Shown here: piece after piece, positions 1 to 64,000 of the stretch
Layout: every line of letters starts with the position of its first letter
How positions within the stretch are numbered: position 1 is the stretch's first letter
IMG/VR virus record: IMGVR_UViG_3300021197_001653
Location: 1-64,000 of that record
From: a virus
DNA length: 64,000 nt
Reading direction: 5' to 3' (one strand)
Notes under the pieces: generated by a model
What the model saw: the letters and a program-made list of their open reading frames with translations, nothing else
Databases searched by the model: none
Told to the model about the DNA's origin: nothing
Translations under genes and position numbers: made by a program

Positions 1-13
1 TGTTTTAATTTTT

Positions 14-220
14 TTAATTTAAATTTATACTTCTGCTTAAAATAATTATAATAATCCATATATTAAATATAGGGATTATACTAAATATAATAGCAAATAT
101 AAATGTTTTTTTATCATATCCATATTGGAACTTTTTTATTGTACACATTAATAATATTATGTGAAATAATAATAATGATATTATATATAATATTTTTAAA
201 TTTATAAGTAATTCATCCAT
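14..220 (-). CDS. Small two-helix membrane protein, unknown function
   Basis: A 68-residue leftward ORF that is mostly hydrophobic. Two membrane segments are visible, at about residues 6-26 and 42-62, separated by a short basic and aromatic loop (KKFQYGYDKK). No known family is recognised. Its start touches the stop of the next upstream gene at 220, so the two are probably translated together. It is the last gene of a leftward run of tiny membrane-protein genes near the window edge. A role at the host inner membrane is inferred from hydrophobicity and early position only. Confidence 0.6.
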   Translation of the reverse strand: MDELLINLKILYIISLLLFHIILLMCTIKKFQYGYDKKTFIFAIIFSIIPIFNIWIIIIILSRSINLN

Positions 221-456
221 TATAAAAAATGTTTTATTTTAATATAATTTCTGTACCATATATATGATATACAAATCCATACTATAATGCTATAATAAGG
301 TTTATTACATAATATACACAATATAAGAGTAAATACACTTGTTATAAATGTATATTTAACTAATATATATTCATAATCTGATTTTATTTTCACACTAATT
401 AATACTGATATTGCAAAAATTGATGTAATTATAATTGATATTAATACTATATCCAT
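220..456 (-). CDS. Small membrane protein with three hydrophobic segments
   Basis: A 78-residue leftward ORF, nearly all hydrophobic, with three likely membrane segments (about residues 2-22, 31-50 and 54-68). Upstream of its ATG the minus strand reads AAAAACATTATG, the same start context seen before several other tiny genes in this cluster. It is followed without a gap by the 14-220 gene. No family is recognised. Strong hydrophobicity, conserved start context and tight packing support a real gene; function is unknown. Confidence 0.6.
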   Translation of the reverse strand: MDIVLISIIITSIFAISVLISVKIKSDYEYILVKYTFITSVFTLILCILCNKPYYSIIVWICISYIWYRNYIKIKHFL

Positions 457-475
457 AATGTTTTTATTTTTTAAT

Positions 476-670
476 TTATTCTAAATATTCATGTAATAAA
501 GCTATTATTAAAAACATTGCAATAATAAATACTATACCTATAACAAATAATCCTACTGCACCATCACTTGACAATGATGACCACATATCTAAAATACGTG
601 AAATGTACATTGATAACATTATTACATATAATAATGCAAATGATATTATATATTTTGATTTTGTGTTCAT
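476..670 (-). CDS. Small two-helix membrane protein
   Basis: A 64-residue leftward ORF with two hydrophobic stretches (about residues 8-25 and 40-58) separated by a polar loop with Ser and Asp, ending in an acidic tail (HEYLE). The start overlaps the end of the 667-921 gene by four bases, an ATGA-type overlap typical of coupled translation. No family is recognised. It belongs to the same set of tiny membrane genes as its downstream neighbours. Confidence 0.6.
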   Translation of the reverse strand: MNTKSKYIISFALLYVIMLSMYISRILDMWSSLSSDGAVGLFVIGIVFIIAMFLIIALLHEYLE

Positions 671-921
671 AATATTCTTTTTATTTCGTTATTAATATTT
701 GTTTTATATTTTGCATGTAATATTCTTTTCTTAACTCTACATAATAATACTTCAAAACTTCTTTTTGTATAATAATTAAATTTAGGATAAAGCATTTTAA
801 TTATTAAATTTTTATCCCATACATCGTTGATATTCATTGATAATAATATATCTATTAAACTATCTGTAATTATAGGAGCTGTTAATTGTCTAGGTCTTGA
901 TACACTTTTTATATGTTTCAT
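667..921 (-). CDS. Small basic soluble protein, unknown
   Basis: An 84-residue leftward ORF, soluble and rich in Lys and Arg, with a C-terminal helical half (KRSFEVLLCRVKKRILHAKYK) that could bind nucleic acid or a partner protein. It overlaps the start of the 476-670 gene and shares its first base with the stop of the 921-1637 gene, so three genes are stacked without gaps. The middle part (residues 18-60) resembles a small helix-turn-helix by spacing, but I cannot confirm a fold. No family recognised. Confidence 0.6.
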   Translation of the reverse strand: MKHIKSVSRPRQLTAPIITDSLIDILLSMNINDVWDKNLIIKMLYPKFNYYTKRSFEVLLCRVKKRILHAKYKTNINNEIKRIL

Positions 922-1637
922 TATAATTTTTCTTTAACCCATTGTTCACTTAATTGTGTCCCATGAAATGTCCATGATTTCTTACAATGAGATGTATTAT
1001 ACATCGCTTGTGCACCGTCTAAGAAAGCTAATTTACATTTTACTTCCATTTCCTTTCTATCCCAACTATCCTTAATTGGATGAATAGTTATTGTGTTATG
1101 TGAATCTATTTTAAGTTTATAATCATGTAATTTTAAAGGATTATTAAATGGATTATTATAGTCCTTATTAACAGGTTTATACTCAACCATAACCTTATCA
1201 ATACCACCTTCTTTACAATATTTTTCAATAAATGCTTGTGATGGTTGAGGTAAACTATCTTTATAAAACATAGCTTTATATGTTGCAGTAGCTATTTTTT
1301 CTATTTTCAAAGATTTATCAGTAGTTGCTATGATTTTTCTACATTTATATTGTACAATTGAATTAAAATCTTTAAAATTAGACCAAACACTATTTCTATT
1401 AGTGTTACTAGTGGCTTGATATATCTTATTTAAATATATAAACCAATCACCTTCTTTAATTTCTTCATCTGTTGTGAAGTATAGGTGTTGATAAGACATA
1501 TATTTACTTGTATCAACAGCATGATTATAGAAATGTTTATTAGATTTATGTATTAATAAATCTAAACTATTATTATAAATAATATCTGTCTTTTCTTCTG
1601 TTGGTAACATTATTACCTTTGCTCTTTTAAGTTCCAT
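921..1637 (-). CDS. Conserved Bacteroidota-phage protein of unknown function
   Basis: A 238-residue leftward ORF. The sequence style is familiar from many gut and Bacteroidota phages: an N-terminal KRAKVIMLPTEEKTDI segment, a central TTDEEIKEGDWF segment, then CRKIIATTDKSL, a LPQPSQAFIEKYC segment and a C-terminal KDSWDRKEM segment. Such proteins often occur in several copies per phage, but no activity is known to me. It is the first leftward gene after the large gene-free block at 1640-2507 and starts with ATG at 1637. No leftward promoter of the Bacteroidota type was found directly upstream, so it may be transcribed through the structured block. Confidence 0.8.
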   Translation of the reverse strand: MELKRAKVIMLPTEEKTDIIYNNSLDLLIHKSNKHFYNHAVDTSKYMSYQHLYFTTDEEIKEGDWFIYLNKIYQATSNTNRNSVWSNFKDFNSIVQYKCRKIIATTDKSLKIEKIATATYKAMFYKDSLPQPSQAFIEKYCKEGGIDKVMVEYKPVNKDYNNPFNNPLKLHDYKLKIDSHNTITIHPIKDSWDRKEMEVKCKLAFLDGAQAMYNTSHCKKSWTFHGTQLSEQWVKEKL

Positions 1638-1639
1638 TT

Positions 1640-2507
1640 GTTTACTTTTAAGATTATTACTATAAGCTGAGTGTTGACTTATTATATTATCATTTTATAT
1701 TGTTTCCAATATTATCACACACAATGTATTACTACATGTAGATAACATACTCACGATTTAAAGTCATCGCGACTTATTACTATAAAGTATATAAGTTCAT
1801 TTTCATACCAACTTCCTTACGGGATTCAAAGACTGTCATCTTTTAGATAAATATTATTCAATTCCTTCATATCAAGTCTTGCGAACTATTAATGTCATCA
1901 TATTGCAGATGAATAAGAGTATTGTAACTCTATAGTCTAGAAGTGTTTTGCTTTTTTTTTATGCTTAAAAATAAAAATAAATGATTGGATTAGATAGAAG
2001 TCTCTTCTAGTTGTATATCGTACTGTCTTTTGAACAGCCAAAGATACCAACTCCTATCTATTTTCAGGTGTCACCCTTACTAACTTAATTACTATTTCAT
2101 CCCCATATTTCTATGATGATTACTATTGCAATTATAATAACAACTTCGCTTCTGACTGGCAGCTACTATCATTATTTATTAAACTATTTATTGGTAATTT
2201 CTTACCTCAATATCCCTTTCCATTAAGATATATATAACTCTCCTACTCTGATGAGCCATTCCAAATTATACATTGTTTAATACCTTTCAGTGACATGCAT
2301 ATATAAATGCATGGCAATAAGACTACTCATTTAATAATAGTTTCTTATCACTTTATTCCATTACTGGGTTATCCTACGGCTACGAAGGCTAGCCATTTAC
2401 TATTTACTGTTTGTTATTCCTTATACATCAGATTACATGTATCTCTAGCTTCTTTTTGTTTCAGGATTTCCGCTTTCCCCCCTAATACAACGCTCACTGT
2501 TGTATTA
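1640..2507 (-). ncRNA. Candidate large structured non-coding RNA block
   Basis: About 860 bases with no convincing gene on either strand, flanked by leftward genes. It is locally much richer in G+C than its flank (24 of 60 at 2341-2400 against 10 of 60 at 2521-2580). On the minus strand I can draw many hairpins. There is a 9-bp stem at 2483-2491/2499-2507, stems at 2423-2428/2437-2442 and 2378-2382/2390-2394, and a 7-bp stem at 2294-2300/2307-2313. Two stems are closed by GAAA tetraloops (2193-2197/2202-2206 and 1697-1702/1707-1712). A stacked rod spans 1991-2060, and a bulged stem spans 1773-1795. A perfect 6-bp pairing joins 2290-2295 with 2069-2074 and would enclose a ~220-base domain. T-rich sequence near 1957-1980 (minus strand) could end one RNA of ~530 bases. 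The size resembles phage-borne GOLLD or ROOL RNAs, but class membership is not shown. Confidence 0.5.
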
Positions 2508-2711
2508 TTTTATTTTAAAAATTATTATTAATATACAACAAATTAAACCTATTATGTATATTATTGCAGATGCATTAAATAATTTATTTATTTTAGAATA
2601 TAATTTATATCCATTTTCACTCCATCCATGATCACTATATTCATAGTGACACCAATTTATTATACTTATAAGTACAATTATTAATGTTGATATTATTAGA
2701 TATTCTTTCAT
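2505..2711 (-). CDS. Small two-helix membrane protein
   Basis: A 68-residue leftward ORF with hydrophobic segments at about residues 4-20 and 47-66, separated by a polar stretch rich in Tyr, His and Ser. Its stop codon lies inside the last base pairs of the 9-bp hairpin that begins the structured block downstream. The hairpin could therefore protect the mRNA end or begin the candidate RNA. No family recognised. Confidence 0.55.
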   Translation of the reverse strand: MKEYLIISTLIIVLISIINWCHYEYSDHGWSENGYKLYSKINKLFNASAIIYIIGLICCILIIIFKIK

Positions 2712-2720
2712 TATTTTTAA

Positions 2721-2849
2721 CTATTGTATCATGGCACATATAAATGCTATGATGATTAATAAAAATCCAATTATGTCAGTTGTTGGATCATCTGTGTTCT
2801 CACCAAATAATAATAGTAAGATACCTATTATAAACATAAATGTTAACAT
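2721..2849 (-). CDS. 42-residue membrane peptide
   Basis: Short leftward ORF, start ATG at 2849 and stop TAG at 2721-2723. The product is a hydrophobic N-terminal segment (about residues 2-14), a polar acidic loop GENTDDPTTD, and a second hydrophobic segment (about residues 26-40), so a helical hairpin in the membrane. The start is preceded by TAATATTATG on the minus strand, similar to other starts in this cluster. It fills the space between two other leftward genes, which supports translation. Function unknown. Confidence 0.5.
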   Translation of the reverse strand: MLTFMFIIGILLLLFGENTDDPTTDIIGFLLIIIAFICAMIQ

Positions 2850-2862
2850 AATATTAGTAATT

Positions 2863-3081
2863 TTATTTTATTAAATATGTTTTAAAGCCATTATTAATTA
2901 TGTAATGATTATAAAGTGCATTAACATAATTAGCATATTTAGCTCGTCCTTCATGAACTCTTAATCTCTCCAGCTCATGTTGTTGAACTAATACTAACCT
3001 ATAAGGTTGAAATAATAGTTCTTTGATTTTATCTGCTACAGATAGGTGATTTTTATCTGATATCCAATTATTTTGTGACAC
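2863..3081 (-). CDS. Small soluble protein, unknown
   Basis: A 72-residue leftward ORF that must start at GTG (3081) because no upstream in-frame ATG is present. It is polar and helical, with a segment QQHELERLRVHEGRAKYANY that looks amphipathic. It lies five bases downstream of the stop of the Cys-rich mini-gene. No family is recognised. It is one of the few non-membrane products in this cluster. Confidence 0.5.
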   Translation of the reverse strand: MSQNNWISDKNHLSVADKIKELLFQPYRLVLVQQHELERLRVHEGRAKYANYVNALYNHYIINNGFKTYLIK

Positions 3082-3086
3082 TGTTT

Positions 3087-3212
3087 TTAAGATTTAGTTC
3101 GTTTAACTATTTTAATTATCCTAGATGTATTACAATTACATTTACCACATTTACATCGTCTAGTTCTAGCATGTAATGATACGGCTCGTCTTGTTCTTTC
3201 CTTTATTGGCAT
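3087..3212 (-). CDS. 41-residue Cys-cluster (zinc-binding type) basic peptide
   Basis: Short leftward ORF, ATG at 3212 and stop at 3087-3089. The product is strongly basic (ERTRRA, ARTRRCKCGKCNC, KIVKRTKS) and holds four cysteines in a CxCxxCxC cluster at residues 20-27, a spacing suited to one metal ion. The start overlaps the last codons of the upstream membrane gene by ten bases, so translation is likely coupled. Basic charge plus a metal knuckle suggests nucleic-acid or protein binding; this is inference. Confidence 0.55.
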   Translation of the reverse strand: MPIKERTRRAVSLHARTRRCKCGKCNCNTSRIIKIVKRTKS

Positions 3213-3382
3213 GATATTACTATGTTAGTGAATAATAATATATCTATTGTGTATATTATTGATGATATAAATGCATATACTCCAAATGTTGTTGGATACT
3301 CTTCAGTATTTAATATTCTATCCACATATATTAATGTGAATAAGATAGTTATAAATACCATTATTGTTTTAAATATTATCAT
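3203..3382 (-). CDS. 59-residue membrane peptide
   Basis: Leftward ORF, ATG at 3382 preceded by AAAAAACAACATTATG on the minus strand, the cluster's characteristic start context; stop at 3203-3205. The product has hydrophobic segments at about residues 2-20 and 34-56. It overlaps the Cys-rich mini-gene that follows. A rightward ORF on the other strand is judged a shadow. The structured element at 3411-3507 sits directly upstream and could control this gene. Confidence 0.5.
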   Translation of the reverse strand: MIIFKTIMVFITILFTLIYVDRILNTEEYPTTFGVYAFISSIIYTIDILLFTNIVISCQ

Positions 3383-3410
3383 AATGTTGTTTTTTAAATT
3401 AATTAAAAAT

Positions 3411-3507
3411 AACTCTCACAAGGTTCCACCTTGCTATTAACTACAGATTATAAATGTGTATTTGCAAATTATGCATTTAATAAATATCCTTACGTTGGAT
3501 GAGAGTT
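3411..3507 (-). promoter_or_regulatory. Structured RNA element, closed three-way junction candidate
   Basis: An inter-gene segment whose ends pair perfectly over 8 bp (3411-3418 with 3500-3507, minus strand AACTCTCA and TGAGAGTT). Directly against this stem is a 5-bp hairpin CAAGG-loop-CCTTG (3419-3423/3429-3433). The rest contains an AT-rich palindromic stretch around 3470-3479 that could form a third arm. On the minus strand it ends ~28 bases before the ATG of the 59-residue membrane gene. The layout is that of a cis-regulatory RNA or small riboswitch-like element; no known class is recognised. Confidence 0.4.
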
Positions 3508-3520
3508 TTTAGTTGCATAA

Positions 3521-3721
3521 TTATGTAAATTTAAATATTGGTATATTAATATCAACATGATATGTAATAATACAATATATTATTGTTAAAGTAAGATATA
3601 TTATTGTTAAAGCACAACCACCTAATCCATTACCTTCTTGTTCCATATAACTTATATATCTTAAGAATAAAATTGATACTATTATCCATATTACCCAATC
3701 TAAGATGTGTATTGTTATCAT
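3521..3721 (-). CDS. Small two-helix membrane protein
   Basis: A 66-residue product if translation begins at the ATG at 3721, which follows AATAATAACATTATG, the cluster's start context. A GTG further upstream at 3742 would add seven residues but lies inside the end of the previous gene, so I prefer the ATG. Two hydrophobic segments are visible (about residues 8-24 and 36-53) with an acidic and Gly-rich loop between them. Unknown function. Confidence 0.55.
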   Translation of the reverse strand: MITIHILDWVIWIIVSILFLRYISYMEQEGNGLGGCALTIIYLTLTIIYCIITYHVDINIPIFKFT

Positions 3722-3728
3722 AATGTTA

Positions 3729-3926
3729 TTATTTATATTCACCTTTCCATACTATAATACCTCTAAGTATTCTTACTATTAAAGCTATTGGAGCAAATAC
3801 TATATTAGCTAAAACAAAAAATGTTTGTGTTTCATAATCATCATCATAGAAATCATGTTGAGATGCATTAAATACACCATAAAATATCCAAAATGTTGTT
3901 ATTAATATTATTTCTAATGTTGTCAT
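3729..3926 (-). CDS. Small membrane protein
   Basis: A 65-residue leftward ORF. Residues 3-18 and about 34-55 are hydrophobic and flank a very acidic loop (HDFYDDDYETQ). The start is preceded by AAAACAATAACATTATG, identical over 17 bases to the sequence before the next upstream gene (4077). This points to duplicated start regions or a shared translation signal. Function unknown. Confidence 0.55.
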   Translation of the reverse strand: MTTLEIILITTFWIFYGVFNASQHDFYDDDYETQTFFVLANIVFAPIALIVRILRGIIVWKGEYK

Positions 3927-3930
3927 AATG

Positions 3931-4077
3931 TTATTGTTTTCTTAATCTTCTTGATTTTCTTACTAATTTAGCTACTTTATCAAAACCTATATCTCTGACT
4001 TTTTTACTAAATAAAGGTGTATCAGTATACCAAAATGGTACTGTCCAACCTCTAACTTTCTTTTGCCACCATTTCAT
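3931..4077 (-). CDS. 48-residue basic peptide
   Basis: Short leftward ORF, ATG at 4077, stop at 3931-3933. The product begins MKWWQKKVRGWTVPFWY and ends in a strongly basic helix (KLVRKSRRLRKQ). Tryptophans and aromatic residues cluster in the first 17 positions. It follows the same 17-base start context as its downstream neighbour. The mix of Trp and basic residues suggests binding at a membrane surface or to nucleic acid, which is inference only. Confidence 0.5.
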   Translation of the reverse strand: MKWWQKKVRGWTVPFWYTDTPLFSKKVRDIGFDKVAKLVRKSRRLRKQ

Positions 4078-4084
4078 AATGTTA

Positions 4085-4400
4085 TTGTTTTATATTTAAT
4101 TATGTTAATGTATAAAATATAGATATTAAATCCCCTTTACTTGTCATTGACTCACACCTAATTTAAAGAGATAAAATAGTGCTTTAGTATTAATATCTAT
4201 ACTAAATATAACTAAGGTGTAATCTCTATAGATTAAGTTTAACTAACTATACCTTGTTATGTGATAATGATTATTTTTAGCTATAGTATTAATGAAGAGA
4301 ATGATATTTTGATTACTTACCCGATTGGATAAATAGGTGAGATAGGATAGTACCACCCTTACATACCCTATCATATCAAACCCTTCACAATACCTTGTGT
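4085..4400 (-). other. Gene-free region with nested hairpins
   Basis: About 315 bases between leftward genes with no convincing ORF. On the minus strand several pairings are visible. GATAGG pairs with CCTATC in the segment 4338-4373. A 5-bp stem with a 4-base loop lies at 4221-4234. A 7-bp stem TTAGTAT/ATACTAA lies at 4173-4194 and is itself flanked by an ACACCT/AGGTGT pair. This could be a 5-prime leader or a small RNA. The signal is weaker than in the 1640-2507 block and much of the rest is simple AT-rich sequence. Confidence 0.3.
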
Positions 4401-4401
4401 G

Positions 4402-4578
4402 TTAGTTCTTGCTAAATTTAACAAGTGGTTTATTCTTACCTTCAGTAATGGAAGTTGTAGCCATATTAAGCATACCTAAGACTTCCATTTGGTTCTCTGT
4501 ACCTCTTGAACACATTGATAATTCTAATGGTCCTGAATCAGGTCCTGTTACTGTAATAGTTAATGTTCTTTTTTTCAT
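4402..4578 (-). CDS. 58-residue soluble protein, unknown
   Basis: Leftward ORF, ATG at 4578 and stop at 4402-4404. The product is soluble: a beta-like N-terminus (KKRTLTITVTGPDSGPLEL), a central helix with several Met residues (QMEVLGMLNMATTSI) and a basic C-terminus. A rightward ORF on the opposite strand is judged a shadow because its product is not convincing. It sits downstream of the terminator that closes the 147-residue gene, so it may depend on read-through. No family recognised. Confidence 0.55.
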   Translation of the reverse strand: MKKRTLTITVTGPDSGPLELSMCSRGTENQMEVLGMLNMATTSITEGKNKPLVKFSKN

Positions 4579-4689
4579 GATAGTAATTGTTTGTTTATTC
4601 TTTTAATAATAAGTATAGTATAATGATAATAAGGAATATGTCCATAATTATAAGTTTAAGTTAGTTTATGTTCCGCCAAGGTTTTATAA

Positions 4690-4726
4690 TAAAAAAGAAA
4701 TAGAGAAGTGACTTAACACCTCTCTA
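4690..4726 (-). terminator. Intrinsic terminator after the 147-residue gene
   Basis: On the minus strand a hairpin AGAGAgGTG / CACtTCTCT (4702-4725, one mismatch, 6-base loop) is followed by a T-rich tract (complement of 4691-4700). It lies ~27 bases beyond the stop of the leftward 147-residue gene. Confidence 0.6.
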
Positions 4727-4752
4727 CTCTTTATAGTTCTCTAACCAACTAT

Positions 4753-5196
4753 TTAATTAGTTAATGGTTCTCCAGTCTTACTAGCAGCTACAGCAGGAAC
4801 AATCTCATCAGCAAATGCTCCAAACATAGCATCTAAACCTTCATTGTCTGTTGGTACACCACTTAAGTGAGACATTCTACCCAAGAATACATGCTTACCC
4901 TCTTCCTTAGTAGAAGGCACTTTGTTGATAGTAGTCAAATACTCACTACCAACTGCAAATGTACCATTAGCCTCAGTCATACGAGTGATAGTCTTCTCAG
5001 CTATCTGTACAGTCAACGCTATCTTGTTATCACCAACTAATACATTGGCAAGCTTGTAGCGCTTAGTTTCTTTTTCAGCATTAACATATGTCAACCAGCC
5101 TTCATCTTTCAATGAGATTGCACTGTTTAACATTGTTGTTCCAATTAAGTCAATGCTGTTGCTTAATGGGTTGAACTTTTGAATAAATCCTTTCAT
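4753..5196 (-). CDS. 147-residue protein, first leftward gene, unknown function
   Basis: A leftward ORF with a base composition unlike its neighbours: 24 of 60 bases are G or C at 4801-4860 and again at 4981-5040, in a region where many segments are far lower. The product is soluble, with a segment rich in small and polar residues in the middle and an Ala/Val-rich C-terminus (FADEIVPAVAASKTGEPLTN). No catalytic motif is seen and I do not recognise a family. It is the first gene left of the divergent promoter region and has its own terminator, so it is probably an abundant early transcript. Richer codon use could reflect high expression or separate origin. Confidence 0.75.
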   Translation of the reverse strand: MKGFIQKFNPLSNSIDLIGTTMLNSAISLKDEGWLTYVNAEKETKRYKLANVLVGDNKIALTVQIAEKTITRMTEANGTFAVGSEYLTTINKVPSTKEEGKHVFLGRMSHLSGVPTDNEGLDAMFGAFADEIVPAVAASKTGEPLTN

Positions 5197-5235
5197 CTTA
5201 TACGTGTTTAATGATTATACATTCGTTATTAATAT

Positions 5236-5261
5236 TACCCCTAGAGGGTATCGCAAAAGTA
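5236..5261 (-). promoter_or_regulatory. Candidate leftward promoter with start-site hairpin
   Basis: On the minus strand a TACTTTTG box (5254-5261) matches the Bacteroidota -7 consensus TAnnTTTG. No good -33 box is found 20 bases upstream. A 5-bp hairpin (TACCC-loop-GGGTA, 5236-5250) would lie at the start of the transcript for the 147-residue gene. Confidence 0.45.
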
Positions 5262-5335
5262 AAAAAGAGTGGGGGTTGATGTTTAAGTTGATTCACGTAT
5301 CCATCAAAGTTTTTTAAAAATAATTCCTAAAAAAT

Positions 5336-5366
5336 TTTTTTATTCCAATTATTTTTTGTATCTTTG
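5336..5366 (+). promoter_or_regulatory. Rightward promoter, Bacteroidota type
   Basis: The -7 box TATCTTTG (5359-5366) sits ~26 bases before the first rightward gene. The -33 position holds only a T-run. This box and the leftward one at 5254 form the divergent early control region. Confidence 0.55.
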
Positions 5367-5391
5367 TATAATAAATTAAAAATATAATATT

Positions 5392-5631
5392 ATGATAATA
5401 GAATTTAAAGAGGAGAATTGGGAGGAAATAGAGGCATTAAAGATTGCTAGACTTAATCAAGTAAAGGAATACATGAAAGAAGAAGGTTTAGACATTAATA
5501 CTTATAATATGGGTCTTATTAAGTCACCAGCTACTGAACTAATAGAGATAGACCTATCTAAAGTAAACCCTAAGCAATTTAGACATATAAAAAGAATACT
5601 TTCAGGTAAATATGATAAATTTGAAAAATAA
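5392..5631 (+). CDS. Small acidic helical protein, unknown
   Basis: A 79-residue protein, first of the rightward early genes. It begins with a charged helix (EFKEENWEEIEALKIARLNQ) and ends with a basic segment. No motif or family is recognised. It is followed within 13 bases by another strong promoter, so it may be a single-gene transcript. Confidence 0.65.
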   Translation: MIIEFKEENWEEIEALKIARLNQVKEYMKEEGLDINTYNMGLIKSPATELIEIDLSKVNPKQFRHIKRILSGKYDKFEK

Positions 5632-5643
5632 ATCACTTTTTCC

Positions 5644-5674
5644 TTGTATATGTCAAATATTTTTCGTACCTTTG
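5644..5674 (+). promoter_or_regulatory. Strong Bacteroidota-type promoter with phage-specific extension
   Basis: TTG (5644-5646), 20 bases, then TACCTTTG (5667-5674) followed by CAT. The 13 bases CTTGTATATGTCA are identical to those in the promoter at 7487-7517, which suggests a shared regulator or an extended early promoter. Confidence 0.75.
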
Positions 5675-5705
5675 CATAAGTATTAATAAAAAGATATAAA
5701 TAAAG

Positions 5706-5939
5706 ATGTATAAAATATTTGAAGATATACAAGTACAACTCTTGTATTATAAGTATCACTATTATGAAAAGAGTGAATCAGTAGTAACAGATCATCAGTA
5801 TGATGTATTAGAAAAGATAAGTAAAGATCTAGCTAAAGCATTAAATATAAAAGATACCTGCTATAGTTGTATTCACAACATGGTAGGATTTAGTAAGAAT
5901 AGCCCTTATTGGGACAAAGTAAAAGAAAGATTAATATAA
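5706..5939 (+). CDS. Small protein, NAD-ligase-Ia-like N-terminal segment
   Basis: A 77-residue protein. Residues 6-38 (YYKYHYYEKSESVVTDHQYD then VLEKISKDL) resemble the helix-turn-helix start of the NAD-dependent ligase Ia domain, where a YY..d...sDaeYD..... pattern is typical. The rest of a ligase is absent, so any such link would be to the Ia module alone. A C-x-x-C pair near residue 54 (CYSCIH) is also present. The next gene begins two bases after its stop. Function unknown. Confidence 0.65.
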   Translation: MYKIFEDIQVQLLYYKYHYYEKSESVVTDHQYDVLEKISKDLAKALNIKDTCYSCIHNMVGFSKNSPYWDKVKERLI

Positions 5940-5940
5940 T

Positions 5941-6390
5941 ATGAAAAACATAAAACTAATATTACTAGGATTATTAATGTCAGTAAGTTCATACTCCCAA
6001 AGTAAAGTAGGTATAAGTAAAGAAATAGATAAATATGCCTTGGAATTTGTAAAAGAATCTGAAAAAAGAGGCGTAGCTATTAAAAGATTAATAATTGATA
6101 GAGTAGATTATATAGTAATATCTAATAAATTACCAAATAGTTTATATGGTGTTACTTTTTTTGATAAACGATCAATTTTTATAAATGAATCTATATTAAA
6201 AGATACTATAAAGACTAAATTCACAGTATTTCATGAATTAGGTCATGCTTTAACAAATAAACTACATGTATGTCAATTGTGTGATCACATTATGTCTGAA
6301 AAAGTTAAAGATTTTACACCATACTCTAATAAAAAACATTGGGATAATACATTAGATGTATTTTTTAAATGGTTATATATTAATCTATAA
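5941..6390 (+). CDS. Secreted zinc metalloprotease-like protein (HExxH)
   Basis: A 149-residue protein with a clear N-terminal signal peptide: basic start MKNIK, a hydrophobic core to about residue 15 and a Bacteroidota-style end (SSYSQ), so cleavage near residue 20 is expected. Residues 98-105 read FHELGHAL, the HExxH zinc site of gluzincin/metzincin-like peptidases. A CQLCDH segment follows shortly after and may give further metal or disulphide ligands. The product would act in the periplasm or outside. It is an early gene, so it may process envelope proteins or protect the infected cell; this is inference. The protein is short for a protease, which leaves a non-catalytic role possible. Confidence 0.75.
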   Translation: MKNIKLILLGLLMSVSSYSQSKVGISKEIDKYALEFVKESEKRGVAIKRLIIDRVDYIVISNKLPNSLYGVTFFDKRSIFINESILKDTIKTKFTVFHELGHALTNKLHVCQLCDHIMSEKVKDFTPYSNKKHWDNTLDVFFKWLYINL

Positions 6391-6400
6391 TAATTAAATA

Positions 6401-6571
6401 ATGGAACAGAAAGATTTAAAATACATGGGTTTAGAAGCTGATTTTAACCCAAATGACATATTACTTGGTTTTAAAGCCATATTAGGTATAACAGAAGATA
6501 ATAAGGATATTGAGATGTATAGTCTTGGTTTTATCTTTATAACATTTACGTGGATATGGCAGGAGAAGTAG
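6401..6571 (+). CDS. 56-residue acidic peptide
   Basis: Short ORF beginning ATG 6401, ten bases after the metalloprotease stop, and ending TAG at 6569-6571. It begins MEQKDLKYMGLEADFNPND and ends with a hydrophobic aromatic stretch (LGFIFITFTWIWQEK). Its end overlaps the start of the next gene, which supports coupled translation. No family recognised. Confidence 0.5.
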   Translation: MEQKDLKYMGLEADFNPNDILLGFKAILGITEDNKDIEMYSLGFIFITFTWIWQEK

Positions 6572-6978
6572 AAAAGTATTATACACCAACTATAGAAGAG
6601 TTTCATGTTGGGTTTGAGTATGAGATAATGGATGAAAGCAATGGTCAGTATGGTAGTTTTATAATTAAAACTCAATCTGATTTAGTGCATGCTACAGCCT
6701 TTGCTGATTACCAAGAGCCCAGAGTTAAATACCTTGATAAGGATGATATAGAGGATTTAGGGTTTGCAGTGGAACATAGTCCGCTGGCACCTGATAATAT
6801 TATATATAAAAGAGGTGAGGGAGGATTTAATAGGTATGTAAATAGTAATTTTACAATGCAGCATTATACGTCTCAAGATAGATTAGTTATAGCATCACCA
6901 CTTTCTATAATATTTAACGGAACTATCAAAAACAAATCAGAACTTAAAAGGTTATTAAAACAATTAAATATAAAGTAA
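6556..6978 (+). CDS. 140-residue protein of a common phage type, unknown function
   Basis: I choose the ATG at 6556; a GTG at 6550 would add two residues. The sequence contains a FHVGFEYE segment near the N-terminus, then a beta-rich middle and a C-terminal stretch SIIFNGTIKNKSELKRLLKQLNI. The FEYE / NGTIKNKSELK.LLK pattern recurs in small proteins of many Bacteroidota phages, to my knowledge without an assigned function. It overlaps both neighbours. Confidence 0.7.
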   Translation: MAGEVEKYYTPTIEEFHVGFEYEIMDESNGQYGSFIIKTQSDLVHATAFADYQEPRVKYLDKDDIEDLGFAVEHSPLAPDNIIYKRGEGGFNRYVNSNFTMQHYTSQDRLVIASPLSIIFNGTIKNKSELKRLLKQLNIK

Positions 6979-7217
6979 TGGATAATTATTTAGAGTTAGT
7001 AACGTTAGTGATGGGATTTTCATTACATTTAGACGATAAGGAAGAGATTATAGCGACTGTGCTAAGTATTAAAGGGGATTTATTTGAGCAGAACGATGAT
7101 GAGGAGTACTATGGTTTAAATATACTTAAAGATGGAATAGCGGTCACGTATGCGAATGGAGATTATTCATTAAGAATGGAAAATTTAATAAAAATTGAGA
7201 AAAATGGGAGTAAGTAA
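6978..7217 (+). CDS. Small acidic protein, unknown
   Basis: A 79-residue acidic protein with the ATG sharing a base with the preceding stop (TAATG). The N-terminal half is helical and the centre is acidic (EQNDDEEYYG), followed by beta-like segments. Its last 14 bases overlap the next gene. No family recognised. Confidence 0.6.
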   Translation: MDNYLELVTLVMGFSLHLDDKEEIIATVLSIKGDLFEQNDDEEYYGLNILKDGIAVTYANGDYSLRMENLIKIEKNGSK

Positions 7218-7452
7218 AATAATACCTAAAACAATAGGTTATACAGTAAAAGTATATGTTCAACATGGTTATTTTGAATATACAGTAAAAGATATGGCAT
7301 CAGCATTAGCTCATGGGCAAGCTATTATGTCAACGGGTGTTTATAGAAGCGGAACAACGGAAGATAAGGTTGAATTCCATAAAGCATATAAAGTTAAGGT
7401 GGAAGGAAAAGGATTGGCTTCAGAATATCCAGATACATTTAAACGAACATAA
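7204..7452 (+). CDS. 82-residue protein, unknown
   Basis: I take the ATG at 7204 rather than a TTG at 7195. The product has an N-terminal beta hairpin (GYTVKVYVQHGYFEYTV), a helix and a charged C-terminus. The last gene before a strong promoter at 7487. About 90 AT-rich bases follow its stop with no clear hairpin. No family recognised. Confidence 0.6.
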   Translation: MGVSKIIPKTIGYTVKVYVQHGYFEYTVKDMASALAHGQAIMSTGVYRSGTTEDKVEFHKAYKVKVEGKGLASEYPDTFKRT

Positions 7453-7486
7453 TAAAATCTTTTTTTAAAAATAAATAAGAAAAAAC

Positions 7487-7517
7487 TTGTATATGTCATT
7501 TATTTTTTGTATATTTG
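7487..7517 (+). promoter_or_regulatory. Consensus Bacteroidota promoter
   Basis: TTG (7487-7489), 20 bases, TATATTTG (7510-7517), then CAT. It carries the same CTTGTATATGTCA block as the 5644 promoter. It stands 28 bases before the next gene and probably drives the packed run of genes that follows. Confidence 0.8.
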
Positions 7518-7544
7518 CATTAATATAAGTAAAAAACATAAATA

Positions 7545-7886
7545 ATGTTAACAAAAGAAATAATAGAAAGTAAGAACTTTACATATACTAATACAATAGA
7601 GGAATATGTAGCATCAGGTAATCAAACATTGATAATTGATGAATATCTAGGATTAGCAGTTATAGAAAGAGAAGACGAGGATAATATAGAGTTTCCAGTT
7701 AAGTTAGTGTATTACACTTCAACAAGCGAATTAAGTATACAAACCTACTATAATAATCCTAAATTTTATAATGAGTTCTTTTATATATCAATAATAAATA
7801 CAGAAGATGAATTAGATGAAGCGTTAAGCAAATTAAGGTTTACTGTAGAAGAAATAGATTTAGACAAATTAAATGAATATGAATAA
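7545..7886 (+). CDS. 113-residue acidic protein, unknown
   Basis: First gene after the strong promoter. Acidic, with alternating beta-like segments in the middle (LVYYTSTSELSIQTYY) and a helical acidic C-terminus. A second, 24-codon frame begins at 7879 and overlaps its stop. No family recognised. Confidence 0.65.
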   Translation: MLTKEIIESKNFTYTNTIEEYVASGNQTLIIDEYLGLAVIEREDEDNIEFPVKLVYYTSTSELSIQTYYNNPKFYNEFFYISIINTEDELDEALSKLRFTVEEIDLDKLNEYE

Positions 7887-7906
7887 ACCACAACACATAT
7901 TTTGGA

Positions 7907-8209
7907 ATGAAGAGTGGAACACAGATGAAGATGAAAGGACAAAATGTATTTGATAAATATTTAGAGATAAAACAAGATTTAATTAATAATTTACATGATA
8001 TATTCTTAAGACAACATACATATACACATAAGTATAGAGGGAATATATTAACAGATGTAAACGTAGGATTATACGTTACAGAGGATAGAAAGAAGGTAGT
8101 TCAGATATTTGTAAGGAATAACGGACTATGGGTGAGGGATAGATTAATATTTGATAAGTCAGGTATTATAGACACAGAATTTAAAACAAACATAAATTTA
8201 TATGAGTAA
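7907..8209 (+). CDS. 100-residue protein, unknown
   Basis: A soluble mixed alpha/beta protein. Several in-frame Met codons (residues 1, 7 and 9) make the exact start uncertain. A different-frame 24-codon ORF (7879-7953) overlaps this start and could be a leader peptide. The C-terminus overlaps the next gene by eight bases. No family recognised. Confidence 0.6.
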   Translation: MKSGTQMKMKGQNVFDKYLEIKQDLINNLHDIFLRQHTYTHKYRGNILTDVNVGLYVTEDRKKVVQIFVRNNGLWVRDRLIFDKSGIIDTEFKTNINLYE

Positions 8210-8495
8210 GAAAGGGACGATGAGGTATTTATTAGACGAAGAAGTATTCACTGTATTTAACAAGGAAGTAGCTTCAATTAATGCTAATAATAATGGATTA
8301 TTAAATGAATCAGTATTAGATAAACGTAAAAGACTTTTATTAAAAACTGCTGTAGAATATTTAACAGATGAAGTAGTAAAAGTTAAAAGAGGGTATCCAG
8401 TTAAAGATATACAAGATGTTGGTCTTGAAGTAGACTGCGTGATAATGAATAGAGAAACATTTAATATTATTAAAAATTACATATATGAGAAATAA
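8202..8495 (+). CDS. 97-residue helical protein, unknown
   Basis: Starts with ATG inside the end of the previous gene. The centre is helical and basic (DKRKRLLLKTAVEYL). No motif is recognised. It overlaps the next gene by eleven bases, continuing the tightly coupled set. Confidence 0.6.
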   Translation: MSKKGTMRYLLDEEVFTVFNKEVASINANNNGLLNESVLDKRKRLLLKTAVEYLTDEVVKVKRGYPVKDIQDVGLEVDCVIMNRETFNIIKNYIYEK

Positions 8496-8727
8496 TCATT
8501 ATTTAAACATACATGTACCTAATGAGATTAAGTACAGAGTTGAGAAAAGAAGATGTACCATTATAGGTATAGAGAATAATAACTTAATAGGTTATAATTA
8601 TAAATATAATCAAGATGAGCTTAACGAGAGAGAAGTAAACATTGTATTCTCAATAGCATTACCTATTGGTAAATGGGTTGTATCTGAGAAGCAAGAATAT
8701 GATACTGTAATTTTAAATAGAGCATAA
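8485..8727 (+). CDS. 80-residue beta-rich protein, unknown
   Basis: A small beta-rich protein with a basic start (IKYRVEKRRCTIIGI) and a strand-rich C-terminus. Its stop overlaps the ATG of the next gene (TAATG). No family recognised. Confidence 0.6.
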   Translation: MRNNHYLNIHVPNEIKYRVEKRRCTIIGIENNNLIGYNYKYNQDELNEREVNIVFSIALPIGKWVVSEKQEYDTVILNRA

Positions 8728-8990
8728 TGAGTGGATTTTTAAGAAAAGGAAGACGAAAGGAAACCAAACGGATCAAGAAGCACGTTAAAGAGTTCTATAA
8801 GATTATAGGGGAGATGGATGACGTAGCACAGAAGATTGTAAAGAACAAACGAGTAGATGAAGTTAATGAAGATACTATAGAAGATATAGCATTTGATTAT
8901 ACTAATAGAAATATAGGGAATATGGAAAAAATGCTCCTTTTATCAAAACTAAATAAAGATGGAGGAAGTGTACCAGATAAAAAGAAATAG
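8727..8990 (+). CDS. 87-residue basic helical protein
   Basis: Very basic N-terminus (RKGRRKETKRIKKHVKEFYK) followed by an acidic helical half. The charge split suggests nucleic-acid binding by the first third, which is inference. The last 32 bases overlap the next gene in another frame. Confidence 0.6.
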   Translation: MSGFLRKGRRKETKRIKKHVKEFYKIIGEMDDVAQKIVKNKRVDEVNEDTIEDIAFDYTNRNIGNMEKMLLLSKLNKDGGSVPDKKK

Positions 8991-9150
8991 TATAGTAGAA
9001 TTGTTAAATCAGATAGATGAATTTAAAGATAAAATAGATTCTTTTATTGAAGATCATGATGATTATAATTATGATTTAGAGATAAATAAATTAGTTGAAA
9101 ATAATGAAACGAAGTGGATAGCAAAATTAGTAGTAATTAAAGATGAATAA
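8959..9150 (+). CDS. 63-residue acidic protein, unknown
   Basis: Acidic, helical, with a cluster FIEDHDDYNYDLEINKL. It overlaps the upstream gene by 32 bases and the downstream gene by eight. No family recognised. Confidence 0.55.
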   Translation: MEEVYQIKRNSIVELLNQIDEFKDKIDSFIEDHDDYNYDLEINKLVENNETKWIAKLVVIKDE

Positions 9151-9466
9151 TAAAGTATATATAACATATTTAAAAAAACTGTTTGGGTTTATGGACTACC
9201 ATAATAGAATGGCTCCATTCCCTTATTATGATACAGAATATGTAAGCGATGTAAAAAATAGAATAAAAGAGATGGAAAATAATGATAAAATAGACTATGA
9301 CTCTATACCAGTGGCTGCATGTAAATATTGTCACAAATTAAGGATACAACAGGATGAATATGATAATGACGTATGCATGAATTGTGGATCAGTAAATGAA
9401 TTAGTTATATATGATACAATATTTACATATTTAGATAAAAAGAGAGAGTTGGATGAAAGTGATTAG
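9143..9466 (+). CDS. Zinc-ribbon protein
   Basis: A 107-residue protein whose C-terminal half holds two CxxC pairs (CKYCHKL and, after 16 residues, CMNCGS), the layout of a four-cysteine zinc ribbon at about residues 56-80. The N-terminal half contains a helical, aromatic-rich stretch. Zinc ribbons in small phage proteins often bind DNA, RNA polymerase or other factors; which applies here cannot be told. It overlaps the next gene by 14 bases. Confidence 0.7.
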   Translation: MNNKVYITYLKKLFGFMDYHNRMAPFPYYDTEYVSDVKNRIKEMENNDKIDYDSIPVAACKYCHKLRIQQDEYDNDVCMNCGSVNELVIYDTIFTYLDKKRELDESD

Positions 9467-9734
9467 ATACGGTGATGTTTATAATACTATAGAGAATGAA
9501 GATGGGGAAATGGAAGAGGTTTTAATAAGGGGTGATTATACAATGCCTATTATATTAAACCCTTATAAAATAGAAAGTATAGAACCTTACATAAGCATTA
9601 ATTGTAAACAGTTTAAAAACGTATCTATCATAACATATGACTCAGGTAAACAGTTTAAAGTAGTAGGTAACTATAAAGCTTTAAATGAATATAAAAGCAG
9701 TAATCAAAGAACAGTAATAGGATATGGGAGATAA
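9453..9734 (+). CDS. 93-residue beta-rich protein, unknown
   Basis: A small protein with segments typical of a beta sandwich or barrel. The C-terminal half (NPYKIESIEPYISINCKQFK then a strand and turn) is of the type seen in phage proteins with a small SH3-like or single-stranded-DNA-binding fold, but I cannot confirm this. It overlaps both neighbours. Confidence 0.55.
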   Translation: MKVIRYGDVYNTIENEDGEMEEVLIRGDYTMPIILNPYKIESIEPYISINCKQFKNVSIITYDSGKQFKVVGNYKALNEYKSSNQRTVIGYGR

Positions 9735-10386
9735 ACCTAATAAGGATAAGAGAAAATTAAAAACTGAACCACGATTAAAAGTTCAGTTAAATAATGAGCA
9801 AAAAGAAGTAGTTAAAAAATTCTATGAATATGACGTAAACTTTGTATTAGGGGATTTTGGAGCAGGTAAATCATTAGTAGCAGTATATACAGCTATATCA
9901 GCTTTTAGAAAGAAACAATTTAATAAAATATGGATTACTAGACCCATGATCAAAAATAATCTAGCCGCGTTACCAGGAACAATGGATGAAAAAATGTTTC
10001 CTTATGTATTTCCTATACTACAGAATTTAAATGTATGTCAAAGCGCTGAGGTAACAACTAGAATGCAAGATAGAAAAGATCTTGAAGTAATGCCAATTGA
10101 GGTAGCTAAAGGTATTACTTTTATGGATTCAGTAGTTATTGTTGATGAATTTCAAGATATGAATTATCAAGACTTCAGGACAATCATAACACGATTAGGT
10201 AAAGATAGTAAGATTATCTTTTGTGGTAGTGAACAACAAATTGATAAGAACTTCACCAAGTCTTCATGCATTAATGAAGCGATGAAGCTTAGAGATTCTG
10301 GGTTAGTGGGGTTTACTGAACTAACCTCCAACCACAGAAATCCTGCATTAACAAGTATAATAAAGTATATGGAAGATGAAAAATAG
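9724..10386 (+). CDS. PhoH-like P-loop ATPase
   Basis: A 220-residue protein matching the PhoH family in size and motif order. Walker A is G43-DFGAGK-S50, followed by the family's ITRPMI strand. Walker B is VIVDEFQD with D141-E142. A conserved ITRLG-KIIFCGSEQQID segment follows, then the family C-terminus with SNHRNP. PhoH-like proteins are ATPases linked to RNA metabolism and are common in phages; the precise role is not settled. It lies at the end of the early or middle gene run, with its last codons overlapping the next gene. Confidence 0.9.
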   Translation: MGDKPNKDKRKLKTEPRLKVQLNNEQKEVVKKFYEYDVNFVLGDFGAGKSLVAVYTAISAFRKKQFNKIWITRPMIKNNLAALPGTMDEKMFPYVFPILQNLNVCQSAEVTTRMQDRKDLEVMPIEVAKGITFMDSVVIVDEFQDMNYQDFRTIITRLGKDSKIIFCGSEQQIDKNFTKSSCINEAMKLRDSGLVGFTELTSNHRNPALTSIIKYMEDEK

Positions 10387-10756
10387 TAAAATAGCAAACC
10401 TTAATGTTGATATAAAGGGTTTATTTAAGAAATGGTTAGAAGTAACCAAGTGCTTTCATAAGCTTACTAATCAACAGCAAGATGTATTATCTCTATTATT
10501 GTACTATCATTATATAAATAAGAAGGAGATAACAAATGATAAAATACTATGGAAGATTGTATTTGACTATGATACTAAAGCATTAATTAAAGAAGAATTA
10601 AGTATTAAAGATCAAGTGTTTCAAAACATATTATCTAAACTTAGAAAGGATAATATTATAGTTAATAACAAAATAAGTAATTTTTTCATACCAGAACTAG
10701 AAGATAAAACAAATAATTTTAAAATAATATTTAACTTTAATATTATAGATGGATAA
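10376..10756 (+). CDS. Winged-helix-like phage protein
   Basis: A 126-residue protein. Residues 25-100 follow the pattern of a small winged helix seen in Bacteroidota phages: LTNQQQDVLSLLL, then a helix after SIKDQVFQNILSKLRKD, then NIIVNNKISNFFIP as the wing and tail. It may bind DNA as a regulator, though family members have no assigned role that I know of. It overlaps PhoH upstream and the next gene downstream by eight bases. Confidence 0.6.
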   Translation: MKNSKIANLNVDIKGLFKKWLEVTKCFHKLTNQQQDVLSLLLYYHYINKKEITNDKILWKIVFDYDTKALIKEELSIKDQVFQNILSKLRKDNIIVNNKISNFFIPELEDKTNNFKIIFNFNIIDG

Positions 10757-11042
10757 AACAGATGAAATTAAAGTAAAACAGCTAATTCATAAATTAGGGT
10801 TAAAATATAATTTAAGGGATGAAGAGATAAAAGAAATAGTTAATTCACCTTATTTATTTGCAGCAGAAAGGTTCAGAGAGATGGATTTGAAAAAAGTAAC
10901 AACAGAGGAAGAACTGAGTAGTATGAAGACAAACTTTTTATTTAAAGGGTTTGGTAGATTGTTAGTAAGTTTTGCTCTAATTAATAGACGTAATAAACAA
11001 AAATTAAATAGTTTTAAATTAAATAATAAATGGAAGAAATAG
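10749..11042 (+). CDS. Conserved small Bacteroidota-phage protein, unknown
   Basis: A 97-residue protein with the recognisable pattern KLGLKYNLRDEEIKEIVNSP, then FAAERFREMDL, then FLFKGFGRLLV. Small proteins of this type recur in crAss-like and other Bacteroidota phages; no activity is known to me. It ends with a basic tail and overlaps the next gene by 13 bases. Confidence 0.65.
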   Translation: MDKTDEIKVKQLIHKLGLKYNLRDEEIKEIVNSPYLFAAERFREMDLKKVTTEEELSSMKTNFLFKGFGRLLVSFALINRRNKQKLNSFKLNNKWKK

Positions 11043-11398
11043 CAAATTTAACACACGAAGATGTAATGGAAATTTTAAAAAATGATTTCCCAGTACAACC
11101 ATTAAAACACAGAGCCATTATAACAGTAAATGTTAATGATGCAAATGATATAATGTTTGAGGATAATAGTTTCTCAGAATCACAATATATAATGGCAGTA
11201 GGAGATTATTTTAAAAATGTTAAACCTGGTACAAAGGTTCTTTTAGATATAGAAAAGATGATGGAATTTGTGGAAGCAGATGAGAACACACATGAAAGAC
11301 GAGGTCATATTAAGATTAAACCAATTCAGGTAAATGGTAGAATGTATGCTATTATTACAGATAGAGTAATAGAAGCAATTGATAATAGAGTAGAATAA
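11030..11398 (+). CDS. GroES-like co-chaperonin
   Basis: A 122-residue protein that can be lined up with GroES by eye. PLKHRAIITVN matches the N-terminal PLHDRVIVKR strand. NDIMFEDNSFSE stands where the GroES mobile loop with its hydrophobic IVL tripeptide lies. QYIMAVGDYFKNVKPGTKVLL matches the AVG-x-VKVGD-V core, and GRMYAIITDRVIEAI matches the final strand Y-I-DILAI. It is ~25 residues longer than bacterial GroES. A GroEL-like gene lies 0.8 kb downstream, so a phage-encoded pair is likely. The probable client is the capsid protein, as with the T4 gp31 co-chaperonin; that part is inference. Confidence 0.75.
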   Translation: MEEIANLTHEDVMEILKNDFPVQPLKHRAIITVNVNDANDIMFEDNSFSESQYIMAVGDYFKNVKPGTKVLLDIEKMMEFVEADENTHERRGHIKIKPIQVNGRMYAIITDRVIEAIDNRVE

Positions 11399-11421
11399 TA
11401 AATAAAAAATAAGGAGAAGTA

Positions 11422-11595
11422 ATGAATGATCAAGTAAAACAAGCATTAGCTATTTTAGAACAAGTAGTAGATGCATCAACAGCACAAGGGGTATTTAAGA
11501 AAGCATCTGAAGCTGCTATGGTAGCGCAAGCATTAGTTATTGTATCAAATGCACTAACACCAATTGAAAAAGAAATTAAAAAAGTTAAAAAATAA
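11422..11595 (+). CDS. 57-residue helical protein between co-chaperonin and terminase region
   Basis: Short ORF with a strong Shine-Dalgarno-like AAGGAGAAG six bases before ATG 11422, unusual here because most genes in this window lack one. The product is one or two amphipathic helices rich in Ala, Val and Gln, ending KKVKK. It lies three bases before the next gene. The helical, alanine-rich character would suit a small scaffolding or subunit role, but none is recognised. Confidence 0.65.
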   Translation: MNDQVKQALAILEQVVDASTAQGVFKKASEAAMVAQALVIVSNALTPIEKEIKKVKK

Positions 11596-11598
11596 CAT

Positions 11599-12168
11599 AT
11601 GAAGTTATTTGAAATGAAAGATTGGGTTTTAACAGTCTCCGAGGAAGCTTGGGGGCTAGAACCTTTTCATAGGATATTAAAAAGGGATAAGACCAAACAT
11701 AAAACAAAGGCATTAGCTGAGATGTTATTTGTTTGGTATTATTGTGATATAAAGTCAAATTATTTAGTAATGGCAAAACAAGTCAGAATAGATAATTTAA
11801 AGAAAGATATTAATGGGTTATCTCCTACATGGAAGCCTGATGAAATTATATGGGATGCTATAAAGTTTTATTCTCAATTTAAAACTATTACTCAAAAATT
11901 ATACGAAGATGCTTTAACATCAGCTACAGCTATAGGTGATTACTTAAGTAATACAAAAGCATTATTAGCAGAAAGAGATGCACAAGATAAACCAGTATAT
12001 GATATATCTAAGATTAGTGCGTCAGTACAAAGGATGCCTAAATTAATGCAGGATTTAAAAGTGGCTTATAAAGAAGTTGTTAAAGAACAAGATGATAACT
12101 CTGGTAAAAAGAAAGGTAGTAAAACATTTAATACATTTGAACAAGGATTAGATTTTGAAAATGAATAA
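11599..12168 (+). CDS. Conserved protein upstream of terminase, small-terminase candidate by position
   Basis: A 189-residue mostly helical protein. The N-terminal half has a compact helical pattern with many aromatics (EAWGLEPFHRILKRDK, EMLFVWYYCD). The C-terminal third is charged and ends with a Lys/Gly-rich linker and an acidic tail. The position before GroEL and the large terminase fits a small terminase subunit or another packaging factor, but no small-terminase motif is certain. Its end overlaps the start of the GroEL-like gene by eight bases. Confidence 0.6.
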   Translation: MKLFEMKDWVLTVSEEAWGLEPFHRILKRDKTKHKTKALAEMLFVWYYCDIKSNYLVMAKQVRIDNLKKDINGLSPTWKPDEIIWDAIKFYSQFKTITQKLYEDALTSATAIGDYLSNTKALLAERDAQDKPVYDISKISASVQRMPKLMQDLKVAYKEVVKEQDDNSGKKKGSKTFNTFEQGLDFENE

Positions 12169-13582
12169 AGAAATTATAAAAGGAGAAGAACTTCAAGCAG
12201 CATTAAGAGCTGGTGTTGATACACTAGCATCTGCTGTACTTGAAACAATGGGACCTAATGGTAGTACAGTAGGTATTGTAGATGAAACAGGTAAACCTTA
12301 TATAACTAAAGATGGGGTTACAGTTGCTAGACATGTTGATTTGGATAACCCAATAGAACAATATGGAGCTGAATTATTAAAGGAAGTAGCCAATAGAACA
12401 GTTGAGCAAGCAGGAGATGGTACAACAACATCTATTTGTTTAGCTCAATCTTTTATTAACGTAGGTTTTGATTTACTTAATAATGGTATACCATATAAAA
12501 GTATTAAGAGTGCTTTAGAGAAAATAGAAAGTGAAGTTATAGCAGAATTGAAGAAGACTTCTATTAAATTAGAACCAAAGAATATTGTTAATGTGGCAAC
12601 AGTGTCAGCTAATAATGATTCTGTTATAGGAAAGTTAATCCAGACAGCTTATAATCATTCTACTATAGTTAAAGTTGAGGAATCTGATTCATTAGAGGAT
12701 ACTTTAATCACTATAGATGGTATGAACTTAAGGTCTAGTTATTTTAGTAAAGCTTATATTAATAATGCTAAGAAACAATCTATTGAATATGGTACGTCAA
12801 AACTTATTATAGTACAAGGGAAAGTAACTGACATTAAAGATATAAAAGATTTATTAAAAGGTGAACAAGATATGCCAATTATTATAATGGCAGATCATTT
12901 CTCTGATAGTGTTAACTCGATTATTAAAGAGAATTATAATAAAGGCTTTCTTAAGATAGGATTAGTTAAGTCACCTGGTTTTGCTACTCATAGAAAAGAT
13001 CTTATTAATGATATTATATATTATACATCAGCTAATAGAGTTGGAACAACTAATAAATATGTAGGAATTATAGATAAAATTTATGCAGATAAAGATACTA
13101 TAGTTATAACACAAGAAGATAAGGTTAGGGACCCATCAAGATTAAATGATTTAAAAGAAGCTTTTGATAGTGAACCTAAAGGAGGAGCTAAAGATCTCTT
13201 AAAAGACAGAATAGATACCTTAAATGGGACAGTTTCAATAATTAAAGTAGGAGGTAACTCTGAAATTGAAATGAAAGAGCGTAAAGATAGAATAGATGAT
13301 GCTGTATTAGCTGTTAAATGTGCACTAGAAGAAGGTATTATAGAAGGAGGTGGTCACGCCTTAAGAAATATAGCTAAAAATATGTTATACACTAAAACAC
13401 CTATCATTGAGTTGATTGGTTGTTTACATGAGCCTTACTATATAATTGACGTTAAGAAGATAAGCAACAAGATTGTTGATCCAGTAAAGGTTACTAGATG
13501 TGCATTACAGAATGCTATATCAGTATCCAAAACTATATTATCAACTACAGTTATTGTTAGAGGAAGAAATATATGGAATTAA
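12161..13582 (+). CDS. GroEL-like chaperonin (Hsp60)
   Basis: A 473-residue group I chaperonin homologue. I start it at ATG 12161; a TTG two codons earlier is less likely. Seen by eye: the equatorial domain with MGPNGSTVGIVD and YITKDGVTVARHVDL, then the ATP-site AGDGTTTS with D86 (E. coli D87). Near the C-terminus are EIEMKERKDRIDDAV with D380 (equivalent of catalytic D398) and ALEEGIIEGGGHAL. The C-terminal Gly-Gly-Met tail is absent and the apical region is shorter, so the total is ~75 residues below bacterial GroEL. It should form an ATP-driven folding chamber with the GroES-like protein. It overlaps the terminase gene by ten bases, placing it inside the packaging/capsid operon. Confidence 0.92.
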   Translation: MNKEIIKGEELQAALRAGVDTLASAVLETMGPNGSTVGIVDETGKPYITKDGVTVARHVDLDNPIEQYGAELLKEVANRTVEQAGDGTTTSICLAQSFINVGFDLLNNGIPYKSIKSALEKIESEVIAELKKTSIKLEPKNIVNVATVSANNDSVIGKLIQTAYNHSTIVKVEESDSLEDTLITIDGMNLRSSYFSKAYINNAKKQSIEYGTSKLIIVQGKVTDIKDIKDLLKGEQDMPIIIMADHFSDSVNSIIKENYNKGFLKIGLVKSPGFATHRKDLINDIIYYTSANRVGTTNKYVGIIDKIYADKDTIVITQEDKVRDPSRLNDLKEAFDSEPKGGAKDLLKDRIDTLNGTVSIIKVGGNSEIEMKERKDRIDDAVLAVKCALEEGIIEGGGHALRNIAKNMLYTKTPIIELIGCLHEPYYIIDVKKISNKIVDPVKVTRCALQNAISVSKTILSTTVIVRGRNIWN

Positions 13583-15810
13583 AACTAAATAAATATCAAA
13601 CAGTTCTTTCCAAGGAACTAAAAGAGAAATTACCAAAAGAAGTTTGGGATAATATACTTGAATATATATCTCAAGTAAAATTTATACGAAATATTATAGC
13701 ACCTGCATCAGAAAGGGGTTTAATTGCTGATAGAGCGATAATGACTTATGAAAACGATGAGGGTGAACTAATTGAGTATGAAGATGGTAGAAGAATAATA
13801 GATTTAACTAATCCTCATATATTAGAGGATATGGATTATTTTAGAGAAAGAGCTATCTTTTTTGAGGAGAATGGTAGATATACAACTCTTACTCCTAATC
13901 CCAATCCTAAATCTGACTTTGCTCAATTCTGGAAAGATGAATTACATAGATGGAAATACGGGATGGTTCGCCCTGATGGTGAATGGATACCTGGTGAACT
14001 ATACTTTTATTGGAATTATACATCTATACCAATTACAGAAACAGATTCAAACACTAAGAGTAAGAAGAGAGTGGAAAGGGTTAAGAGATTCCCTAAACCT
14101 TGGTTAGGTGATTACTTATTTCATCACTATGTACATGCAGCTAAAGAGAATGGACAACATGGTAAACTATTAAAGACAAGGGGTGTAGGATTTAGCTTAA
14201 AGGCTGCATCATGGGGTCCACGTAATATGTATGTATTACCAGGGACACAAAACCCTAACTTCTACTTAGCATCTGAGAAATCCTTTTTATCTGGTGATAA
14301 AGGTTTATGGGGTAAGATATTAGATAATCTGGATTGGATTGCTACACACACTCCATTACCTAGAATGAGAATAGTAGATGGTAAAAGGTCTATGGAAGTT
14401 CAGTTAGGTTATGAAGATGAGTTTGGTATTAGGAAAGGTTTATTATCTTCCTGTTTTGCTATATCATTAAAAGATAACCCAGATAAAGCAAGGGGTGTAA
14501 GGGGCCCATTCATTGATTATGAAGAAGATGGATTATTCCCTAACTTAGAAAAAGCATGGAACGTAAATAGAAAAGCTGTGGAAGATGGGGGTGTTGCTTC
14601 TGGATTCATGCTTGCAGGTGGTACAGGTGGTACACAAGGCGCTTCATTTGCAGGATCAGAGAAACTATTTTATAGACCTGATGCATATAATATCTTTGGT
14701 ATTCCAAATGTATTTGATAGAAATAATAACGGTGATACAGAGTGTGGGTTCTTTTGGGGTGCGTATATGAATAGAAACCTTTGTTATAATGAAGATGTTG
14801 GTGAACCAGATATTATTAAAGCTTTAATTGAAATATGCATGGACAGGCATAAAGTAAAATATAGCTCTTCTGATGCTAATGCTATTACACAAAAGAAAGC
14901 TGAGGAACCTATTACACCTCAAGAAGCTATTATGCGTACAGAAGGAACTGTATTCCCTGTAGCTGATTTAAAAGAATATTTAGAAACAATATCAGTTAAA
15001 AGAGATGCTTTCTTAGCTGAGAATTATGTAGGTCATTTGGTATACAATGCAACTGGTGAGGTAGTATGGAAACCATTAGGTGATAAATTCCCGCTAAGAG
15101 CATATGATGTTGCAGGTAGTGATAGAGCGGGGTGTCTTGAAATATTTGAAATGCCTAGAAAGAATAGTAATGGTGAAGTACAACGTGGTAGATATATTGC
15201 AGGAATTGACCCTATTGATTCAGATACAGGGCAATCACTATTTAGTATGTTAATTATGGATACTTTTACAGATAGAATTGTAGCAGAGTATTCAGGTAGA
15301 CCTAGAAAGGCTGTAGAAGCATATGATATAGCTTTAAAATCTTTAAAGTTTTATAATGCTGAAGCTAATTATGAGAGTAACTTAAAAGGTTTATTTAGTT
15401 ACTTTGATCAAAAAAATGCTTTACATTATTTAGCTGATGTACCACAAATACTTAAAGATATGGATATGGTTAAACAAACTAATCTATATGGTAATAAAGC
15501 TAAAGGTACGCATGCAAATAAAACTATTAACTCATGGGGTAGATTATTACAAGCGGATTGGCAAGTAACTAAAGCTTATGGTGATGATGAAGATACACGT
15601 TTGAATTTACATAGGTTAAGGGGTCTAGCTTATATTGAAGAATGTATAAAATGGAATGCTGATGGTAACTTTGATAGGGTTTCAGCAGGTATAATGTTAT
15701 TTATACTAAGAGAAGATAGAGCTAAAAGAACTAATTCAATTAAGAATAGAGATGTTAATAAATTTAAAAGTTTATCTAATGATCCATTCTTTAATAAAAA
15801 TTTTAAATAG
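13573..15810 (+). CDS. terL: Terminase large subunit (packaging ATPase-nuclease)
   Basis: A 745-residue protein of the crAss-like TerL type. The ATPase domain shows a Walker-A-like TRGVGFSLK (T202-K210) and a Walker B segment GPFIDYEED with D315, E317 and E318. The nuclease domain shows YIAGIDPIDSDTG with D546 as first metal-binding Asp. It packages phage DNA into the procapsid through the portal and cuts it. The gene follows the chaperonin with overlap and is separated from the portal by ~115 bases that carry a new promoter. Confidence 0.93.
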   Translation: MELKLNKYQTVLSKELKEKLPKEVWDNILEYISQVKFIRNIIAPASERGLIADRAIMTYENDEGELIEYEDGRRIIDLTNPHILEDMDYFRERAIFFEENGRYTTLTPNPNPKSDFAQFWKDELHRWKYGMVRPDGEWIPGELYFYWNYTSIPITETDSNTKSKKRVERVKRFPKPWLGDYLFHHYVHAAKENGQHGKLLKTRGVGFSLKAASWGPRNMYVLPGTQNPNFYLASEKSFLSGDKGLWGKILDNLDWIATHTPLPRMRIVDGKRSMEVQLGYEDEFGIRKGLLSSCFAISLKDNPDKARGVRGPFIDYEEDGLFPNLEKAWNVNRKAVEDGGVASGFMLAGGTGGTQGASFAGSEKLFYRPDAYNIFGIPNVFDRNNNGDTECGFFWGAYMNRNLCYNEDVGEPDIIKALIEICMDRHKVKYSSSDANAITQKKAEEPITPQEAIMRTEGTVFPVADLKEYLETISVKRDAFLAENYVGHLVYNATGEVVWKPLGDKFPLRAYDVAGSDRAGCLEIFEMPRKNSNGEVQRGRYIAGIDPIDSDTGQSLFSMLIMDTFTDRIVAEYSGRPRKAVEAYDIALKSLKFYNAEANYESNLKGLFSYFDQKNALHYLADVPQILKDMDMVKQTNLYGNKAKGTHANKTINSWGRLLQADWQVTKAYGDDEDTRLNLHRLRGLAYIEECIKWNADGNFDRVSAGIMLFILREDRAKRTNSIKNRDVNKFKSLSNDPFFNKNFK

Positions 15811-15854
15811 CTATTAGATAATGATTTATAATATAAAACTAAAACTAAAAGTAC

Positions 15855-15885
15855 TTGACTTTTATGTTAAAAAGTATTATATTTA
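15855..15885 (+). promoter_or_regulatory. Promoter before the portal gene
   Basis: TTG (15855-15857), exactly 20 bases, then TATATTTA (15878-15885), one base from the Bacteroidota -7 consensus. It sits in the ~115-base gap between terminase and portal, 40 bases before the ATG. Confidence 0.65.
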
Positions 15886-15925
15886 CAGGTTAACAAAAAT
15901 TATTATAACGTTTTAATAATAAAAA

Positions 15926-18307
15926 ATGAGTAGAACACATACATTTAACATGCCTATTCAAAGGCTTTCTCTTTCTAGAAAAACAAAAGAATGGAGAAAA
16001 GATAATGTGGATGCTGGTGATAAGCATTCATTTTATAACAATGAATCAGTAAGGCAAACCCTTAGAAATAAAATTATAAATTATAAGTTATATAATGGTA
16101 TAGTTGATATTAAAGATTTAGTAAGTGTTACTAATCCTTATAATCAAGATGCTAGTTTTATACCTGACAATATACCCCATAATCCAATTCTTGTACCAAA
16201 GATAGACTTACTATTAGGTGAAGAGATTAAAAGGAGGTTTGATTGGAGAGTAGTTGTCCAGAATAGTGATGCTATTTCTAAGAAGGAAGAAGATAAAAAA
16301 GCAGAATTACAACGTAGGGTTACAGAATTTATTCAAGCTAATTACGCTGAAGAAGAGCAGGATCAAAGATTTCAAGAGTTAGAGGACTTTATGAAGTATG
16401 ATTGGCAAGACTTGAGAGAAAAAATGGCTAGTCAGATACTTCGTTACTATTATCAATATGAAGAATTTGATAGAAAGTTTAATGAAGGGTTTAAAGATGC
16501 TCTATTAGTTGCAGAAGAAATATATAACATTGATATCGTTCATGATGAACCTATTCTTGAAAAACTAAACCCCTTAAAAGTACATGCTATAAGATCTGGT
16601 AAATCATCTATGATAGAAGATTCATCTATCATTATAATAGAGGATCACTGGAGTCCGGGTAGAGTTATAGATCATTACCATGATGATTTAAAACCTGCGG
16701 ATATAGATTATATAACTGAATACAATAGTAGCTCTAGAAGTGGTAGTTATTCAGATGATCAAAATAATCATGCTCTTCTTAGGGATAACTTAGGTAGTGA
16801 AGGTGTTGATGATTTCTTAAACATTGCAGAGATTAATGGTCATTACTTTAGTTCTAATTATACAGATGAGAATGGTAATATTAGAGTACTTAGAGTATAC
16901 TGGAGATCTATTAAAAAAATAAAGAAAATTAAATATTACACCACAGAAGGTGAAGTTGAATATAAGATAATGTCTGAAGAGTACATCCCAAACAAATTAA
17001 TGGGTGAAGAAGAGACTGTCTTATGGGTTAATGAATGGTGGGAAGGAACTAAAATTGGAAAAGACATATATGTTAATATGCGTCCTAAAAAAGTTCAATA
17101 TAATAAATTAGAGAATCCATCTAAGTGTGGTCCCGGTATTGTTGGTCAAGTATATAATACTAACCAAGGTAGAGCTGTATCATTAGTTGATAGAATGAAA
17201 AACTATCAATACATGTACGATGCTATATGGGATAGACTTAATAAAGCTATAGCAAGTAACTATGGTAAAATAATGGAACTGGATTTAGCCAAAGTACCTG
17301 AAGGATGGGAAATGGAGAAATGGTTGCATTTTGCTGTAGTTAATAAAATAGCTGTAGTTGATTCTTTTAAAGAAGGTAATAAAGGTGCTGCTACTGGAAA
17401 ACTAGCTGGTGGTATGAACACTCAAGGTGGTAGAGTAATGGATATGGAAACAGGTAATTATATCCAACAACATATTCAATTATTAGAATTCATTAAGAAT
17501 GAAATGTCTGAGATAGCAGGTGTATCTAAACAAAGAGAAGGGGCTATTCATCAAAATGAAACTGCACAAGGTGTTGAGAGATCTGTAAATCAATCTAGTC
17601 ACATTACAGAATTTTGGTTTGATACTCATGAAAGAGTTAAACTTAGAGTGATGACAACTTTCTTAGAAGCAGCTAAGATTGCTTTACAAGGTAAAAGTAA
17701 AAAAGTACAATATATATTAGATGATCAGACTATCCAACTATTAAACATGGATGGTGAAGATTTATCTGAAGCAGATTATGGTATTTTAATGACCTCTTCA
17801 TCTAAAACACAAGAGTTAGAACAAATGTTAAAAACAAATGCACAAGCTTTTGTTCAGAATGGTGGTAGTTTGTCTACAATCATAGATATTTATTTTAGCC
17901 CTAGTATTTCAGATATGAGACGTAAGTTAGAGTTAGCTGAAGAAAAGATGAATGAGAGAGCAGCTAAACAAGCTGAGGATCAGAATAAATTAACTCAACA
18001 AGCACAAGATCAACAATTACAGTTAGAGCAAGAAAAAATGCAGTTAGATAATCTTAAGAATGAAAGGGATAATGAAACTGCAAGATATATTGCTGAGTTA
18101 AAAGAGCAAGGGGAAAGTGATACAATTGATGATGGTGTGGAGAACCCATTAGATAGAGAGAAGTTAAATTTAGATGTTAAAAAACAAAGAGATGATTTAA
18201 TGACTAAAATTAAAGCTCTGGATAATGATATGGTAAAACATCATGATAAAATGACACGTGAAGATAAGAAAATAGCTGTTTCAAAAAGTAAACCAACATC
18301 AAAATAG
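15926..18307 (+). CDS. Portal protein
   Basis: A 793-residue protein in the portal position between terminase and capsid genes, with the size and layout of crAss-like portals. The middle part (about residues 380-560) contains the characteristic VQYNKLENPSKCGPGIVGQ and a helical segment with SVNQSSHITEFWFD. The C-terminal ~120 residues (from about 670) form a long charged coiled coil rich in Gln, Glu and Lys, ending KSKPTSK. Twelve copies would form the ring through which DNA enters and leaves. Assignment rests on context and general resemblance. Confidence 0.88.
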   Translation: MSRTHTFNMPIQRLSLSRKTKEWRKDNVDAGDKHSFYNNESVRQTLRNKIINYKLYNGIVDIKDLVSVTNPYNQDASFIPDNIPHNPILVPKIDLLLGEEIKRRFDWRVVVQNSDAISKKEEDKKAELQRRVTEFIQANYAEEEQDQRFQELEDFMKYDWQDLREKMASQILRYYYQYEEFDRKFNEGFKDALLVAEEIYNIDIVHDEPILEKLNPLKVHAIRSGKSSMIEDSSIIIIEDHWSPGRVIDHYHDDLKPADIDYITEYNSSSRSGSYSDDQNNHALLRDNLGSEGVDDFLNIAEINGHYFSSNYTDENGNIRVLRVYWRSIKKIKKIKYYTTEGEVEYKIMSEEYIPNKLMGEEETVLWVNEWWEGTKIGKDIYVNMRPKKVQYNKLENPSKCGPGIVGQVYNTNQGRAVSLVDRMKNYQYMYDAIWDRLNKAIASNYGKIMELDLAKVPEGWEMEKWLHFAVVNKIAVVDSFKEGNKGAATGKLAGGMNTQGGRVMDMETGNYIQQHIQLLEFIKNEMSEIAGVSKQREGAIHQNETAQGVERSVNQSSHITEFWFDTHERVKLRVMTTFLEAAKIALQGKSKKVQYILDDQTIQLLNMDGEDLSEADYGILMTSSSKTQELEQMLKTNAQAFVQNGGSLSTIIDIYFSPSISDMRRKLELAEEKMNERAAKQAEDQNKLTQQAQDQQLQLEQEKMQLDNLKNERDNETARYIAELKEQGESDTIDDGVENPLDREKLNLDVKKQRDDLMTKIKALDNDMVKHHDKMTREDKKIAVSKSKPTSK

Positions 18308-18349
18308 CTATTAGTTAATGTTTAAAAATAAAATAATATAATAAATTAA

Positions 18350-18381
18350 TTTGGAATTTATAACTTTTTTTATTATATTTG
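18350..18381 (+). promoter_or_regulatory. Promoter before the scaffold/capsid genes
   Basis: TTTG (18350-18353), 20 bases, TATATTTG (18374-18381): full consensus. The next gene starts 22 bases later with a Shine-Dalgarno-like AGGGAG. This could give extra scaffold and capsid transcript. Confidence 0.8.
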
Positions 18382-18402
18382 TACAATTAAAGGGAGAAAA
18401 CT

Positions 18403-19530
18403 ATGAGTAAAGAAAATGAAAATTTTGATATGAGTCTGTTTGAATCAGATTCATTTGAACTAAATATGGGTGATGATAATCCATTTTTAGATACAGCAAT
18501 ATCGGATGATACTACAGATGATAATCTAAATCCAGATAATGTTGATGATAAAGACAATATAAATCCTAATGAGGGCGCAGATGACCCAGAGAAAGTAGTT
18601 AAGGATGAGCTAGAGAATAAGGGTAATGAAGATTCAAATGATGATACTTCTCCCAATATTTATTCTTCTTTTGCATCTGTGCTAAATGAACAAGGTTTAT
18701 TACCCTCTCTAGAAAACAATGATGAAATTAAAACGGTTGATGATTTAACAGTAGCTTTAAAGTCTGAGATTCAAAATCAATATAAAGATTTCATCATAGA
18801 TAAAATAGGAGAAGATGGATTTGATGCATTAGAAAAAGGTGTAAGCCTTGCTGAGTTTCAAGAACATCAAGATAATACACTTGTATTAGAAGGTATTCAA
18901 TCAGATAAACTAGGTGAAGATTTAGAATTAAGTAAAAATATCATATTACAAGATTATTTAGCTCAAGGATTATCTGAAGATAGAGCATTAAGAATATTAA
19001 AAAAGACAATTGATTTAGGGGACGAAGCAATTATTGAAGATGCTCAACAATCTTTAGAAAGTTTAAAAGAGTTCCAAGGTGCTAGATTAGAAAAACTTAA
19101 AGCAGAAAATGCACTTAAAGTTGAGAAAGATCAATTAGCTCAAGAAAAAATAGATAATGACTTAAAAAATTCTATTTATAATGTTAATGAAATTATAAAA
19201 GATATTAAGTTAAATAAAACAAATAAGGATAACTTATATAATAGTATTACTAAAATAGTAAGTAAAAGTCCTGAAGGAATGCTAGAAAATCAGTTAATGA
19301 AGGATAGAAGAGATAATCCAATTGATTTTGATATTAAAATGCATTACTTCTATAATTTAACAAATGGTTTTAAAGACTTTAGTTCAATTACAAGAAAATC
19401 AACAAGTAAAGCAGTTAACAATTTAGAAAGTGCTTTACGTAACAATAACCCTAACGAACATTCTGCTCAACCTGGATTTTTAAATGATCCTGATAGTTAT
19501 GGTGGGTATGGAGATGAGTTAGTATTTTAA
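18403..19530 (+). CDS. Putative capsid scaffolding protein
   Basis: A 375-residue protein with a very acidic, Asp/Asn-rich N-terminal third (residues 1-85), a helical centre with coiled-coil potential (about residues 190-270) and a polar C-terminus ending in Gly and Tyr. Position directly before the capsid gene, high charge and helical content fit a scaffolding protein that organises the procapsid; no sequence motif proves it. It is preceded by its own promoter and a purine-rich ribosome site (AAAGGGAGAAAACT). The capsid gene follows 33 bases after its stop. Confidence 0.7.
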   Translation: MSKENENFDMSLFESDSFELNMGDDNPFLDTAISDDTTDDNLNPDNVDDKDNINPNEGADDPEKVVKDELENKGNEDSNDDTSPNIYSSFASVLNEQGLLPSLENNDEIKTVDDLTVALKSEIQNQYKDFIIDKIGEDGFDALEKGVSLAEFQEHQDNTLVLEGIQSDKLGEDLELSKNIILQDYLAQGLSEDRALRILKKTIDLGDEAIIEDAQQSLESLKEFQGARLEKLKAENALKVEKDQLAQEKIDNDLKNSIYNVNEIIKDIKLNKTNKDNLYNSITKIVSKSPEGMLENQLMKDRRDNPIDFDIKMHYFYNLTNGFKDFSSITRKSTSKAVNNLESALRNNNPNEHSAQPGFLNDPDSYGGYGDELVF

Positions 19531-19563
19531 GAGTAAATAATAATAATAAAAATTAATTAAATT

Positions 19564-21072
19564 ATGAGTTTAGGTAAATTTGTCATGACGAAAGGTAAAT
19601 CTTGGTCAGGACTAACATTAAAGAACCACATTGGAGCAATCTTTGGAAGTAGACCCCAATTGGTATCACCACTTACCACTGTACTTTTACAAAATTCAGG
19701 GATGAAAAATCTGGACACTACTTTATCGTTGTTTCCAGAAAAAACAATAGAAACATCTGATGATTTTATTTGGAAAGTAGTAGGTAGTGATGAAAGGAAT
19801 ATTCCTTTAGTAGAAGCAAGAGCAGCTGGTTCTGTAATAACAGGTGGAGACACTGGGGTTGGTGCAGCGCGAGGTATAATTGAACTTGTATTCGCTGAGA
19901 AATACTTTACAAAAGTGCATGTAATTGCTGGTAATAAACCAGACTTATATCAATTTAGAATTTTAAGTGAACCAACTGAAGAAGGTGGAAACTATGTTTA
20001 CGAAGTAGAGTTATTTGGTGGGCAAGAAACATTAGCTGGTGTACCTGGTACAGAGTTAGTTGTTGGAAATAGATTCAGTATGGAATCTGCTTATGTAGAA
20101 GATGAACTATCTACTTCGGGTGCTGGAATTCAATTCACATCTCCATATACTATGAGAAACAGTGTATCTACACTTCGTTTTGAACATAAGGTATCTGGTG
20201 CTATGATTGACTGTAAAGTTAAACCAGTTTATTTTGCTGGGATTGAAACAAGAGATGCTAATAGCGGTAAAGTTCATAAGTCTGTTACATGGATGCAAGA
20301 AGTATACTGGCAATTTGAAAAATCAATTTCTCGTCTTAAGGCAAGAACATTAATGTTTGGTAAAACAAATAGAGATGAAAATGGTAGATTCCTTAATAAA
20401 GGTGATTCTAACATTGAAATCAAAGCTGGTTCTGGAATTAGAGAACAAATGGAAGTGTCTAACACTACTACTTATAATAAGTTCTCAATTAGATTACTAG
20501 AAGATTTGTTATCTGAATTATCTGAAGGTAAATTAGACTTTGGTGAACGTAAATTTATGTTACGTACTGGAGAAAGAGGTGCTATTCAGTTTAATAAAGC
20601 AGTTGCAAAAGAAGCGTCTGGATGGGCAGCATTAGGATTTGATAACACTGGTACACATGGTGTACAGAAAGTACAATCTAAATTCCATAATAATGCATAT
20701 TCTGCTGGATTCCAATTCACAGAATGGAGAGCTCCTAATAACATTCATGTAATGTTAGAGGTTGATCCTATGTATGATGATAAAGTAAGAAATAAAGTAT
20801 TGCATCCAGATGGAGGTGTTGCTGAATCTTACAGATATGATATTTTATATATCGGTTCTATGGAAGAGCCTAATATCCAAAAAATAAAAGTTCGTGGTGA
20901 AGACGAAATGAGAGGATATAAAGGTGGTATTAGAAATCCATTTACAGGACGTAGAGGTGGAACAATGGAACATATGGAAGACTCTGCAATTATGAGTGCT
21001 ATGTGTTGGACAGGTTCAATGGTGAAAGATCCATCAAGAACTGCAACATTGAAACCATCATTATTAAGTTAA
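19564..21072 (+). CDS. Major capsid protein (HK97 fold, crAss type)
   Basis: A 502-residue protein whose length, beta-rich sequence and neighbours match crAss-like capsid proteins. It begins MSLGKFVMTKGKSWSGLTL and carries typical segments such as RFEHKVSG, VTWMQEVYWQFE and FGERKFMLRTGERGA. Glycine-rich turns and few Cys are as expected. A strong terminator-like hairpin follows within 25 bases, consistent with a high-level transcript. It is the likely main client of the phage chaperonin pair. Confidence 0.9.
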   Translation: MSLGKFVMTKGKSWSGLTLKNHIGAIFGSRPQLVSPLTTVLLQNSGMKNLDTTLSLFPEKTIETSDDFIWKVVGSDERNIPLVEARAAGSVITGGDTGVGAARGIIELVFAEKYFTKVHVIAGNKPDLYQFRILSEPTEEGGNYVYEVELFGGQETLAGVPGTELVVGNRFSMESAYVEDELSTSGAGIQFTSPYTMRNSVSTLRFEHKVSGAMIDCKVKPVYFAGIETRDANSGKVHKSVTWMQEVYWQFEKSISRLKARTLMFGKTNRDENGRFLNKGDSNIEIKAGSGIREQMEVSNTTTYNKFSIRLLEDLLSELSEGKLDFGERKFMLRTGERGAIQFNKAVAKEASGWAALGFDNTGTHGVQKVQSKFHNNAYSAGFQFTEWRAPNNIHVMLEVDPMYDDKVRNKVLHPDGGVAESYRYDILYIGSMEEPNIQKIKVRGEDEMRGYKGGIRNPFTGRRGGTMEHMEDSAIMSAMCWTGSMVKDPSRTATLKPSLLS

Positions 21073-21094
21073 TAATAGATTACATATAAAAGTT

Positions 21095-21124
21095 TAAAGG
21101 GGGTTTTTCAATCCCCTTTATACT
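21095..21124 (+). terminator. Terminator-like hairpin after the capsid gene
   Basis: TAAAGGGG (21095-21102) pairs with CCCCTTTA (21113-21120) around a T-rich loop. Only a short T-rich tail follows, so termination may be partial, letting some transcripts reach the connector genes. Confidence 0.65.
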
Positions 21125-21150
21125 ATTTAAAATTTAAAAAGGGAGAAGAC

Positions 21151-22005
21151 ATGAGTACAAAAGAAGCAACAAAGGCATTTGAGTTGCCTAATAAAAAGGT
21201 AACTGTAAAATTTATTAAAAGGCGTAGAGGTATGGCAGCTAATGTTAGTGAAGGCCATATTATTTCTGGAGGGATGCTACCCAATTCAAAAAAGAAATTT
21301 TCTGCACCAGTAAAACAGAATGGTACAATAGCTAATATTCTTACTAAGCAAGAAAAAGAATATTTAGAAGACTTATTACAATATAAATTATCAGTATATG
21401 GAGAATTTTGGGAAACATTCCAAGTATCTTTATTTAAAGATGATGCTAGTAATAGATTTGATTTAAGTGATCCTATAGATTATATTTCTGTTAGATTACT
21501 TAGTAAATTAAATGAAATAGCACCTAATTGGAAATCTAGAAATGACGATCAGAGTTATCAGTTCGCTATTGTAGAAGATGATGAAATACAAAATGAAAGA
21601 AAAGTTAAACTTGACATTAAAAAAGAAGCTTTCAAATTGTATGGTAAAATTGAGGATGATAAAGATAAATTATTATCAGTATTAAAATTATTAACAAATC
21701 AACCAATATCTAAGAATTCAAAATTAGATTGGATTCAAGGTAAAGTTGAAGATTATGTAGATACTACACCAAAGGCGTTTGTAAGTATTTTACAAGACCC
21801 AACATTTGATACTAAGGTATTAATAGTTAAAGGTGTAGAAGCTAAGATAATTATTAGAAAAGGTAATAAATATTCAACAGTAGATGGATTAGACTTATGT
21901 TATGATGGTCAAATTGCATCTTATAGTAACGCAATAGCTTATTTGGAAGATCCAAAGAATCAAGACGTAAGAACTCTTATAGAAGCTAAAATTAATTCTA
22001 AATAA
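21151..22005 (+). CDS. Conserved structural-module protein after the capsid gene
   Basis: A 284-residue protein with a good Shine-Dalgarno-like AAAGGGAGAAGAC before its ATG. The first ~60 residues are basic with an RRRGM segment; the rest is charged and helical, with a strand-rich C-terminal domain. Its place right after the capsid gene is typical of an unnamed crAss-like virion or assembly protein, but I know no function. The next gene starts on its stop codon. Confidence 0.7.
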   Translation: MSTKEATKAFELPNKKVTVKFIKRRRGMAANVSEGHIISGGMLPNSKKKFSAPVKQNGTIANILTKQEKEYLEDLLQYKLSVYGEFWETFQVSLFKDDASNRFDLSDPIDYISVRLLSKLNEIAPNWKSRNDDQSYQFAIVEDDEIQNERKVKLDIKKEAFKLYGKIEDDKDKLLSVLKLLTNQPISKNSKLDWIQGKVEDYVDTTPKAFVSILQDPTFDTKVLIVKGVEAKIIIRKGNKYSTVDGLDLCYDGQIASYSNAIAYLEDPKNQDVRTLIEAKINSK

Positions 22006-22748
22006 TGACACAAACTGAATTTAGTAATGAATTTGATATATACTATAATAGTATAGCTAGTAATAGTGCACCCGGTTTAGATTTGTATGAAAAATCATCT
22101 TATCTTACCAAGTCACAATTAGAGATAGTTAAAAACTATTTTAATCCTAAAGGTAATAAATATCAAGAAGGGTTTGAAGATTCATCTAAAAGAAGAAATG
22201 ATTTGAATGAATTAATTAAATCTTATGAGTCAACTACTATAATTGATTCAACTAAAGGTTTATCTAATGATTCAAAATTTTTTAAGGTTCCTACTGACCT
22301 ATTTTTAATAGTTCAAGAACAAGCTGTAATATCTTCATCAGACACATGTATAAATGGTACTACATTAGATGTAATTCCAAAAACATATGATGAGTATAAC
22401 ACACAAAAAAAGAATCCTTTTAAGAGCCCTGATAAGTCAGTGATATGGAGAATGGATTTTTACTCACAGAATGGAAGTGATAAGAATGTTGAATTAATTA
22501 ATCCTAATACGATTACAAAATATCAGGTGAGATATATTTCTTATCCTGAGCCAATTATATTAACAGATTTAACTACTGCTTTTGAAGGAGAAGGTTTAAG
22601 TATAGATGGTGAAACTGCAAGTAAAACATGTAAACTTAGTGAAAGTATACATAGAGAGATTTTAGATAGGGCTGTTGAATTAGCTTTATCTGATTATAAA
22701 CAAAATAATTTAGCTTTAAAAACACAGCTAAATTCTAGAAATGAATAA
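22005..22748 (+). CDS. Putative head-tail connector (neck/ring) protein
   Basis: A 247-residue protein. It starts with the pattern F-x-EFDIYYNSI, PGLDLYEKSSYLTKSQLEIV, and a GFEDSSKRRNDL segment, then a beta-rich domain with KVPTDLFLIVQEQAV and a conserved ISYPEPI. Proteins with this layout sit after the capsid gene in crAss-like and related Bacteroidota phages and are thought to belong to the neck or ring. The assignment is by pattern and position, not by a proven homology search. Confidence 0.65.
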   Translation: MTQTEFSNEFDIYYNSIASNSAPGLDLYEKSSYLTKSQLEIVKNYFNPKGNKYQEGFEDSSKRRNDLNELIKSYESTTIIDSTKGLSNDSKFFKVPTDLFLIVQEQAVISSSDTCINGTTLDVIPKTYDEYNTQKKNPFKSPDKSVIWRMDFYSQNGSDKNVELINPNTITKYQVRYISYPEPIILTDLTTAFEGEGLSIDGETASKTCKLSESIHREILDRAVELALSDYKQNNLALKTQLNSRNE

Positions 22749-22772
22749 TAACAATAATTAAAATTAAAAAAA

Positions 22773-23774
22773 ATGAGTGTATTTGGTCCAAACCAAGTGG
22801 AAGAGTTAATCATAGGTGATGCGGTTGCAGCGGAAACGACTGTAGCTACCTTTATTGCTTCTGCTTCAGACAATGAAATCGCAGTATTATCTGCGGACGG
22901 TAGTGCAGTAGCTGCTGGTGAAAAATTTAAATTACTGCAAAAAACAGCTGGAAGTGCAGCTAAAGGATTAAACTTTGAATTTTCAGATTTAATCAATCCT
23001 AGTAAAGTTGATAAGATTATCTTAAAAGAACATTCTGCTGAGGTAAACAAATCTGCAACTGCAACAGTAGGCTCTGCAAGTGCTAATACTACTTATGTAT
23101 TAGAATGTAGATTGTATAATGATGGTGGTACTTTATCACCTGAAAACTTTGCTATTGTATCTGGTTATTATGTAACTGGTGGTAGTGCAGGAACTATACA
23201 GGCTATTAGAGATGGTTTAATTACATCTTTACAAGCTAATCTAACTTTACGTGGCGGTGGAGAATTAAGTGTTACACCTAGTTCAACAGATGCTATTGTA
23301 ATTGCTGGTATAGCTCAAGATGTAGTAGCTGGTAAAATCACAGGTAGACAAATTGAATTTGAAGTAGCTGGTAAATCTTTTGCTGAATCTCAATTAGTAC
23401 CTGAAAATACAGAAGCTATTACAGTAGTAGTTGCTAATGAAAACTTCCCTGGAGTTGGAACTGGTAAATATGCTGTGAATTTAGAATGGTTTACTAAAGG
23501 TTATAAATATGAAGTGTATAGAGCTACAGGTTACCCTGCTGATTTTGGAGAAAGAACTCCTTATTATGCAAGTGCTGCTAGTACTTATAATGCTATTCAT
23601 ATTAAATATAAGAGTGATAGAATTTCACCAACTGTAGAAGAGCAACCAAAAGTACTTACTATATTAGTTGTAAAAACTGATTTAGCAAGTAATGTTAATA
23701 CTAATAATGTATTAGCTCAGTTAAGAACAGCAGTAGGGACAGAAAATGTACCTTCTGATTTAGCTGTAGTATAA
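22773..23774 (+). CDS. Virion structural protein, Ala/Gly-rich beta protein
   Basis: A 333-residue protein, rich in Ala, Val, Thr and Gly, with no Cys cluster and many predicted strands. The codon use looks slightly richer in G+C than neighbours at its start, as for an abundant product. Position between connector genes and fibre genes suggests an abundant virion component (capsid decoration or tail). A terminator-like hairpin follows its stop. No specific family recognised. Confidence 0.65.
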   Translation: MSVFGPNQVEELIIGDAVAAETTVATFIASASDNEIAVLSADGSAVAAGEKFKLLQKTAGSAAKGLNFEFSDLINPSKVDKIILKEHSAEVNKSATATVGSASANTTYVLECRLYNDGGTLSPENFAIVSGYYVTGGSAGTIQAIRDGLITSLQANLTLRGGGELSVTPSSTDAIVIAGIAQDVVAGKITGRQIEFEVAGKSFAESQLVPENTEAITVVVANENFPGVGTGKYAVNLEWFTKGYKYEVYRATGYPADFGERTPYYASAASTYNAIHIKYKSDRISPTVEEQPKVLTILVVKTDLASNVNTNNVLAQLRTAVGTENVPSDLAVV

Positions 23775-23798
23775 TAGTAAGTAGCTTTTATTAAATAT

Positions 23799-23834
23799 TA
23801 AGGGGGTGAGATATAAAACCTCATCCCTTTTTTT
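23799..23834 (+). terminator. Terminator hairpin with T-run
   Basis: AAGGGGGTGAG (from 23800) pairs, with one bulged G, to CTCATCCCTT (through 23829) around an AT-rich loop, followed by a run of T. It separates the 333-residue structural gene from the fibre-region genes. Confidence 0.75.
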
Positions 23835-23846
23835 AATTTACAGAAT

Positions 23847-24416
23847 ATGATAACAATAAACACATTACAAATTTCAGTAGATAGATTATCAATGTCTGTG
23901 TCTTTGACAGCAGAGGTAGGTGATCTTTTTACTTCAGTAAATCTTTGGACAGAATCTACATTTAAAGATTATACTCAAGCTATAGATTTTTCATCTAAAT
24001 TAGCTGGTTCAACTAATACTGAATCATTTACTATTTTAGCATCAGATTTAAATATACCTGTATTTGATGGATTATATTTTTTAGAATTTGGTGATAATGC
24101 AGCTAATTTACAATTAGGTTCTGTAGCAGAATTAACAACCTATAAAAAATGTCTTTTAGATAGTACATTAGAAATATTAGGTTCTAATGTTAATGTATTA
24201 AAAGGGGAGGGTTGTAATAATACAGATTTTAATAAAGTTATATATGTTAATGCTATATTAAATGCATTGCAAGCAGCTATGATATCTGGATATTATGGTG
24301 AAGCTATAGATTTAATAGCTGTTCTTAAAAAGTTTTGTACAGAATGTCCTGATTGCCCTACATTATCAAGTATCCTATCTTTAGGTACTTTAAATAACAA
24401 CCTTATAATAATATAA
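23847..24416 (+). CDS. 189-residue structural-region protein with CxxCPxC end motif
   Basis: The N-terminal half is beta-rich and the C-terminal half helical. Four cysteines are notable: C at about 107 (KKCLLD), C near 127 (GEGCNN) and a CTECPDC cluster near residue 168. Similar small proteins occur next to fibre genes of crAss-like phages, but none has a clear function to my knowledge. It could be a fibre-attachment or chaperone protein. It starts 13 bases after the terminator. Confidence 0.6.
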   Translation: MITINTLQISVDRLSMSVSLTAEVGDLFTSVNLWTESTFKDYTQAIDFSSKLAGSTNTESFTILASDLNIPVFDGLYFLEFGDNAANLQLGSVAELTTYKKCLLDSTLEILGSNVNVLKGEGCNNTDFNKVIYVNAILNALQAAMISGYYGEAIDLIAVLKKFCTECPDCPTLSSILSLGTLNNNLIII

Positions 24417-24421
24417 TTAAT

Positions 24422-25711
24422 ATGGATAATATAGTATTATACGACATCTTAGTTGGCTCTATGAGCGTAGCTCTTAGTAAAGTTAAATCAACTGGTAAAT
24501 TAGATGTTTATGATTTACATTTACTTACTATATTTGGAAAGTTATTAAATGATTTTAATAGTACGATAACTTTAACTGACAGAAATACATTAGAAGAATC
24601 TATTAGGTTATTACAAAATAAAAATAGTTATATATGTAATTATAAAAATATTAGTGGTGTAACAATTAATAATGTAATTAATGTTAAACCGGTTGTAACC
24701 AACTTAGCAATAGAGGTTGATGATTTATCTCGCTTCTTTACTTTTGAAGATTTTACATCAACATTTACAGATGTTAACGGAGACTTACCAGACAAAATAA
24801 GAATAAACACTTTACCTACAGAAGGTAATTTAACTTTAAATGGTAATGCAGTATTAGTTAATGATGAATTTACATCAAGTACAATTACATCACTATTATA
24901 TACATGGACTGATTATACAACTCAGACTGATGCTTTAGTATTTCAAGTAAGTGATAACAATATAAATAACCCTTTATTCAGCGATATGACAACAATGACA
25001 ATAAATATTAATGCTACTGTTAATTTACCACCTTCTCAAACAGGTGTATTAACATTAAACATTGATAATTCATCTACGCATATATTTACTCAAGCTAATT
25101 TTACAACAGAGACAGTTCCTGTTTATTTAGATCCTGAAGGTGATAATGCAAATAATATAAAAATAACACAATTAACTACAAATGGTGTTTTACAAAAAAA
25201 TGGTATACCAGTTAATACAAATGATAACATATCTTTTGTAGATATAAATGCTGGTAATTTTGCATATGTTACAAATGCAGCTGATCAAACTTTACATGTA
25301 GATACTTTTAATTTTAGTATATCAGATGAAGGTAGTGATCAGTTTACACCAGGTGGGAGTGGTGTAATTAATGTAGCTGCATATGTAAATCAAGCTCCTA
25401 CTACAGGGGATGGTTCTACAAATGTTGATGAAGGTAGTATATTAACATTTACTAGAGAAATGTTTACATCTTCTACTACACCCCCATATGCTGATCCTGA
25501 AGGTGATGTGGCTACTAATTGGAGAGCTGCAACTCTTCCTGCAACAGGTTTAATAAAATTAAATAATGTAAATATTAATGCATTACAAGTTATTACTTTT
25601 GCTGATATAGATTTAGGATTACTTACATATGTTCAAGCAGTTAGTGCTGGTGGTACTATGCCAGCGTTTAATTTTAATATACAAGATTCAGAAGGTAACT
25701 GGTCAAGTTAA
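24422..25711 (+). CDS. Virion protein with three cadherin-like (CSPG-type) repeats
   Basis: A 429-residue protein. Residues 1-80 are a helical anchor. Then come three repeats of about 90 residues, starting near residues 102, 215 and 339. Each has FTxxxFTS, a D-E/N-G-D calcium-type turn (DVNGD, DPEGD, DPEGD), a TLPxxGxLxLNG core and an F-x-F-x-I/V-SD end. This is the pattern of cadherin-like CSPG/NG2 repeats seen in bacterial adhesins. The Asp-rich turns suggest Ca2+ binding. It is probably displayed on the virion as an accessory fibre. There are six bases to each neighbour. Confidence 0.75.
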   Translation: MDNIVLYDILVGSMSVALSKVKSTGKLDVYDLHLLTIFGKLLNDFNSTITLTDRNTLEESIRLLQNKNSYICNYKNISGVTINNVINVKPVVTNLAIEVDDLSRFFTFEDFTSTFTDVNGDLPDKIRINTLPTEGNLTLNGNAVLVNDEFTSSTITSLLYTWTDYTTQTDALVFQVSDNNINNPLFSDMTTMTININATVNLPPSQTGVLTLNIDNSSTHIFTQANFTTETVPVYLDPEGDNANNIKITQLTTNGVLQKNGIPVNTNDNISFVDINAGNFAYVTNAADQTLHVDTFNFSISDEGSDQFTPGGSGVINVAAYVNQAPTTGDGSTNVDEGSILTFTREMFTSSTTPPYADPEGDVATNWRAATLPATGLIKLNNVNINALQVITFADIDLGLLTYVQAVSAGGTMPAFNFNIQDSEGNWSS

Positions 25712-25716
25712 TATAT

Positions 25717-27009
25717 ATGGCAGAATTTAATATTAATATAAATGCGGAAGGGGGTGTTAAAGCACCTCTTTTAGATACAGCTATAGCAGGTGAAGATTTG
25801 TTTAGAGGTACATTATGTTATTTACATACAGATGGTAAATACTACAAGAGTGATGCTAGTGATATGGCTAAGGTTTCTACTGAGTTAAGGATAGCTCAAG
25901 TAGATGTTCTTGCTGATGCTGAAAGTACTTTTATTGAACAAGGTACATATGAAACATTAGGTTTAACAATAGGTGTTAGGTATTATGCATCAATTACTCC
26001 TGGTGAATTTACTACAACTAAATACGATCCACCTAATATAATTAGATATATTGGAACAGCTAGTTCAGCTACAGAGTTACAATTTAATCCAATGGATATA
26101 GCTCAAGATTCTGTATTTAATAGTTCTTTAAGTCCTACTTTAGCTATACCAGTTGATTGGGAGGAAAATAATGAAGGTATTACTATAGCTCAATTACAAC
26201 TTAAAAATACTACGGAATTAATAGAAACCCTATTCTTCCCTGATGTTGCTGCATATATAGCTACAAATGCTTCTACAGGTATATCAGGGCAGAATACTTC
26301 TAATTTAGAAGTAGGTACTTCATCTGTTCAGAGCATAACGGTTACTTTAAATTTAGGTCAAATTAACAATGGAGATAATTCAACAGCAGGTGATGTTGTT
26401 GGAAATATGACATCTCTAACTGTTAATGATCCAGATTCAGCACAAGCTTATTTAGATGCTTCACCCGCTTCTAATTCTGAAGCTATTGTATTACCAGGGT
26501 TTAATGTAAACCATTCAACTAATACATGGACTATAATTGTAACTAACGCAGCAGGTACTACTACATATGTTAATAATAAAGGGGATGCTACACCTGTAAC
26601 ATCTATAGAAAATGCTAAAGCTGATTTAACAAGAGATAATGTAACATTTAGTTTAACCGGATTATATAATAGGTGGCATTACTTAGGTAATCAAAATACA
26701 TCACCTACTACTTCTGGAGGTGTTAGAGCTTTAGGAACAAATGCTTTTTTATCTACTAGTAATACAGGTAATTTTAATGTATTAATACCCACAGCAACAC
26801 AAGAGTTTACTTTTTATTGTCCAGCAGGAAAAACAATTAATGTAATAGATTTAGGAAACTTAAATAATGATATAACTAGTAGTTTTGTTACTTCTGCCAT
26901 TACTGTTAATGATGCTGAAGCTATACCTACTAATTATGAAAAACACACAATATTTTTAGGGTTAGGAGGATTCTTATCTGATACTAACTTTCAAATAACA
27001 ATATCGTAA
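25717..27009 (+). CDS. Accessory fibre or decoration protein
   Basis: A 430-residue beta-rich protein. Residues 1-135 form an N-terminal domain with GEDLFRGTLCYLHTDGKYYK, a pattern seen in phage head-fibre and decoration proteins. The rest is Thr/Asn/Ser-rich with strands (SVQSITVTLNLGQI, FTFYCPAGKTINVIDLG). Only one gene separates it from the big fibre. It may be receptor-binding or a capsid fibre; no exact family is recognised. Confidence 0.6.
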   Translation: MAEFNININAEGGVKAPLLDTAIAGEDLFRGTLCYLHTDGKYYKSDASDMAKVSTELRIAQVDVLADAESTFIEQGTYETLGLTIGVRYYASITPGEFTTTKYDPPNIIRYIGTASSATELQFNPMDIAQDSVFNSSLSPTLAIPVDWEENNEGITIAQLQLKNTTELIETLFFPDVAAYIATNASTGISGQNTSNLEVGTSSVQSITVTLNLGQINNGDNSTAGDVVGNMTSLTVNDPDSAQAYLDASPASNSEAIVLPGFNVNHSTNTWTIIVTNAAGTTTYVNNKGDATPVTSIENAKADLTRDNVTFSLTGLYNRWHYLGNQNTSPTTSGGVRALGTNAFLSTSNTGNFNVLIPTATQEFTFYCPAGKTINVIDLGNLNNDITSSFVTSAITVNDAEAIPTNYEKHTIFLGLGGFLSDTNFQITIS

Positions 27010-27010
27010 T

Positions 27011-30000
27011 ATGGCGCAATTAAATTTACCTTTTGGTATATATAGATCAACTAGAGGAGACTTAGATGAAAAATTTAGAGTAGTAGATAATACTGCTAGG
27101 GATTTGTTGATTACATTAGATTTAGTAGATAAGGGTCATATAATATATAATGAGTCTACATCTACACATGAATACTTAAAAGAGTATCCTACATTTGGTT
27201 CTTTAACAGGTGTATTATGGGAAGCTGCTGGTACAAGTCAAGTTAAAATATCATCTAATGATACTACGCAAGGTTTTTTAGAAGATAAAATAACTGCTGG
27301 GGATGGTATAATTAAAACCATTAATAATGAAGGTGGTAATGAAAATGTTAATCTAGAAATAGGTCCTCATTATTTATCATTAGCTTCAACAGGTATAAAT
27401 ACTGGTGGAGGGTTGAGTATTGGTGTTACTACTGGTACTTTTGATATAACAGAAGGAGAAGGTTTTTTTATAGATGCTAATGCAGATTTTAATAATATTG
27501 AATTGAATTCAGTAACAATTGCAGCTAGAACTAATATAGCTATTACTAATATTCTAACAAATCCTGTATCATATATATCTGTAGATAAAAATGATAATAT
27601 AATACAATCAACAACATTTCCTACAGCTATAGAAAGAAGGGCTGCTATATTCTTAGGTGTAGTGGTTCATTCAGATAATGTAACTGTAAATGCTACTAAT
27701 AATTTACCTATTATAGCTAATAACCCAATGTCCCAGATGTATGATAGATGGATGTCACAAGGGGATTATTTTAATATAAAAGGTAATTTATTTTCATTTA
27801 ATGGAAATAATTTAAATATAAATAAATCAATAGGGGATGTTTTTAAAACTAGTATTAATTATGATACAGATAAAAATAATCCTCATATAAAAACATTTAG
27901 TGCAGATAATGCATTAACATTTAGATATAGGCTTCAAAATTCAAATGAAGATGCTGATACAATTGTAATAGATCCTAATAATTATGATGTAGGCGGTATT
28001 AAAACAACAGTGCCATCAAATAAATATACTATACAAAGAATAGATATATTTCCATCAGGGCTTGTTAGAATACAATATGGTCAAAATTTATATGATAGCT
28101 TAGAAGATGCTGAAGCAAACGTTGCTTTAGAACCTTTTGTAATTGAGCCTAATATTAATGAAAATGGCTTACTTAGATGTCATTTAATTATTGAAGAAGG
28201 TTCTACTGATTTATCAGACCCATTACGTGTTAAATTTATTGAAGCTTCTAGAAGTGGTGTAGCTAAAGAAACTAATGTTGGTGGAGCTATATTTAGAACA
28301 CAACTTTTAAATGATGCTTCTACTGGGGTTAGAGAAGGTGGTGTATTGTCTGTAAATGGAGGTAACCCTTCTTTATTAGATATAACTTCTGGTACAGGTA
28401 GAGTAATAGATAATACAACAGATTCAAACAACCCTACTTTAAAAGAAGTTAGATGGAGTTCTTTTACAGCAGAAGCTCTTCCTAATATTGCCACTAATGT
28501 AATTACTTATATTGCTATAGATGAAAATGACACTTTAATTAAACAAAGTTCTGATTTTACACCACAAGAATATAGAGAATTAGTTGTTTTAGGTAGAGTT
28601 GGGCATATTGATAATGTAAATATAACTAGTATAACTAATTTATCAGTACCTTTTGTAGATCCATTACTTACTACTGTAGATTTATCTAACGCTGTAGGTA
28701 ATATTAATACAAGTGGTAATATTTTTACAGCCCAAGGAGGAAATTTAATTTTAAATAAATCTGTAGGTACTCAATTTAGATTAGGTTCTAATAAACATAT
28801 TGATGGTAAAAATCCCCATTCATCGACACAAGCTTCTTTAACAAGTGTTACTTTTGTACCAGTATATAGAGACGGCTCTGGAGGTGTTAATATTGAGGCA
28901 CCAACAACCTTAATTGATCCAGATCAATGGGATGATGGAAGTGGTATATTACAAACTGTACCTAATAATAAATTTACAGCACAAAGAATTGTACATTTTT
29001 CTTCTAATGTTGTAGTTATTGCATACGGGCAAACAATTTATAATAATATTGAAGAAGCTATTGCTGGGGTATCAGCAGATCCTTTTGAAACACCAGGGGG
29101 TGTAACTGGGGGTATAACTAGAGCTTCTATTGTTATTAAAAAAGGAACAAGTGATTTATCTAATTCCACAACTACTAAAATAATACAAGGTAGTAAGTTT
29201 GGAGAATTTACTGGTGGTGGTGGTGGAGGTGGAACTACTTCTAATCTTCAAACTATTTATAATAATTCAACACCTAATCCTGAAATACAAACTAATGCAA
29301 CTAACGGGTCATTTACTTTAAGAGTTGGATCAGGTTCGGATTTAGATAATGTTTTTGAATCTCAAAACACAGCAGGAACACCTACATTTCAAATAAATGG
29401 TGATGGTGATGTTATTATTAGTGGGGATTTAACCATACAGGGTGATAGTACTACAGTTAATTCAGAAATAACAACATCTGATGCAGTATTAGATATGAAT
29501 TTTGGAGAAACTGGACCTGGTGTTACATTAGGTTATTCTGGTTTAAATATTGAAAGAGGTACTGTTAATAACTTCTGGTTTGGTTTTGATGAAGTAAGAG
29601 ATAAGTTTACAGTTGGTACTATAACAGCATTAAATCAAGTTCAAATTGCAACAACGCAAGTTTTAGCAACAAGAGCTGATTCATTAACTGACCAATCTAT
29701 TGTTAAATGGGATAATTCATTAAATCAATTTATAGATAGTGGAAAATTAATAAGTGATTTGGATAATGTTGCATATACTAATATCAACAACAATTTCTCA
29801 ATTACTCAAACATTTGGGGGAATAGTAACACTAGGTTCTGGAGCTAATGGAGGTACTTTAAACTGGAGTGGAACAGACTTTTGGGTTCGCTCAAAAACTG
29901 GTAAAGGACTTATATTAGGAGCTAACGAATCTCAGCATTACACTATTGACGTAAATGGTCACAACACTTGGGTTGGTAATGGTCAATTTGGTGGAACAGT

Positions 30001-33000
30001 TAAAATAGATACAACATCTGGGTTACCTTTTCACTCTAAGACAAATCAAGCAAATGCACAATTTAGAATAGAAACTACACATCCAAGCGGTATTCCTAAT
30101 TTAGAGCTTAAAGGTTTAAGTAGCGCAACTATAAGATATATAGATGAAACAGACACAATTCAAGCAAGAATTGACTTATCTGATTCTGGATTCAATTTCT
30201 TTGATGGAGCGAGTTCAATATATAGTATTGTAAATGGACACAATACATGGACAGGTGGAGGTCAATTTGGTGGGTCATTATTAGTAAATTCTGGAATAAC
30301 AAATACGGCATTAACTTTAATAAGTACTGATACTGGAACTACTTTAAGGTTACAGGACTCAATAGGTAATGGAGGTTTGGAATATAATTCTAATACACTG
30401 TATATAGATTCAGATAAAGATGAAACTGTAGCTAATTCTCAAATTAAAATGAGAGTAGATGGTTCAACTAAATTTACTCTTGATTCAAATGGAGTTATTT
30501 TTGGAGGGATATTATACACTAAAGGAGGTTTCAGTGAGCCTAATATAGAGACAGGGTATCAGATAAAATTCTCTGATAATGGCGGAACTCATAATGATGT
30601 AGGAATAGGTTTAGCGGGTACATTAGGTAGCGAGCAAATATGGTACAACACAACTCCGACAGGGAAACATAGATTTATGTTTGGTACTGCTGGTGAAAAA
30701 ATGTCAATCAACAGTACAGGATTAACTGTAGTAGATGGAGCTACTTTTGGAGGTCAAACTAACTATACTAAACCTGCGGTATTAAATACAGATGTTGTAA
30801 TGTCTCAGTGGGGGGATTCAACCAATGGTATTCAAATGGTTCAGCATTGGCATGCAGGTGGTATTGATTGGAAATTAAAGAAAGGTAATGGAATTGAATT
30901 TGTAACGTTTAATCAAAATGGCTCAACTTATTTTGGAGGTAATATTTCAATTGCATCAACAAAAGAGATTAGATTTTTAGGGAATGGATTATTAACTACT
31001 AGTAACAACGTGTTTGATATTCATGCAGACGATAATGCAAACGGTATCGGTCAAATTAGATTAAGAACTAGTGGAGGAGATTCAGCCCACTTTTTATCTA
31101 CAGGTATAAATTTCTATAAAGAATTAACATCTACATTAGGTGCTACTTTTGGAGGTCAGACTATACATAATGGAGGTATTCAATTGAATGGTCAATCATT
31201 GAGATTTGACGAGTCTGGTATTAGGTCGTGGTTAATACAAGTTAGTGGAGGTAATCTACTTTATAATTCTGGTGATGGATTAGGTAAATCAATTTTCAAT
31301 CATGAAGTTCAAGCAGATAAGTTTATTGGTGATGGTTCTCAGTTAACTAATATAGCATCTGGAGCATTGCCAAGTAATGTAGCTTATACTAATGTCAATA
31401 ACAACTTCTCAGTAGACCAAGTGTTTCAAGCAGCAATATCTACAAAAAGTGGATTTGCAGTACTTAATAAAGCAGAAACAGGATATATAACTTGGGCTAC
31501 AAGAAATACAACTGGAAGTGAGGCTGTTTATGATTTAACTAATATGGGTTCAGCTACTTTTAAGGGTATAATAAAGTCTGAATCAACAAGTCCTCAAGTG
31601 CGAGTTAATACTTCTTCGGGGACTGGAACAGGTTATTACATATTTGGAGATGTTTTAGATGATGATGTAGCGTGGATTTCATATCAACATTCAGACAACT
31701 CTATGAGATTTAGAGTTAATGCTAATGAAAAAATGTCAATCAACAGTACAGGATTAACTGTAGTAGATGGAGCTACTTTTGGTGGAAATACCGATATTAA
31801 CGGTAGATTATCTATAAATAAGGATTTAGCATTATCTAGTTCTAGGATAGACTTTTACGACAATAATACAGCAATGGCGTATCTAGGTTACGGGACACAA
31901 GCTAATGGTTCATTATCTTGGGTTAGAGACGGTAGTGAACTATTTAGATCAAGCACATCTGTATTTAACATAAATACAGCATTAAATGTTGGAGGTGTCG
32001 CTACATTAGCAAATGCTTTAAGTTTTGAAACTGGGAATACAGATTTCCAAATATATAATGTAGGTACTAACTTATGGATTAGGGATAATACAAATACCCA
32101 AGATTTATTTAGATTTAGTAATACTGGGGTTCAGAGCTATAAGGACTTAACAGCTCCTAATTTTATAGGTAATTGGAATGGAAATACAGAAGCTCAGTTT
32201 GATGCTAAGTATGATTCAAGTAATTTTATAGCTGGTATAGATTATAATCCTACAATAGGTACTAATACAGATATATTACCAACTGGAACAGAGATTATAA
32301 GTTCAATAATTTTGACAAATGGGGTAGTTACTGGTTCATCTAAATTTAATTTAACTTTAGCGCATTTAGGATATACTGGTGATACAAATGCTAATTATAT
32401 AACTAATAATAATCAATTAATAAACGGAGCTGGATACACATCTAATATAGGTACAATAACAAGTATAGCTACAGGAACTGGTTTAGATGGGGGTACTGTT
32501 ACATCAGGAGGTATAACTATATCTTTAGATTTAAACGAATTAGGTAACGGCGGTACATTATTAGGCACTGATTATTTAGTTTCTGTAAACGGTACAGTGT
32601 CTCAAAAACAACTAATCTCATCAATTCCTTTATCAGTATTTAATAACGATGCTGGGTTTATCACATCAGTAAGTTCTGATTATGTTAAGAAAAATGAAAT
32701 TACTGATTATACAAAACAACATTACTTTACCCCTCAAACATTAACTTACGGGGCTAATATAACGTGGGATTTAGATAATAAACAAAAAGCTAAAGTATTA
32801 TTAACAGGTAATGCTACAATAGATAACCCTGGAAGTGGGGATATTAAACCAGGCGCCACTTATACATTAATAGTTGAACAAGATATAACAGGTGGTAGGA
32901 CTTTAACTTGGGGTAGTTATTTTGATTTTGGAAATGATGGAACACCTACTTTAAGTATATCAGGAAATGAGTATGATATCCTTGTTTTTGAAGGTAGTCA

Positions 33001-33058
33001 TTACACTAATGTTTTATGTTTCATAGGAATTAAAAAAGGATTTACATCAGCAGTATAA
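27011..33058 (+). CDS. Giant tail-fibre protein with internal duplications
   Basis: A 2015-residue protein. The N-terminus (about 1-120) is a particle-anchoring region. Residues ~132-415 and ~442-733 are two diverged copies of one module. Shared landmarks are GGxLSxG, AITNILTNPVSYISVDxND, a shared NKSxG segment, and VPxNKxTxQRI followed by YGQ. A seven-glycine hinge (G735-G741) follows, then a long shaft. The shaft has repeated GHNTWxGxGQFGG, GATFGGQ and AYTNxNNNFS elements and one exact 57-base DNA repeat. The C-terminal domain ends in a strand-rich GRTLTWGSYFDF segment typical of fibre tips. It is probably the main receptor-binding fibre. It overlaps the FN3 gene by one base. Confidence 0.85.
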   Translation: MAQLNLPFGIYRSTRGDLDEKFRVVDNTARDLLITLDLVDKGHIIYNESTSTHEYLKEYPTFGSLTGVLWEAAGTSQVKISSNDTTQGFLEDKITAGDGIIKTINNEGGNENVNLEIGPHYLSLASTGINTGGGLSIGVTTGTFDITEGEGFFIDANADFNNIELNSVTIAARTNIAITNILTNPVSYISVDKNDNIIQSTTFPTAIERRAAIFLGVVVHSDNVTVNATNNLPIIANNPMSQMYDRWMSQGDYFNIKGNLFSFNGNNLNINKSIGDVFKTSINYDTDKNNPHIKTFSADNALTFRYRLQNSNEDADTIVIDPNNYDVGGIKTTVPSNKYTIQRIDIFPSGLVRIQYGQNLYDSLEDAEANVALEPFVIEPNINENGLLRCHLIIEEGSTDLSDPLRVKFIEASRSGVAKETNVGGAIFRTQLLNDASTGVREGGVLSVNGGNPSLLDITSGTGRVIDNTTDSNNPTLKEVRWSSFTAEALPNIATNVITYIAIDENDTLIKQSSDFTPQEYRELVVLGRVGHIDNVNITSITNLSVPFVDPLLTTVDLSNAVGNINTSGNIFTAQGGNLILNKSVGTQFRLGSNKHIDGKNPHSSTQASLTSVTFVPVYRDGSGGVNIEAPTTLIDPDQWDDGSGILQTVPNNKFTAQRIVHFSSNVVVIAYGQTIYNNIEEAIAGVSADPFETPGGVTGGITRASIVIKKGTSDLSNSTTTKIIQGSKFGEFTGGGGGGGTTSNLQTIYNNSTPNPEIQTNATNGSFTLRVGSGSDLDNVFESQNTAGTPTFQINGDGDVIISGDLTIQGDSTTVNSEITTSDAVLDMNFGETGPGVTLGYSGLNIERGTVNNFWFGFDEVRDKFTVGTITALNQVQIATTQVLATRADSLTDQSIVKWDNSLNQFIDSGKLISDLDNVAYTNINNNFSITQTFGGIVTLGSGANGGTLNWSGTDFWVRSKTGKGLILGANESQHYTIDVNGHNTWVGNGQFGGTVKIDTTSGLPFHSKTNQANAQFRIETTHPSGIPNLELKGLSSATIRYIDETDTIQARIDLSDSGFNFFDGASSIYSIVNGHNTWTGGGQFGGSLLVNSGITNTALTLISTDTGTTLRLQDSIGNGGLEYNSNTLYIDSDKDETVANSQIKMRVDGSTKFTLDSNGVIFGGILYTKGGFSEPNIETGYQIKFSDNGGTHNDVGIGLAGTLGSEQIWYNTTPTGKHRFMFGTAGEKMSINSTGLTVVDGATFGGQTNYTKPAVLNTDVVMSQWGDSTNGIQMVQHWHAGGIDWKLKKGNGIEFVTFNQNGSTYFGGNISIASTKEIRFLGNGLLTTSNNVFDIHADDNANGIGQIRLRTSGGDSAHFLSTGINFYKELTSTLGATFGGQTIHNGGIQLNGQSLRFDESGIRSWLIQVSGGNLLYNSGDGLGKSIFNHEVQADKFIGDGSQLTNIASGALPSNVAYTNVNNNFSVDQVFQAAISTKSGFAVLNKAETGYITWATRNTTGSEAVYDLTNMGSATFKGIIKSESTSPQVRVNTSSGTGTGYYIFGDVLDDDVAWISYQHSDNSMRFRVNANEKMSINSTGLTVVDGATFGGNTDINGRLSINKDLALSSSRIDFYDNNTAMAYLGYGTQANGSLSWVRDGSELFRSSTSVFNINTALNVGGVATLANALSFETGNTDFQIYNVGTNLWIRDNTNTQDLFRFSNTGVQSYKDLTAPNFIGNWNGNTEAQFDAKYDSSNFIAGIDYNPTIGTNTDILPTGTEIISSIILTNGVVTGSSKFNLTLAHLGYTGDTNANYITNNNQLINGAGYTSNIGTITSIATGTGLDGGTVTSGGITISLDLNELGNGGTLLGTDYLVSVNGTVSQKQLISSIPLSVFNNDAGFITSVSSDYVKKNEITDYTKQHYFTPQTLTYGANITWDLDNKQKAKVLLTGNATIDNPGSGDIKPGATYTLIVEQDITGGRTLTWGSYFDFGNDGTPTLSISGNEYDILVFEGSHYTNVLCFIGIKKGFTSAV
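30694..30750 (+). repeat. 57-base exact direct repeat, copy 1 (in fibre gene)
   Basis: Identical over 57 bases to 31726-31782, about 1 kb further along the fibre gene and in the same reading frame. It encodes EKMSINSTGLTVVDGATFG. Exact DNA identity indicates recent copying or gene conversion. Confidence 0.95.
31726..31782 (+). repeat. 57-base exact direct repeat, copy 2 (in fibre gene)
   Basis: Second copy of the repeat at 30694-30750. Recombination between copies would delete 1032 bases (344 codons) in frame and shorten the fibre shaft without breaking the gene. Confidence 0.95.
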
Positions 33059-33384
33059 TGTTTAGCGTACCAATACATATAATAGCAGGGGATGTTGAAG
33101 CCCCAACAACACCTATTAATTTAGTTGTTACTGATCAAACTACTCATTTTAATATAACTTGGAGTGCATCTACAGATAATATTGGGGTGACAGGATATGT
33201 TCTTGAAAGAAGAAAAGGTTTAGCAGGTTTATGGGAATTAACATTATACACTGGATTAAGTAGAGATTATGACGATACTCCTATAGAAAATGATACTTAT
33301 TATTATAGAACTAAAGCGTTTGATGATAGCGATAATTTTTCTGCTTATAGTAATATAGATTCAGAAGTTTGGACAGGAAGTTAA
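33058..33384 (+). CDS. Single fibronectin type III domain protein
   Basis: A 108-residue protein that is almost all one FN3 domain (about residues 13-105). APTTPINLVVTDQTTHFNITW gives the first strands with the conserved Trp. GYVLERRKGLAGLWEL and YDDTPIENDTYYYRTKAFD follow with the conserved Tyr, and SDNFSAYSN ends it. FN3 and Ig-like domains on phage particles often help weak binding to surfaces. It starts on the last base of the fibre gene, so it is likely made with the fibre and may attach to it or help the fibre fold. Confidence 0.8.
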   Translation: MFSVPIHIIAGDVEAPTTPINLVVTDQTTHFNITWSASTDNIGVTGYVLERRKGLAGLWELTLYTGLSRDYDDTPIENDTYYYRTKAFDDSDNFSAYSNIDSEVWTGS

Positions 33385-33402
33385 AAATAAATAAAATATA
33401 CA

Positions 33403-33735
33403 ATGAAAAAAATATACAAATGGATAGCTGAAAAAGCTAAATGGACTACAAGAAATACACCTAGATCAGATTATTTAGCTCATTCTTTTTGGGGTGATAT
33501 ATTATGGTCTAATATAGGATATTTACCATCTATAATATTAACATTATTCATACCTAGTTATTGGTTGATAATATTACCTATTATATCAAATGTAGTTCCA
33601 GCAGGATTAAAAGAATTAAGTGATGGTAATGGTAATGGTAATAAAGATAAATATGATTTCTTTTATACATTAACATCGTTACCTTTAAAAATAATAACAT
33701 TATTAATAATAACATATTTAAAACTAAATGGCTAA
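33403..33735 (+). CDS. Two-helix membrane protein, holin candidate
   Basis: A 110-residue protein with two or three hydrophobic segments: ~40-67, and ~88-106. It has a D-x3-H pattern at residues 23-27 (DYLAH) and a K-E-x2-D pattern at 70-74. That is the layout of small membrane proteins common in Bacteroidota phages beside lysis genes. It stands before a peptidase and spanin-like genes, so a holin-type role is proposed by context. Other possible role: membrane anchor for lysis control. The next gene overlaps by eight bases. Confidence 0.55.
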   Translation: MKKIYKWIAEKAKWTTRNTPRSDYLAHSFWGDILWSNIGYLPSIILTLFIPSYWLIILPIISNVVPAGLKELSDGNGNGNKDKYDFFYTLTSLPLKIITLLIITYLKLNG

Positions 33736-34849
33736 TTTTATAATAAATATTGATCATAATGATATTAATTATACTAATAAATTGTCGTATAATTTATATG
33801 AGAGATGCGTTAATGAAATTAATATAAGTGAGGGTATTCAAATATTAAATTTAAATGATATAACATTATCTCTTTTGTCAACTTATAATGGTGATGCTAG
33901 AAAAAATTTAGTAATTACTTCAATAGTAACAAATCTTATAAATGTAACATATTTAACTAATGTTATAACCAATATTGATTTACCTATATCAATTAATATT
34001 ACAGGTTTAAATGATACTACATTAATTCCTGATTTATTATTAGAAGGTGATATTACTATAGAAAATAATCCTGAAGATAATTTAATAAGTAGTGTTAATA
34101 TAACTTATTATATTGAAGATGAAAATGATCAAAAAGGAGATACTATAACTAGTTCTTTCCAATTTATAACCCAACCATGTAGTTCATTATCATCTATAAC
34201 AAGTTCTTTACCTATTATATCTAACGGAAGTGGTGTTGTTAATTATCAATTAACAGCAGATAATCAAGTATTATATTATAATATTAGTGGCTTACCAAAT
34301 GGTATAACTTATAATATAAATACTGGTTTAATAACAGGTACATCAACATTAATAGGTGTTCATAATATTATAATTTCAGTTTATAATGAAAAAGGTGTTA
34401 ATGAAGTAAATACAACTATTGAAATAATAAACCCTATAATTGTACCACCTGTGATTACAAGCCCTTTACTTTTAACAGTAGAAGAAGATTTTATAGTAAC
34501 ATATAAAATTGAAGCTACTAATAATCCAACTTCATTTCAATACATATTACCCCCTGAATTAGATTTTTTACTTAGGGTTGATCCTATTGATCCTAGTGTA
34601 TTGAAAGGTAAAGTTAGGAGTAGAGATACCGGTATTTATAATATAACTATAACTGCAACTAATGATGGTGGTATAGATATTGAAACATTAATCTTAGATG
34701 TAAGTATACCTACAGATGATTATCTAGATGGTTTTGAATTTGAAGAAAATGGCGGTGGTAGTAATGGTACAGATGGTAATACTTGGGATAATGATGATAG
34801 TAATAATAAAGATTATTGGGATTTAAGAAGGGAAAATGATGTATTTTAA
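33728..34849 (+). CDS. Protein with two Ig-like (He_PIG type) domains
   Basis: A 373-residue protein. Residues 1-155 form a beta-rich N-terminal domain. Residues ~158-240 and ~243-330 each match the putative-Ig pattern: ISGLPNGITYNINTGLITGT then GVHNIIISVYNEKG, and a second copy with PPELDFLLRVDP then GIYNITITATNDGG. The C-terminus is Asp/Gly/Asn-rich, ending in NKDYWDLRRENDVF. A surface adhesion or virion-decoration role is likely from the domain type. Its location inside the lysis-type cassette is unusual. Confidence 0.7.
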   Translation: MANFIINIDHNDINYTNKLSYNLYERCVNEINISEGIQILNLNDITLSLLSTYNGDARKNLVITSIVTNLINVTYLTNVITNIDLPISINITGLNDTTLIPDLLLEGDITIENNPEDNLISSVNITYYIEDENDQKGDTITSSFQFITQPCSSLSSITSSLPIISNGSGVVNYQLTADNQVLYYNISGLPNGITYNINTGLITGTSTLIGVHNIIISVYNEKGVNEVNTTIEIINPIIVPPVITSPLLLTVEEDFIVTYKIEATNNPTSFQYILPPELDFLLRVDPIDPSVLKGKVRSRDTGIYNITITATNDGGIDIETLILDVSIPTDDYLDGFEFEENGGGSNGTDGNTWDNDDSNNKDYWDLRRENDVF

Positions 34850-34860
34850 TAAATAAAATA

Positions 34861-35277
34861 ATGATAAATAAATTTAAATTTTGGAAAAAAAATAAAGCTA
34901 TTAATAAATTCAAAGAAATTAATAGTACACCTGCTATTAAAACAGATGCATTAATAACTTTTAAACAATTAGAAGATATCCCTATTAATATAGTTAATCA
35001 AATTTTACCTGATAAAAAAGGTTCTATTGAAACTACTCGATTATATAATGAAACAGAAGATTTAACTTTTAGAGTTCATATGAAAAAAGATGAAGTATGG
35101 AACTTTCATCATCATGATTGTGAAGAAATAATATTAATACATAAAGGTAAGCTTAAAGTATCAATATCTGAAAAAATTTATAATAAAGGGAATATATTTA
35201 AAATATATAAAAATATTAACCATAGTGTTAAAGCCCTTGAAGATTCAATATTTTATGTTGAATTCAAAAAACCTTAA
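34861..35277 (+). CDS. Cupin-domain protein
   Basis: A 138-residue protein with a single cupin. The first motif is FHHHDCEEIILIHKGKLKV (about residues 81-99), giving histidines and a glutamate as metal ligands, and the second is NHSVKALEDS near residue 120, giving a third His. N-terminal residues are basic. Cupins bind metal and small molecules, or act as sensors or enzymes; the substrate is unknown. It sits between Ig-like and coiled-coil genes in the lysis region, so envelope sugar or fibre modification is conceivable. Confidence 0.75.
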   Translation: MINKFKFWKKNKAINKFKEINSTPAIKTDALITFKQLEDIPINIVNQILPDKKGSIETTRLYNETEDLTFRVHMKKDEVWNFHHHDCEEIILIHKGKLKVSISEKIYNKGNIFKIYKNINHSVKALEDSIFYVEFKKP

Positions 35278-35302
35278 TAATAAACAATAAAAAATAATCA
35301 TA

Positions 35303-35668
35303 ATGAAAAATTGGTTTGTTGAAAATCTAAACTTTATAATAATTACTATTATACTACCTTTAATAGGGTGGTTTGGCTCTAAAAAATACTTTCAAGATAG
35401 AGAACTTAAAAGTAAAGATATTGAAAATGATTCTGGTATATCAGAGGTTTTACATAAAAACTTAAATTTATATCAAAGAATGTTGGATGATATTGAAGAA
35501 AGGTATGAAGATAAGTTAGCTAAAAGAGATATAGATATAGAAAATTTAGAAAACAAAGTTGAAAGTTTAGATACTGAAATAATATTGTTGGAAGAAGAAA
35601 TTAGTGATTTAGAGACTAAAATTTCTAAATTAAAAGCTAAAATAAAAAAATTAGATAATAATGTTTAA
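35303..35668 (+). CDS. Membrane-anchored coiled-coil protein, i-spanin-like
   Basis: A 121-residue protein with one N-terminal membrane helix (about residues 10-26, FIIITIILPLIGWFG), a linker, then a long coiled coil (about residues 65-118) with regular leucines and alternating charges. This is the architecture of an inner-membrane spanin or a lysis-timing protein. It lies directly before the M15 peptidase with an overlap of eight bases. Function assigned by architecture and neighbours only. Confidence 0.6.
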   Translation: MKNWFVENLNFIIITIILPLIGWFGSKKYFQDRELKSKDIENDSGISEVLHKNLNLYQRMLDDIEERYEDKLAKRDIDIENLENKVESLDTEIILLEEEISDLETKISKLKAKIKKLDNNV

Positions 35669-36077
35669 TCCGTATACTATAGATGATTTTAATATATCTA
35701 AAGAAGAATTATCTGAAGATATAAGTGATAAAATATTAGATTATCATATGATACCCGCATGGGAATTAGCTATTGATTTAAATGCTTACCCATCTATGGA
35801 TAGTAGTTATAGATCTATTCAGTGGGAGTTAGATCATGGTCGAAATGGTAATAGTCAGCATACTTTTAAAGGTAAAGGAGCTACTGATTGGACATGTGAT
35901 AAATTTAAAGATAATAAGGATGAATTACTTAAAAGATTAATTAGTGACACTGAATATACTAGATTTGCAGTTTATAATACATTCATACATTGTGATTATA
36001 AACCAACTAATAATAATAAAAGGCAACTTTTTGATTCAGATCCTAATAGTAAATGGACATTTAAAAAATTTGTATAA
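35661..36077 (+). CDS. M15-type peptidase, probable endolysin
   Basis: A 138-residue protein matching small M15 carboxypeptidases. SSYRSIQWE is the entry segment, followed by GNSQHTFKGKGATDW with H67 and D76 as zinc ligands. FIHCDYK with H110 supplies the third ligand. Such enzymes cut peptide bonds of peptidoglycan and serve as phage endolysins. No signal peptide is visible, so release through a holin is expected. Membrane-anchored genes before and after it form a lysis cassette. Confidence 0.82.
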   Translation: MFNPYTIDDFNISKEELSEDISDKILDYHMIPAWELAIDLNAYPSMDSSYRSIQWELDHGRNGNSQHTFKGKGATDWTCDKFKDNKDELLKRLISDTEYTRFAVYNTFIHCDYKPTNNNKRQLFDSDPNSKWTFKKFV

Positions 36078-36670
36078 TGAATATAATAAAAAATAATTGG
36101 AAAAACTTATTAATAAGTGCTGGAATCGTTTTTGGGATGTTATATTTTTTAAATCCTAAAATAGAAGAAGTTGAAGTTCCTGTTAGGATAGAGGTGAAAG
36201 TTCCTGTAATAGAGAAAGTACATGATACTATAGAAAAACCTGTGCCTTATAAGGTATTAGTAGACTCTCCTGTTAACGAGCAATTGAGAGATAGCCTTAG
36301 TGAAGCTAAATCGGTTATAGACTCTCTAAGGGCTTATAAAGCATTTACTGTTAAAAGACAATACACACAATCATTTGATGATGAAACCCAAACAATAACT
36401 GTATTTGCTGAGACTACTGGTACATTAGATAAGTTACAGGCTAGTTATAAGACTAAACCTAAGACTATATTACTTGATACAGTATTAACAATAAAAGTTC
36501 CTAAATATAATAAGTTCTTTGGTGGTATTAGTGTAGGTGTCCCTGTTAATAATAATATAAAACCTATATTTAAGGCTGATTTATACTTAAAAACTAAAAA
36601 TAATAATCTTTGGAACATATCTTTTGATACACAAAGGATAGTGTGGATAGGGCATGCGTGGGAATTTTAA
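36077..36670 (+). CDS. Membrane-anchored envelope-spanning protein, spanin candidate
   Basis: A 197-residue protein. It has an N-terminal membrane helix (about residues 9-25), then a Pro/Val/Glu-rich rigid stretch (EVEVPVRIEVKVPVIEKVHD), a short coiled coil (residues ~72-95), a beta-rich region, and a C-terminal set of strands ending in the aromatic WIGHAWEF. An inner-membrane anchor plus an end resembling outer-membrane beta strands would allow it to bridge the envelope, like a one-gene spanin but built differently from known lipoprotein types. This is inference. Its start overlaps the M15 stop. Confidence 0.55.
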   Translation: MNIIKNNWKNLLISAGIVFGMLYFLNPKIEEVEVPVRIEVKVPVIEKVHDTIEKPVPYKVLVDSPVNEQLRDSLSEAKSVIDSLRAYKAFTVKRQYTQSFDDETQTITVFAETTGTLDKLQASYKTKPKTILLDTVLTIKVPKYNKFFGGISVGVPVNNNIKPIFKADLYLKTKNNNLWNISFDTQRIVWIGHAWEF

Positions 36671-36709
36671 TATAAATAATAAAATAAATTAGAAAAAAGT
36701 ACTAAAATA

Positions 36710-36741
36710 TTAGGATATTAAAGAAATATTTCGTACCTTTG
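36710..36741 (+). promoter_or_regulatory. Promoter before the exonuclease gene
   Basis: TACCTTTG (36734-36741) matches the -7 consensus; the -33 position holds TTAG (36710-36713), with a 20-base spacer. The gene starts 32 bases downstream. Confidence 0.65.
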
Positions 36742-36772
36742 TATTAAATAACTTAATTAAAATAAAATAAAT

Positions 36773-37723
36773 ATGGGAGAAACTACAATAAGTAGAGAAG
36801 AAATAATAGAATTTTTACTGAATAAAAAAGGATATTTAAAAGAGGGGGCTAAGAGATTAAGAAACCATTTATATAATAAAGGATTTATAACAAGTGTAAA
36901 AACATGTAAATTAGCATTAAAAGAAGCTAGAACAAGAGAAAAAGAAAAAAATATTAAATTAAATAGTAAGAGCGCTAGAGTTCTTATATATGATATAGAA
37001 ACTAGTCCTAACTTAGGTTGGTTTTGGAGATCAGGATATAAATTAAACATTACACCTAATCAAATAACTAAAGAAAGAGCTATTATATGTGTATCATATA
37101 AATGGTTAGATGAAGATCAAGTATATAATCTGGCTTGGGATAAAAATCAATGTGATAAATTTTTAATAGAACAATTCACAGAGGTTTTAAATGAAGCTGA
37201 TTTAATAGTTGCTCATAATGGTGATAGATTTGATATTAAATGGTTAAAAACTAGAGCTTTATTTCATAGAATACCAATGTTACCTAATTATAAACAGTTT
37301 GATACATTAAAAGTAGCTAAGAGTAAATTACTACTTAATTCTAATAGATTGGACTATATAGCTAAATTTTTAGGTCATGAAGGTAAGAATAATACATCTA
37401 TTAATTTATGGTTAGATATTATGTTTAAAAAGTGTAAGACAGCAATGAATACAATGTTAGAATATTGCGATGAAGATGTTAGACAACTAGAAAATATATA
37501 TAATGAATTAAAATATTTAGATAACCCTAAATTACATTCAGGAGTTATTCAAGGTAAAGTAAAACAAACTTCACCTATTGATGGAGGAGTTAATATTAAA
37601 ATGATTAAATCTGTTACCACTAATAGAGGAACAATTAAATACATAATGCAAGATTTAGATAATAAGAGATTTTTTGAAATGTCTGAATCAAATTATAAAA
37701 AATACATTGAGATTAATAAATAA
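36773..37723 (+). CDS. DEDDy 3'-5' exonuclease (RNase H-like fold)
   Basis: A 316-residue protein. After ~70 helical residues comes YDIETS (D74, E76), then AHNGDRFDIKWL (D154), and finally EYCDEDVRQLE with Y231 and D235, the YxxxD variant of the fourth motif. This is the catalytic set of DnaQ-like exonucleases. The N-terminal ~65 residues look like a small DNA-binding helical domain (EEIIEFLLNKKGYLKEGAKR). It probably trims DNA or RNA ends. It has its own promoter and terminator and breaks the run of virion genes, so its timing may be separate from theirs. Confidence 0.85.
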   Translation: MGETTISREEIIEFLLNKKGYLKEGAKRLRNHLYNKGFITSVKTCKLALKEARTREKEKNIKLNSKSARVLIYDIETSPNLGWFWRSGYKLNITPNQITKERAIICVSYKWLDEDQVYNLAWDKNQCDKFLIEQFTEVLNEADLIVAHNGDRFDIKWLKTRALFHRIPMLPNYKQFDTLKVAKSKLLLNSNRLDYIAKFLGHEGKNNTSINLWLDIMFKKCKTAMNTMLEYCDEDVRQLENIYNELKYLDNPKLHSGVIQGKVKQTSPIDGGVNIKMIKSVTTNRGTIKYIMQDLDNKRFFEMSESNYKKYIEINK

Positions 37724-37733
37724 TATATAAACT

Positions 37734-37776
37734 AAGCCCTAAGAGCGTTTTAAAAATGTTCTAAGGGCTTTTATTT
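37734..37776 (+). terminator. Strong intrinsic terminator after the exonuclease
   Basis: AAGCCCTaAGA (from 37734) pairs with TCTaAGGGCTT (to 37770), ~10 bp, followed by a T-rich tail (TTATTTTT). It ends the exonuclease transcript just before the connector genes. Confidence 0.85.
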
Positions 37777-37784
37777 TTAAAAAT

Positions 37785-38465
37785 ATGGCAAAGGTTAATG
37801 AAATAATATATGACGTTAGAGAAGCTTTAAAACAGTTTTCTGATGATAGTGAGATATCTGATAGATATATTTTATATTTATATAATAATAAAAGATCTAA
37901 ATATCTACGTCAAGATTTAAATAATTACTTAAAGACTGCTGATAATTCTATACAACAATCATTTTGTATTAGTATAGAAGAAGTATCTGTAAATGAATGT
38001 AGTATATCTTTTGATTGTGAGACAATTATGAGGACTACAACAAAGATACCAACACCTTTAGAGTTACATAGTAAGACAGCAATTACAAAAGTTAAACCAT
38101 CTATTAAGATAGCATTACCTTTTAACTTCATAAGTAAAGAGAAGGCTTATTATTTAGAAGGTTCAAAATTCCCTAATTCAATATATAGTTTTTTAGATGT
38201 TGATGGTTATATATACTTATATAGTAAATCACCAGTAGCTAAATTAATGGAATGTATTAATATAACAGGTATATTTGAAAATCCTTCATCATTATCTGAT
38301 TTTAGAGAGGGTTGTAGTGATACTAGCCCCTCTTGTTTTAATGAAGCTATTTCAGAATATCCTTTACAACCACATTATATTGACTTAATTAGAAAAGAGA
38401 TTGTTCAAGATCTTATGAATGAGAGTCAAAATAAAGAAGATAAAACTAATAACTCAACTGATTAA
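37785..38465 (+). CDS. Putative head-tail ring/connector protein
   Basis: A 226-residue protein. It starts with a helical pattern (VNEIIYDVREALKQFSDDSEISDRYILYLYNNKRSKYLRQD) and continues with a beta-rich domain holding four Cys and the segment RTTTKIPTPLELHSK. Proteins with this opening lie beside the tubular-protein gene in crAss-like phages and are regarded as connector or ring subunits. The ATG is nine bases after the terminator. It overlaps the next gene. Confidence 0.65.
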   Translation: MAKVNEIIYDVREALKQFSDDSEISDRYILYLYNNKRSKYLRQDLNNYLKTADNSIQQSFCISIEEVSVNECSISFDCETIMRTTTKIPTPLELHSKTAITKVKPSIKIALPFNFISKEKAYYLEGSKFPNSIYSFLDVDGYIYLYSKSPVAKLMECINITGIFENPSSLSDFREGCSDTSPSCFNEAISEYPLQPHYIDLIRKEIVQDLMNESQNKEDKTNNSTD

Positions 38466-38971
38466 TGGATAAAAGGATACATAAAAATAAAAAGGATTAT
38501 GGAATAACAGATTATAGAATTTATTATAATAATAAATATAATAAAGATATATCTAAAAGCTTATATAATAAAATTATAACTGATTTTAATAATGAAATTA
38601 AAAATATGATTATAAATAATAATCTTATTTATAAAATGCCTTCTTTAAATTTAGAAATATTAATTAAAAAAGAAAAAAGAATTCCTATAATAAAGAATGG
38701 TAAGCTGATTAATAACATACCTCCCGATTGGAAAAAAACTAATGCATTATGGGCTAAAGACCCTGAAGCTAAAGAAAAGAAAATATTAGTAAGATATAAT
38801 AATTCACATACATCTAATTATATATATAGGATATATTGTAAGAAATTTAATTGTAATATTAAAAATAAGAATTTAATTAAGTTTAAACCTAATAGAACTT
38901 TTCAAAGAGATTTAGCTAAAAGAATAAAAGATAAAAATCAAGATAATTTAAATGCTTATCTATTATATTAA
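38465..38971 (+). CDS. Basic protein between connector genes, unknown
   Basis: A 168-residue very basic protein with many Lys and Asn residues. There is a distinct central segment IPPDWKKTNALWAKDPEAKEKK followed by VRYNNSHTSNYIYRIYCKK and a basic C-terminus. It resembles an unnamed conserved gene at this place in crAss-like genomes, possibly DNA-binding or part of the connector. Identification is by position only. Confidence 0.6.
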   Translation: MDKRIHKNKKDYGITDYRIYYNNKYNKDISKSLYNKIITDFNNEIKNMIINNNLIYKMPSLNLEILIKKEKRIPIIKNGKLINNIPPDWKKTNALWAKDPEAKEKKILVRYNNSHTSNYIYRIYCKKFNCNIKNKNLIKFKPNRTFQRDLAKRIKDKNQDNLNAYLLY

Positions 38972-39008
38972 TATGGAAGATTTAACAACAATTTAAAAAT
39001 AAAATAAA

Positions 39009-39725
39009 ATGTATAACGGACAAACAGTTTCTTTAAAAGAAATACTATGGAAAACACTAAATCATCCTTTAGCTGCGGATTTAACTTATGAAATAGCAGC
39101 TGAGAGTGCAATAGAGTGTCTAAGATTAATAGGAGCACCTTTATTATTTGAGGATAAAGTTACTGATCCTAAACTAATTGTTGAGAATCACAAAGCTTTA
39201 TTACCAGCAAATATAATTGAATTAAGAGGTGTAAGATTAATACAAAAAGATGATTATCCTGAAAGAAGTGCAATTGCATTACGACATGCTACAGATATAT
39301 ATCATAAATCCAAAAATAAAAATACTTTAGAAGAGTTTACTTATACTACTCAAAATGGAGTTATATATACTTCTTTTCCTGATGGTTGTATTGAAGTTTC
39401 TTATAAAGCACTATCATGTGATAAAGATGGTTTTCCACTTATACCAGATAATGTTAAAGTTAAATTAGCAATAAGATATTATATATTATATGAATATTTA
39501 GCGCCATTAGCTGATATAGGTAAAATAACAGATAAAGCATTTCATAGAATAGAATATAATTCTAATTGGTATATGGGTGCTGCTCAAACATCTATGCAAT
39601 TACAAAGTATGGATCATTTAGAATCAGCAATGAATGCTATAAATAGAATAATAGTTAATACTGACTTACATAAGCAATTTTATAAAGGTTCAGGAGAAAA
39701 AGAAAGAATTAAAAGATATAACTAA
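39009..39725 (+). CDS. Tail tubular / head-completion protein (P22 gp4-like)
   Basis: A 238-residue protein corresponding to the crAss-like tail tubular protein. A helical N-terminus (SLKEILWKTLNHPLAADLTY, then AAESAIECLRLIGAP) leads to a beta domain with LPANIIELRGVRLI and a TTQNGVIYTSFPDGCIEVSYKA segment. A helical C-terminus follows. In related podoviruses this subunit seals the portal and extends the tail. The following gene starts on its stop codon, giving the usual tubular-stabilisation pair. Confidence 0.82.
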   Translation: MYNGQTVSLKEILWKTLNHPLAADLTYEIAAESAIECLRLIGAPLLFEDKVTDPKLIVENHKALLPANIIELRGVRLIQKDDYPERSAIALRHATDIYHKSKNKNTLEEFTYTTQNGVIYTSFPDGCIEVSYKALSCDKDGFPLIPDNVKVKLAIRYYILYEYLAPLADIGKITDKAFHRIEYNSNWYMGAAQTSMQLQSMDHLESAMNAINRIIVNTDLHKQFYKGSGEKERIKRYN

Positions 39726-42700
39726 TGAATAAACAATCTAAATTTACATATAGTGGGTTAAATCAAGATATTAGTAAATCTAAACACCCTCTTCAATTCT
39801 ATTACGATGCTAAAAATATTAGAATTGTAAATACAAATGACCAAAGTTCTGAATCAATAAGTAATGATAAAGGTACTTTATTCATATTAGAAATACCTAA
39901 TGTAACTATTAATAGTGATAACAATAGTATTGATTATAATAATAAACAGTTATCATTTACAAATAGTCCCGGTAATCAAATATTAAATAGTTCTTTACCT
40001 TCATCAAGTAATAATCAAAAAATTATAGGTCATACAGTAACTAATAATAGTATTATATTATTATCAACAGACGATAATGGTTTTGATTGTATTTGGGAAG
40101 TAAAAGAATTATTTGAAAACATATTTGATTTAGAATTATTATACTGTAGGGATTTAAATTTTTCAATTAATAACCCTATTCAAATACTTTTTAATTATGA
40201 AAATGAAAAAATACAGAAAATATATTGGGTTGATGGTGTAAATCAATTAAGATTTGTAAATATAATGCATAGTATAACTAATGGGGATTTAGAGAATTTA
40301 ATCGATATAAATTCAAATTCTCTAAATATAGTTAGTGATTATACATTATCTCAACCTGTATTGGATAGTATTTCAGGTGGTGGTGACCATACATCTGGTA
40401 TGATACAGTATTCATATAATTTATATAAATTAAATGGTTCACAAACTACAATTTCACCTTTTAGTGAATTAATATATTTAGATAAAGGAGCTACATTGGG
40501 TGGTGGGGACACTAATGAAATAGTTGGTAGTATACCTTTAGTAAAAATTAATGTATTAGATGATAATTATACACATATAAAAGTATATGCTATAAAATAT
40601 ACATCTTATAATGAAATACCTTCTATATCTCTTATTAAAGATGAGGAAATAGATTCTTTTTCTAGTTATAGTTTTACTGATGATGGTAATAAAATTAGTG
40701 ATTTAAGCACATCTGAATTTATATTTTTAGGATCAAACCCTATTACACCTAAACATATAGAATCTAAAGATAATAGATTATTTGTTTCTAATTATACAGA
40801 GACAGCTTATGATTTAAATATAGATATGAGGGCTTATGGTCATGATTCATTAGGTTCATCTAAATTATATACAGGTAATGTTTTATTTGTAAATAATGTA
40901 TTAACAGGTAACTTTCAATCATTTAGCGCTGGTCAAGAATTATCATCTTATAATTATAGTACTAAATTAGATGCTATTAATCCAAATTATGATACATATA
41001 AATATCAGAAGAATGGTTCTATAGTAGGTGGTGAAGGTTTATATGTTACGTATGAATTAGTTCAAAAAGTATCTAGTCAATTACGTGGTAATATAAAATA
41101 TAATAGATTCTTAAAAGATAATGAAATATATAGAATTGGTATTCAATTTTATAATAAATTAGGTCAAAAAACTGATGTTAAATGGATAGCTGATTTTAAA
41201 ACTCCTTCTGGAAATTTACAAGGTAATTATAATGTACTTAAAGTTGATATTAAACAAACTGAATTTAATGATTATATTAACTCATTAAACTTAACAGGTA
41301 ATGATATACCTACTGGATATAAAATAGTAAGGGCAGAAAGGAATATAAAAGATATGACAATACTTTGTCAAGGTTCTTTAACTGGTATGATGCTTCAGAC
41401 AACACAAGATGCTAAAAATTATAATTATTGGAAAACAGAGGTTAATAGAGCTAATCATTCTAAAAATGAGGTTAAATTACCTATACCATTAAGTAGAGGT
41501 TTTGTATTACCTTCTACAGAAACATCTTTATTTCCTACTTCTAATTTAACACAAATGAATGAAGGTAGGTCTGAAAAACTTGATGAAATATATAGAGATA
41601 ATGATACTGATTATAAAAGACAACAATCTTGGCAATATACTAAAATGATGCAAATGCATTCACCTGATATATTATTCAATACAGGTTTAGTATTTGGTAA
41701 TGGTTTAAGTTTAAGAGTTAAAGGTATGGTTCAACATACTACAACACATCATAGATATAATAAAATAAATACAGTTAGTAAATCTATTGTAGAAAATGAT
41801 GTTTATTACAATATAAATAATTTAAGATCTAGAAGAAAAGCTGAATCTTTTGGTACGTTTGGACCAGTATATGATGGTGAAACGGATAATAGGACTGATT
41901 TTTTATCATATAATAGAAGATATGGTTATTATATAAATGGTGAGAATGAAGATAATATTATATATGGTAGTCCAGAAATAACTGAGAGAGGACAGGGTAC
42001 AACTGCTTATAATGGAGATAGTAGATATAATTATACAAATAGTTTAGAATCAGTTATATCAGACCAATATAAAGGTAGTAGTAGAGATGATGCTGCTATG
42101 GAAGGTATTAATAGTTTTGGTGAGAGGTGTTTAACTATAGTTCTTGGTGCAGACAATTCTCTTGAAGCAGATAGACCTGCTATGGAAGATATTGTACCAT
42201 CTAACATTGGTAATATAAACGGATTACTATTAACTGAAGTAGTAAGACCAACATCTTATATTTATACAGGAGATATATATGGTGGTTTATCTGTAGAAGA
42301 TAAATCTAGAACTACTTATATTGAGATAGGTCCTTATAATGATATTTCTGCTGTAGCTGAAGATATAGAGAACTGTGGTGATATATATGTACAATTATAT
42401 AGATTTGGTAGACTATTAAAAACAGATACTGAAGTGTATGATCCTACAAAATTACAATTAACTGAAATTATAGAGCACCCTATTGAATCAACAGTTAACC
42501 TATTGAATAGAAATGATATTTCTTTATTAGGATGGGATAATAAATTTCAACCTAGATATGATGAGTTTCATAATTATAACAGAGTGTATAGCCAATTGTC
42601 TAATTTAATAAAAGCATCTACTGATTCATTTAAATTTAAAAAAATAAATCAGTTTAGCACAAGAATTATATCATCTAAACTTAAAGTTCCTGGTGAATTT

Positions 42701-43699
42701 ATAGATAGTTGGACAGACTTTTTAGAAAATGAGACAATGGATTTAGATGGTAAATATGGTTCAATTAATAGTTTAATTAACGCTAATGATATGATATATG
42801 CTTTACAAGATAGTGCTATATCAAAATTAAGTATTAACCCTAGGATTCAAACACAAGGTAGTGATGGCTTAGGTATTGAATTAGGTACAGGTGGTATATT
42901 ATATGACTATAACTATATATCTACTAAATCAGGTACAGTAAATAAATGGTCTGTTTTTAACACACCTTATGGGTTTTATTACTTTGATTTATTAAATAAG
43001 AGTTACAATAGGGTAAGTAAAGGTATAGAAAATTTATCTTCATTAAAAGGTTTACATGCTCATTTTCAAAATAATATAGACTATACGCAATTAATTAAAG
43101 ATAACCCTTTATTACAACAAGGTGTTGTAGGTGGTTATAATAATATTAATAAAGAATCTTTTTTAACTGTATTACAAGGTAGTGAAAGTTTTACTATTGG
43201 ATTTAATGATAAAAAAGATTACTTTACTAGTTTTTATGATTTATTACCTAACATGTATATAAATAAAGGTTTTAAATCTTTGCTTATTAATCCTGATAAT
43301 AATAAGTTATATGATTTAGGTGAGGGTGAATATAGTAATTATTTTGATGTTAAATATCCTTCTTATATAACACTAATACTTAATCCTGAATCAGATTTAG
43401 ATTGTATATTTGATAATATAGAGTTTAATTCTGAAATTTATTTAAACGATATAGATCAACCTAATAATACATTAACTCATATACAAGCATATAATGAATA
43501 CCAAAATAGTGGTAAGATACCATTAATATTAGGAAGAAGTACAAATTTAAGAAGGAAATTTAGAAAATGGAGAGCTGATATACCTAGAGAAGGTAGGAAT
43601 AGAATAAGAAATCCTTGGATATTTTTAAAATTAGAATTAGATAGTGAAACAAATTATAAAATGATATTACATGATATAGTTGTAAATTATACAGTATAA
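39725..43699 (+). CDS. Tail stabilisation / muzzle protein (P22 gp10-like)
   Basis: A 1324-residue protein. The N-terminus shows the family's FTYSGLNQDISKSKHPLQFY and a following YDAKNIRIVNTND, as in P22 gp10-like stabilisation proteins of crAss-like phages. The middle consists of beta-propeller-like repeats rich in Asn, Tyr and Ile, and the C-terminal segment (LGRSTNLRRKFRKWRADIPRE then WIFLKLE) is also typical. It forms the distal tube at the tail end that DNA and cargo must pass. It follows the tubular gene with overlap, and a new promoter starts after it. Confidence 0.85.
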   Translation: MNKQSKFTYSGLNQDISKSKHPLQFYYDAKNIRIVNTNDQSSESISNDKGTLFILEIPNVTINSDNNSIDYNNKQLSFTNSPGNQILNSSLPSSSNNQKIIGHTVTNNSIILLSTDDNGFDCIWEVKELFENIFDLELLYCRDLNFSINNPIQILFNYENEKIQKIYWVDGVNQLRFVNIMHSITNGDLENLIDINSNSLNIVSDYTLSQPVLDSISGGGDHTSGMIQYSYNLYKLNGSQTTISPFSELIYLDKGATLGGGDTNEIVGSIPLVKINVLDDNYTHIKVYAIKYTSYNEIPSISLIKDEEIDSFSSYSFTDDGNKISDLSTSEFIFLGSNPITPKHIESKDNRLFVSNYTETAYDLNIDMRAYGHDSLGSSKLYTGNVLFVNNVLTGNFQSFSAGQELSSYNYSTKLDAINPNYDTYKYQKNGSIVGGEGLYVTYELVQKVSSQLRGNIKYNRFLKDNEIYRIGIQFYNKLGQKTDVKWIADFKTPSGNLQGNYNVLKVDIKQTEFNDYINSLNLTGNDIPTGYKIVRAERNIKDMTILCQGSLTGMMLQTTQDAKNYNYWKTEVNRANHSKNEVKLPIPLSRGFVLPSTETSLFPTSNLTQMNEGRSEKLDEIYRDNDTDYKRQQSWQYTKMMQMHSPDILFNTGLVFGNGLSLRVKGMVQHTTTHHRYNKINTVSKSIVENDVYYNINNLRSRRKAESFGTFGPVYDGETDNRTDFLSYNRRYGYYINGENEDNIIYGSPEITERGQGTTAYNGDSRYNYTNSLESVISDQYKGSSRDDAAMEGINSFGERCLTIVLGADNSLEADRPAMEDIVPSNIGNINGLLLTEVVRPTSYIYTGDIYGGLSVEDKSRTTYIEIGPYNDISAVAEDIENCGDIYVQLYRFGRLLKTDTEVYDPTKLQLTEIIEHPIESTVNLLNRNDISLLGWDNKFQPRYDEFHNYNRVYSQLSNLIKASTDSFKFKKINQFSTRIISSKLKVPGEFIDSWTDFLENETMDLDGKYGSINSLINANDMIYALQDSAISKLSINPRIQTQGSDGLGIELGTGGILYDYNYISTKSGTVNKWSVFNTPYGFYYFDLLNKSYNRVSKGIENLSSLKGLHAHFQNNIDYTQLIKDNPLLQQGVVGGYNNINKESFLTVLQGSESFTIGFNDKKDYFTSFYDLLPNMYINKGFKSLLINPDNNKLYDLGEGEYSNYFDVKYPSYITLILNPESDLDCIFDNIEFNSEIYLNDIDQPNNTLTHIQAYNEYQNSGKIPLILGRSTNLRRKFRKWRADIPREGRNRIRNPWIFLKLELDSETNYKMILHDIVVNYTV

Positions 43700-43730
43700 T
43701 AATATTTATTATAAATAAACTATAAATAAA

Positions 43731-43762
43731 TTTGGTTTATTCAATAATTTTTAGTATATTTG
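43731..43762 (+). promoter_or_regulatory. Consensus promoter of the cargo/RNA polymerase operon
   Basis: TTTG (43731-43734), exactly 20 bases, TATATTTG (43755-43762), followed by CAG. All five following giant genes (43858-63527) lie within a few bases of each other with no further promoter or terminator seen, so this promoter probably drives 20 kb. Confidence 0.8.
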
Positions 43763-43812
43763 CAGTTCAATTATAGAATTTAAACTCATTTTATAAAATT
43801 TAATTAAGTTAG

Positions 43813-43847
43813 TATAGGGGTATTATAATAAATATCCCTATATTTTT
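43813..43847 (+). terminator. Leader hairpin with T-run, attenuator-like
   Basis: TATAGGG (43813-43819) pairs with CCCTATA (43836-43842), with further pairing of TATT and AATA inside, followed directly by five Ts. It lies about 50 bases downstream of the promoter above and 11 bases before the first cargo gene. It could stop transcripts from the preceding tail gene or control entry into the operon. Confidence 0.65.
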
Positions 43848-43857
43848 AAAATAAGAT

Positions 43858-45738
43858 ATGAAAAATAAATATTTAAATGAATTTAATGAAGGTGGAAAAC
43901 ACTCTCAAAATCCTTTAGGTGGGATACCTCAAGGAATTGGTAGTAATGGTAAGCCTAATTTAGTTGAACAAGGTGAGACATCCTTTGATAGTAAAAATGG
44001 TAAATACATTTTTAGCGACAGTTTAGAAACAAATGACATTATGAAAATAGATTTAATTAGCGAGTTTAATTTACCTAAATATATTAAGGGTAAATCTTTT
44101 TCTGAAGCTAGCAAAGCTATTAATAATAAGTTTAAAGATAGAAATGATAAAGCGTCTTTAAATACACAAAAAGAATTATTAAATAGACTTACAGAAGCCC
44201 AAGAATATACTAAAATGCAGAAAGCATTAAAAAATAATTCACAAGAGGTACCTGATAATATGAATGGGGTTGTTCCGGAAGGGATGAATCAATTCAATGA
44301 AGGTGGTTTTTCTAATTTTATAAAAGAAAATGGTGAAGGTATTGCTTCTGCTGGAAGCGGGGCATTAAAGATGATTGGTAATTTAAGTGGCGAGGGTGTT
44401 TCAACTAATGCTGCATCTGCTGGATTATCTGGGGCTGCTGAAGGTGCAATGGCTGGAGCTGCTTTAGGTCCATTAGGAGCTATTGGAGGAGGTATATTAG
44501 GAGGTGTAACAAGTTTAATTGGATCTGGTAAAGCTAAAAAAGAGCTTTTAGAGAAAAATATGAATGATACACAAGGTTTTAGAAATGACAAATTAAATAC
44601 ATTTAAGTATGGTGGTAGTTTAAGATCTAATAAATATGCATTAGGAGGTCAAATAGATCCTAATGATAGTAGAATTCCTGAATATGCCCAAGGTGATAAA
44701 AGATTTGAAGGTGTGCCATTTAGAAGTAATAGGTACGAAAGGTTATTATCTGATATAAAGAAAAAACATAATACTTCAATTGATACAAGTGGTGTAAGTG
44801 ATTTATATAGAGCGGCACCATTAGCTAAATCAGTACAAGGTGGTTCACCAAGTGCATTAGGAACATATAGAGATTTACTTATGAAAGGTCGTAAAGGTAG
44901 ACCAGAAACAACCCCTATTACAGAAGCTGATATGAAATTAGATCTTTTAAAGGGTATTAATAGCACAACATCTAATTCATTTAGAAATGGTGGATCTATA
45001 TCATCATTAAAACCATTAACAACAAAAGAAGATTTACAATTTAGAGCTAATCCTTTAGATAATTTAAATACACCCACTTTACAAGGTAGACCATCCCCTG
45101 AATTACCAAAAGAACAAAGTAATTTTAGAAAACTATTAGGTCAAGGAGCTAGTTATTTAAAAGATAATGCACCTAAATTAGCAAGGTTAGCTCCTGTAGC
45201 TACGAATGCATTACAATTATCTAACTTAAAAAGACCTCAACATGAATCTTTAAATAGATTAAATACTAGATATAAAAGAGATTTAGTAGATGAGAAGACT
45301 TTACAAAATTTAGTTAATGAACAATACGGCGGTACAGCTGAAAAACTTGCTAATGCAGCAGGTGGCTCAACAAGTGGGTTGAGAGCTAGTTTATTAGGAG
45401 CTCAATTAAACAAATCAAAAGCTTTATCAGATGCTTTTTCAAGAGCTGATCAAAATAATAGATCTGAAAATGAATTATCTCAAAAATTTAATTTAGGTGT
45501 TGATAAAATTAATTTACAACAAGATAATTTAGAAGGTGATATAAATGCTAAGAATAGAGGATCATTTGAAAGTAATAAGTCTAAATTAATATCCCAACTT
45601 GGTACTGATGTGGGTCGTATTGGTAAAGAAGCTAGTCAAATGGCATCAGTAGCTAAAATGTTTGGTTATACTTGGGATGGTAAATTCATGAGAGATAAGA
45701 AAGGTAAAATAATTAACCTTAATAAAGGAACTAAATAA
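43858..45738 (+). CDS. Internal virion (cargo) protein with Gly/Ala-rich membrane segment
   Basis: A 626-residue protein. It starts with the pattern NEGGKHSQNPLGGIPQGIG and VEQGETSFDSKNGKYIFSD, known from ejected-protein genes of Bacteroidota phages. Residues ~181-225 form a Gly/Ala-rich hydrophobic stretch (GAAEGAMAGAALGPLGAIGG), likely membrane-active. FKYGG and LGGQ motifs recur, then a long helical and polar C-terminal half. It is likely packed in the capsid or tail and ejected to help cross the envelope. The stop overlaps the next start. Confidence 0.7.
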   Translation: MKNKYLNEFNEGGKHSQNPLGGIPQGIGSNGKPNLVEQGETSFDSKNGKYIFSDSLETNDIMKIDLISEFNLPKYIKGKSFSEASKAINNKFKDRNDKASLNTQKELLNRLTEAQEYTKMQKALKNNSQEVPDNMNGVVPEGMNQFNEGGFSNFIKENGEGIASAGSGALKMIGNLSGEGVSTNAASAGLSGAAEGAMAGAALGPLGAIGGGILGGVTSLIGSGKAKKELLEKNMNDTQGFRNDKLNTFKYGGSLRSNKYALGGQIDPNDSRIPEYAQGDKRFEGVPFRSNRYERLLSDIKKKHNTSIDTSGVSDLYRAAPLAKSVQGGSPSALGTYRDLLMKGRKGRPETTPITEADMKLDLLKGINSTTSNSFRNGGSISSLKPLTTKEDLQFRANPLDNLNTPTLQGRPSPELPKEQSNFRKLLGQGASYLKDNAPKLARLAPVATNALQLSNLKRPQHESLNRLNTRYKRDLVDEKTLQNLVNEQYGGTAEKLANAAGGSTSGLRASLLGAQLNKSKALSDAFSRADQNNRSENELSQKFNLGVDKINLQQDNLEGDINAKNRGSFESNKSKLISQLGTDVGRIGKEASQMASVAKMFGYTWDGKFMRDKKGKIINLNKGTK

Positions 45739-47549
45739 TGGCTAATAGATATACAAATATAACAACTTCTCAATATGATCCTATGTCGTTACAGGAATTA
45801 ATGGCTGCTCCATCTTATTTAAGGAAGCAACATGATGATTTAGAATCACAAGCTAGTAAATTAGGAATAATTGATTCTAATAGATTGGATGTAGATAATG
45901 AGTTAGTTACAGGGGAAATAGGTAAATTTGAAGAAGGTGTAGGTTCTTATGTAGATCAATTAGCTACAGAAGGTTTTAATCCTACTAGCAAAAGAGGTTT
46001 ATATAAACTAGCTAAACAAAGAAGAGATTTATTATCACCTGAAGGTTCAATAGGTAAAGCAAAAAAAAGTTATGATGCTCATGCTAAAAATAAACAGGTT
46101 CTTTCTAAAATGTATCAAAGTGGTAAAATTAGTAAAGATAAATATGAATTAGGTATAGCTAAATCATTACAAGATTATACTAATACTGGTGGTATTGCTA
46201 ATCAAGGTGTTTATAATGACTTTAATGCAGTTAAGGATACGGATGTTATTGAGAAGGCCAGAAAGGTAGCTTTAGATATACAAAGGAATCCTAAAATATT
46301 AGAATCATTTGGTCTTATAAAAAAAGGTGATAGATATTATGATATTAAAACTAGAAAAGAATATACTCAACAAGGAGCTATAAAATTTGGAATTAAAAAT
46401 ACATTAGCGTTAGATCAAGATGTAATGTCTGATTTAAATCAGAGAGAACAATTAGGAATGCTTGGTGATAATACAGCTAGTGATTATTTAAATACATTAG
46501 GGTCTTTAGATGAAGTAATATACTCTAAAAATAAACAAACACAAACTAGACGTGGTTTCTTTGATCCTTTGGAAATAGCCGCTAAGAAGAAAGCATTAGA
46601 TAAAGCATACGAGACTAAAAATGTTGATTTTGAAGGGTTTGTTACTGGAAAACAAGTAATATATGATGAAGATTCAATAAATGATTTACAAAGGATAGTA
46701 AGTGGTAAGACACAAATTGATGAAACTAAATATGTAAATCATGGTGATGCATCTTTCTTATCAGCAATAGCAGATATATTTTCAGGTAAAGCACCAAAAA
46801 AACCTATAGTATTTAAGGAATTAAGTGGTGAATTAAAAACTAAAACTGAAAATATATTTAATGGTTTAAAAAGAACAGGTGTGCTTAGTGAAAATGCGTT
46901 AATAAATGATAAAGCTACACTTAAAGCTGTTGTAAATTATATGCAAAATAACCAAGCTGTTGTAATACAACCAAATCTTATTAAACATGGTGATGTGCTT
47001 AAATCTGAAAAAATTGGTAAAGACATTATTAATAATGCTTCTAGTAGAGAGTTTTATAATACTAAAACTGGTAAAATAATGACATATGAAGATATGATAG
47101 ATAAAGGTTACCTTACTGCTGAGAAAAATGATAATTATAAAGCTACAACATATAGAGGTAGTTTAGGTGCAGATAATATGTATTCATTAAAAGTTCCTGC
47201 ACATGCAAGAGCTGGTTATATTACACCACATGTACTAAATATAAAAGGTCAAGAGTTTTTAGTTCCTGGTAGTAGATCTCAATTAAATAGTCAGAAACAT
47301 TTAATGGATTCTAAATTTAATAGAGTATTCCAAAAATTAGCTACTCAACCTGGTTTACCAACCAATTTTCAATGGAAAGATCCACGTAATCAAAAAATTA
47401 GAGACGTTGAAATAATGAGATTATCTAAAACGAGTGAAGAATATCAAAAATATGGAGCACCTTACTTAATGAATATAGATGGTGTTTTAAAACCAATTAG
47501 CGAAGGTATTTTTAGAAGAATGCAAGCTGATTTAAATATGCAAAACTAA
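45738..47549 (+). CDS. Internal virion (cargo) protein
   Basis: A 603-residue helical protein starting MANRYTNITTSQYDPMSLQE with YLRKQHDDLESQASKLG, a pattern seen in crAss-like cargo proteins. A Gly/Ser-rich segment and basic residues occur throughout, with no catalytic motif visible. It stands second in the cargo operon, overlapping both neighbours by single bases. A role in virion interior structure or ejection is inferred from position. Confidence 0.65.
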   Translation: MANRYTNITTSQYDPMSLQELMAAPSYLRKQHDDLESQASKLGIIDSNRLDVDNELVTGEIGKFEEGVGSYVDQLATEGFNPTSKRGLYKLAKQRRDLLSPEGSIGKAKKSYDAHAKNKQVLSKMYQSGKISKDKYELGIAKSLQDYTNTGGIANQGVYNDFNAVKDTDVIEKARKVALDIQRNPKILESFGLIKKGDRYYDIKTRKEYTQQGAIKFGIKNTLALDQDVMSDLNQREQLGMLGDNTASDYLNTLGSLDEVIYSKNKQTQTRRGFFDPLEIAAKKKALDKAYETKNVDFEGFVTGKQVIYDEDSINDLQRIVSGKTQIDETKYVNHGDASFLSAIADIFSGKAPKKPIVFKELSGELKTKTENIFNGLKRTGVLSENALINDKATLKAVVNYMQNNQAVVIQPNLIKHGDVLKSEKIGKDIINNASSREFYNTKTGKIMTYEDMIDKGYLTAEKNDNYKATTYRGSLGADNMYSLKVPAHARAGYITPHVLNIKGQEFLVPGSRSQLNSQKHLMDSKFNRVFQKLATQPGLPTNFQWKDPRNQKIRDVEIMRLSKTSEEYQKYGAPYLMNIDGVLKPISEGIFRRMQADLNMQN

Positions 47550-50500
47550 TGGAAGATGAATTTGACATAGAAAATTTATACCCTGAATTAGACCCAGCTA
47601 CATTATCTAACCCAGATAATGTTTCTTCTATTATACAATATAATAGTAAACTTGGGGAATCTCAATATGATGATGGGTTTTTAGCACACTTACATCAAGA
47701 TGAAGGTGATATAGATACCGCTTTAAATTCATATAGAGCTAGTAAACAATCTGGTTGGGATCAATTAGGTAATTCATTAGGTAGACTTACTAATATTATA
47801 CCAGAAGCTATTGGTGGGATTGCATCAGCATTTGATTTTGAAGATTATTTTAATTCTAATCAGGAAGTTGGTAACTGGTTAACTACAATGATGGATGAAT
47901 GGAAAGAAACTACAACTGAAGCTTTACCAATATATAGAGAAAATCCTGGTAAGTCATTAGATTTTGGTGATTCAGGATGGTGGTTTGAAAACGGTTCATC
48001 TTTAGTTAATTCTATAGGTGGATTTGCTATATCTGGTGGTGTTATAACCAAAGGGTTAGGTGGTTTAAGTAAACTTTCTAGAGTTGATAAGCTAGCTAAA
48101 ATGATAGGGGGAGTAAATAAAGCTAATAAAGTAGGTCAAGTTGCTCAAACAGCTACTACAGCTACAATGCTTAACCAAGCTGAATCTATAATGGAAGCTA
48201 CCCAAGTATTTGATTCAACATATAAATTTGAATTTGATAAATTAAGTGCTGCTAATGATCCAGATGCTGAATCTAAAGCTAAACAAAAAGCTGCTGATGC
48301 CGCTAAATTAACTATTAATGCTAATAGAGCTAATATAATTTTAAATTTATCATCTGCTAATTTATTTTTAAAAGCACCTAAATTAACAAGCAATATACTT
48401 AAAAAGGAAACATTTAGAAGTAATTTAACTAGAGGTGGTGTTGAAGGTGTTCAAGAATCAGCTGAGGAAGTTATAAATTTAATAGCTGGTGATATAGGTA
48501 GAGCTTTTGGTGAAGATAAAGATTATAGTTTAAGTGCGGTATTAAATAATTTAAATGCAGCTGAAGCTACTGAAGCAGCCTTATTAGGTTTTATAGGTGG
48601 TATGGGTCAAACTGTTATCACAAAAGAAGGTGTTAATAGACTTAATAAAACTATTGATCCTGATACAGGTGAAAAAATATCAGTTAGAGATTATAATAAA
48701 AAACAATATGATCAACAACAAGAAATAATACAAGAATATGATGATAATGCTAAGGAAAATAATATTAAAACATTTACAAATGCATTTGATAGTATAAAAG
48801 ATAATTTGATATTACAAAAAGCTTATAAAAAAGCTATTAAAAATGAAGATAATGAAGAGGCTCAGAGACTAGCTAATTTAACATTAGGTGTCCAATCATT
48901 TCATGCTTTTAAAAATGGTACTACTGAAAACCTTATTAAATTATACGAAGAATTAAAAAAAGGCCCTCAGAAAGAGGGAATGGGTGAAGATTATAAAGAA
49001 AAAGCTTCTGCTGCTATTTCTAATATTAAAAAATTAGAAAAATACTATAATTTTTCACAAGAATTTGCTAATAATAAAGAGGTATATCTTAATAGGAACA
49101 TAGATGTAGAATTAACTAATGAACTTAATAATTATAATAATTTATTAACAGAAAAAGAAGGTGATTTAAATAGTAAAATAGAGCATAAGTTAAAATATAA
49201 GAGATATGCTAAATTAAACTTTCATCCTCAAGATAGACCTAAAATAAGCCCAACTCCTGTTACTGCTAGTGATTTAGATACTGAAACAGAAAATGTTTTA
49301 AAAAATAAGTTTAAATCTACTATAAAGAAGTTACCTGAGTATAAAGCCTATGTTGATACTCAAAATAAGATTGATGATATATTATCTAAAATTGATAAAA
49401 ATGACAATGATTTTAATAAAATAACATCTGATAAGTATCAAACATCTTACAAAAAGAAGATTGAATCTATTGATAAAGCTATTAAAAATTCTATTGATAA
49501 ACAACAAGCTAAAGTAGAAAAAGAAATTAAAACAGAAGAAGCGGAAGCAATTAAAGAGGAAGAAAAAGCTGTTAGAGCAGAAAAAGTTACTACCCAAGCA
49601 GTTGATGCTGAAACAGAAAATATTACAAATGATGTGCATAAAGCAGTCTCTAACTTAAAACCATATGATATTTTTACTATACCTGAAAGCCTTAGTGCTA
49701 CACATGCAGGTAAACAATTTTATTTAGATGGTAGTTCATCAACAGATGATATAAAAGTATTAAAAGATACTAATACTGGAAGTAATATTATTATTGAAGT
49801 ACCTACTTATAAGAAAACTCAAGCTAATAATTATGATATAGATGATTATGCTACATCTGAAGGTGGTGATATTAATAGAGTAGTTACAAATAATGAAAAT
49901 ACTTTAGATACTAATCCTGATAAAATAGGTAATGGTTCTAAATTAATAAGTACTGATAATAAAGGTAAAGCGTTTGATTTTATCAAAAAAGATTATGCAG
50001 CTTATTTAGATTATGAAAAAGAACCTATTGATAAGATTGGAACTATTGTAAAGTTCAGTTTAAATACAAACGATTTAAAGAATCCTAAATGGACAAAGGC
50101 TACGGCATTATATAAAAAAGGTATTAATACCTTAAATGATACTGAAATTGAATATTTAATAGATTATTTACCAATTGATGCTGTACTTACAGATAAAATT
50201 AAGGCTCCTATTGAAACTATACCTACTACTGAACAAGATCCAGTTAGATATATCAACAGTTCTAGAATATTAAGAAAGAATATTATTAACGAATTAATGA
50301 ATGGTAAATCTCTTAATGAGCTTAATACAACTATTGAAGGTCAATATGAAGGTGTTTTAAAAGTTGATGAAAAAGTTGATGGTAAGGTTCTTGAAAACTC
50401 CATAATGGACTTACATTTCTTAAAAGGTAAAAGTAAGGCTGATAAAATTAAAACAATTAAAGAAAATATAGGTGTTGTTAATGATAATGGTGATATTACA

Positions 50501-51715
50501 TTTGTAAATGGTGCAAAAGTACCAATGAAAGTTAGTTCTAAAGGTGAATTTTACTTAAGAATGCCAATGGCAAACGGTAAACCTTTCTATTTAAAACTAA
50601 ATAGTAAGAAAATATCTATTGATCATGCTTCATTATTACATGATTTATATTCTGTTAGAATAAATGATACTGACTTAACTAAATCTACAAGAATTAATGA
50701 GTTAGAACCATCACTAGCATCTAAAATTAATAATGTTTTAAAAGATGAGGTTAATCTTATAGGGACTAAAGGTGATTTAACAATAAAAGATGTTATTGAC
50801 TTTTTAGTATGGGATGGGGCTAAGTCAATTAAATCTAGAATTAAATTAGAAGGTACTGGAACTGAAGGAGGAAGGCAATTTATATATGGTAATCCTGGTT
50901 TAAATGGTGCTATAGTTAATAAAGGTGAGGTTATTAATAAAGAAAATTTTACTAATTGGCTAACTTCTGATAAAAGATATTCAATATCATTTAAACCTAA
51001 GAAAGGTCAACAATCTAAAGCTAGTATATCTATAAATGATAAATATTTAGAATACTTATTAGATAATAAAATATTAAATACAAACGCTGTTGTTGGTGAG
51101 AATAATCCAACTTTTCAAGGTTTTACAACAATTTACTTAAATAGTAATGGTATAGAGAAATCCAAAGTATCGCCAAAGTTTGATTCTAAAGTAGATGGTG
51201 ATTCTGATGATTTAGTTAGTAGAATTGTAGGTTCAAATACTTATCTTGCATCTATTAAAAGTGGTAGGCTGTTTTCAGTAAATAAAAATATTGAATCTCT
51301 TCATACTAGAATAATGAGTAATGCAGAACTAGTTAGTAGTGTAGTTAAAGATAATAAGATAATAGATCAATTTGAAAAAGAAAATAATGCGGATGACTCA
51401 TTTGATTTATTTCAAGATAGAGTTCTTGTAAGTTTAACTAGATATAGTGCACCAACTCCTAATTTAAAAGAAAAACTTGAAATTAAAGAAGTACAAAAAA
51501 AGAAAGAGAAAATAATACCTAAAGATGAAGTTAATGTTTCTGATAGATTAATACAAGATTTAACAATACATTTAGCAACAGCAGGATTACTTAGATTAGA
51601 TAAACAGTTTGAAAAAACATCTAAGAAAGGTAATAAAGCATTATTTGAATATTTAAAAAATATAGCTGATTCTAATAAAGAAGATATAGCTGCAATTATT
51701 AAAAAATGCCAATAA
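47549..51715 (+). CDS. Giant internal virion protein with hydrophobic and coiled-coil regions
   Basis: A 1388-residue protein. Residues ~145-185 hold weak hydrophobic segments (SLVNSIGGFAISGGVITKGL), and residues ~260-280 and ~340-355 hold further ones. Residues ~645-690 form a very charged coiled coil (KVEKEIKTEEAEAIKEEEK). The C-terminal half is a mix of strands and helices without recognised catalytic motifs. It precedes the RNA polymerase by three bases and is likely ejected with it. The exact role is unknown. Confidence 0.7.
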   Translation: MEDEFDIENLYPELDPATLSNPDNVSSIIQYNSKLGESQYDDGFLAHLHQDEGDIDTALNSYRASKQSGWDQLGNSLGRLTNIIPEAIGGIASAFDFEDYFNSNQEVGNWLTTMMDEWKETTTEALPIYRENPGKSLDFGDSGWWFENGSSLVNSIGGFAISGGVITKGLGGLSKLSRVDKLAKMIGGVNKANKVGQVAQTATTATMLNQAESIMEATQVFDSTYKFEFDKLSAANDPDAESKAKQKAADAAKLTINANRANIILNLSSANLFLKAPKLTSNILKKETFRSNLTRGGVEGVQESAEEVINLIAGDIGRAFGEDKDYSLSAVLNNLNAAEATEAALLGFIGGMGQTVITKEGVNRLNKTIDPDTGEKISVRDYNKKQYDQQQEIIQEYDDNAKENNIKTFTNAFDSIKDNLILQKAYKKAIKNEDNEEAQRLANLTLGVQSFHAFKNGTTENLIKLYEELKKGPQKEGMGEDYKEKASAAISNIKKLEKYYNFSQEFANNKEVYLNRNIDVELTNELNNYNNLLTEKEGDLNSKIEHKLKYKRYAKLNFHPQDRPKISPTPVTASDLDTETENVLKNKFKSTIKKLPEYKAYVDTQNKIDDILSKIDKNDNDFNKITSDKYQTSYKKKIESIDKAIKNSIDKQQAKVEKEIKTEEAEAIKEEEKAVRAEKVTTQAVDAETENITNDVHKAVSNLKPYDIFTIPESLSATHAGKQFYLDGSSSTDDIKVLKDTNTGSNIIIEVPTYKKTQANNYDIDDYATSEGGDINRVVTNNENTLDTNPDKIGNGSKLISTDNKGKAFDFIKKDYAAYLDYEKEPIDKIGTIVKFSLNTNDLKNPKWTKATALYKKGINTLNDTEIEYLIDYLPIDAVLTDKIKAPIETIPTTEQDPVRYINSSRILRKNIINELMNGKSLNELNTTIEGQYEGVLKVDEKVDGKVLENSIMDLHFLKGKSKADKIKTIKENIGVVNDNGDITFVNGAKVPMKVSSKGEFYLRMPMANGKPFYLKLNSKKISIDHASLLHDLYSVRINDTDLTKSTRINELEPSLASKINNVLKDEVNLIGTKGDLTIKDVIDFLVWDGAKSIKSRIKLEGTGTEGGRQFIYGNPGLNGAIVNKGEVINKENFTNWLTSDKRYSISFKPKKGQQSKASISINDKYLEYLLDNKILNTNAVVGENNPTFQGFTTIYLNSNGIEKSKVSPKFDSKVDGDSDDLVSRIVGSNTYLASIKSGRLFSVNKNIESLHTRIMSNAELVSSVVKDNKIIDQFEKENNADDSFDLFQDRVLVSLTRYSAPTPNLKEKLEIKEVQKKKEKIIPKDEVNVSDRLIQDLTIHLATAGLLRLDKQFEKTSKKGNKALFEYLKNIADSNKEDIAAIIKKCQ

Positions 51716-51718
51716 AAT

Positions 51719-54700
51719 ATGGGAAAAATATGTAATAGACTTGCTGTAACTAATAACCAGCATTCAGAACTATTTAATACTTTACTTAGTATTGCTAATA
51801 ACAATGAAGAGTTAGCAGATGAGTATTATGCTTTTTTTAAGAGTGAAAGATTTATTAATGATTTTGGTGATTATCAAGATCAATATACTAATTTTGATGC
51901 TGCTAATTTAAAAATTAGTGAAAAAAGATTAGATATTAATCATGAACCTAAGTTATTTCTTGATAAAAAATATAATAGTTATTACTATAAGAATAAACAT
52001 CATAAAAAAGTATATTACCCTAGTAGTACTAGAAATTTAAATGTATATTATTCAAGTGAAGCTATTGACTCTATATCTAAAATTTTAGCATTAGACTTTT
52101 TAAAACCAAGAATAGGTGATGATTTTAATGATTTAAATCTAAATAAAGAAAAAGGTAGATTAATAGATAGTATTAAAAATAAATTAGAGTCTAAAATTAA
52201 AGAACTTAAATCAGGCCCTAGTATTATAGAAAAAACTAAAGGTGGGGTATTAGAATTAACATTACCTCACTTAAATGAATGGGTTAAGAATGTTGAAGAT
52301 TATTATAAATCTATTAATTTAAACTACGTTGAAACAACTGAACAAGATGATGTTGATGAAGATACATCAGCCCCTGGTCATGCATATGGGTTATCTTCTT
52401 TTGAAAAGAATTCAAAAGATAATGTTACGAGTAATATAAAACTTAGACTTTCTTTATTGCAACATGGGACAGAGGTGGATTATTTATTTTATGAACCTAT
52501 ATTAATATCTTTTGATGAAGTCAATAGTTCTTTACAGAAAACTTTAACTAATAGTATTGCTTTAATGAAAAATGGTCAACAAGAAGACTTGTTTGAAATA
52601 TATAAGCAAGAGATACATACATTATCATTAAAAAAACCTTATTTAAAATCTTTAACAGCTCAATTAGATAATATTACTGATATTAATTTAAAGTCTCAAT
52701 TTGTAAGAGCATTTAATCTAGATAAAAATAATTTTATAGGTACAATATATGATATAACTAAAGACAATATTATTGTAGATGTATTAAATTTATCTGATGT
52801 TGGCTCTAAAACCAATATGGTTAAAAATAACTGGACATATTCTTTTATTAAAACTGTATCAAATTCTAATCTTGAGATTGATGAGGCATCTATTACTAAG
52901 ATAAATGATATAGAATCTGCTTTTAAAGGATTTTATGGTGATAAAAATAGTGGTTTTAGAAAAGATGTATATAAAGGTACTGTAAACCTAGAAAGGGCTA
53001 GTGATGAAATTAGAAATATATTAAATGACTTAGGTATAAATACAACTGAAAATGGATTTAATCATTATTTAGATGGTTTAGAAACTAGTACAGCTGATAA
53101 AGATTTAAGAATAGAAAACTTAAGTAATTTATTATCTAGTGTTAATTATTTATTTAAGAGTTTAAAAACTATAACTACTAAGAATTATAAAGATATTTTA
53201 AATAGTCAGAATGAAATAACAAACTTAGCTAAGGCTGAGTCATTCTTTATTTCAGAAGGTTCTGACGCATCTATATTTTCAGTAGGTAAATCTAAATGGG
53301 TTTATTCTAACCCTTCTTACTTATCTAATAAGGTAAAAGAATGGAATAAGGATATTACATATTTAGATAATCATTTCAATGCTAGTGAATTTAATAAAGG
53401 TTCTCATTATATGTCTACCATGTTAAACACTCCTAGTTTAGTTAAAAATCTTACTTTAAATGTATTTAATTCACTGCAAGTAAAAAATGACGCTGTCAAT
53501 GCTAGTGATGGTAAAACATTATCTAAGAATGATGCACTTGCAGATTCATATAATAAAATATTAGGTTATAAAAAACCAGGTGGGAAGTCTTATTTTAATA
53601 CTCCTACACCAGCAGATAAATCAACTCAATATCAAATAGGTATTCCTAATGAGCTAATGGTGGAAACTAATGCTTCATTTGATAGAGATACTAATCAAGT
53701 TGTTATAAATGATTCAGCTTATGAAATATTAGTAAGCTATATTGTATCTGAACATAATAGAATGAGAAAAGTTCAGAAGGAGATTGATTCTGGTACAACT
53801 ACAATGATAGAGCATTACCATATAGGTAGAAAGAATGGTATTAAGTTTCAAAGTATTCCTGAATTAAACCATGATAATTTTAAAAACTTAGGTTTTAATT
53901 TTGAACTATATGGTGAGAGTGGAGAAGTTTTAGATATTGATTTAACTGTTGAAGCTAAAGCTCAAATTAAAGAATATATTAAAGATATAGTATCTAAAAA
54001 CATTAAAGTTTTTTATGATACATTATTTGATAAGAAGTTGTTATCATATAATGCAGATGGTGTGATTATCAATAAAGGTATTGACAGTAGTATATGGTCT
54101 TCATATGATTCTAGATTTAGACCATTAAAGGTTGCGTCAGATATATTTATAAATGGTTTAATATCTCAGATAGAATATTCTAAAATGTTCTCTGGTGATG
54201 TAGCTTATTATAAAAATGCAGATGATTATAAGAAAAGAATACCTGCTACATATACAGATGGGTTGCAGTTATACACGCAATCATATGATAACCCTGTTGA
54301 TCAAAATAAAGAAAATTATTTTAACATTGCTGTTATCAATAATGTAGTAGTAAAAACACCTTATTATGAAGAATTAGTAAAATTAGTAGGTGAAGATATA
54401 GCTAGTAAATATTCTGACATTAACTCTACTGATGCACAAGCATGGATTACTCCTGAAAGATGGAAGTTTTTAATGGTAAGGTTAGGTAAATGGTCAAATG
54501 TACATGATTCAATTTATGACAAGTTTAATAACCCAAATGCTGAATATACTTCTACTGAATTAAAACAAGTAGCACAACCCTTAAAAGGTGTGTATTTTGA
54601 GATTAATAATGGTGTACCTGTTTACTTAAAGTATTCACAAGCTGTATTAGTTCCTAATATGGTTAGAAATAATAAAGGGTTGCAGACATTAGTTAATAAA

Positions 54701-57700
54701 ATGAAGGATGCTGATATACAAGAACTTATTACAATTGATGGTGTAAAAGTTGGTGCAGCAAAACCTGTTAAAACTCATACTGATGAAGGTATTGTTTTAA
54801 ATAACTTTGAATTAACACCATATCAATTAAAGAATAGTGGTTGGAAACTTCAACAAGATTTACCTATTAAGACATTCAAGTTAACTGAAGTAGGTTCTCA
54901 GATTCAAAAGAATATATATGCTGGTTTATCAAGTAATTTAGATAAAACATTTGATGTTAATGATATTGAAATGAGTGGTTCTGAATTAATAGAATACATT
55001 AATAATATAGTAGCTCAATTATCTAATAAAGGTAAGGATAGATTCACAAAGGAATTTGATGTTGATGATAATAATAAAATCAATAATATAGACGCTCTTA
55101 CTGATACACTATTAGATGAATTAAAAACTAGAGGTGCTTCTAAAAATGTCATACAAGCATTAGAAAGTGGTATTACCCCTTATGCTATACCTGGATATCA
55201 GCAAAAAATACAGAATGTATTTGCATCTATTGTATTAAAGAGATTAGTTAAAATTAAGACTAATGGTGGTTCATTTATTCAGATGTCTAACTATGGTTTA
55301 AATAAAGATGAAGCTGATAATAAAGGTGTTATATGGACTCCATGGGCTAAGGAAACTACACATGAATATGAGGTTATAGGTGAAAAGAATGGTAGACAGA
55401 TAATTAGACCTGCTGGTATGTTAATCAGTGGTAGTTTAATAGCTAAATATATACCTAACTATAAGAAATATAGTACTGCTCAATTATTTGGAACAAAAGA
55501 GAATGATTATAAAGATGCAATGATAGATAAGAGAATTCTAGATTCAATAATAGGATATAGAATACCTAATCAGCATTTAGCGTCTAATGATGCATTAGAG
55601 GTTGTTGGTATATTACCAGAAGAAATGGGTGATACTGTTATTGCTTATACAGGTATTACAACTAAGACTGGTAGTGATTTTGATATTGATAAGATGTATC
55701 TAATGATTCCTTCAATTAAAGCTATAAGAAAAGATGGTGACGTATCTAAATTAAAGTATGTAGAAGATGAAGGTCTTAGTTTGGAAGATCAATCATTAGC
55801 TCAGTTACAAAATAGTTTAATTCAAGCTTATAAGGCTGTTATATTAAATGAAAATGTGATTGAAGATGTAATGACACCCATTGATTTTGATTTTATTAAA
55901 GATGATATATTAGATTTATTTCCTAAAGATCCTATTGAAGCATATGATACATTTAATATCAATAAAGATGTAGATTTAAAATATGAATTTATGGCTGGAA
56001 ACGCTGGTATTGGTCAAACTGCAAATATGCTAGTTGATCATAACAGAGGGTTAATGGCTGATATATATTTAAATGATACTGATATTGGAATGGGTTTTAA
56101 AAATGATAAAGGTTTCACTACATTTGACACAGAATACTCTGAAGTATTAAATGAAATAAAAGACCCTAAATTAAAAAGTATTAAAGTAGCACATTCTTTA
56201 TCTGCAATAATGAATGGTTACGTTGATATAGCTAAAGATTCATATATAACAAGAGGTAACTGGACTACACAAACAGCTAATGTTGGATTTATGTTAATAA
56301 GAGCTGGTGTACATCCATTTAAGGTGAATGCTTTATTAGGACAACCTATTATTAGAGAGTATGTTGATTTTATAACTAACTCAGAATCTAAGATAATTAA
56401 TGAAACTAGTAATATTAAAGATAAGTTTAAACAAGAACAAATAAGAAAATTATTAGAAAACGATACATCAATAATTACAATTAATGGTATATCATTAACT
56501 AAACGTAAGATATATAAATTAGTAGATAGTAAACCAACCCTTAATAAATTAGCTACAATATTTAAATTAAAAGAAGCTGATGAAGAAGTGTTAGATTTAT
56601 ATAAGCATTTAAAGTCATTAGATAAATTATTTGAAGATACTAAATCTGCTAATGCTAGTAACTTATCATTAAAAGATCTTAGATACAATGTAAAGAATCC
56701 TAAGTCTGCTAAGTTACAACCTGAGATATTAAATTGGTTCTATGAATTAGTAGATAACTCTAAGAAACTAGTGGAGAACATTAATGCATCTAAAGTTGAT
56801 GTGAATGGTTACGGTAAGAATATTGGATCTTTAATTGTTACAACTAATCTAATAAATAAATTATTAAATGAGAAAGAAAGTGGTAGTTTTATGGGGTATG
56901 CTTCAAAGCTTCATTATAATAATGAACCAACAATACTAGGGGCTTATACTGAGAATTCAGTTAATTATATTAAAGATGTAATGCAAGCTAATCCATTATT
57001 TTTTGCTACGGCTAATCAGTCAATAATTAATACATTTAATGATATTTCTAAGAGTATTACTAATGAAAATTTAATGAATCCTAAACTAGCTGATAAATTA
57101 GAAAAAGATTTTTATTCATATTTATTAAGTGGTTTTGAACCATTAAAAACTAGCCAAGAAGAGAAAGAAGATTTAATAAATAATTTACCTGATAGATTAA
57201 TGGCTTATTCTAAAGAAAATGAAAACTTATTCATAAAAGAATTAGATATTAAATTAGGGGATGATAGTATTTTTTATATTACAATGAATAATAAGAAAAA
57301 AACTCCTGAATATCAAACTGAATTAACAAATGCATGGTTAGATTTAATAGTTGAAAATAAAAAATTAGGTAATGATTTAATTAAATATTCTTATTTAACA
57401 TCTGGATTTAAAATGAATATAAATCAGTTTTATACTTATATACCATATCAATTCTTTGCTGAAGGGCATATAGATGAGTATATTAATGAAACATTATTTG
57501 AGTTGAGTAATTCAGATATATCAGATAAACAATTTAGTACACAATTCTTTTCTCATAATATTACTGATTACCAACTTGTAGGTAAAATACATGGTAGTCA
57601 ATTGAATAAAAAAGGATTATCTAATCCAGCAGGTGTTATTTTAGAACCTAATGAAAACTTCAAAGGTGTTAAAGAATATTATGTATATGAAGTTAGTAGT

Positions 57701-58141
57701 GAAGTTGAAGGTAAAATAAAGAAAAGAACATTATTATTTAAACTATTAGGTTATGATAAAGATAATGCAGCTATTTTAAAAAGAGTACCTGTTCATGGTA
57801 AGAAAGATTCAAAAGGACATAGGATAGTAGAATGGTCATTTGGTAATGAAATAACTACAAAAGACAATGATATATTAATACAACCTACCACTGAAAATTT
57901 ACTTGAATTAGAAAACCAAATAGATGAAAGATATAATCCTGATAAAACCAAAGAAGATGATTTTGAAAATATGTCTGATTTAGATGAGAATATAACACAA
58001 GAAGTAAAAGAATTATGGGCTTTTCATTCCAAAGTAATATTAGAGAAACATAGTAATGTTACTATACAAGATTTCGCTGATATTGTAAATAAGAATGATA
58101 AGGAAGAAGTAGAAAACTGGATAAAAAATTGTTATGAGTAA
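51719..58141 (+). CDS. Virion-packaged RNA polymerase (crAss-like, phi14:2 gp66 type)
   Basis: A 2140-residue protein. The catalytic segment is GSDFDIDKMYL with D1320, D1322 and D1324 as Mg2+ ligands, preceded by YRIPNQHLASNDALEVVGI (about residues 1280-1300) as in the second double-psi barrel of this polymerase family. Upstream at ~1157-1190 is the matching PGYQQKIQNVFASIVLKRLV segment. The size fits the ~2180-residue phi14:2 gp66, which is a single-subunit polymerase ejected into the host to transcribe early genes and is related to eukaryotic RNAi polymerases. The flanking ~1000 residues are of unknown fold. Early phage promoters in this window look host-like, so which promoters it reads is open. 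Confidence 0.9.
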   Translation: MGKICNRLAVTNNQHSELFNTLLSIANNNEELADEYYAFFKSERFINDFGDYQDQYTNFDAANLKISEKRLDINHEPKLFLDKKYNSYYYKNKHHKKVYYPSSTRNLNVYYSSEAIDSISKILALDFLKPRIGDDFNDLNLNKEKGRLIDSIKNKLESKIKELKSGPSIIEKTKGGVLELTLPHLNEWVKNVEDYYKSINLNYVETTEQDDVDEDTSAPGHAYGLSSFEKNSKDNVTSNIKLRLSLLQHGTEVDYLFYEPILISFDEVNSSLQKTLTNSIALMKNGQQEDLFEIYKQEIHTLSLKKPYLKSLTAQLDNITDINLKSQFVRAFNLDKNNFIGTIYDITKDNIIVDVLNLSDVGSKTNMVKNNWTYSFIKTVSNSNLEIDEASITKINDIESAFKGFYGDKNSGFRKDVYKGTVNLERASDEIRNILNDLGINTTENGFNHYLDGLETSTADKDLRIENLSNLLSSVNYLFKSLKTITTKNYKDILNSQNEITNLAKAESFFISEGSDASIFSVGKSKWVYSNPSYLSNKVKEWNKDITYLDNHFNASEFNKGSHYMSTMLNTPSLVKNLTLNVFNSLQVKNDAVNASDGKTLSKNDALADSYNKILGYKKPGGKSYFNTPTPADKSTQYQIGIPNELMVETNASFDRDTNQVVINDSAYEILVSYIVSEHNRMRKVQKEIDSGTTTMIEHYHIGRKNGIKFQSIPELNHDNFKNLGFNFELYGESGEVLDIDLTVEAKAQIKEYIKDIVSKNIKVFYDTLFDKKLLSYNADGVIINKGIDSSIWSSYDSRFRPLKVASDIFINGLISQIEYSKMFSGDVAYYKNADDYKKRIPATYTDGLQLYTQSYDNPVDQNKENYFNIAVINNVVVKTPYYEELVKLVGEDIASKYSDINSTDAQAWITPERWKFLMVRLGKWSNVHDSIYDKFNNPNAEYTSTELKQVAQPLKGVYFEINNGVPVYLKYSQAVLVPNMVRNNKGLQTLVNKMKDADIQELITIDGVKVGAAKPVKTHTDEGIVLNNFELTPYQLKNSGWKLQQDLPIKTFKLTEVGSQIQKNIYAGLSSNLDKTFDVNDIEMSGSELIEYINNIVAQLSNKGKDRFTKEFDVDDNNKINNIDALTDTLLDELKTRGASKNVIQALESGITPYAIPGYQQKIQNVFASIVLKRLVKIKTNGGSFIQMSNYGLNKDEADNKGVIWTPWAKETTHEYEVIGEKNGRQIIRPAGMLISGSLIAKYIPNYKKYSTAQLFGTKENDYKDAMIDKRILDSIIGYRIPNQHLASNDALEVVGILPEEMGDTVIAYTGITTKTGSDFDIDKMYLMIPSIKAIRKDGDVSKLKYVEDEGLSLEDQSLAQLQNSLIQAYKAVILNENVIEDVMTPIDFDFIKDDILDLFPKDPIEAYDTFNINKDVDLKYEFMAGNAGIGQTANMLVDHNRGLMADIYLNDTDIGMGFKNDKGFTTFDTEYSEVLNEIKDPKLKSIKVAHSLSAIMNGYVDIAKDSYITRGNWTTQTANVGFMLIRAGVHPFKVNALLGQPIIREYVDFITNSESKIINETSNIKDKFKQEQIRKLLENDTSIITINGISLTKRKIYKLVDSKPTLNKLATIFKLKEADEEVLDLYKHLKSLDKLFEDTKSANASNLSLKDLRYNVKNPKSAKLQPEILNWFYELVDNSKKLVENINASKVDVNGYGKNIGSLIVTTNLINKLLNEKESGSFMGYASKLHYNNEPTILGAYTENSVNYIKDVMQANPLFFATANQSIINTFNDISKSITNENLMNPKLADKLEKDFYSYLLSGFEPLKTSQEEKEDLINNLPDRLMAYSKENENLFIKELDIKLGDDSIFYITMNNKKKTPEYQTELTNAWLDLIVENKKLGNDLIKYSYLTSGFKMNINQFYTYIPYQFFAEGHIDEYINETLFELSNSDISDKQFSTQFFSHNITDYQLVGKIHGSQLNKKGLSNPAGVILEPNENFKGVKEYYVYEVSSEVEGKIKKRTLLFKLLGYDKDNAAILKRVPVHGKKDSKGHRIVEWSFGNEITTKDNDILIQPTTENLLELENQIDERYNPDKTKEDDFENMSDLDENITQEVKELWAFHSKVILEKHSNVTIQDFADIVNKNDKEEVENWIKNCYE

Positions 58142-61100
58142 GATAAGTTGTATAAATATAAATAATAAGGAATATAAGGCTTTAGTAGAGGATAGTAATC
58201 TATCACCTATTGTAGTTGAATTTAAGATTGCTAAATGGCAAAGTGAGACAGGTTTAGACAGGTTTCCTTCTAAAGATGAATTAATGTCTTTTGATGGGGT
58301 TAGTTATAATTTAAAAGCTGTAGATATATTATCTTCTGATAAGGCTATACAAGTCTTTAAAAAGGGTAATAAGAACAACTGGGAGTTATCTAAAATTCTT
58401 ACAGAGCTTCAAATACCTAAAGAGCAGAAACAACTTATATTAGATAAGGGTTTGACTAATAAAGATGAAATCATATTAGCTTTATTAGCTGATAATAGTT
58501 TTGCTGTTGAAATTAATATTGCTACTACTAAATCAGCTAATAGTGTGGATGATTATGATACAGCCTATGAGCAGCAGTATGGTCAAGGAGATATTGTAGG
58601 AAGTAATACACAGCATTACTCAAATTTAACAGTTCCAGGTGGTATTAATTATACAGAAAATGAAATATCTACACCTGCTATAACACCTAATATTAAAGGT
58701 CATGCTCAATTTAGTACTAATCAAGGTATCGGATGGTTTAGGAGCGATGAACAAAAAGAAGATTCTAATTTAAGTATAGAAAAAGGACGTTTAATAGATA
58801 ATAAAATTTATACTAAAACTCGTAGAATACTAGAATTACAATCTGATTTATTTCAGAAAGGTAGAGATTCTAAGTTATTAGTTGGTGAGAGGTCAATAGA
58901 TGGAGGTGGTACATTTAATATAAAAGATCATGAATACAAAAGAAGTATAAATGGTGAATTTAGTGTAAGATCACCTGAAGATGGTTCTGATACTGTTGAA
59001 GATGGTGGTATTGTAGTAATAAAAAATATTTCAGAATCAGAATATTTTGATGCATTAAGAACATTAAATAATACTAATGAAGATAATCAATTTCTACAAC
59101 TTTTAAATAAAAAAGGTAATTGGGTTAATTTCTTTATTCAATCTATAGTACAAGATAGTATTAAGAAAGGTTATAAAAAAGTATTATTTCCTACAGGTAA
59201 TACTGCTGCTACTGTTGAAGGTCATACTACTATAGCTGATGATATAAAGAATACAAATAAAATAATAAAGATATTAGAAGATAATAAAGTAGAAAAAAAT
59301 CCTGATGTTGAATCACCTAGGCAAGCTTATAGATTTAAAATAAGTGAACATAATGATTATAACTATGCCGCAACACAATCTGAAGCTGAAGGAGATAGAA
59401 AAGCTAAAATTGATTACTTAAAATATAGAAATAAAGAAAGAAAAGAACAAGGTGTTGAAAAACTTGCTCCAATTGAAGCTTTTTATAATAATAAAGTAAC
59501 GAGAACACTTGATAAACTATATGCAGTAAATAAAATTACTGATAAATATGGTAACACTTGGAATGAAATAGATTTATCTCAAGATATAAGTCAAACGATA
59601 TTATTAAAAGATTTATTAAATGAGAATATAAAAGATAGAGTATTTGAAAATAACGTTACAACCCCTACATTTAATAATGATCCTAATTTAAGAGGTGATT
59701 TTGTAAAGACTATGAGGTTATTATTTAACAATAAGACATCTAATGTAATGGCTACAGATGTTTTAGAGAACATATTGAATAATTTTGAGGATATATCTGA
59801 TATATCTAAACCAGTATTGGAAAAGGTCTTAAAAAAACTACAGGTAACTAATGCTAAGGTTCTATTTGTTGGTCAAAGTAAAATGGCTACTGAAGGAGCT
59901 GTAATGCAATATAACCCTCATGATAAGACAATTAGAGTTTCTAAGAAGTTTTTAACAGGATTAGATCCTAAATTTTTAAGTAGAGTGTTTATACATGAGG
60001 TAGTGCATAGTGTAACCCACCATGTAATAACCAAACCTACCACAATGGAAGATAAGATATTTGGTGATTTCATCAAGAAGTCTTATGACTACTATAAATC
60101 TAAAATAGACAATGCGGATTCATATAACGGTTTCAAAAATATTGATGAGTTTATGGCTGATTTCTTTACTGATAAGGATTTTGCTAATAAAATTAAAGAA
60201 GTTGATAAGAAAAATAAAAATAAATCGTTTTTATCAAAATTAATATCATATCTTAAAACATTATTTGGTATAAATAAAAATGAAACTCCTGCTTATAATA
60301 AAGTAATGGATTCTATTTTATCTAATGCTAAAGTTGATGTATTAAACAAGAATTGGAATGATGTTGTTTTTGAAAAGAACATAACTGAAATTCCTGCTTA
60401 CTACAAGTTAGGTAGTATTGATAAAAAATTAAATTATTTTATTGATGGTATTAAAGATAATTTAGAAGAAAATATTAGAAATTATGATAATCTTATAAAG
60501 AAAGTTAAAAAACCTCAATCAATTAAATTATATAACGATAAACTAAAAGAATTATTATTTCATATTAATGAATTGGATGAAGGTAATAAATGGCAAGGTA
60601 TTTCTTTATTTGTAAATCAAATGAATAATAGTATTAATTCTCTTAAAGCAAAACTTCATACTGAAAACTTTCAAAATAAAGATGTAGTAACTACTATTAA
60701 TCTATATAATAAGTATTTAGAATCATATGATATTATTGAAGATATAAGACAATTTCTATCCGACACTAAAGCAGAAATTAAAACTGGTAAAGAAAATATT
60801 CCAGTTACTCTTGAAGATATTATAGCAATAAATGATGTATTAGAAGAAGCTAGTGGTCAATATAATGGTTTAAAAGGTGATGTATTTTCATATCTTAAAA
60901 AAGCATTCATTGAAAAGTATAATAAAAAAGAATATGCTACTGAAGTATTATATAAATATAGAAAGAAGCTAGGTAAACAATATAAAGATTTAAAGATTAC
61001 AGAATCTAAAAAATCTTGGGTTGCTAAACAAATGAATGGTCCTTATAAAGAAGAGATTGCTCAAAAAGTAAAAGAACATGTAACTGGTATTGTAGAAGAT

Positions 61101-63527
61101 CATGCATTTGATATAACAACAGCTACTGCTGTAATGAATACTAGTATTAATACTAATTCAAAGTTAGTTCAGATGTTACATAATTTAATTGCTAAAACTA
61201 GAGATGTAATTATAACAAAAACTAGAAAGAAGGATTTAGATTTAATTTCATTACATGATAAATTTATTAAAGATAAAGGTAATAAAAAACCTTCTGCTTT
61301 ATATAGTGAATTAATTGAGTATGATAAGGTTAGCGATAATTATTATCTAAAAGGTGAATATTCAATTAAGTTTAAACAAGAACATGATAAACAATTTAAT
61401 AAATATATTGAAGAACTTAAAGAAATTGCAACCAATAAAGGTACTAATTCTGATGAATATAAATATTACTTTGATAATTCTAATTTTAACAAATGGTTAA
61501 AAGATAATGTTGTTAAACAAGGTGATGTAGAAAGACCTTCTAATAAATGGAAAAATGATTTATCTAAGTTGTCTAATATAGAAAAACAAGTATTAAATGA
61601 ATTTACAAGTATTATTAAAGATACACAAAAGAAAACATTTAAAATAAATAGTTTAATTTCTAGACCTTTAAAAGGTGCTGTATATATGAAGTTACCATCT
61701 ATTACTAAGAAGGATTTAGAAAGAGCTCTAGAAGGTAATATAAAGGGTTTTTATAAAGACAAAATAAAAGATTTAACAAAAGTTAGAGTTGATGATATTG
61801 GTTATGAAACTAAACTAGTTAAAATGAATAATAAACCACTTAATAATGTTAAGATTAATTTTAGAGGTGATTTATCTAGTGACCAACAATCTTTAGACCT
61901 ATTTACTATAATGGCTTTGGAATATAAAAATGGTATTAATTATGAAGAAAAACATAAACTTGAAAATGATGCCCATATATTAAAAGAAATAGCTAAAAAT
62001 AAGAAATATTATGTTACATCTGCCGCTAGTAGGGTTCCAATTTTAGGAGCTCATATAAAGAGAAATAAAAGACTTATACAAGATGGTTCTACGAGTAATA
62101 CTTATAAAAGAATTAATAGCCTTATAGAGTCTAATGTATATGATATTTTACATAAAAATTCTGGTAAAATAGGTAAATACGATGTAAATAAAATTATTGG
62201 ATTTGTAAATGGATGGACGGGTGCTGTTGGTATGACATTAAATGAAGTTACAGCTACAGCCAATGTATTAAATGGTAAAGCTCAATTATTTTTAGAAGCT
62301 ATATCAGGTTCACATATTAAAGCTAAATCTATTGCTAAAGCTGAGAAATTATATTTTAGTAATTTAGGAGAAATCGTAAAGGATATAAAATCACCAGTTA
62401 AAAGATCATTTACTAATCAACTTACTGAAATGTTTGATACATTTGGTACAGTTAGTGTAGGTCAAAAACAAGCATTTATTAAAAACACAATGATAAAAGC
62501 TATTGGAAACTTTGGGTCTGGTCAATTTATGCAAGATTCAGGTGAACATTGGATGCAATCTGTATTAACAATGGGTGTTTTAGATAGTGTAAAAGTAATG
62601 AATTCAGATCATAACTTTATTGATAAAAATGGTAAAGTGGTTAAAACTGAAAAAGAAGCTGCTTCATTATTAGATATGATATCATTAGTAAATGGTGAAT
62701 TAAAAGTTAGTAAAAAATTCTTATATACATCTCATACACCTAATGTAGCATATAATGAAGGTGGTAAAGAATTAATAGATAAGTTTCTTAAAAAGAAAAT
62801 ATTTGATACAATGGGAGCGTATGATGTTAATATGCAACCTGAAGCTCAAAGACATGCTTTTGGTAAATTAACTTTAATGTATCGTAAATTCTTAGTTCCA
62901 ATGGGTGTAGCTAGATATAGAGGGTTTAGTACATTTAATAAATCATATGATGAGTTAAGACCAGAACAAAAATTTTTCTCAGAAGCATTACAAGAATATG
63001 AAGAAGGTTATTATACTTCAGCATTAAGATTTGTAAGTACAACTGCTTTACCTGCTCTAAAAGAACTTAATTATAAAATAATAAAAGAAAACTGGAGTGA
63101 ACTTACTGATTATCAGAAGAAGAATATTCATAAAGCAGTTACAGAAGTAGTTATTACAGCTGTCTTATTACCTTTATTATCTATAATATTACAATCAATG
63201 GCAGATGATACTGAAGATGATGAATTTTTATATTTTTTATTATTAGAATTTAGAAGATTAGAATCTGAATTGTCATCATATAGAAATTTAAGTGAGCAAT
63301 GGAGAATATTAGAGTCACCAATTCCTTCAGCAAGAATGGTTCAAAACTCAAGTAAACTTATACTTAGATTAATCAATCCTAGTCAATGGGGTGAAAGGTA
63401 TAAATCAGGTACAAATAAAAATATGTTTAGAATAAAAAGGGAAGTTGAAAGATTAACACCAATTTTAAATTCAAGAAGTATTACTTATAAAGATAAATAT
63501 AATTATATGTTAAAAATGGTGCAATAG
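58134..63527 (+). CDS. Giant polyvalent virion protein with zincin protease site
   Basis: A 1797-residue protein, last of the cargo operon. Around residues 200-330 (GWFRSD, then ELQSDLF at 234-240, then FFIQSIVQDSIKKGYKKVLF) it resembles a domain of large phage polyvalent proteins. A zinc site HEVVH with H621, E622 and H625 follows, with E672 in DEFMADFF as likely third ligand. Long helical coiled parts follow, and a hydrophobic helix lies near the C-terminus (~1672-1690). It is probably ejected with the RNA polymerase. The protease may process cargo or host proteins; the target is unknown. It overlaps the polymerase gene by eight bases. Confidence 0.75.
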   Translation: MSKISCININNKEYKALVEDSNLSPIVVEFKIAKWQSETGLDRFPSKDELMSFDGVSYNLKAVDILSSDKAIQVFKKGNKNNWELSKILTELQIPKEQKQLILDKGLTNKDEIILALLADNSFAVEINIATTKSANSVDDYDTAYEQQYGQGDIVGSNTQHYSNLTVPGGINYTENEISTPAITPNIKGHAQFSTNQGIGWFRSDEQKEDSNLSIEKGRLIDNKIYTKTRRILELQSDLFQKGRDSKLLVGERSIDGGGTFNIKDHEYKRSINGEFSVRSPEDGSDTVEDGGIVVIKNISESEYFDALRTLNNTNEDNQFLQLLNKKGNWVNFFIQSIVQDSIKKGYKKVLFPTGNTAATVEGHTTIADDIKNTNKIIKILEDNKVEKNPDVESPRQAYRFKISEHNDYNYAATQSEAEGDRKAKIDYLKYRNKERKEQGVEKLAPIEAFYNNKVTRTLDKLYAVNKITDKYGNTWNEIDLSQDISQTILLKDLLNENIKDRVFENNVTTPTFNNDPNLRGDFVKTMRLLFNNKTSNVMATDVLENILNNFEDISDISKPVLEKVLKKLQVTNAKVLFVGQSKMATEGAVMQYNPHDKTIRVSKKFLTGLDPKFLSRVFIHEVVHSVTHHVITKPTTMEDKIFGDFIKKSYDYYKSKIDNADSYNGFKNIDEFMADFFTDKDFANKIKEVDKKNKNKSFLSKLISYLKTLFGINKNETPAYNKVMDSILSNAKVDVLNKNWNDVVFEKNITEIPAYYKLGSIDKKLNYFIDGIKDNLEENIRNYDNLIKKVKKPQSIKLYNDKLKELLFHINELDEGNKWQGISLFVNQMNNSINSLKAKLHTENFQNKDVVTTINLYNKYLESYDIIEDIRQFLSDTKAEIKTGKENIPVTLEDIIAINDVLEEASGQYNGLKGDVFSYLKKAFIEKYNKKEYATEVLYKYRKKLGKQYKDLKITESKKSWVAKQMNGPYKEEIAQKVKEHVTGIVEDHAFDITTATAVMNTSINTNSKLVQMLHNLIAKTRDVIITKTRKKDLDLISLHDKFIKDKGNKKPSALYSELIEYDKVSDNYYLKGEYSIKFKQEHDKQFNKYIEELKEIATNKGTNSDEYKYYFDNSNFNKWLKDNVVKQGDVERPSNKWKNDLSKLSNIEKQVLNEFTSIIKDTQKKTFKINSLISRPLKGAVYMKLPSITKKDLERALEGNIKGFYKDKIKDLTKVRVDDIGYETKLVKMNNKPLNNVKINFRGDLSSDQQSLDLFTIMALEYKNGINYEEKHKLENDAHILKEIAKNKKYYVTSAASRVPILGAHIKRNKRLIQDGSTSNTYKRINSLIESNVYDILHKNSGKIGKYDVNKIIGFVNGWTGAVGMTLNEVTATANVLNGKAQLFLEAISGSHIKAKSIAKAEKLYFSNLGEIVKDIKSPVKRSFTNQLTEMFDTFGTVSVGQKQAFIKNTMIKAIGNFGSGQFMQDSGEHWMQSVLTMGVLDSVKVMNSDHNFIDKNGKVVKTEKEAASLLDMISLVNGELKVSKKFLYTSHTPNVAYNEGGKELIDKFLKKKIFDTMGAYDVNMQPEAQRHAFGKLTLMYRKFLVPMGVARYRGFSTFNKSYDELRPEQKFFSEALQEYEEGYYTSALRFVSTTALPALKELNYKIIKENWSELTDYQKKNIHKAVTEVVITAVLLPLLSIILQSMADDTEDDEFLYFLLLEFRRLESELSSYRNLSEQWRILESPIPSARMVQNSSKLILRLINPSQWGERYKSGTNKNMFRIKREVERLTPILNSRSITYKDKYNYMLKMVQ

Positions 63528-63552
63528 GCATCGTTCATAGTTAAAGGGTCTA

Positions 63553-63591
63553 AAAAAAAGGATAGTGTCAATTAAGATGCTATCCTTTTTT
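63553..63591. terminator. Bidirectional terminator between convergent operons
   Basis: GGATAG (63560-63565) pairs with CTATCC (63580-63585), flanked by a run of A on the left and T on the right, so it can stop transcription in both directions. It lies between the rightward cargo operon and the leftward gene at the window end. Confidence 0.9.
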
Positions 63592-63641
63592 ATGTTTAAT
63601 ATAATTACAATTATTAAACTCTGCGTATTCTTTTTCTTTTT

Positions 63642-64000
63642 TTACAATTCTCCCTGTGTGCGATTTTTTTCTTTTCTAACATGTGTTTTATACAATGTAT
63701 AAAAATTTCCTGTATAATATTGTTTAATATTTTTATAATTCTCAATCATGAATTTACAGAATAATGGATGTTTATTATAGTTACTAACTAAATTCATAAA
63801 CGCATTCATAAAGAACATTTTTACTTTATATTTATCAAGTTTTATATGGTCTGGATGACCTATAATATATTTTGTTAATGTATCTATATATAATCTATCT
63901 GTAACAGCTCTTAACTTATCTACAAAATCTAGTTGTAAAAAATTATCATCAATTATATTATAAAAAGTTATCTCCCATACATAATTATATTCTGAGTTAT
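63642..64000 (-). CDS. Partial leftward gene at the window edge, unknown
   Basis: At least 119 codons read leftward from the edge to a TAA at 63642-63644; the start lies beyond the window. The visible part is soluble, with helical and aromatic segments (DFVDKLRAVTDRLYIDTL, KYIIGHPDHIKL, FMNAFMNLVSNYNKHPLF) and a basic C-terminus. No family is recognised. It marks the beginning of an oppositely oriented gene block, probably the replication or early genes of the phage. Confidence 0.65.
   Translation of the reverse strand, partial: NSEYNYVWEITFYNIIDDNFLQLDFVDKLRAVTDRLYIDTLTKYIIGHPDHIKLDKYKVKMFFMNAFMNLVSNYNKHPLFCKFMIENYKNIKQYYTGNFYTLYKTHVRKEKNRTQGEL

What the first reader, a model, noticed from the sequence alone, without database searches (positions are those of the whole stretch)
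1640..2507. Candidate large, ornate structured RNA in a crAss-like phage
A phage this gene-dense has an 860-base block without a credible gene. On the minus strand it folds by eye into at least nine hairpins: one of 9 bp, one of 7 bp, and two closed by GAAA tetraloops (2193-2206 and 1697-1712). A perfect long-range 6-bp pairing joins 2290-2295 with 2069-2074. Parts are 40-50% G+C beside 17% flanks, as expected when structure is selected. The purine-rich minus strand and GNRA loops favour leftward RNA. Size and phage context recall GOLLD and ROOL RNAs, but I do not recognise the class. It could be one ~530-base RNA ending near 1960 plus a second domain.
Basis: partly seen in the sequence, partly recalled or inferred. 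Interest (0 to 1): 0.85.

Follow-up and report, generated by a model that had tools for sequence, protein, structure and literature searches.

The report
GOLLD-type giant RNA in crAss-like phage
The gene-free block in this gut-phage relative encodes a large, intricately folded RNA that is a distant cousin of GOLLD, a phage RNA known to assemble into hollow RNA cages, and the same RNA turns out to be a long-kept, apparently overlooked component of many crAss-like phages.

Summary
The block is real and holds one large structured RNA on the minus strand, at window 1663-2397 (735 nt). Its 3' half matches the whole Rfam GOLLD model (RF02032, positions 1-416) at E=5e-16 locally and 1e-17 genome-wide. 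The score is 64 bits, below Rfam's 150-bit gathering cut-off. A motif from its 5' half, outside the Rfam model, hit 75 viral contigs. 72 of them carry the GOLLD 3' domain downstream, and the other 3 run off the contig. In 24 non-redundant full-length homologues, 124 of 165 consensus pairs show compensatory double changes (shuffles: mean 87, max 96), and the window keeps 154 of 165. A 138-position model built without the window finds it at 9.6e-25. The phage is crAss-like (Crassvirales, nearest phi14:2). The RNA tree separates crAss-like carriers from other large phages. I found no report of GOLLD in crAss-like phages in the papers searched. The last 110 nt (2398-2507) are a separate small conserved module. 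A cage-forming mechanism is inferred from homology only.

The parts
1663..2397 (-). GOLLD-type large structured RNA, full extent by homology (735 nt)
   Evidence: RF02032 full-length match to the 3' part; full-length alignment and covariation with 23 homologues
2059..2397 (-). [quoted passage not shown]
   Evidence: Outside the Rfam model; motif search recovers 75 contigs, 72 with the 3' domain downstream; 5' profile built without the window finds it at 3.3e-38; 67 covarying pairs of 88
1664..2058 (-). 3' domain, the part that forms the ring in GOLLD env-38; matches RF02032 1-416
   Evidence: 64.1 bits, E=5e-16 in 1.2 kb and 1e-17 in the genome, below the 150-bit gathering score; 3' profile built without the window E=4.9e-59
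1955..1992 (-). AU-rich variable linker after the first long stem of the 3' domain; in relatives this place can hold a tRNA gene
   Evidence: Alignment; tRNA inside the RNA span in L208, L210, L211, L224, L225, L227
2378..2394 (-). 5'-terminal hairpin GGCUA-GCCUUCG-UAGCC; all 5 pairs covary
2193..2206 (-). GAAA-loop hairpin, conserved in nearly all homologues
2101..2119 (-). Hairpin with loop AGAAAU, invariant in all 24 sequences; plausible counterpart of GOLLD L11a (GAAA)
1993..2058 (-). First stem of the 3' domain (9 bp) enclosing the UUCAAAAGAC hairpin
1895..1912 (-). Hairpin with loop UGCAAUAU, short compared with canonical GOLLD and diagnostic of this clade
1875..1887 (-). Hairpin with loop CGCAA, very strongly conserved
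1828..1843 (-). Counterpart of GOLLD L21a; stem covaries, loop is GACA here and GGCA, UGCA or CGCA in most relatives
1697..1712 (-). GAAA-loop hairpin AUAUUG-GAAA-CAAUAU, covarying
1664..1680 (-). 3'-terminal hairpin with conserved CUCAGC end
2403..2482 (-). Separate upstream module (GGGGGG..AAUCC, AGAAGCUAGAGAUACAU..AUGUAUAAGGAAUAACAAACAGUAAA)
   Evidence: Shared with Cellulophaga phage phi14:2 (no GOLLD there), L009 and L259
2483..2507 (-). 9-bp hairpin at the upstream edge of the block; followed by a T-rich run when read on the plus strand
921..1637 (-). Next gene downstream, 238 aa, unknown function (phrog_15656)
2505..2711 (-). Gene upstream, 68 aa, no confident family

Best explanation
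Window 1663-2397 (minus strand) encodes a single non-coding RNA of about 735 nt, homologous to GOLLD, in a crAss-like phage. Shown here: full-length homology of the 3' domain to the GOLLD covariance model, a conserved covarying 5' domain coupled to it wherever the contig is long enough, a variable linker at the GOLLD position, and a tree that suggests vertical maintenance in crAss-like phages. Inferred: it is transcribed leftwards in the run of minus-strand genes. Its 5' domains form caps and its 3' domains form rings of a closed homo-oligomeric RNA cage, as solved for GOLLD env-38, with the linker inside, probably late in infection. What the cage does is unproven. The most likely role is a protein-free compartment that concentrates or shields a cargo (tRNA, ribosomal particles or other molecules) during takeover and lysis. 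My probabilities: GOLLD homologue 0.97, homo-oligomeric cage 0.7, this class of function 0.35.
For: RF02032 match over 1-416. The same model rings full-length in 10 motif-retrieved relatives at E 1e-12 to 1e-26; the only other match in that search of 48 records, besides the window itself, is a canonical GOLLD at 288 bits. Of the 75 contigs with the 5' motif, 72 have a 3' domain and the 3 others are truncated. Covariation: 124 of 165 pairs with double changes and 857 such cells against a shuffle mean of 254, max 286 (separately 114 of 144 pairs). Model R1, built without the window, finds the window at 9.6e-25 and nothing else significant in it. R1 gives no hit in 24 control loci or in 13 named crAss-like or crAss-related phage genomes. 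tRNAs sit in the linker of relatives, as noted for GOLLD by Kretsch et al. 2025 (PMC12286853). The RNA tree follows phage lineage.
Against: The score is far below Rfam's gathering cut-off (64 against 150 bits). There is no tRNA in the window; one tRNA-Met lies at about 99.9 kb of the record. The L21a loop that forms the symmetric kissing contact B8 in GOLLD env-38 is GACA here, not self-complementary at the GC/CG dinucleotide. No transcription data exist. No terminator was seen between the RNA's end and the gene that starts about 26 bases downstream. A sequence-only clade profile does not reach a canonical GOLLD (L103), so the link rests on the covariance model plus shared architecture.
Confidence: 0.93

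Rival explanations
1. An unrelated new class of large structured RNA that resembles GOLLD only by convergence.
For: The Rfam score is below gathering; sequence-only profiles do not join it to a canonical GOLLD; some loops differ.
Against: The full-length, end-to-end model match at E 1e-17 recurs in dozens of relatives at up to E 5e-36. Conserved GOLLD signatures (UCAAAAG loop, AGCAAAA, CGCAAG, CUCAGC end) come in the same order, and relatives have tRNA in the linker.
Confidence: 0.03
2. Two adjacent RNAs: one of about 530 nt ending near 1960 and a second domain downstream.
For: There is a low-complexity AU stretch at 1955-1992, and the 5' and 3' parts form separate domains in GOLLD.
Against: The 5' and 3' parts co-occur in 72 of 75 contigs. 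The break lies inside the Rfam model, at the known variable linker.
Confidence: 0.03
3. A decayed or frameshifted protein gene.
For: It lies in a gene-dense phage region.
Against: No ORF with a family match; the covariation and the indels of all lengths in homologues are typical of RNA, not codons.
Confidence: 0.01

Closest known systems
GOLLD RNA (Rfam RF02032; cryo-EM of env-38 in Kretsch et al. 2025, PMC12286853)
   Same: Two-domain architecture, 3' domain matching the whole model, variable linker at the same place, conserved GAAA loop in the 5' domain, phage-encoded, similar length; relatives carry tRNAs in the linker
   Different: Scores 64 bits against a 150-bit cut-off; clade-specific short hairpin with loop UGYAAUAU; L21a loop GACA; no nearby tRNA island; lies directly behind an extra upstream module; host phage is crAss-like
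ROOL RNA
   Same: Large phage-encoded RNA, cage-forming in vitro, often near tRNAs (PMC12286853)
   Different: No Rfam ROOL match here at any threshold tried; sequence and structure distinct from GOLLD according to PMC12286853
GOLLD-type RNA in Lak megaphages (Lak-A1, Lak-B1)
   Same: The clade model hits both at about 1e-16; shared CUUAUUC..CUGYAAUAU..ACAU motif in Lak-B1
   Different: 5' domain only weakly alignable; phages of about 540 kb

Membership tests
GOLLD (RF02032) | 3' domain fits the covariance model along its full length | tested here: met
   1-416 of 416, E=5e-16 in 1.2 kb and 1e-17 genome-wide
GOLLD (RF02032) | Score at or above the curators' gathering threshold (150 bits) | tested here: not met
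   64.1 bits; all 5'-motif relatives scored also fall below it, main matches 45-123 bits. Hence described as a divergent homologue or variant, not as a standard member
GOLLD (RF02032) | Large RNA with a separate, more variable 5' domain joined to the conserved 3' domain | tested here: met
   735 nt; 72 of 75 5'-motif contigs have the 3' domain, the rest are truncated
GOLLD (RF02032) | Variable linker inside the 3' region, sometimes holding a tRNA | tested here: met
   AU-rich linker 1955-1992; tRNA inside the RNA in six relatives, none in the window
GOLLD (RF02032) | Encoded by phage or prophage | tested here: met
   crAss-like portal, capsid protein, terminase and crAss_CARG1 domain
GOLLD (RF02032) | Often near tRNA islands | tested here: not met
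   No tRNA in the window, one tRNA-Met near 99.9 kb of the record; an 'often' feature, not a requirement
GOLLD (RF02032) | Self-complementary L21a dinucleotide for contact B8 | tested here: not met
   GACA in the window; GC dinucleotide kept in 17 of 24; identification of the loop rests on the cmscan alignment
GOLLD (RF02032) | Closed 14-mer RNA cage | not testable with these tools
   Needs cryo-EM or mass photometry
GOLLD (RF02032) | Expression rising during lysis | not testable with these tools
   No transcriptome available
ROOL | Match to the Rfam ROOL model | tested here: not met
   No match
Crassvirales (phage) | crAss-like portal, capsid protein and terminase | tested here: met
   Portal 57% and capsid protein 62% identical to phi14:2; PHROG and Pfam matches

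The most novel reading that the evidence does not exclude
A GOLLD-type RNA is an old, vertically kept component of a large part of the crAss-like phages. It has drifted in its cage contacts (B8 lost in the window's branch), so it may form a cage of different stoichiometry. In this phage it is fused behind a second, independently occurring small RNA module to make a compound transcript.
Probability: 0.3. Interest if true: 0.75.

Novelty: new variant of a known kind. Interest (0 to 1): 0.6.

Why it matters
GOLLD is one of the largest and least understood bacterial RNA classes and forms an RNA-only cage. Finding a coherent, strongly covarying clade in crAss-like phages extends it to one of the most studied phage orders, supplies dozens of diverse full-length sequences including the 5' cap domain that Rfam's model lacks, and shows that Rfam's cut-off hides the clade. 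With a culturable crAss-like phage carrying it, expression, deletion and cargo could be tested directly.

Tried and rejected
Rfam at gathering thresholds found nothing; only a relaxed, short-region scan revealed GOLLD. Nucleotide BLAST of the block found only short pieces in Lak phages and phi14:2. The first motif, from the block's upstream end, led to unrelated genes plus phi14:2 and L009, which showed that this end is a separate module. The downstream protein as bait gave 79 loci; among the records of these that were tested, only one (G034) carries a GOLLD, a canonical one. Named crAss-like genomes (crAss001, DAC15, cr10_1, cr52_1, cr85_1, cr108_1, cr111_1, ProJPt-Bp1, phi14:2 and others) have no match, so it is not universal in the order. 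A Bacteroidetes-type promoter pattern gave no site near the RNA and no more sites than chance; sigma-70-type matches are uninformative at this A+T content. Prokaryote genome contigs gave no match to the clade motif. L009's gene-free stretch has no meaningful Rfam match. I considered a hammerhead-like ribozyme in the upstream module and rejected it by eye because an invariant core base is missing.

Full report
Observation. The block 1638-2504 has no credible gene; the only listed frame is a 74-aa plus-strand ORF without family matches. The G+C contrast is weaker than stated. A single-sequence fold is only modestly better than shuffles (z -1.95 on minus, -0.77 on plus), so comparative evidence had to decide.

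Identity. Rfam at gathering thresholds finds nothing. With relaxed filters, 1664-2058 minus matches GOLLD (RF02032) from first to last model position, 64.1 bits, E=5e-16, and 1e-17 in the 104-kb record. A motif shared with a Lak megaphage retrieved 12 viral contigs. RF02032 rings full-length in 10 of them at 1e-12 to 1e-26. In that search of 48 records the only other match, besides the window's own, is a canonical GOLLD at 288 bits.

Extent. Aligning these relatives showed that homology continues upstream through a 5' domain that the Rfam model does not cover. A pattern from that domain alone hit 75 viral contigs. 49 of them (44 new contigs plus 5 already known) have the RF02032 3' domain full-length. 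A clade model built without the window, R1, finds it in 23 more, one of them cut by the contig end. The remaining three (L116, L127, L171) end before the place where R1 would match. The RNA therefore starts with hairpin 2378-2394 and ends near 1663.

Structure. In 24 non-redundant full-length sequences (A1), RNAalifold gives 144 pairs, 114 with compensatory changes. A RIBOSUM-scored fold of the same alignment gives 165 pairs, 94% standard, 124 with double changes (shuffle mean 87, max 96) and 857 double-change cells (shuffle mean 254, max 286). Sliding partners by 1-3 columns drops pairing to 35-45%. Both domains contribute (67 of 88 and 57 of 77 pairs), and the window itself keeps 154 of 165 pairs. 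Cautions: the structure was predicted from the same alignment, so the slid control leans in its favour, and the shuffles do not keep relatedness. R1, which excludes the window, scores it 128.7 bits, E=9.6e-25 (rough calibration), and has no hits in 24 control loci.

Phage and distribution. The window's portal, capsid protein and terminase are crAss-like, nearest Cellulophaga phage phi14:2 (portal 57%, capsid protein 62%), and a crAss_CARG1 domain is present. Of 50 records tested, nearly all carriers, 26 have a homologue of this portal, at 24-58% identity apart from the window's own. In the RNA tree, carriers with that portal and large contigs without it fall apart: the main clade of 33 holds 17 portal-positive and no portal-negative carriers, and a clade of 14 holds 11 portal-negative and no portal-positive ones, support 0.9 and 1.0. 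This suggests long vertical maintenance with few transfers; portals at 24-27% identity may belong to sister lineages rather than to Crassvirales proper. Named gut crAss-like genomes and phi14:2 lack it, so it is patchy. In the open papers searched, none links GOLLD to crAss-like phages; most subscription papers were not searchable.

Function. GOLLD env-38 forms a closed 14-mer cage with 5' caps and 3' rings; its function is unknown. The conserved two-domain fold, GAAA loops and linker make a homo-oligomeric cage the most likely state here too, but this is inference. One contact differs: the loop matching L21a is GACA in the window, whereas 17 of 24 keep the GC dinucleotide needed for the symmetric contact B8.

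Upstream module. 2403-2482, with a 9-bp hairpin before it, is not part of GOLLD. It recurs without GOLLD in phi14:2 (about 99.8-99.95 kb) and also in L009 and L259. In phi14:2 and L009 a terminator-like hairpin with a T run follows it (by inspection of the sequence). Whether the window makes one compound transcript is unknown.

Noticed in passing
window 3411-3510, minus strand: A second candidate small structured RNA: AACTCTCATCC ... CAAGGTGGAACCTTGTGAGAGTT closed by a 7-bp stem. The exact 3' motif occurs in 23 viral contigs, nearly all with the same 5' AACTCTCATCCAATT start and a variable middle; no meaningful Rfam match.
   Followed up: partly
window 2403-2482 minus; L002 about 4330-4450; L009 55-180; L259: Conserved module AGAAGCTAGAGATACAT..TGATGTATAAGGAATAACAAACAGTAAA that occurs alone (phi14:2), just before another RNA element (L259), or before GOLLD (window); possibly an independent small RNA or a leader.
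   Followed up: partly
L009 55-1035: About 1 kb with no ORF over 42 aa and several strong hairpins (twice a terminator-like hairpin with a loop close to ATGGTTTACARTCTGTATTAGTCAGG); may hold another large structured RNA.
   Followed up: no
L208, L210, L211, L224, L225, L227: tRNA genes (Ser, Leu, Asn) inside GOLLD-type RNAs, mostly in large phage contigs without a crAss-like portal.
   Followed up: partly
Lak-A1 about 176.6 kb, Lak-B1 about 485.6 kb (L005, L004): Lak megaphage genomes carry the same GOLLD-type RNA, in records without annotation.
   Followed up: partly
L256 7110-7512: ARAGORN reports a tmRNA in a 19.8-kb viral contig; probably a false call, not checked.
   Followed up: no

Follow-up and report, generated by a model that had tools for sequence, protein, structure and literature searches.

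Gene order around the chaperonin genes

Crass-like phages are very abundant viruses of the gut. We analyzed a stretch of 64,000 nucleotides (the window), which makes up positions 1 to 64,000 of the IMG/VR record IMGVR_UViG_3300021197_001653 with 104,434 bases in total. The gene of a 122-aa protein, further called the lid, and the gene of a GroEL homolog are located in the window together with the genes of the terminase large subunit (TerL), the portal and the major capsid protein (Table 1). Both open reading frames were found where the original prediction had placed them, and its description of the order, with the lid about 0.8 kb ahead of GroEL (0.76 kb from the lid end to the GroEL ATG) and the genes running on one strand into terminase, portal and capsid, was accurate. 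The listed GroEL frame begins at the TTG in position 12155, while the ATG at 12161 is the likelier start. The two small genes ahead of the lid are homologs of crAss001 gp13 ('VpsT-like') and gp14 ('HU').

Table 1. Features of the chaperonin locus, in positions of the window
Feature	Positions	Strand	Basis or remark
Two small genes ahead of the lid, 126 and 97 aa	10376..11042	+	Conserved block
Lid, GroES-fold co-chaperonin candidate, 122 aa, crAss001 gp15 homolog	11030..11398	+	Predicted fold, profiles
Predicted lid mobile loop, residues ~35-50, triplet IMF	11132..11179	+	GroES alignment, model; boundaries approximate
Small conserved ORF, 57 aa	11422..11595	+	13 other loci have relatives in this gap
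Conserved crAss gene, 189 aa, crAss001 gp16 homolog, between lid and GroEL	11599..12168	+	
GroEL, 473 aa, ATG start	12161..13582	+	Pfam, PHROG, solved structures, AlphaFold
GroEL apical helix I, residues 249-260	12905..12940	+	Model and alignment
GroEL equatorial domain, shortened second half (37 aa vs 74 in E. coli)	13361..13471	+	
TerL	13573..15810	+	PHROG; ATG overlaps GroEL end by 10 bases
Portal protein	15926..18307	+	PHROG_6547, 4.1e-164
CrAss major capsid protein	19564..21072	+	Crass_capsid, 1.4e-170

The GroEL homolog and the lid candidate

The GroEL homolog matched the Pfam family Cpn60_TCP1 above the cut-off (E-value 8.6e-39) and PHROG_5725 'chaperonin groEL' (2.9e-101), as well as 169 sequences of solved structures at E ≤ 0.001 (best 4.6e-75). 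With 305 of 582 bits, it missed the NCBIfam GroEL equivalog cut-off. The AlphaFold model (pLDDT 89.7) has the three-domain fold and was matched to a known GroEL with Z 38.6 over 470 residues. Judged by profiles and model, the 473-aa ORF is a group I chaperonin of the Cpn60 family.

The residues D86 and D380 (numbered from the ATG), named in the original prediction as retained ATP-site aspartates, do align with D87 and D398 of E. coli GroEL, and the GGM-repeat C-terminus is absent, as had been noted. Among the 31 GroELs of the window's clade, the nucleotide residues D52, D87, D398 and D495 were unchanged, and T89-T91 was kept in 31 of 31, except for T91 (30 of 31). The invariance of the nucleotide residues suggests that selection maintains ATP turnover.

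The apical groove was scored at Y199, Y203, F204, L234, L237, L259, V263 and V264 (E. coli numbering). At V263 the 31 clade GroELs had E (17), K (8), R (4), G (1) and N (1), a charged residue in 29/31, compared to I or V in 16/16 other phage GroELs. Position Y203 was taken by A in 13 and by H in 12 of the 31, and F204, L237 and L259 were mostly retained across the clade. In the window GroEL, L259, V263 and V264 of E. coli correspond to N252, K256 and E257 of apical helix I. From these alignments, the orthodox hydrophobic groove is partly lost in the clade, which makes the GroEL less orthodox without lowering the claim that it works like a GroEL.

Ring-ring contacts of E. coli GroEL are situated around R452, E461, S463 and V464. 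We observed gaps at E461, S463 and V464 in 28, 30 and 30 of the 31 clade GroELs, respectively, in a region of uncertain alignment. What appears to be new here is a remodelled GroEL with an intact ATP site, a putatively deleted ring-ring segment and a charged V263. The alignment and the tree show that this GroEL evolves fast; the other crAss GroELs stand on long branches and are placed only tentatively. The tree, with only nine Bacteroidales hosts and E. coli included, gave no support to the idea that a Bacteroidales host recently donated the GroEL gene.

For the 122-aa protein, described earlier as GroES-like, structure prediction gave a Cpn10/gp31 fold. With its AlphaFold model (pLDDT 82.5) as the query, the Foldseek ranks 1-30 were all Cpn10 (best E-value 2.5e-4) and rows 1-15 of the VIA structural comparison were all Cpn10 or T4 gp31 (Z 8.8-6.6), with TM-scores that are moderate (about 0.4-0.6) for what is a predicted model. 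The sequence did not match the Cpn10 family in Pfam, and a search of solved structures found no Cpn10. Across all 104,434 bases of the record, neither a Cpn10 match (at E ≤ 10) nor an orthodox GroES was detected. A peptide-pattern search of viral_contigs produced no relative, and tblastn produced four weak phage records, of which only two, both of Cellulophaga phage phi14:2, were credible. Sequence-only searches having failed, the lid was identified through capsid-anchored synteny and profiles, which tied it to the gp15 family. The curated Cpn10 cut-off was reached by no family member (crAss001 gp15 had 17.3 bits with the cut-off at 21.1); still, the gp15 group gave a full-length profile match to true Cpn10s, with E-value 5.6e-9 for one pair. 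In the absence of a sequence-family match, the identity of the lid as GroES rests on predicted fold and relatives, by which it is a very diverged GroES fold.

In an alignment with GroES of E. coli and Bacteroidales, the window lid has IMF at the loop site where E. coli GroES has IVL, and the stretch linking strands 28-32 and 51-57 is irregular in the model. Many lid members have the triplet L-[VI]-L, others VRV, VDL or PDL, and a GG-hydrophobic pattern occurs at this site in crAss001, cr85_1 and cr116_1. By eye, hydrophobic ends of the loop are kept in most members. We saw only suggestive signs that the loops are fitted to their partner ring (host-like where the phage lacks GroEL), as the loops of GroEL-bearing cr111_1 and cr108_1 (IID and LIQ) resemble those of GroEL-less phages. 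Charge complementarity between the loop and GroEL position 263 had no consistent pattern by eye.

Distribution and inheritance of the two genes

Of the 19 named phage records in the comparison, 13 carried the lid gene, among them all 12 Steigviridae, while a phage GroEL was found in only four of the 13 lid carriers. Therefore, the lid is an old gene of the family and GroEL an accessory one. The nine lid carriers without any GroEL rule out a joint acquisition of the two genes for the whole family; in such phages the lid would work with the host GroEL or do something else. The arrangement known for T4 gp31, a lid in a phage without GroEL, is thus found in the family and not in the window phage, which has a GroEL. 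Among the cultured phages, crAss001 and DAC15 have no phage GroEL.

Within the window's clade, GroEL adjoined terminase in 37/37 testable loci, and the lid was in one block with GroEL in all 30 loci long enough. Such uniformity in related loci is beyond chance. The pair is fixed in this clade and inherited together. In 29 of 32 rows the GroEL end lies within the terminase start. Across 26 loci, lid and GroEL distances correlated beyond the background of TerL, portal and the 189-aa gene (0.39, p 0.001), compared to 0.004 (p 0.51) when the neighboring 97-aa gene was set against GroEL as a control. On the other hand, in the same loci raw lid distances correlated better with those of the portal (0.80) than with those of GroEL (0.71). 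A partial correlation between the lid and the 97-aa gene remained (0.21, p 0.008).

The pair had been regarded as an oddity, possibly acquired together. This was not supported: GroEL was already deposited for the Steigviridae phages phi14:2 and cr108_1, the lid is family-wide, and both partners are annotated close together in Cellulophaga phage phi38:1 (Pervagoviridae), which is no crAss phage. As for co-occurrence, the pair is constant in the clade but limited to a minority of lid carriers in the family.

Phage phi14:2 is a close parallel in being crAss-like with a GroEL (g105, also shortened, 490 aa) and a lid homolog (g096, to which the lid gave its best structural match among viral proteins) before terminase. 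However, its GroEL is 2.3 kb ahead of the lid homolog and not beside terminase, keeps V263 with Q at V264, and falls outside the GroEL branch of the window's clade. The g096 product is deposited as hypothetical. The crAss001 gp15 ('putative 10kDa chaperonin') is a homolog of the lid in the same gene block, in a genome without GroEL, and has the loop GGIID and a longer C-terminal tail. In contrast, phi38:1 has a recognizable Cpn10 (6.5e-7) and a 521-aa GroEL sited among replication genes; GroEL in related marine genomes is described in PMC5332604.

Proposed working of the chaperonin and alternatives

We propose that an ATP-driven phage GroEL ring would be closed by the phage's own diverged GroES-fold lid, and that both, encoded with packaging and capsid genes, would fold late phage proteins. 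The phage GroEL would be a single heptamer, the lid would cap this ring and not the host ring alone, and the charged groove would weaken lid binding, letting the lid leave without a second ring. The clients would presumably be phage structural proteins. In our judgment, there is about an even chance that this GroEL is a naturally occurring single ring whose contact with the lid has been retuned, and that it serves late phage proteins. This reading is favored by the folds, the ATP residues, the invariant block, the correlation beyond background, the overlap with terminase, the deletion and the charged V263. The dedicated pair put forward originally thus keeps the folds, the packaging and capsid operon and the clade-wide co-inheritance on its side, but the lid is alone in most of its carriers. 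Capsid or giant cargo proteins may be clients, with the operon position as the only support; against capsid clients, crAss001 and others have a homologous capsid gene without phage GroEL.

A lid so often found without GroEL needs no phage ring. The groove that usually receives the loop of the lid has lost part of its hydrophobic face, and an alternative reading is that the phage ring binds no lid. The closeness of lid distances to portal, the partial correlation with the 97-aa gene and the uncertain alignment around the deletion also weigh against the proposal. Two separate tools, a lid that caps host GroEL and a phage GroEL that works lid-free, are a real possibility though on the unlikely side. 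T4 gp31 works with host GroEL, and T4 is not known to have a GroEL of its own. As a phage-encoded diverged GroES fold (PDB 1g31, 2cgt), gp31 resembles the lid model (Z 6.8-7.1) at 11-13% identity. For the other half of this explanation there are the GroEL-like ATPases of phages EL, OBP (gp246) and AR9 (gp228), set beside the window GroEL by description only. In these descriptions, the EL chaperonin has a remodelled, occluded groove and does not bind E. coli GroES (PMC7185714), and those of OBP and AR9 are single rings requiring no lid (PMC9598537). Unlike these phages, described there as lid-independent, the window phage encodes a lid candidate in the same block. The distance of 2 kb or more between the lid and GroEL genes in phi14:2, cr108_1 and Dulem 41 also fits two tools, whereas the fixation of the pair in the clade, its co-variation beyond background, the retained F204, L237 and L259 and the hydrophobic loop ends speak against them.

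It is improbable, in our view, that the 122-aa protein is a GroES-like barrel serving as a small head or packaging accessory, with GroEL as the only chaperone. The missed Cpn10 cut-off, the position next to packaging genes, the retention where GroEL is absent and the weak matches of several relatives to the ADH_N 'GroES-like' family instead would agree with such a role. Oxidoreductases also share the barrel, but their Z-scores (up to 5.8) are below those of Cpn10 and gp31, and the GG-hydrophobic loops at the right site and the full-length Cpn10 profile match point to a co-chaperonin. The fast evolution and altered groove could even suggest that the phage GroEL is a decoy or inhibitor, aimed at the chaperonin of the host or at some other host target; with nucleotide residues invariant and GroEL kept in all 37 testable loci, we consider this very improbable.

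A fuller version of the dedicated chaperonin can be offered only tentatively and is, taken as a whole, unlikely: a lid used earlier with host GroEL across the family would have been matched in one clade to a single-ring GroEL, which evolved by deletion of the interface and charging of the groove for lid release, in the service of virion building. Literature searches covering openly readable main texts found no paper on chaperonins of crAss phages, and a term search for 'chaperon' and 'GroE' had no hits in the main texts of PMC6235969 (crAss001), PMC7886860 (crAss-like survey) and PMC10172136 (crAss001 structure).

Among Steigviridae, the gene of a GroES-fold lid is common, and one clade joined to it a remodelled GroEL. 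The cultured crAss001 and DAC15 are suited to studying the lid alone. If the lid caps a single ring, evolution would have overcome the difficulty of lid release seen with single-ring GroELs made in the laboratory; the window phage would then have their natural counterpart, which would bear on the question why chaperonins have two rings.

Identity of the lid and of the GroEL

The 122-aa lid candidate alone gave no Cpn10 match in a Pfam search that covered the whole virus record (104,434 bases) to which the window belongs. Its AlphaFold model, built from 28 relatives (pLDDT 82.5, pTM 0.74), retrieved Cpn10 chains in Foldseek at ranks 1–30 (best E 2.5e-4) and T4 gp31 at rank 32. In a second structural comparison, rows 1–15 were exclusively Cpn10 or gp31 (Z from 8.8 to 6.6), followed in row 16 by 7ekq chain R, titled CrClpP-S2c (Z 6.2), and then by oxidoreductases (Z 5.8 and lower). 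The tool warns that Z values of 7 to 8 may arise by chance; for this predicted structure, the uniformity of the top rows argues against a chance match. Among predicted viral structures, the first hit was phi14:2 g096 (5.5e-9), and the subsequent ones were mostly annotated phage co-chaperonins.

A profile of the lids of the clade (the window phage and its close relatives) matched the homologs in crAss001 (gp15), cr85_1, cr126_1, and DAC15 with values from 1.7e-14 to 4.6e-18. All four occupy the same gene block as the clade lid, and those of crAss001, cr85_1, and cr126_1 were deposited as ‘putative 10kDa chaperonin’. As an independent link, Pfam Cpn10 run against 24 records found only crAss001 gp15 (3.9e-4) and cr108_1 (0.004), neither of which reached the curated threshold. 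In profile-profile comparisons, where the E-values refer to a single pair and not to a database, the gp15 group (11 sequences, 4 from the window's clade) aligned with 13 true Cpn10s over 84 columns with E 5.6e-9 and probability 95.9; the clade lids alone gave 3.3e-6 and 87.9.

For the GroEL, Pfam, PHROGs, and solved structures concur. Its AlphaFold model used 47 aligned relatives (31 from the clade and 16 from a set of 31 other phage loci, near copies excluded), had a mean pLDDT of 89.7, and matched a GroEL structure with Z 38.6 over 470 residues. In E. coli numbering, D52, D87, G88, T89, T90, D398, G414, and D495 were unchanged in all clade GroELs (31/31), as was the nucleotide residue T91 in 30 of them. 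The original prediction had cited D86 and D380 of the window protein as ATP-site aspartates; given the ATG start, alignment to E. coli GroEL bears out both as nucleotide residues.

The gene block in the window and its clade

Read along the + strand, the genes are PhoH-like, 126-aa gene, 97-aa gene, lid, 57-aa ORF, 189-aa gene, GroEL, terminase, portal, and capsid. The capsid is of the crAss type (Crass_capsid, 1.4e-170, Pfam), and so are the portal (4.1e-164) and the terminase (6.6e-98), both by PHROGs.

Features of the window
Feature	Position	Strand	Remark
PhoH-like ATPase	9724-10386	+	8.6e-42 (Pfam); first gene of the conserved block
Lid candidate, 122 aa	11030-11398	+	
Small ORF, 57 aa	11422-11595	+	between lid and 189-aa gene
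189-aa gene	11599-12168	+	directly upstream of GroEL/terminase
GroEL	ATG 12161, stop 13582	+	
Terminase	start 13573	+	
2,015-aa protein	27011-33058	+	tail fibre family matches only around residues 125-418

The clade set was made of the best 80 of 195 capsid matches (76–86% identity). Among these 80, GroEL was present and next to the terminase in all 37 loci with at least 1.5 kb before the terminase, and the lid was present in all 30 loci with at least 3.3 kb. In 22 of 32 rows (near copies included, two Steigviridae reference loci excluded), the first terminase ATG had an identical offset within the end of GroEL, giving a 10-base overlap. Overlaps of other kinds were seen in 7 rows and none in 3, one of which (locus L039) had frames broken throughout. 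In the tree, the clade GroELs formed a single group of 31 rows with support 100/100, separate from hosts and other phages. A tryptophan in the GroEL C-terminal region (13570-13585) recurs in relatives; since it coincides with the ATGG where the overlapping terminase begins, the overlap, and not GroEL function, may account for its conservation.

Within the clade set, 15 loci carried the PhoH-like gene; none of the named-record stretches scanned did. Relatives of the 57-aa ORF occupy the same gap in 13 other loci. This gap, noted in loci L099, L105, L097, and L108, ranges from none to 1.1 kb and contains other ORFs of 120–167 aa in some relatives, making it a small hotspot for gene insertion. 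The 189-aa protein is kept more widely than the lid, its profile also matching Fpv20 and cr10_1; by position, it could be a candidate small terminase subunit.

Remodelling of the clade GroEL

The two rings of E. coli GroEL are joined through residues around R452, E461, S463, and V464, and SR1, the laboratory single-ring variant, is altered at these four positions. This stretch is deleted in the clade, with gaps at E461 in 28, at S463 in 30, and at V464 in 30 of the 31 sequences. Positions 419–492 (74 residues in E. coli) are represented by 37–63 residues in the clade compared to 66–81 in 16 other phage GroELs; the region is also short in phi14:2 (51) and cr108_1 (42).

The apical groove of GroEL is the site for substrate and for the GroES loop. 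V263 is replaced in the clade by E (17), K (8), R (4), G (1), or N (1), and V264 mainly by T, S, D, or E, compared to I or V at both positions in 16/16 other phage GroELs. L234 is variable and frequently charged. L237 (L 21, I 8), F204 (29/31), and L259 (L 20) are largely retained, and the helix I alignment is gap-free in nearly all rows. Outside the clade, V264 is changed as well (Q in phi14:2, R in cr108_1, E in phi38:1); among the sequences compared, a charged V263 is found in the clade only. The clade changes are shared by descent and are not 31 independent events. In the sub-branch of loci L078 and L092, the apical domain is far more diverged (branch 2.24); hence, the chaperonin continues to change in this sub-branch.

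Proposed joint action and distribution of lid and ring

We propose that a single heptameric GroEL ring would be capped by the phage lid, that the capped ring would hydrolyse ATP, and that the lid would leave since its contact is weak. Possible clients are the 2,015-aa protein and other very long late gene products (up to 2,140 aa). In the main rival reading, the lid and the ring would each be a tool of its own. Across the 26 loci holding all genes, lid and GroEL distances correlated at 0.39 (p 0.001) after removal of the background (terminase, portal, and 189-aa protein), compared to 0.004 (p 0.51) for the neighboring 97-aa gene and GroEL. On the other side, the raw correlation was higher for lid and portal (0.80) than for lid and GroEL (0.71), and lid and the 97-aa gene gave 0.21 (p 0.008) with background removed. 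At the sequence level, these correlations lend moderate support to the lid and GroEL working together.

Reference-list titles in PMC9598537 suggest that a single-ring GroEL can be made functional, with a changed GroES helping. According to that source, the OBP and AR9 chaperonins, which demonstrate the occurrence of single rings in phages, are described as lid-free; the EL chaperonin has an occluded groove and shows no binding to E. coli GroES (PMC7185714).

The GroELs of phi14:2, cr108_1, and Dulem virus 41 and the chaperonin label on gp15 were already in the records, and phi38:1 has GroEL and GroES annotated together. The phi38:1 GroEL was listed among the methylated phage proteins detected by mass spectrometry during infection (PMC13288928), and GroEL was reported in phi38:1 relatives (PMC5332604). 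Our literature searches found no paper on a crAss lid family or the remodelled GroEL.

Among 19 named phage records examined whole, the lid was detected in 13, namely Dulem virus 41 and all 12 whose record name includes Steigviridae. The query alignment had included seven of these 13, and six (cr106_1, cr112_1, cr111_1, cr128_1, cr116_1, and Kolpuevirus OQ198718) were independent finds. No lid was detected in Fpv20, Dulem virus 42, and the four Suoliviridae (cr10_1, ProJPt-Bp1, cr50_1, and cr6_1). Four records had a GroEL (phi14:2, cr108_1, Dulem virus 41, and cr111_1), all lid carriers; the other 9 of the 13 carriers had none. Therefore, the lid is a gene of the family, and GroEL is an addition on top of it.
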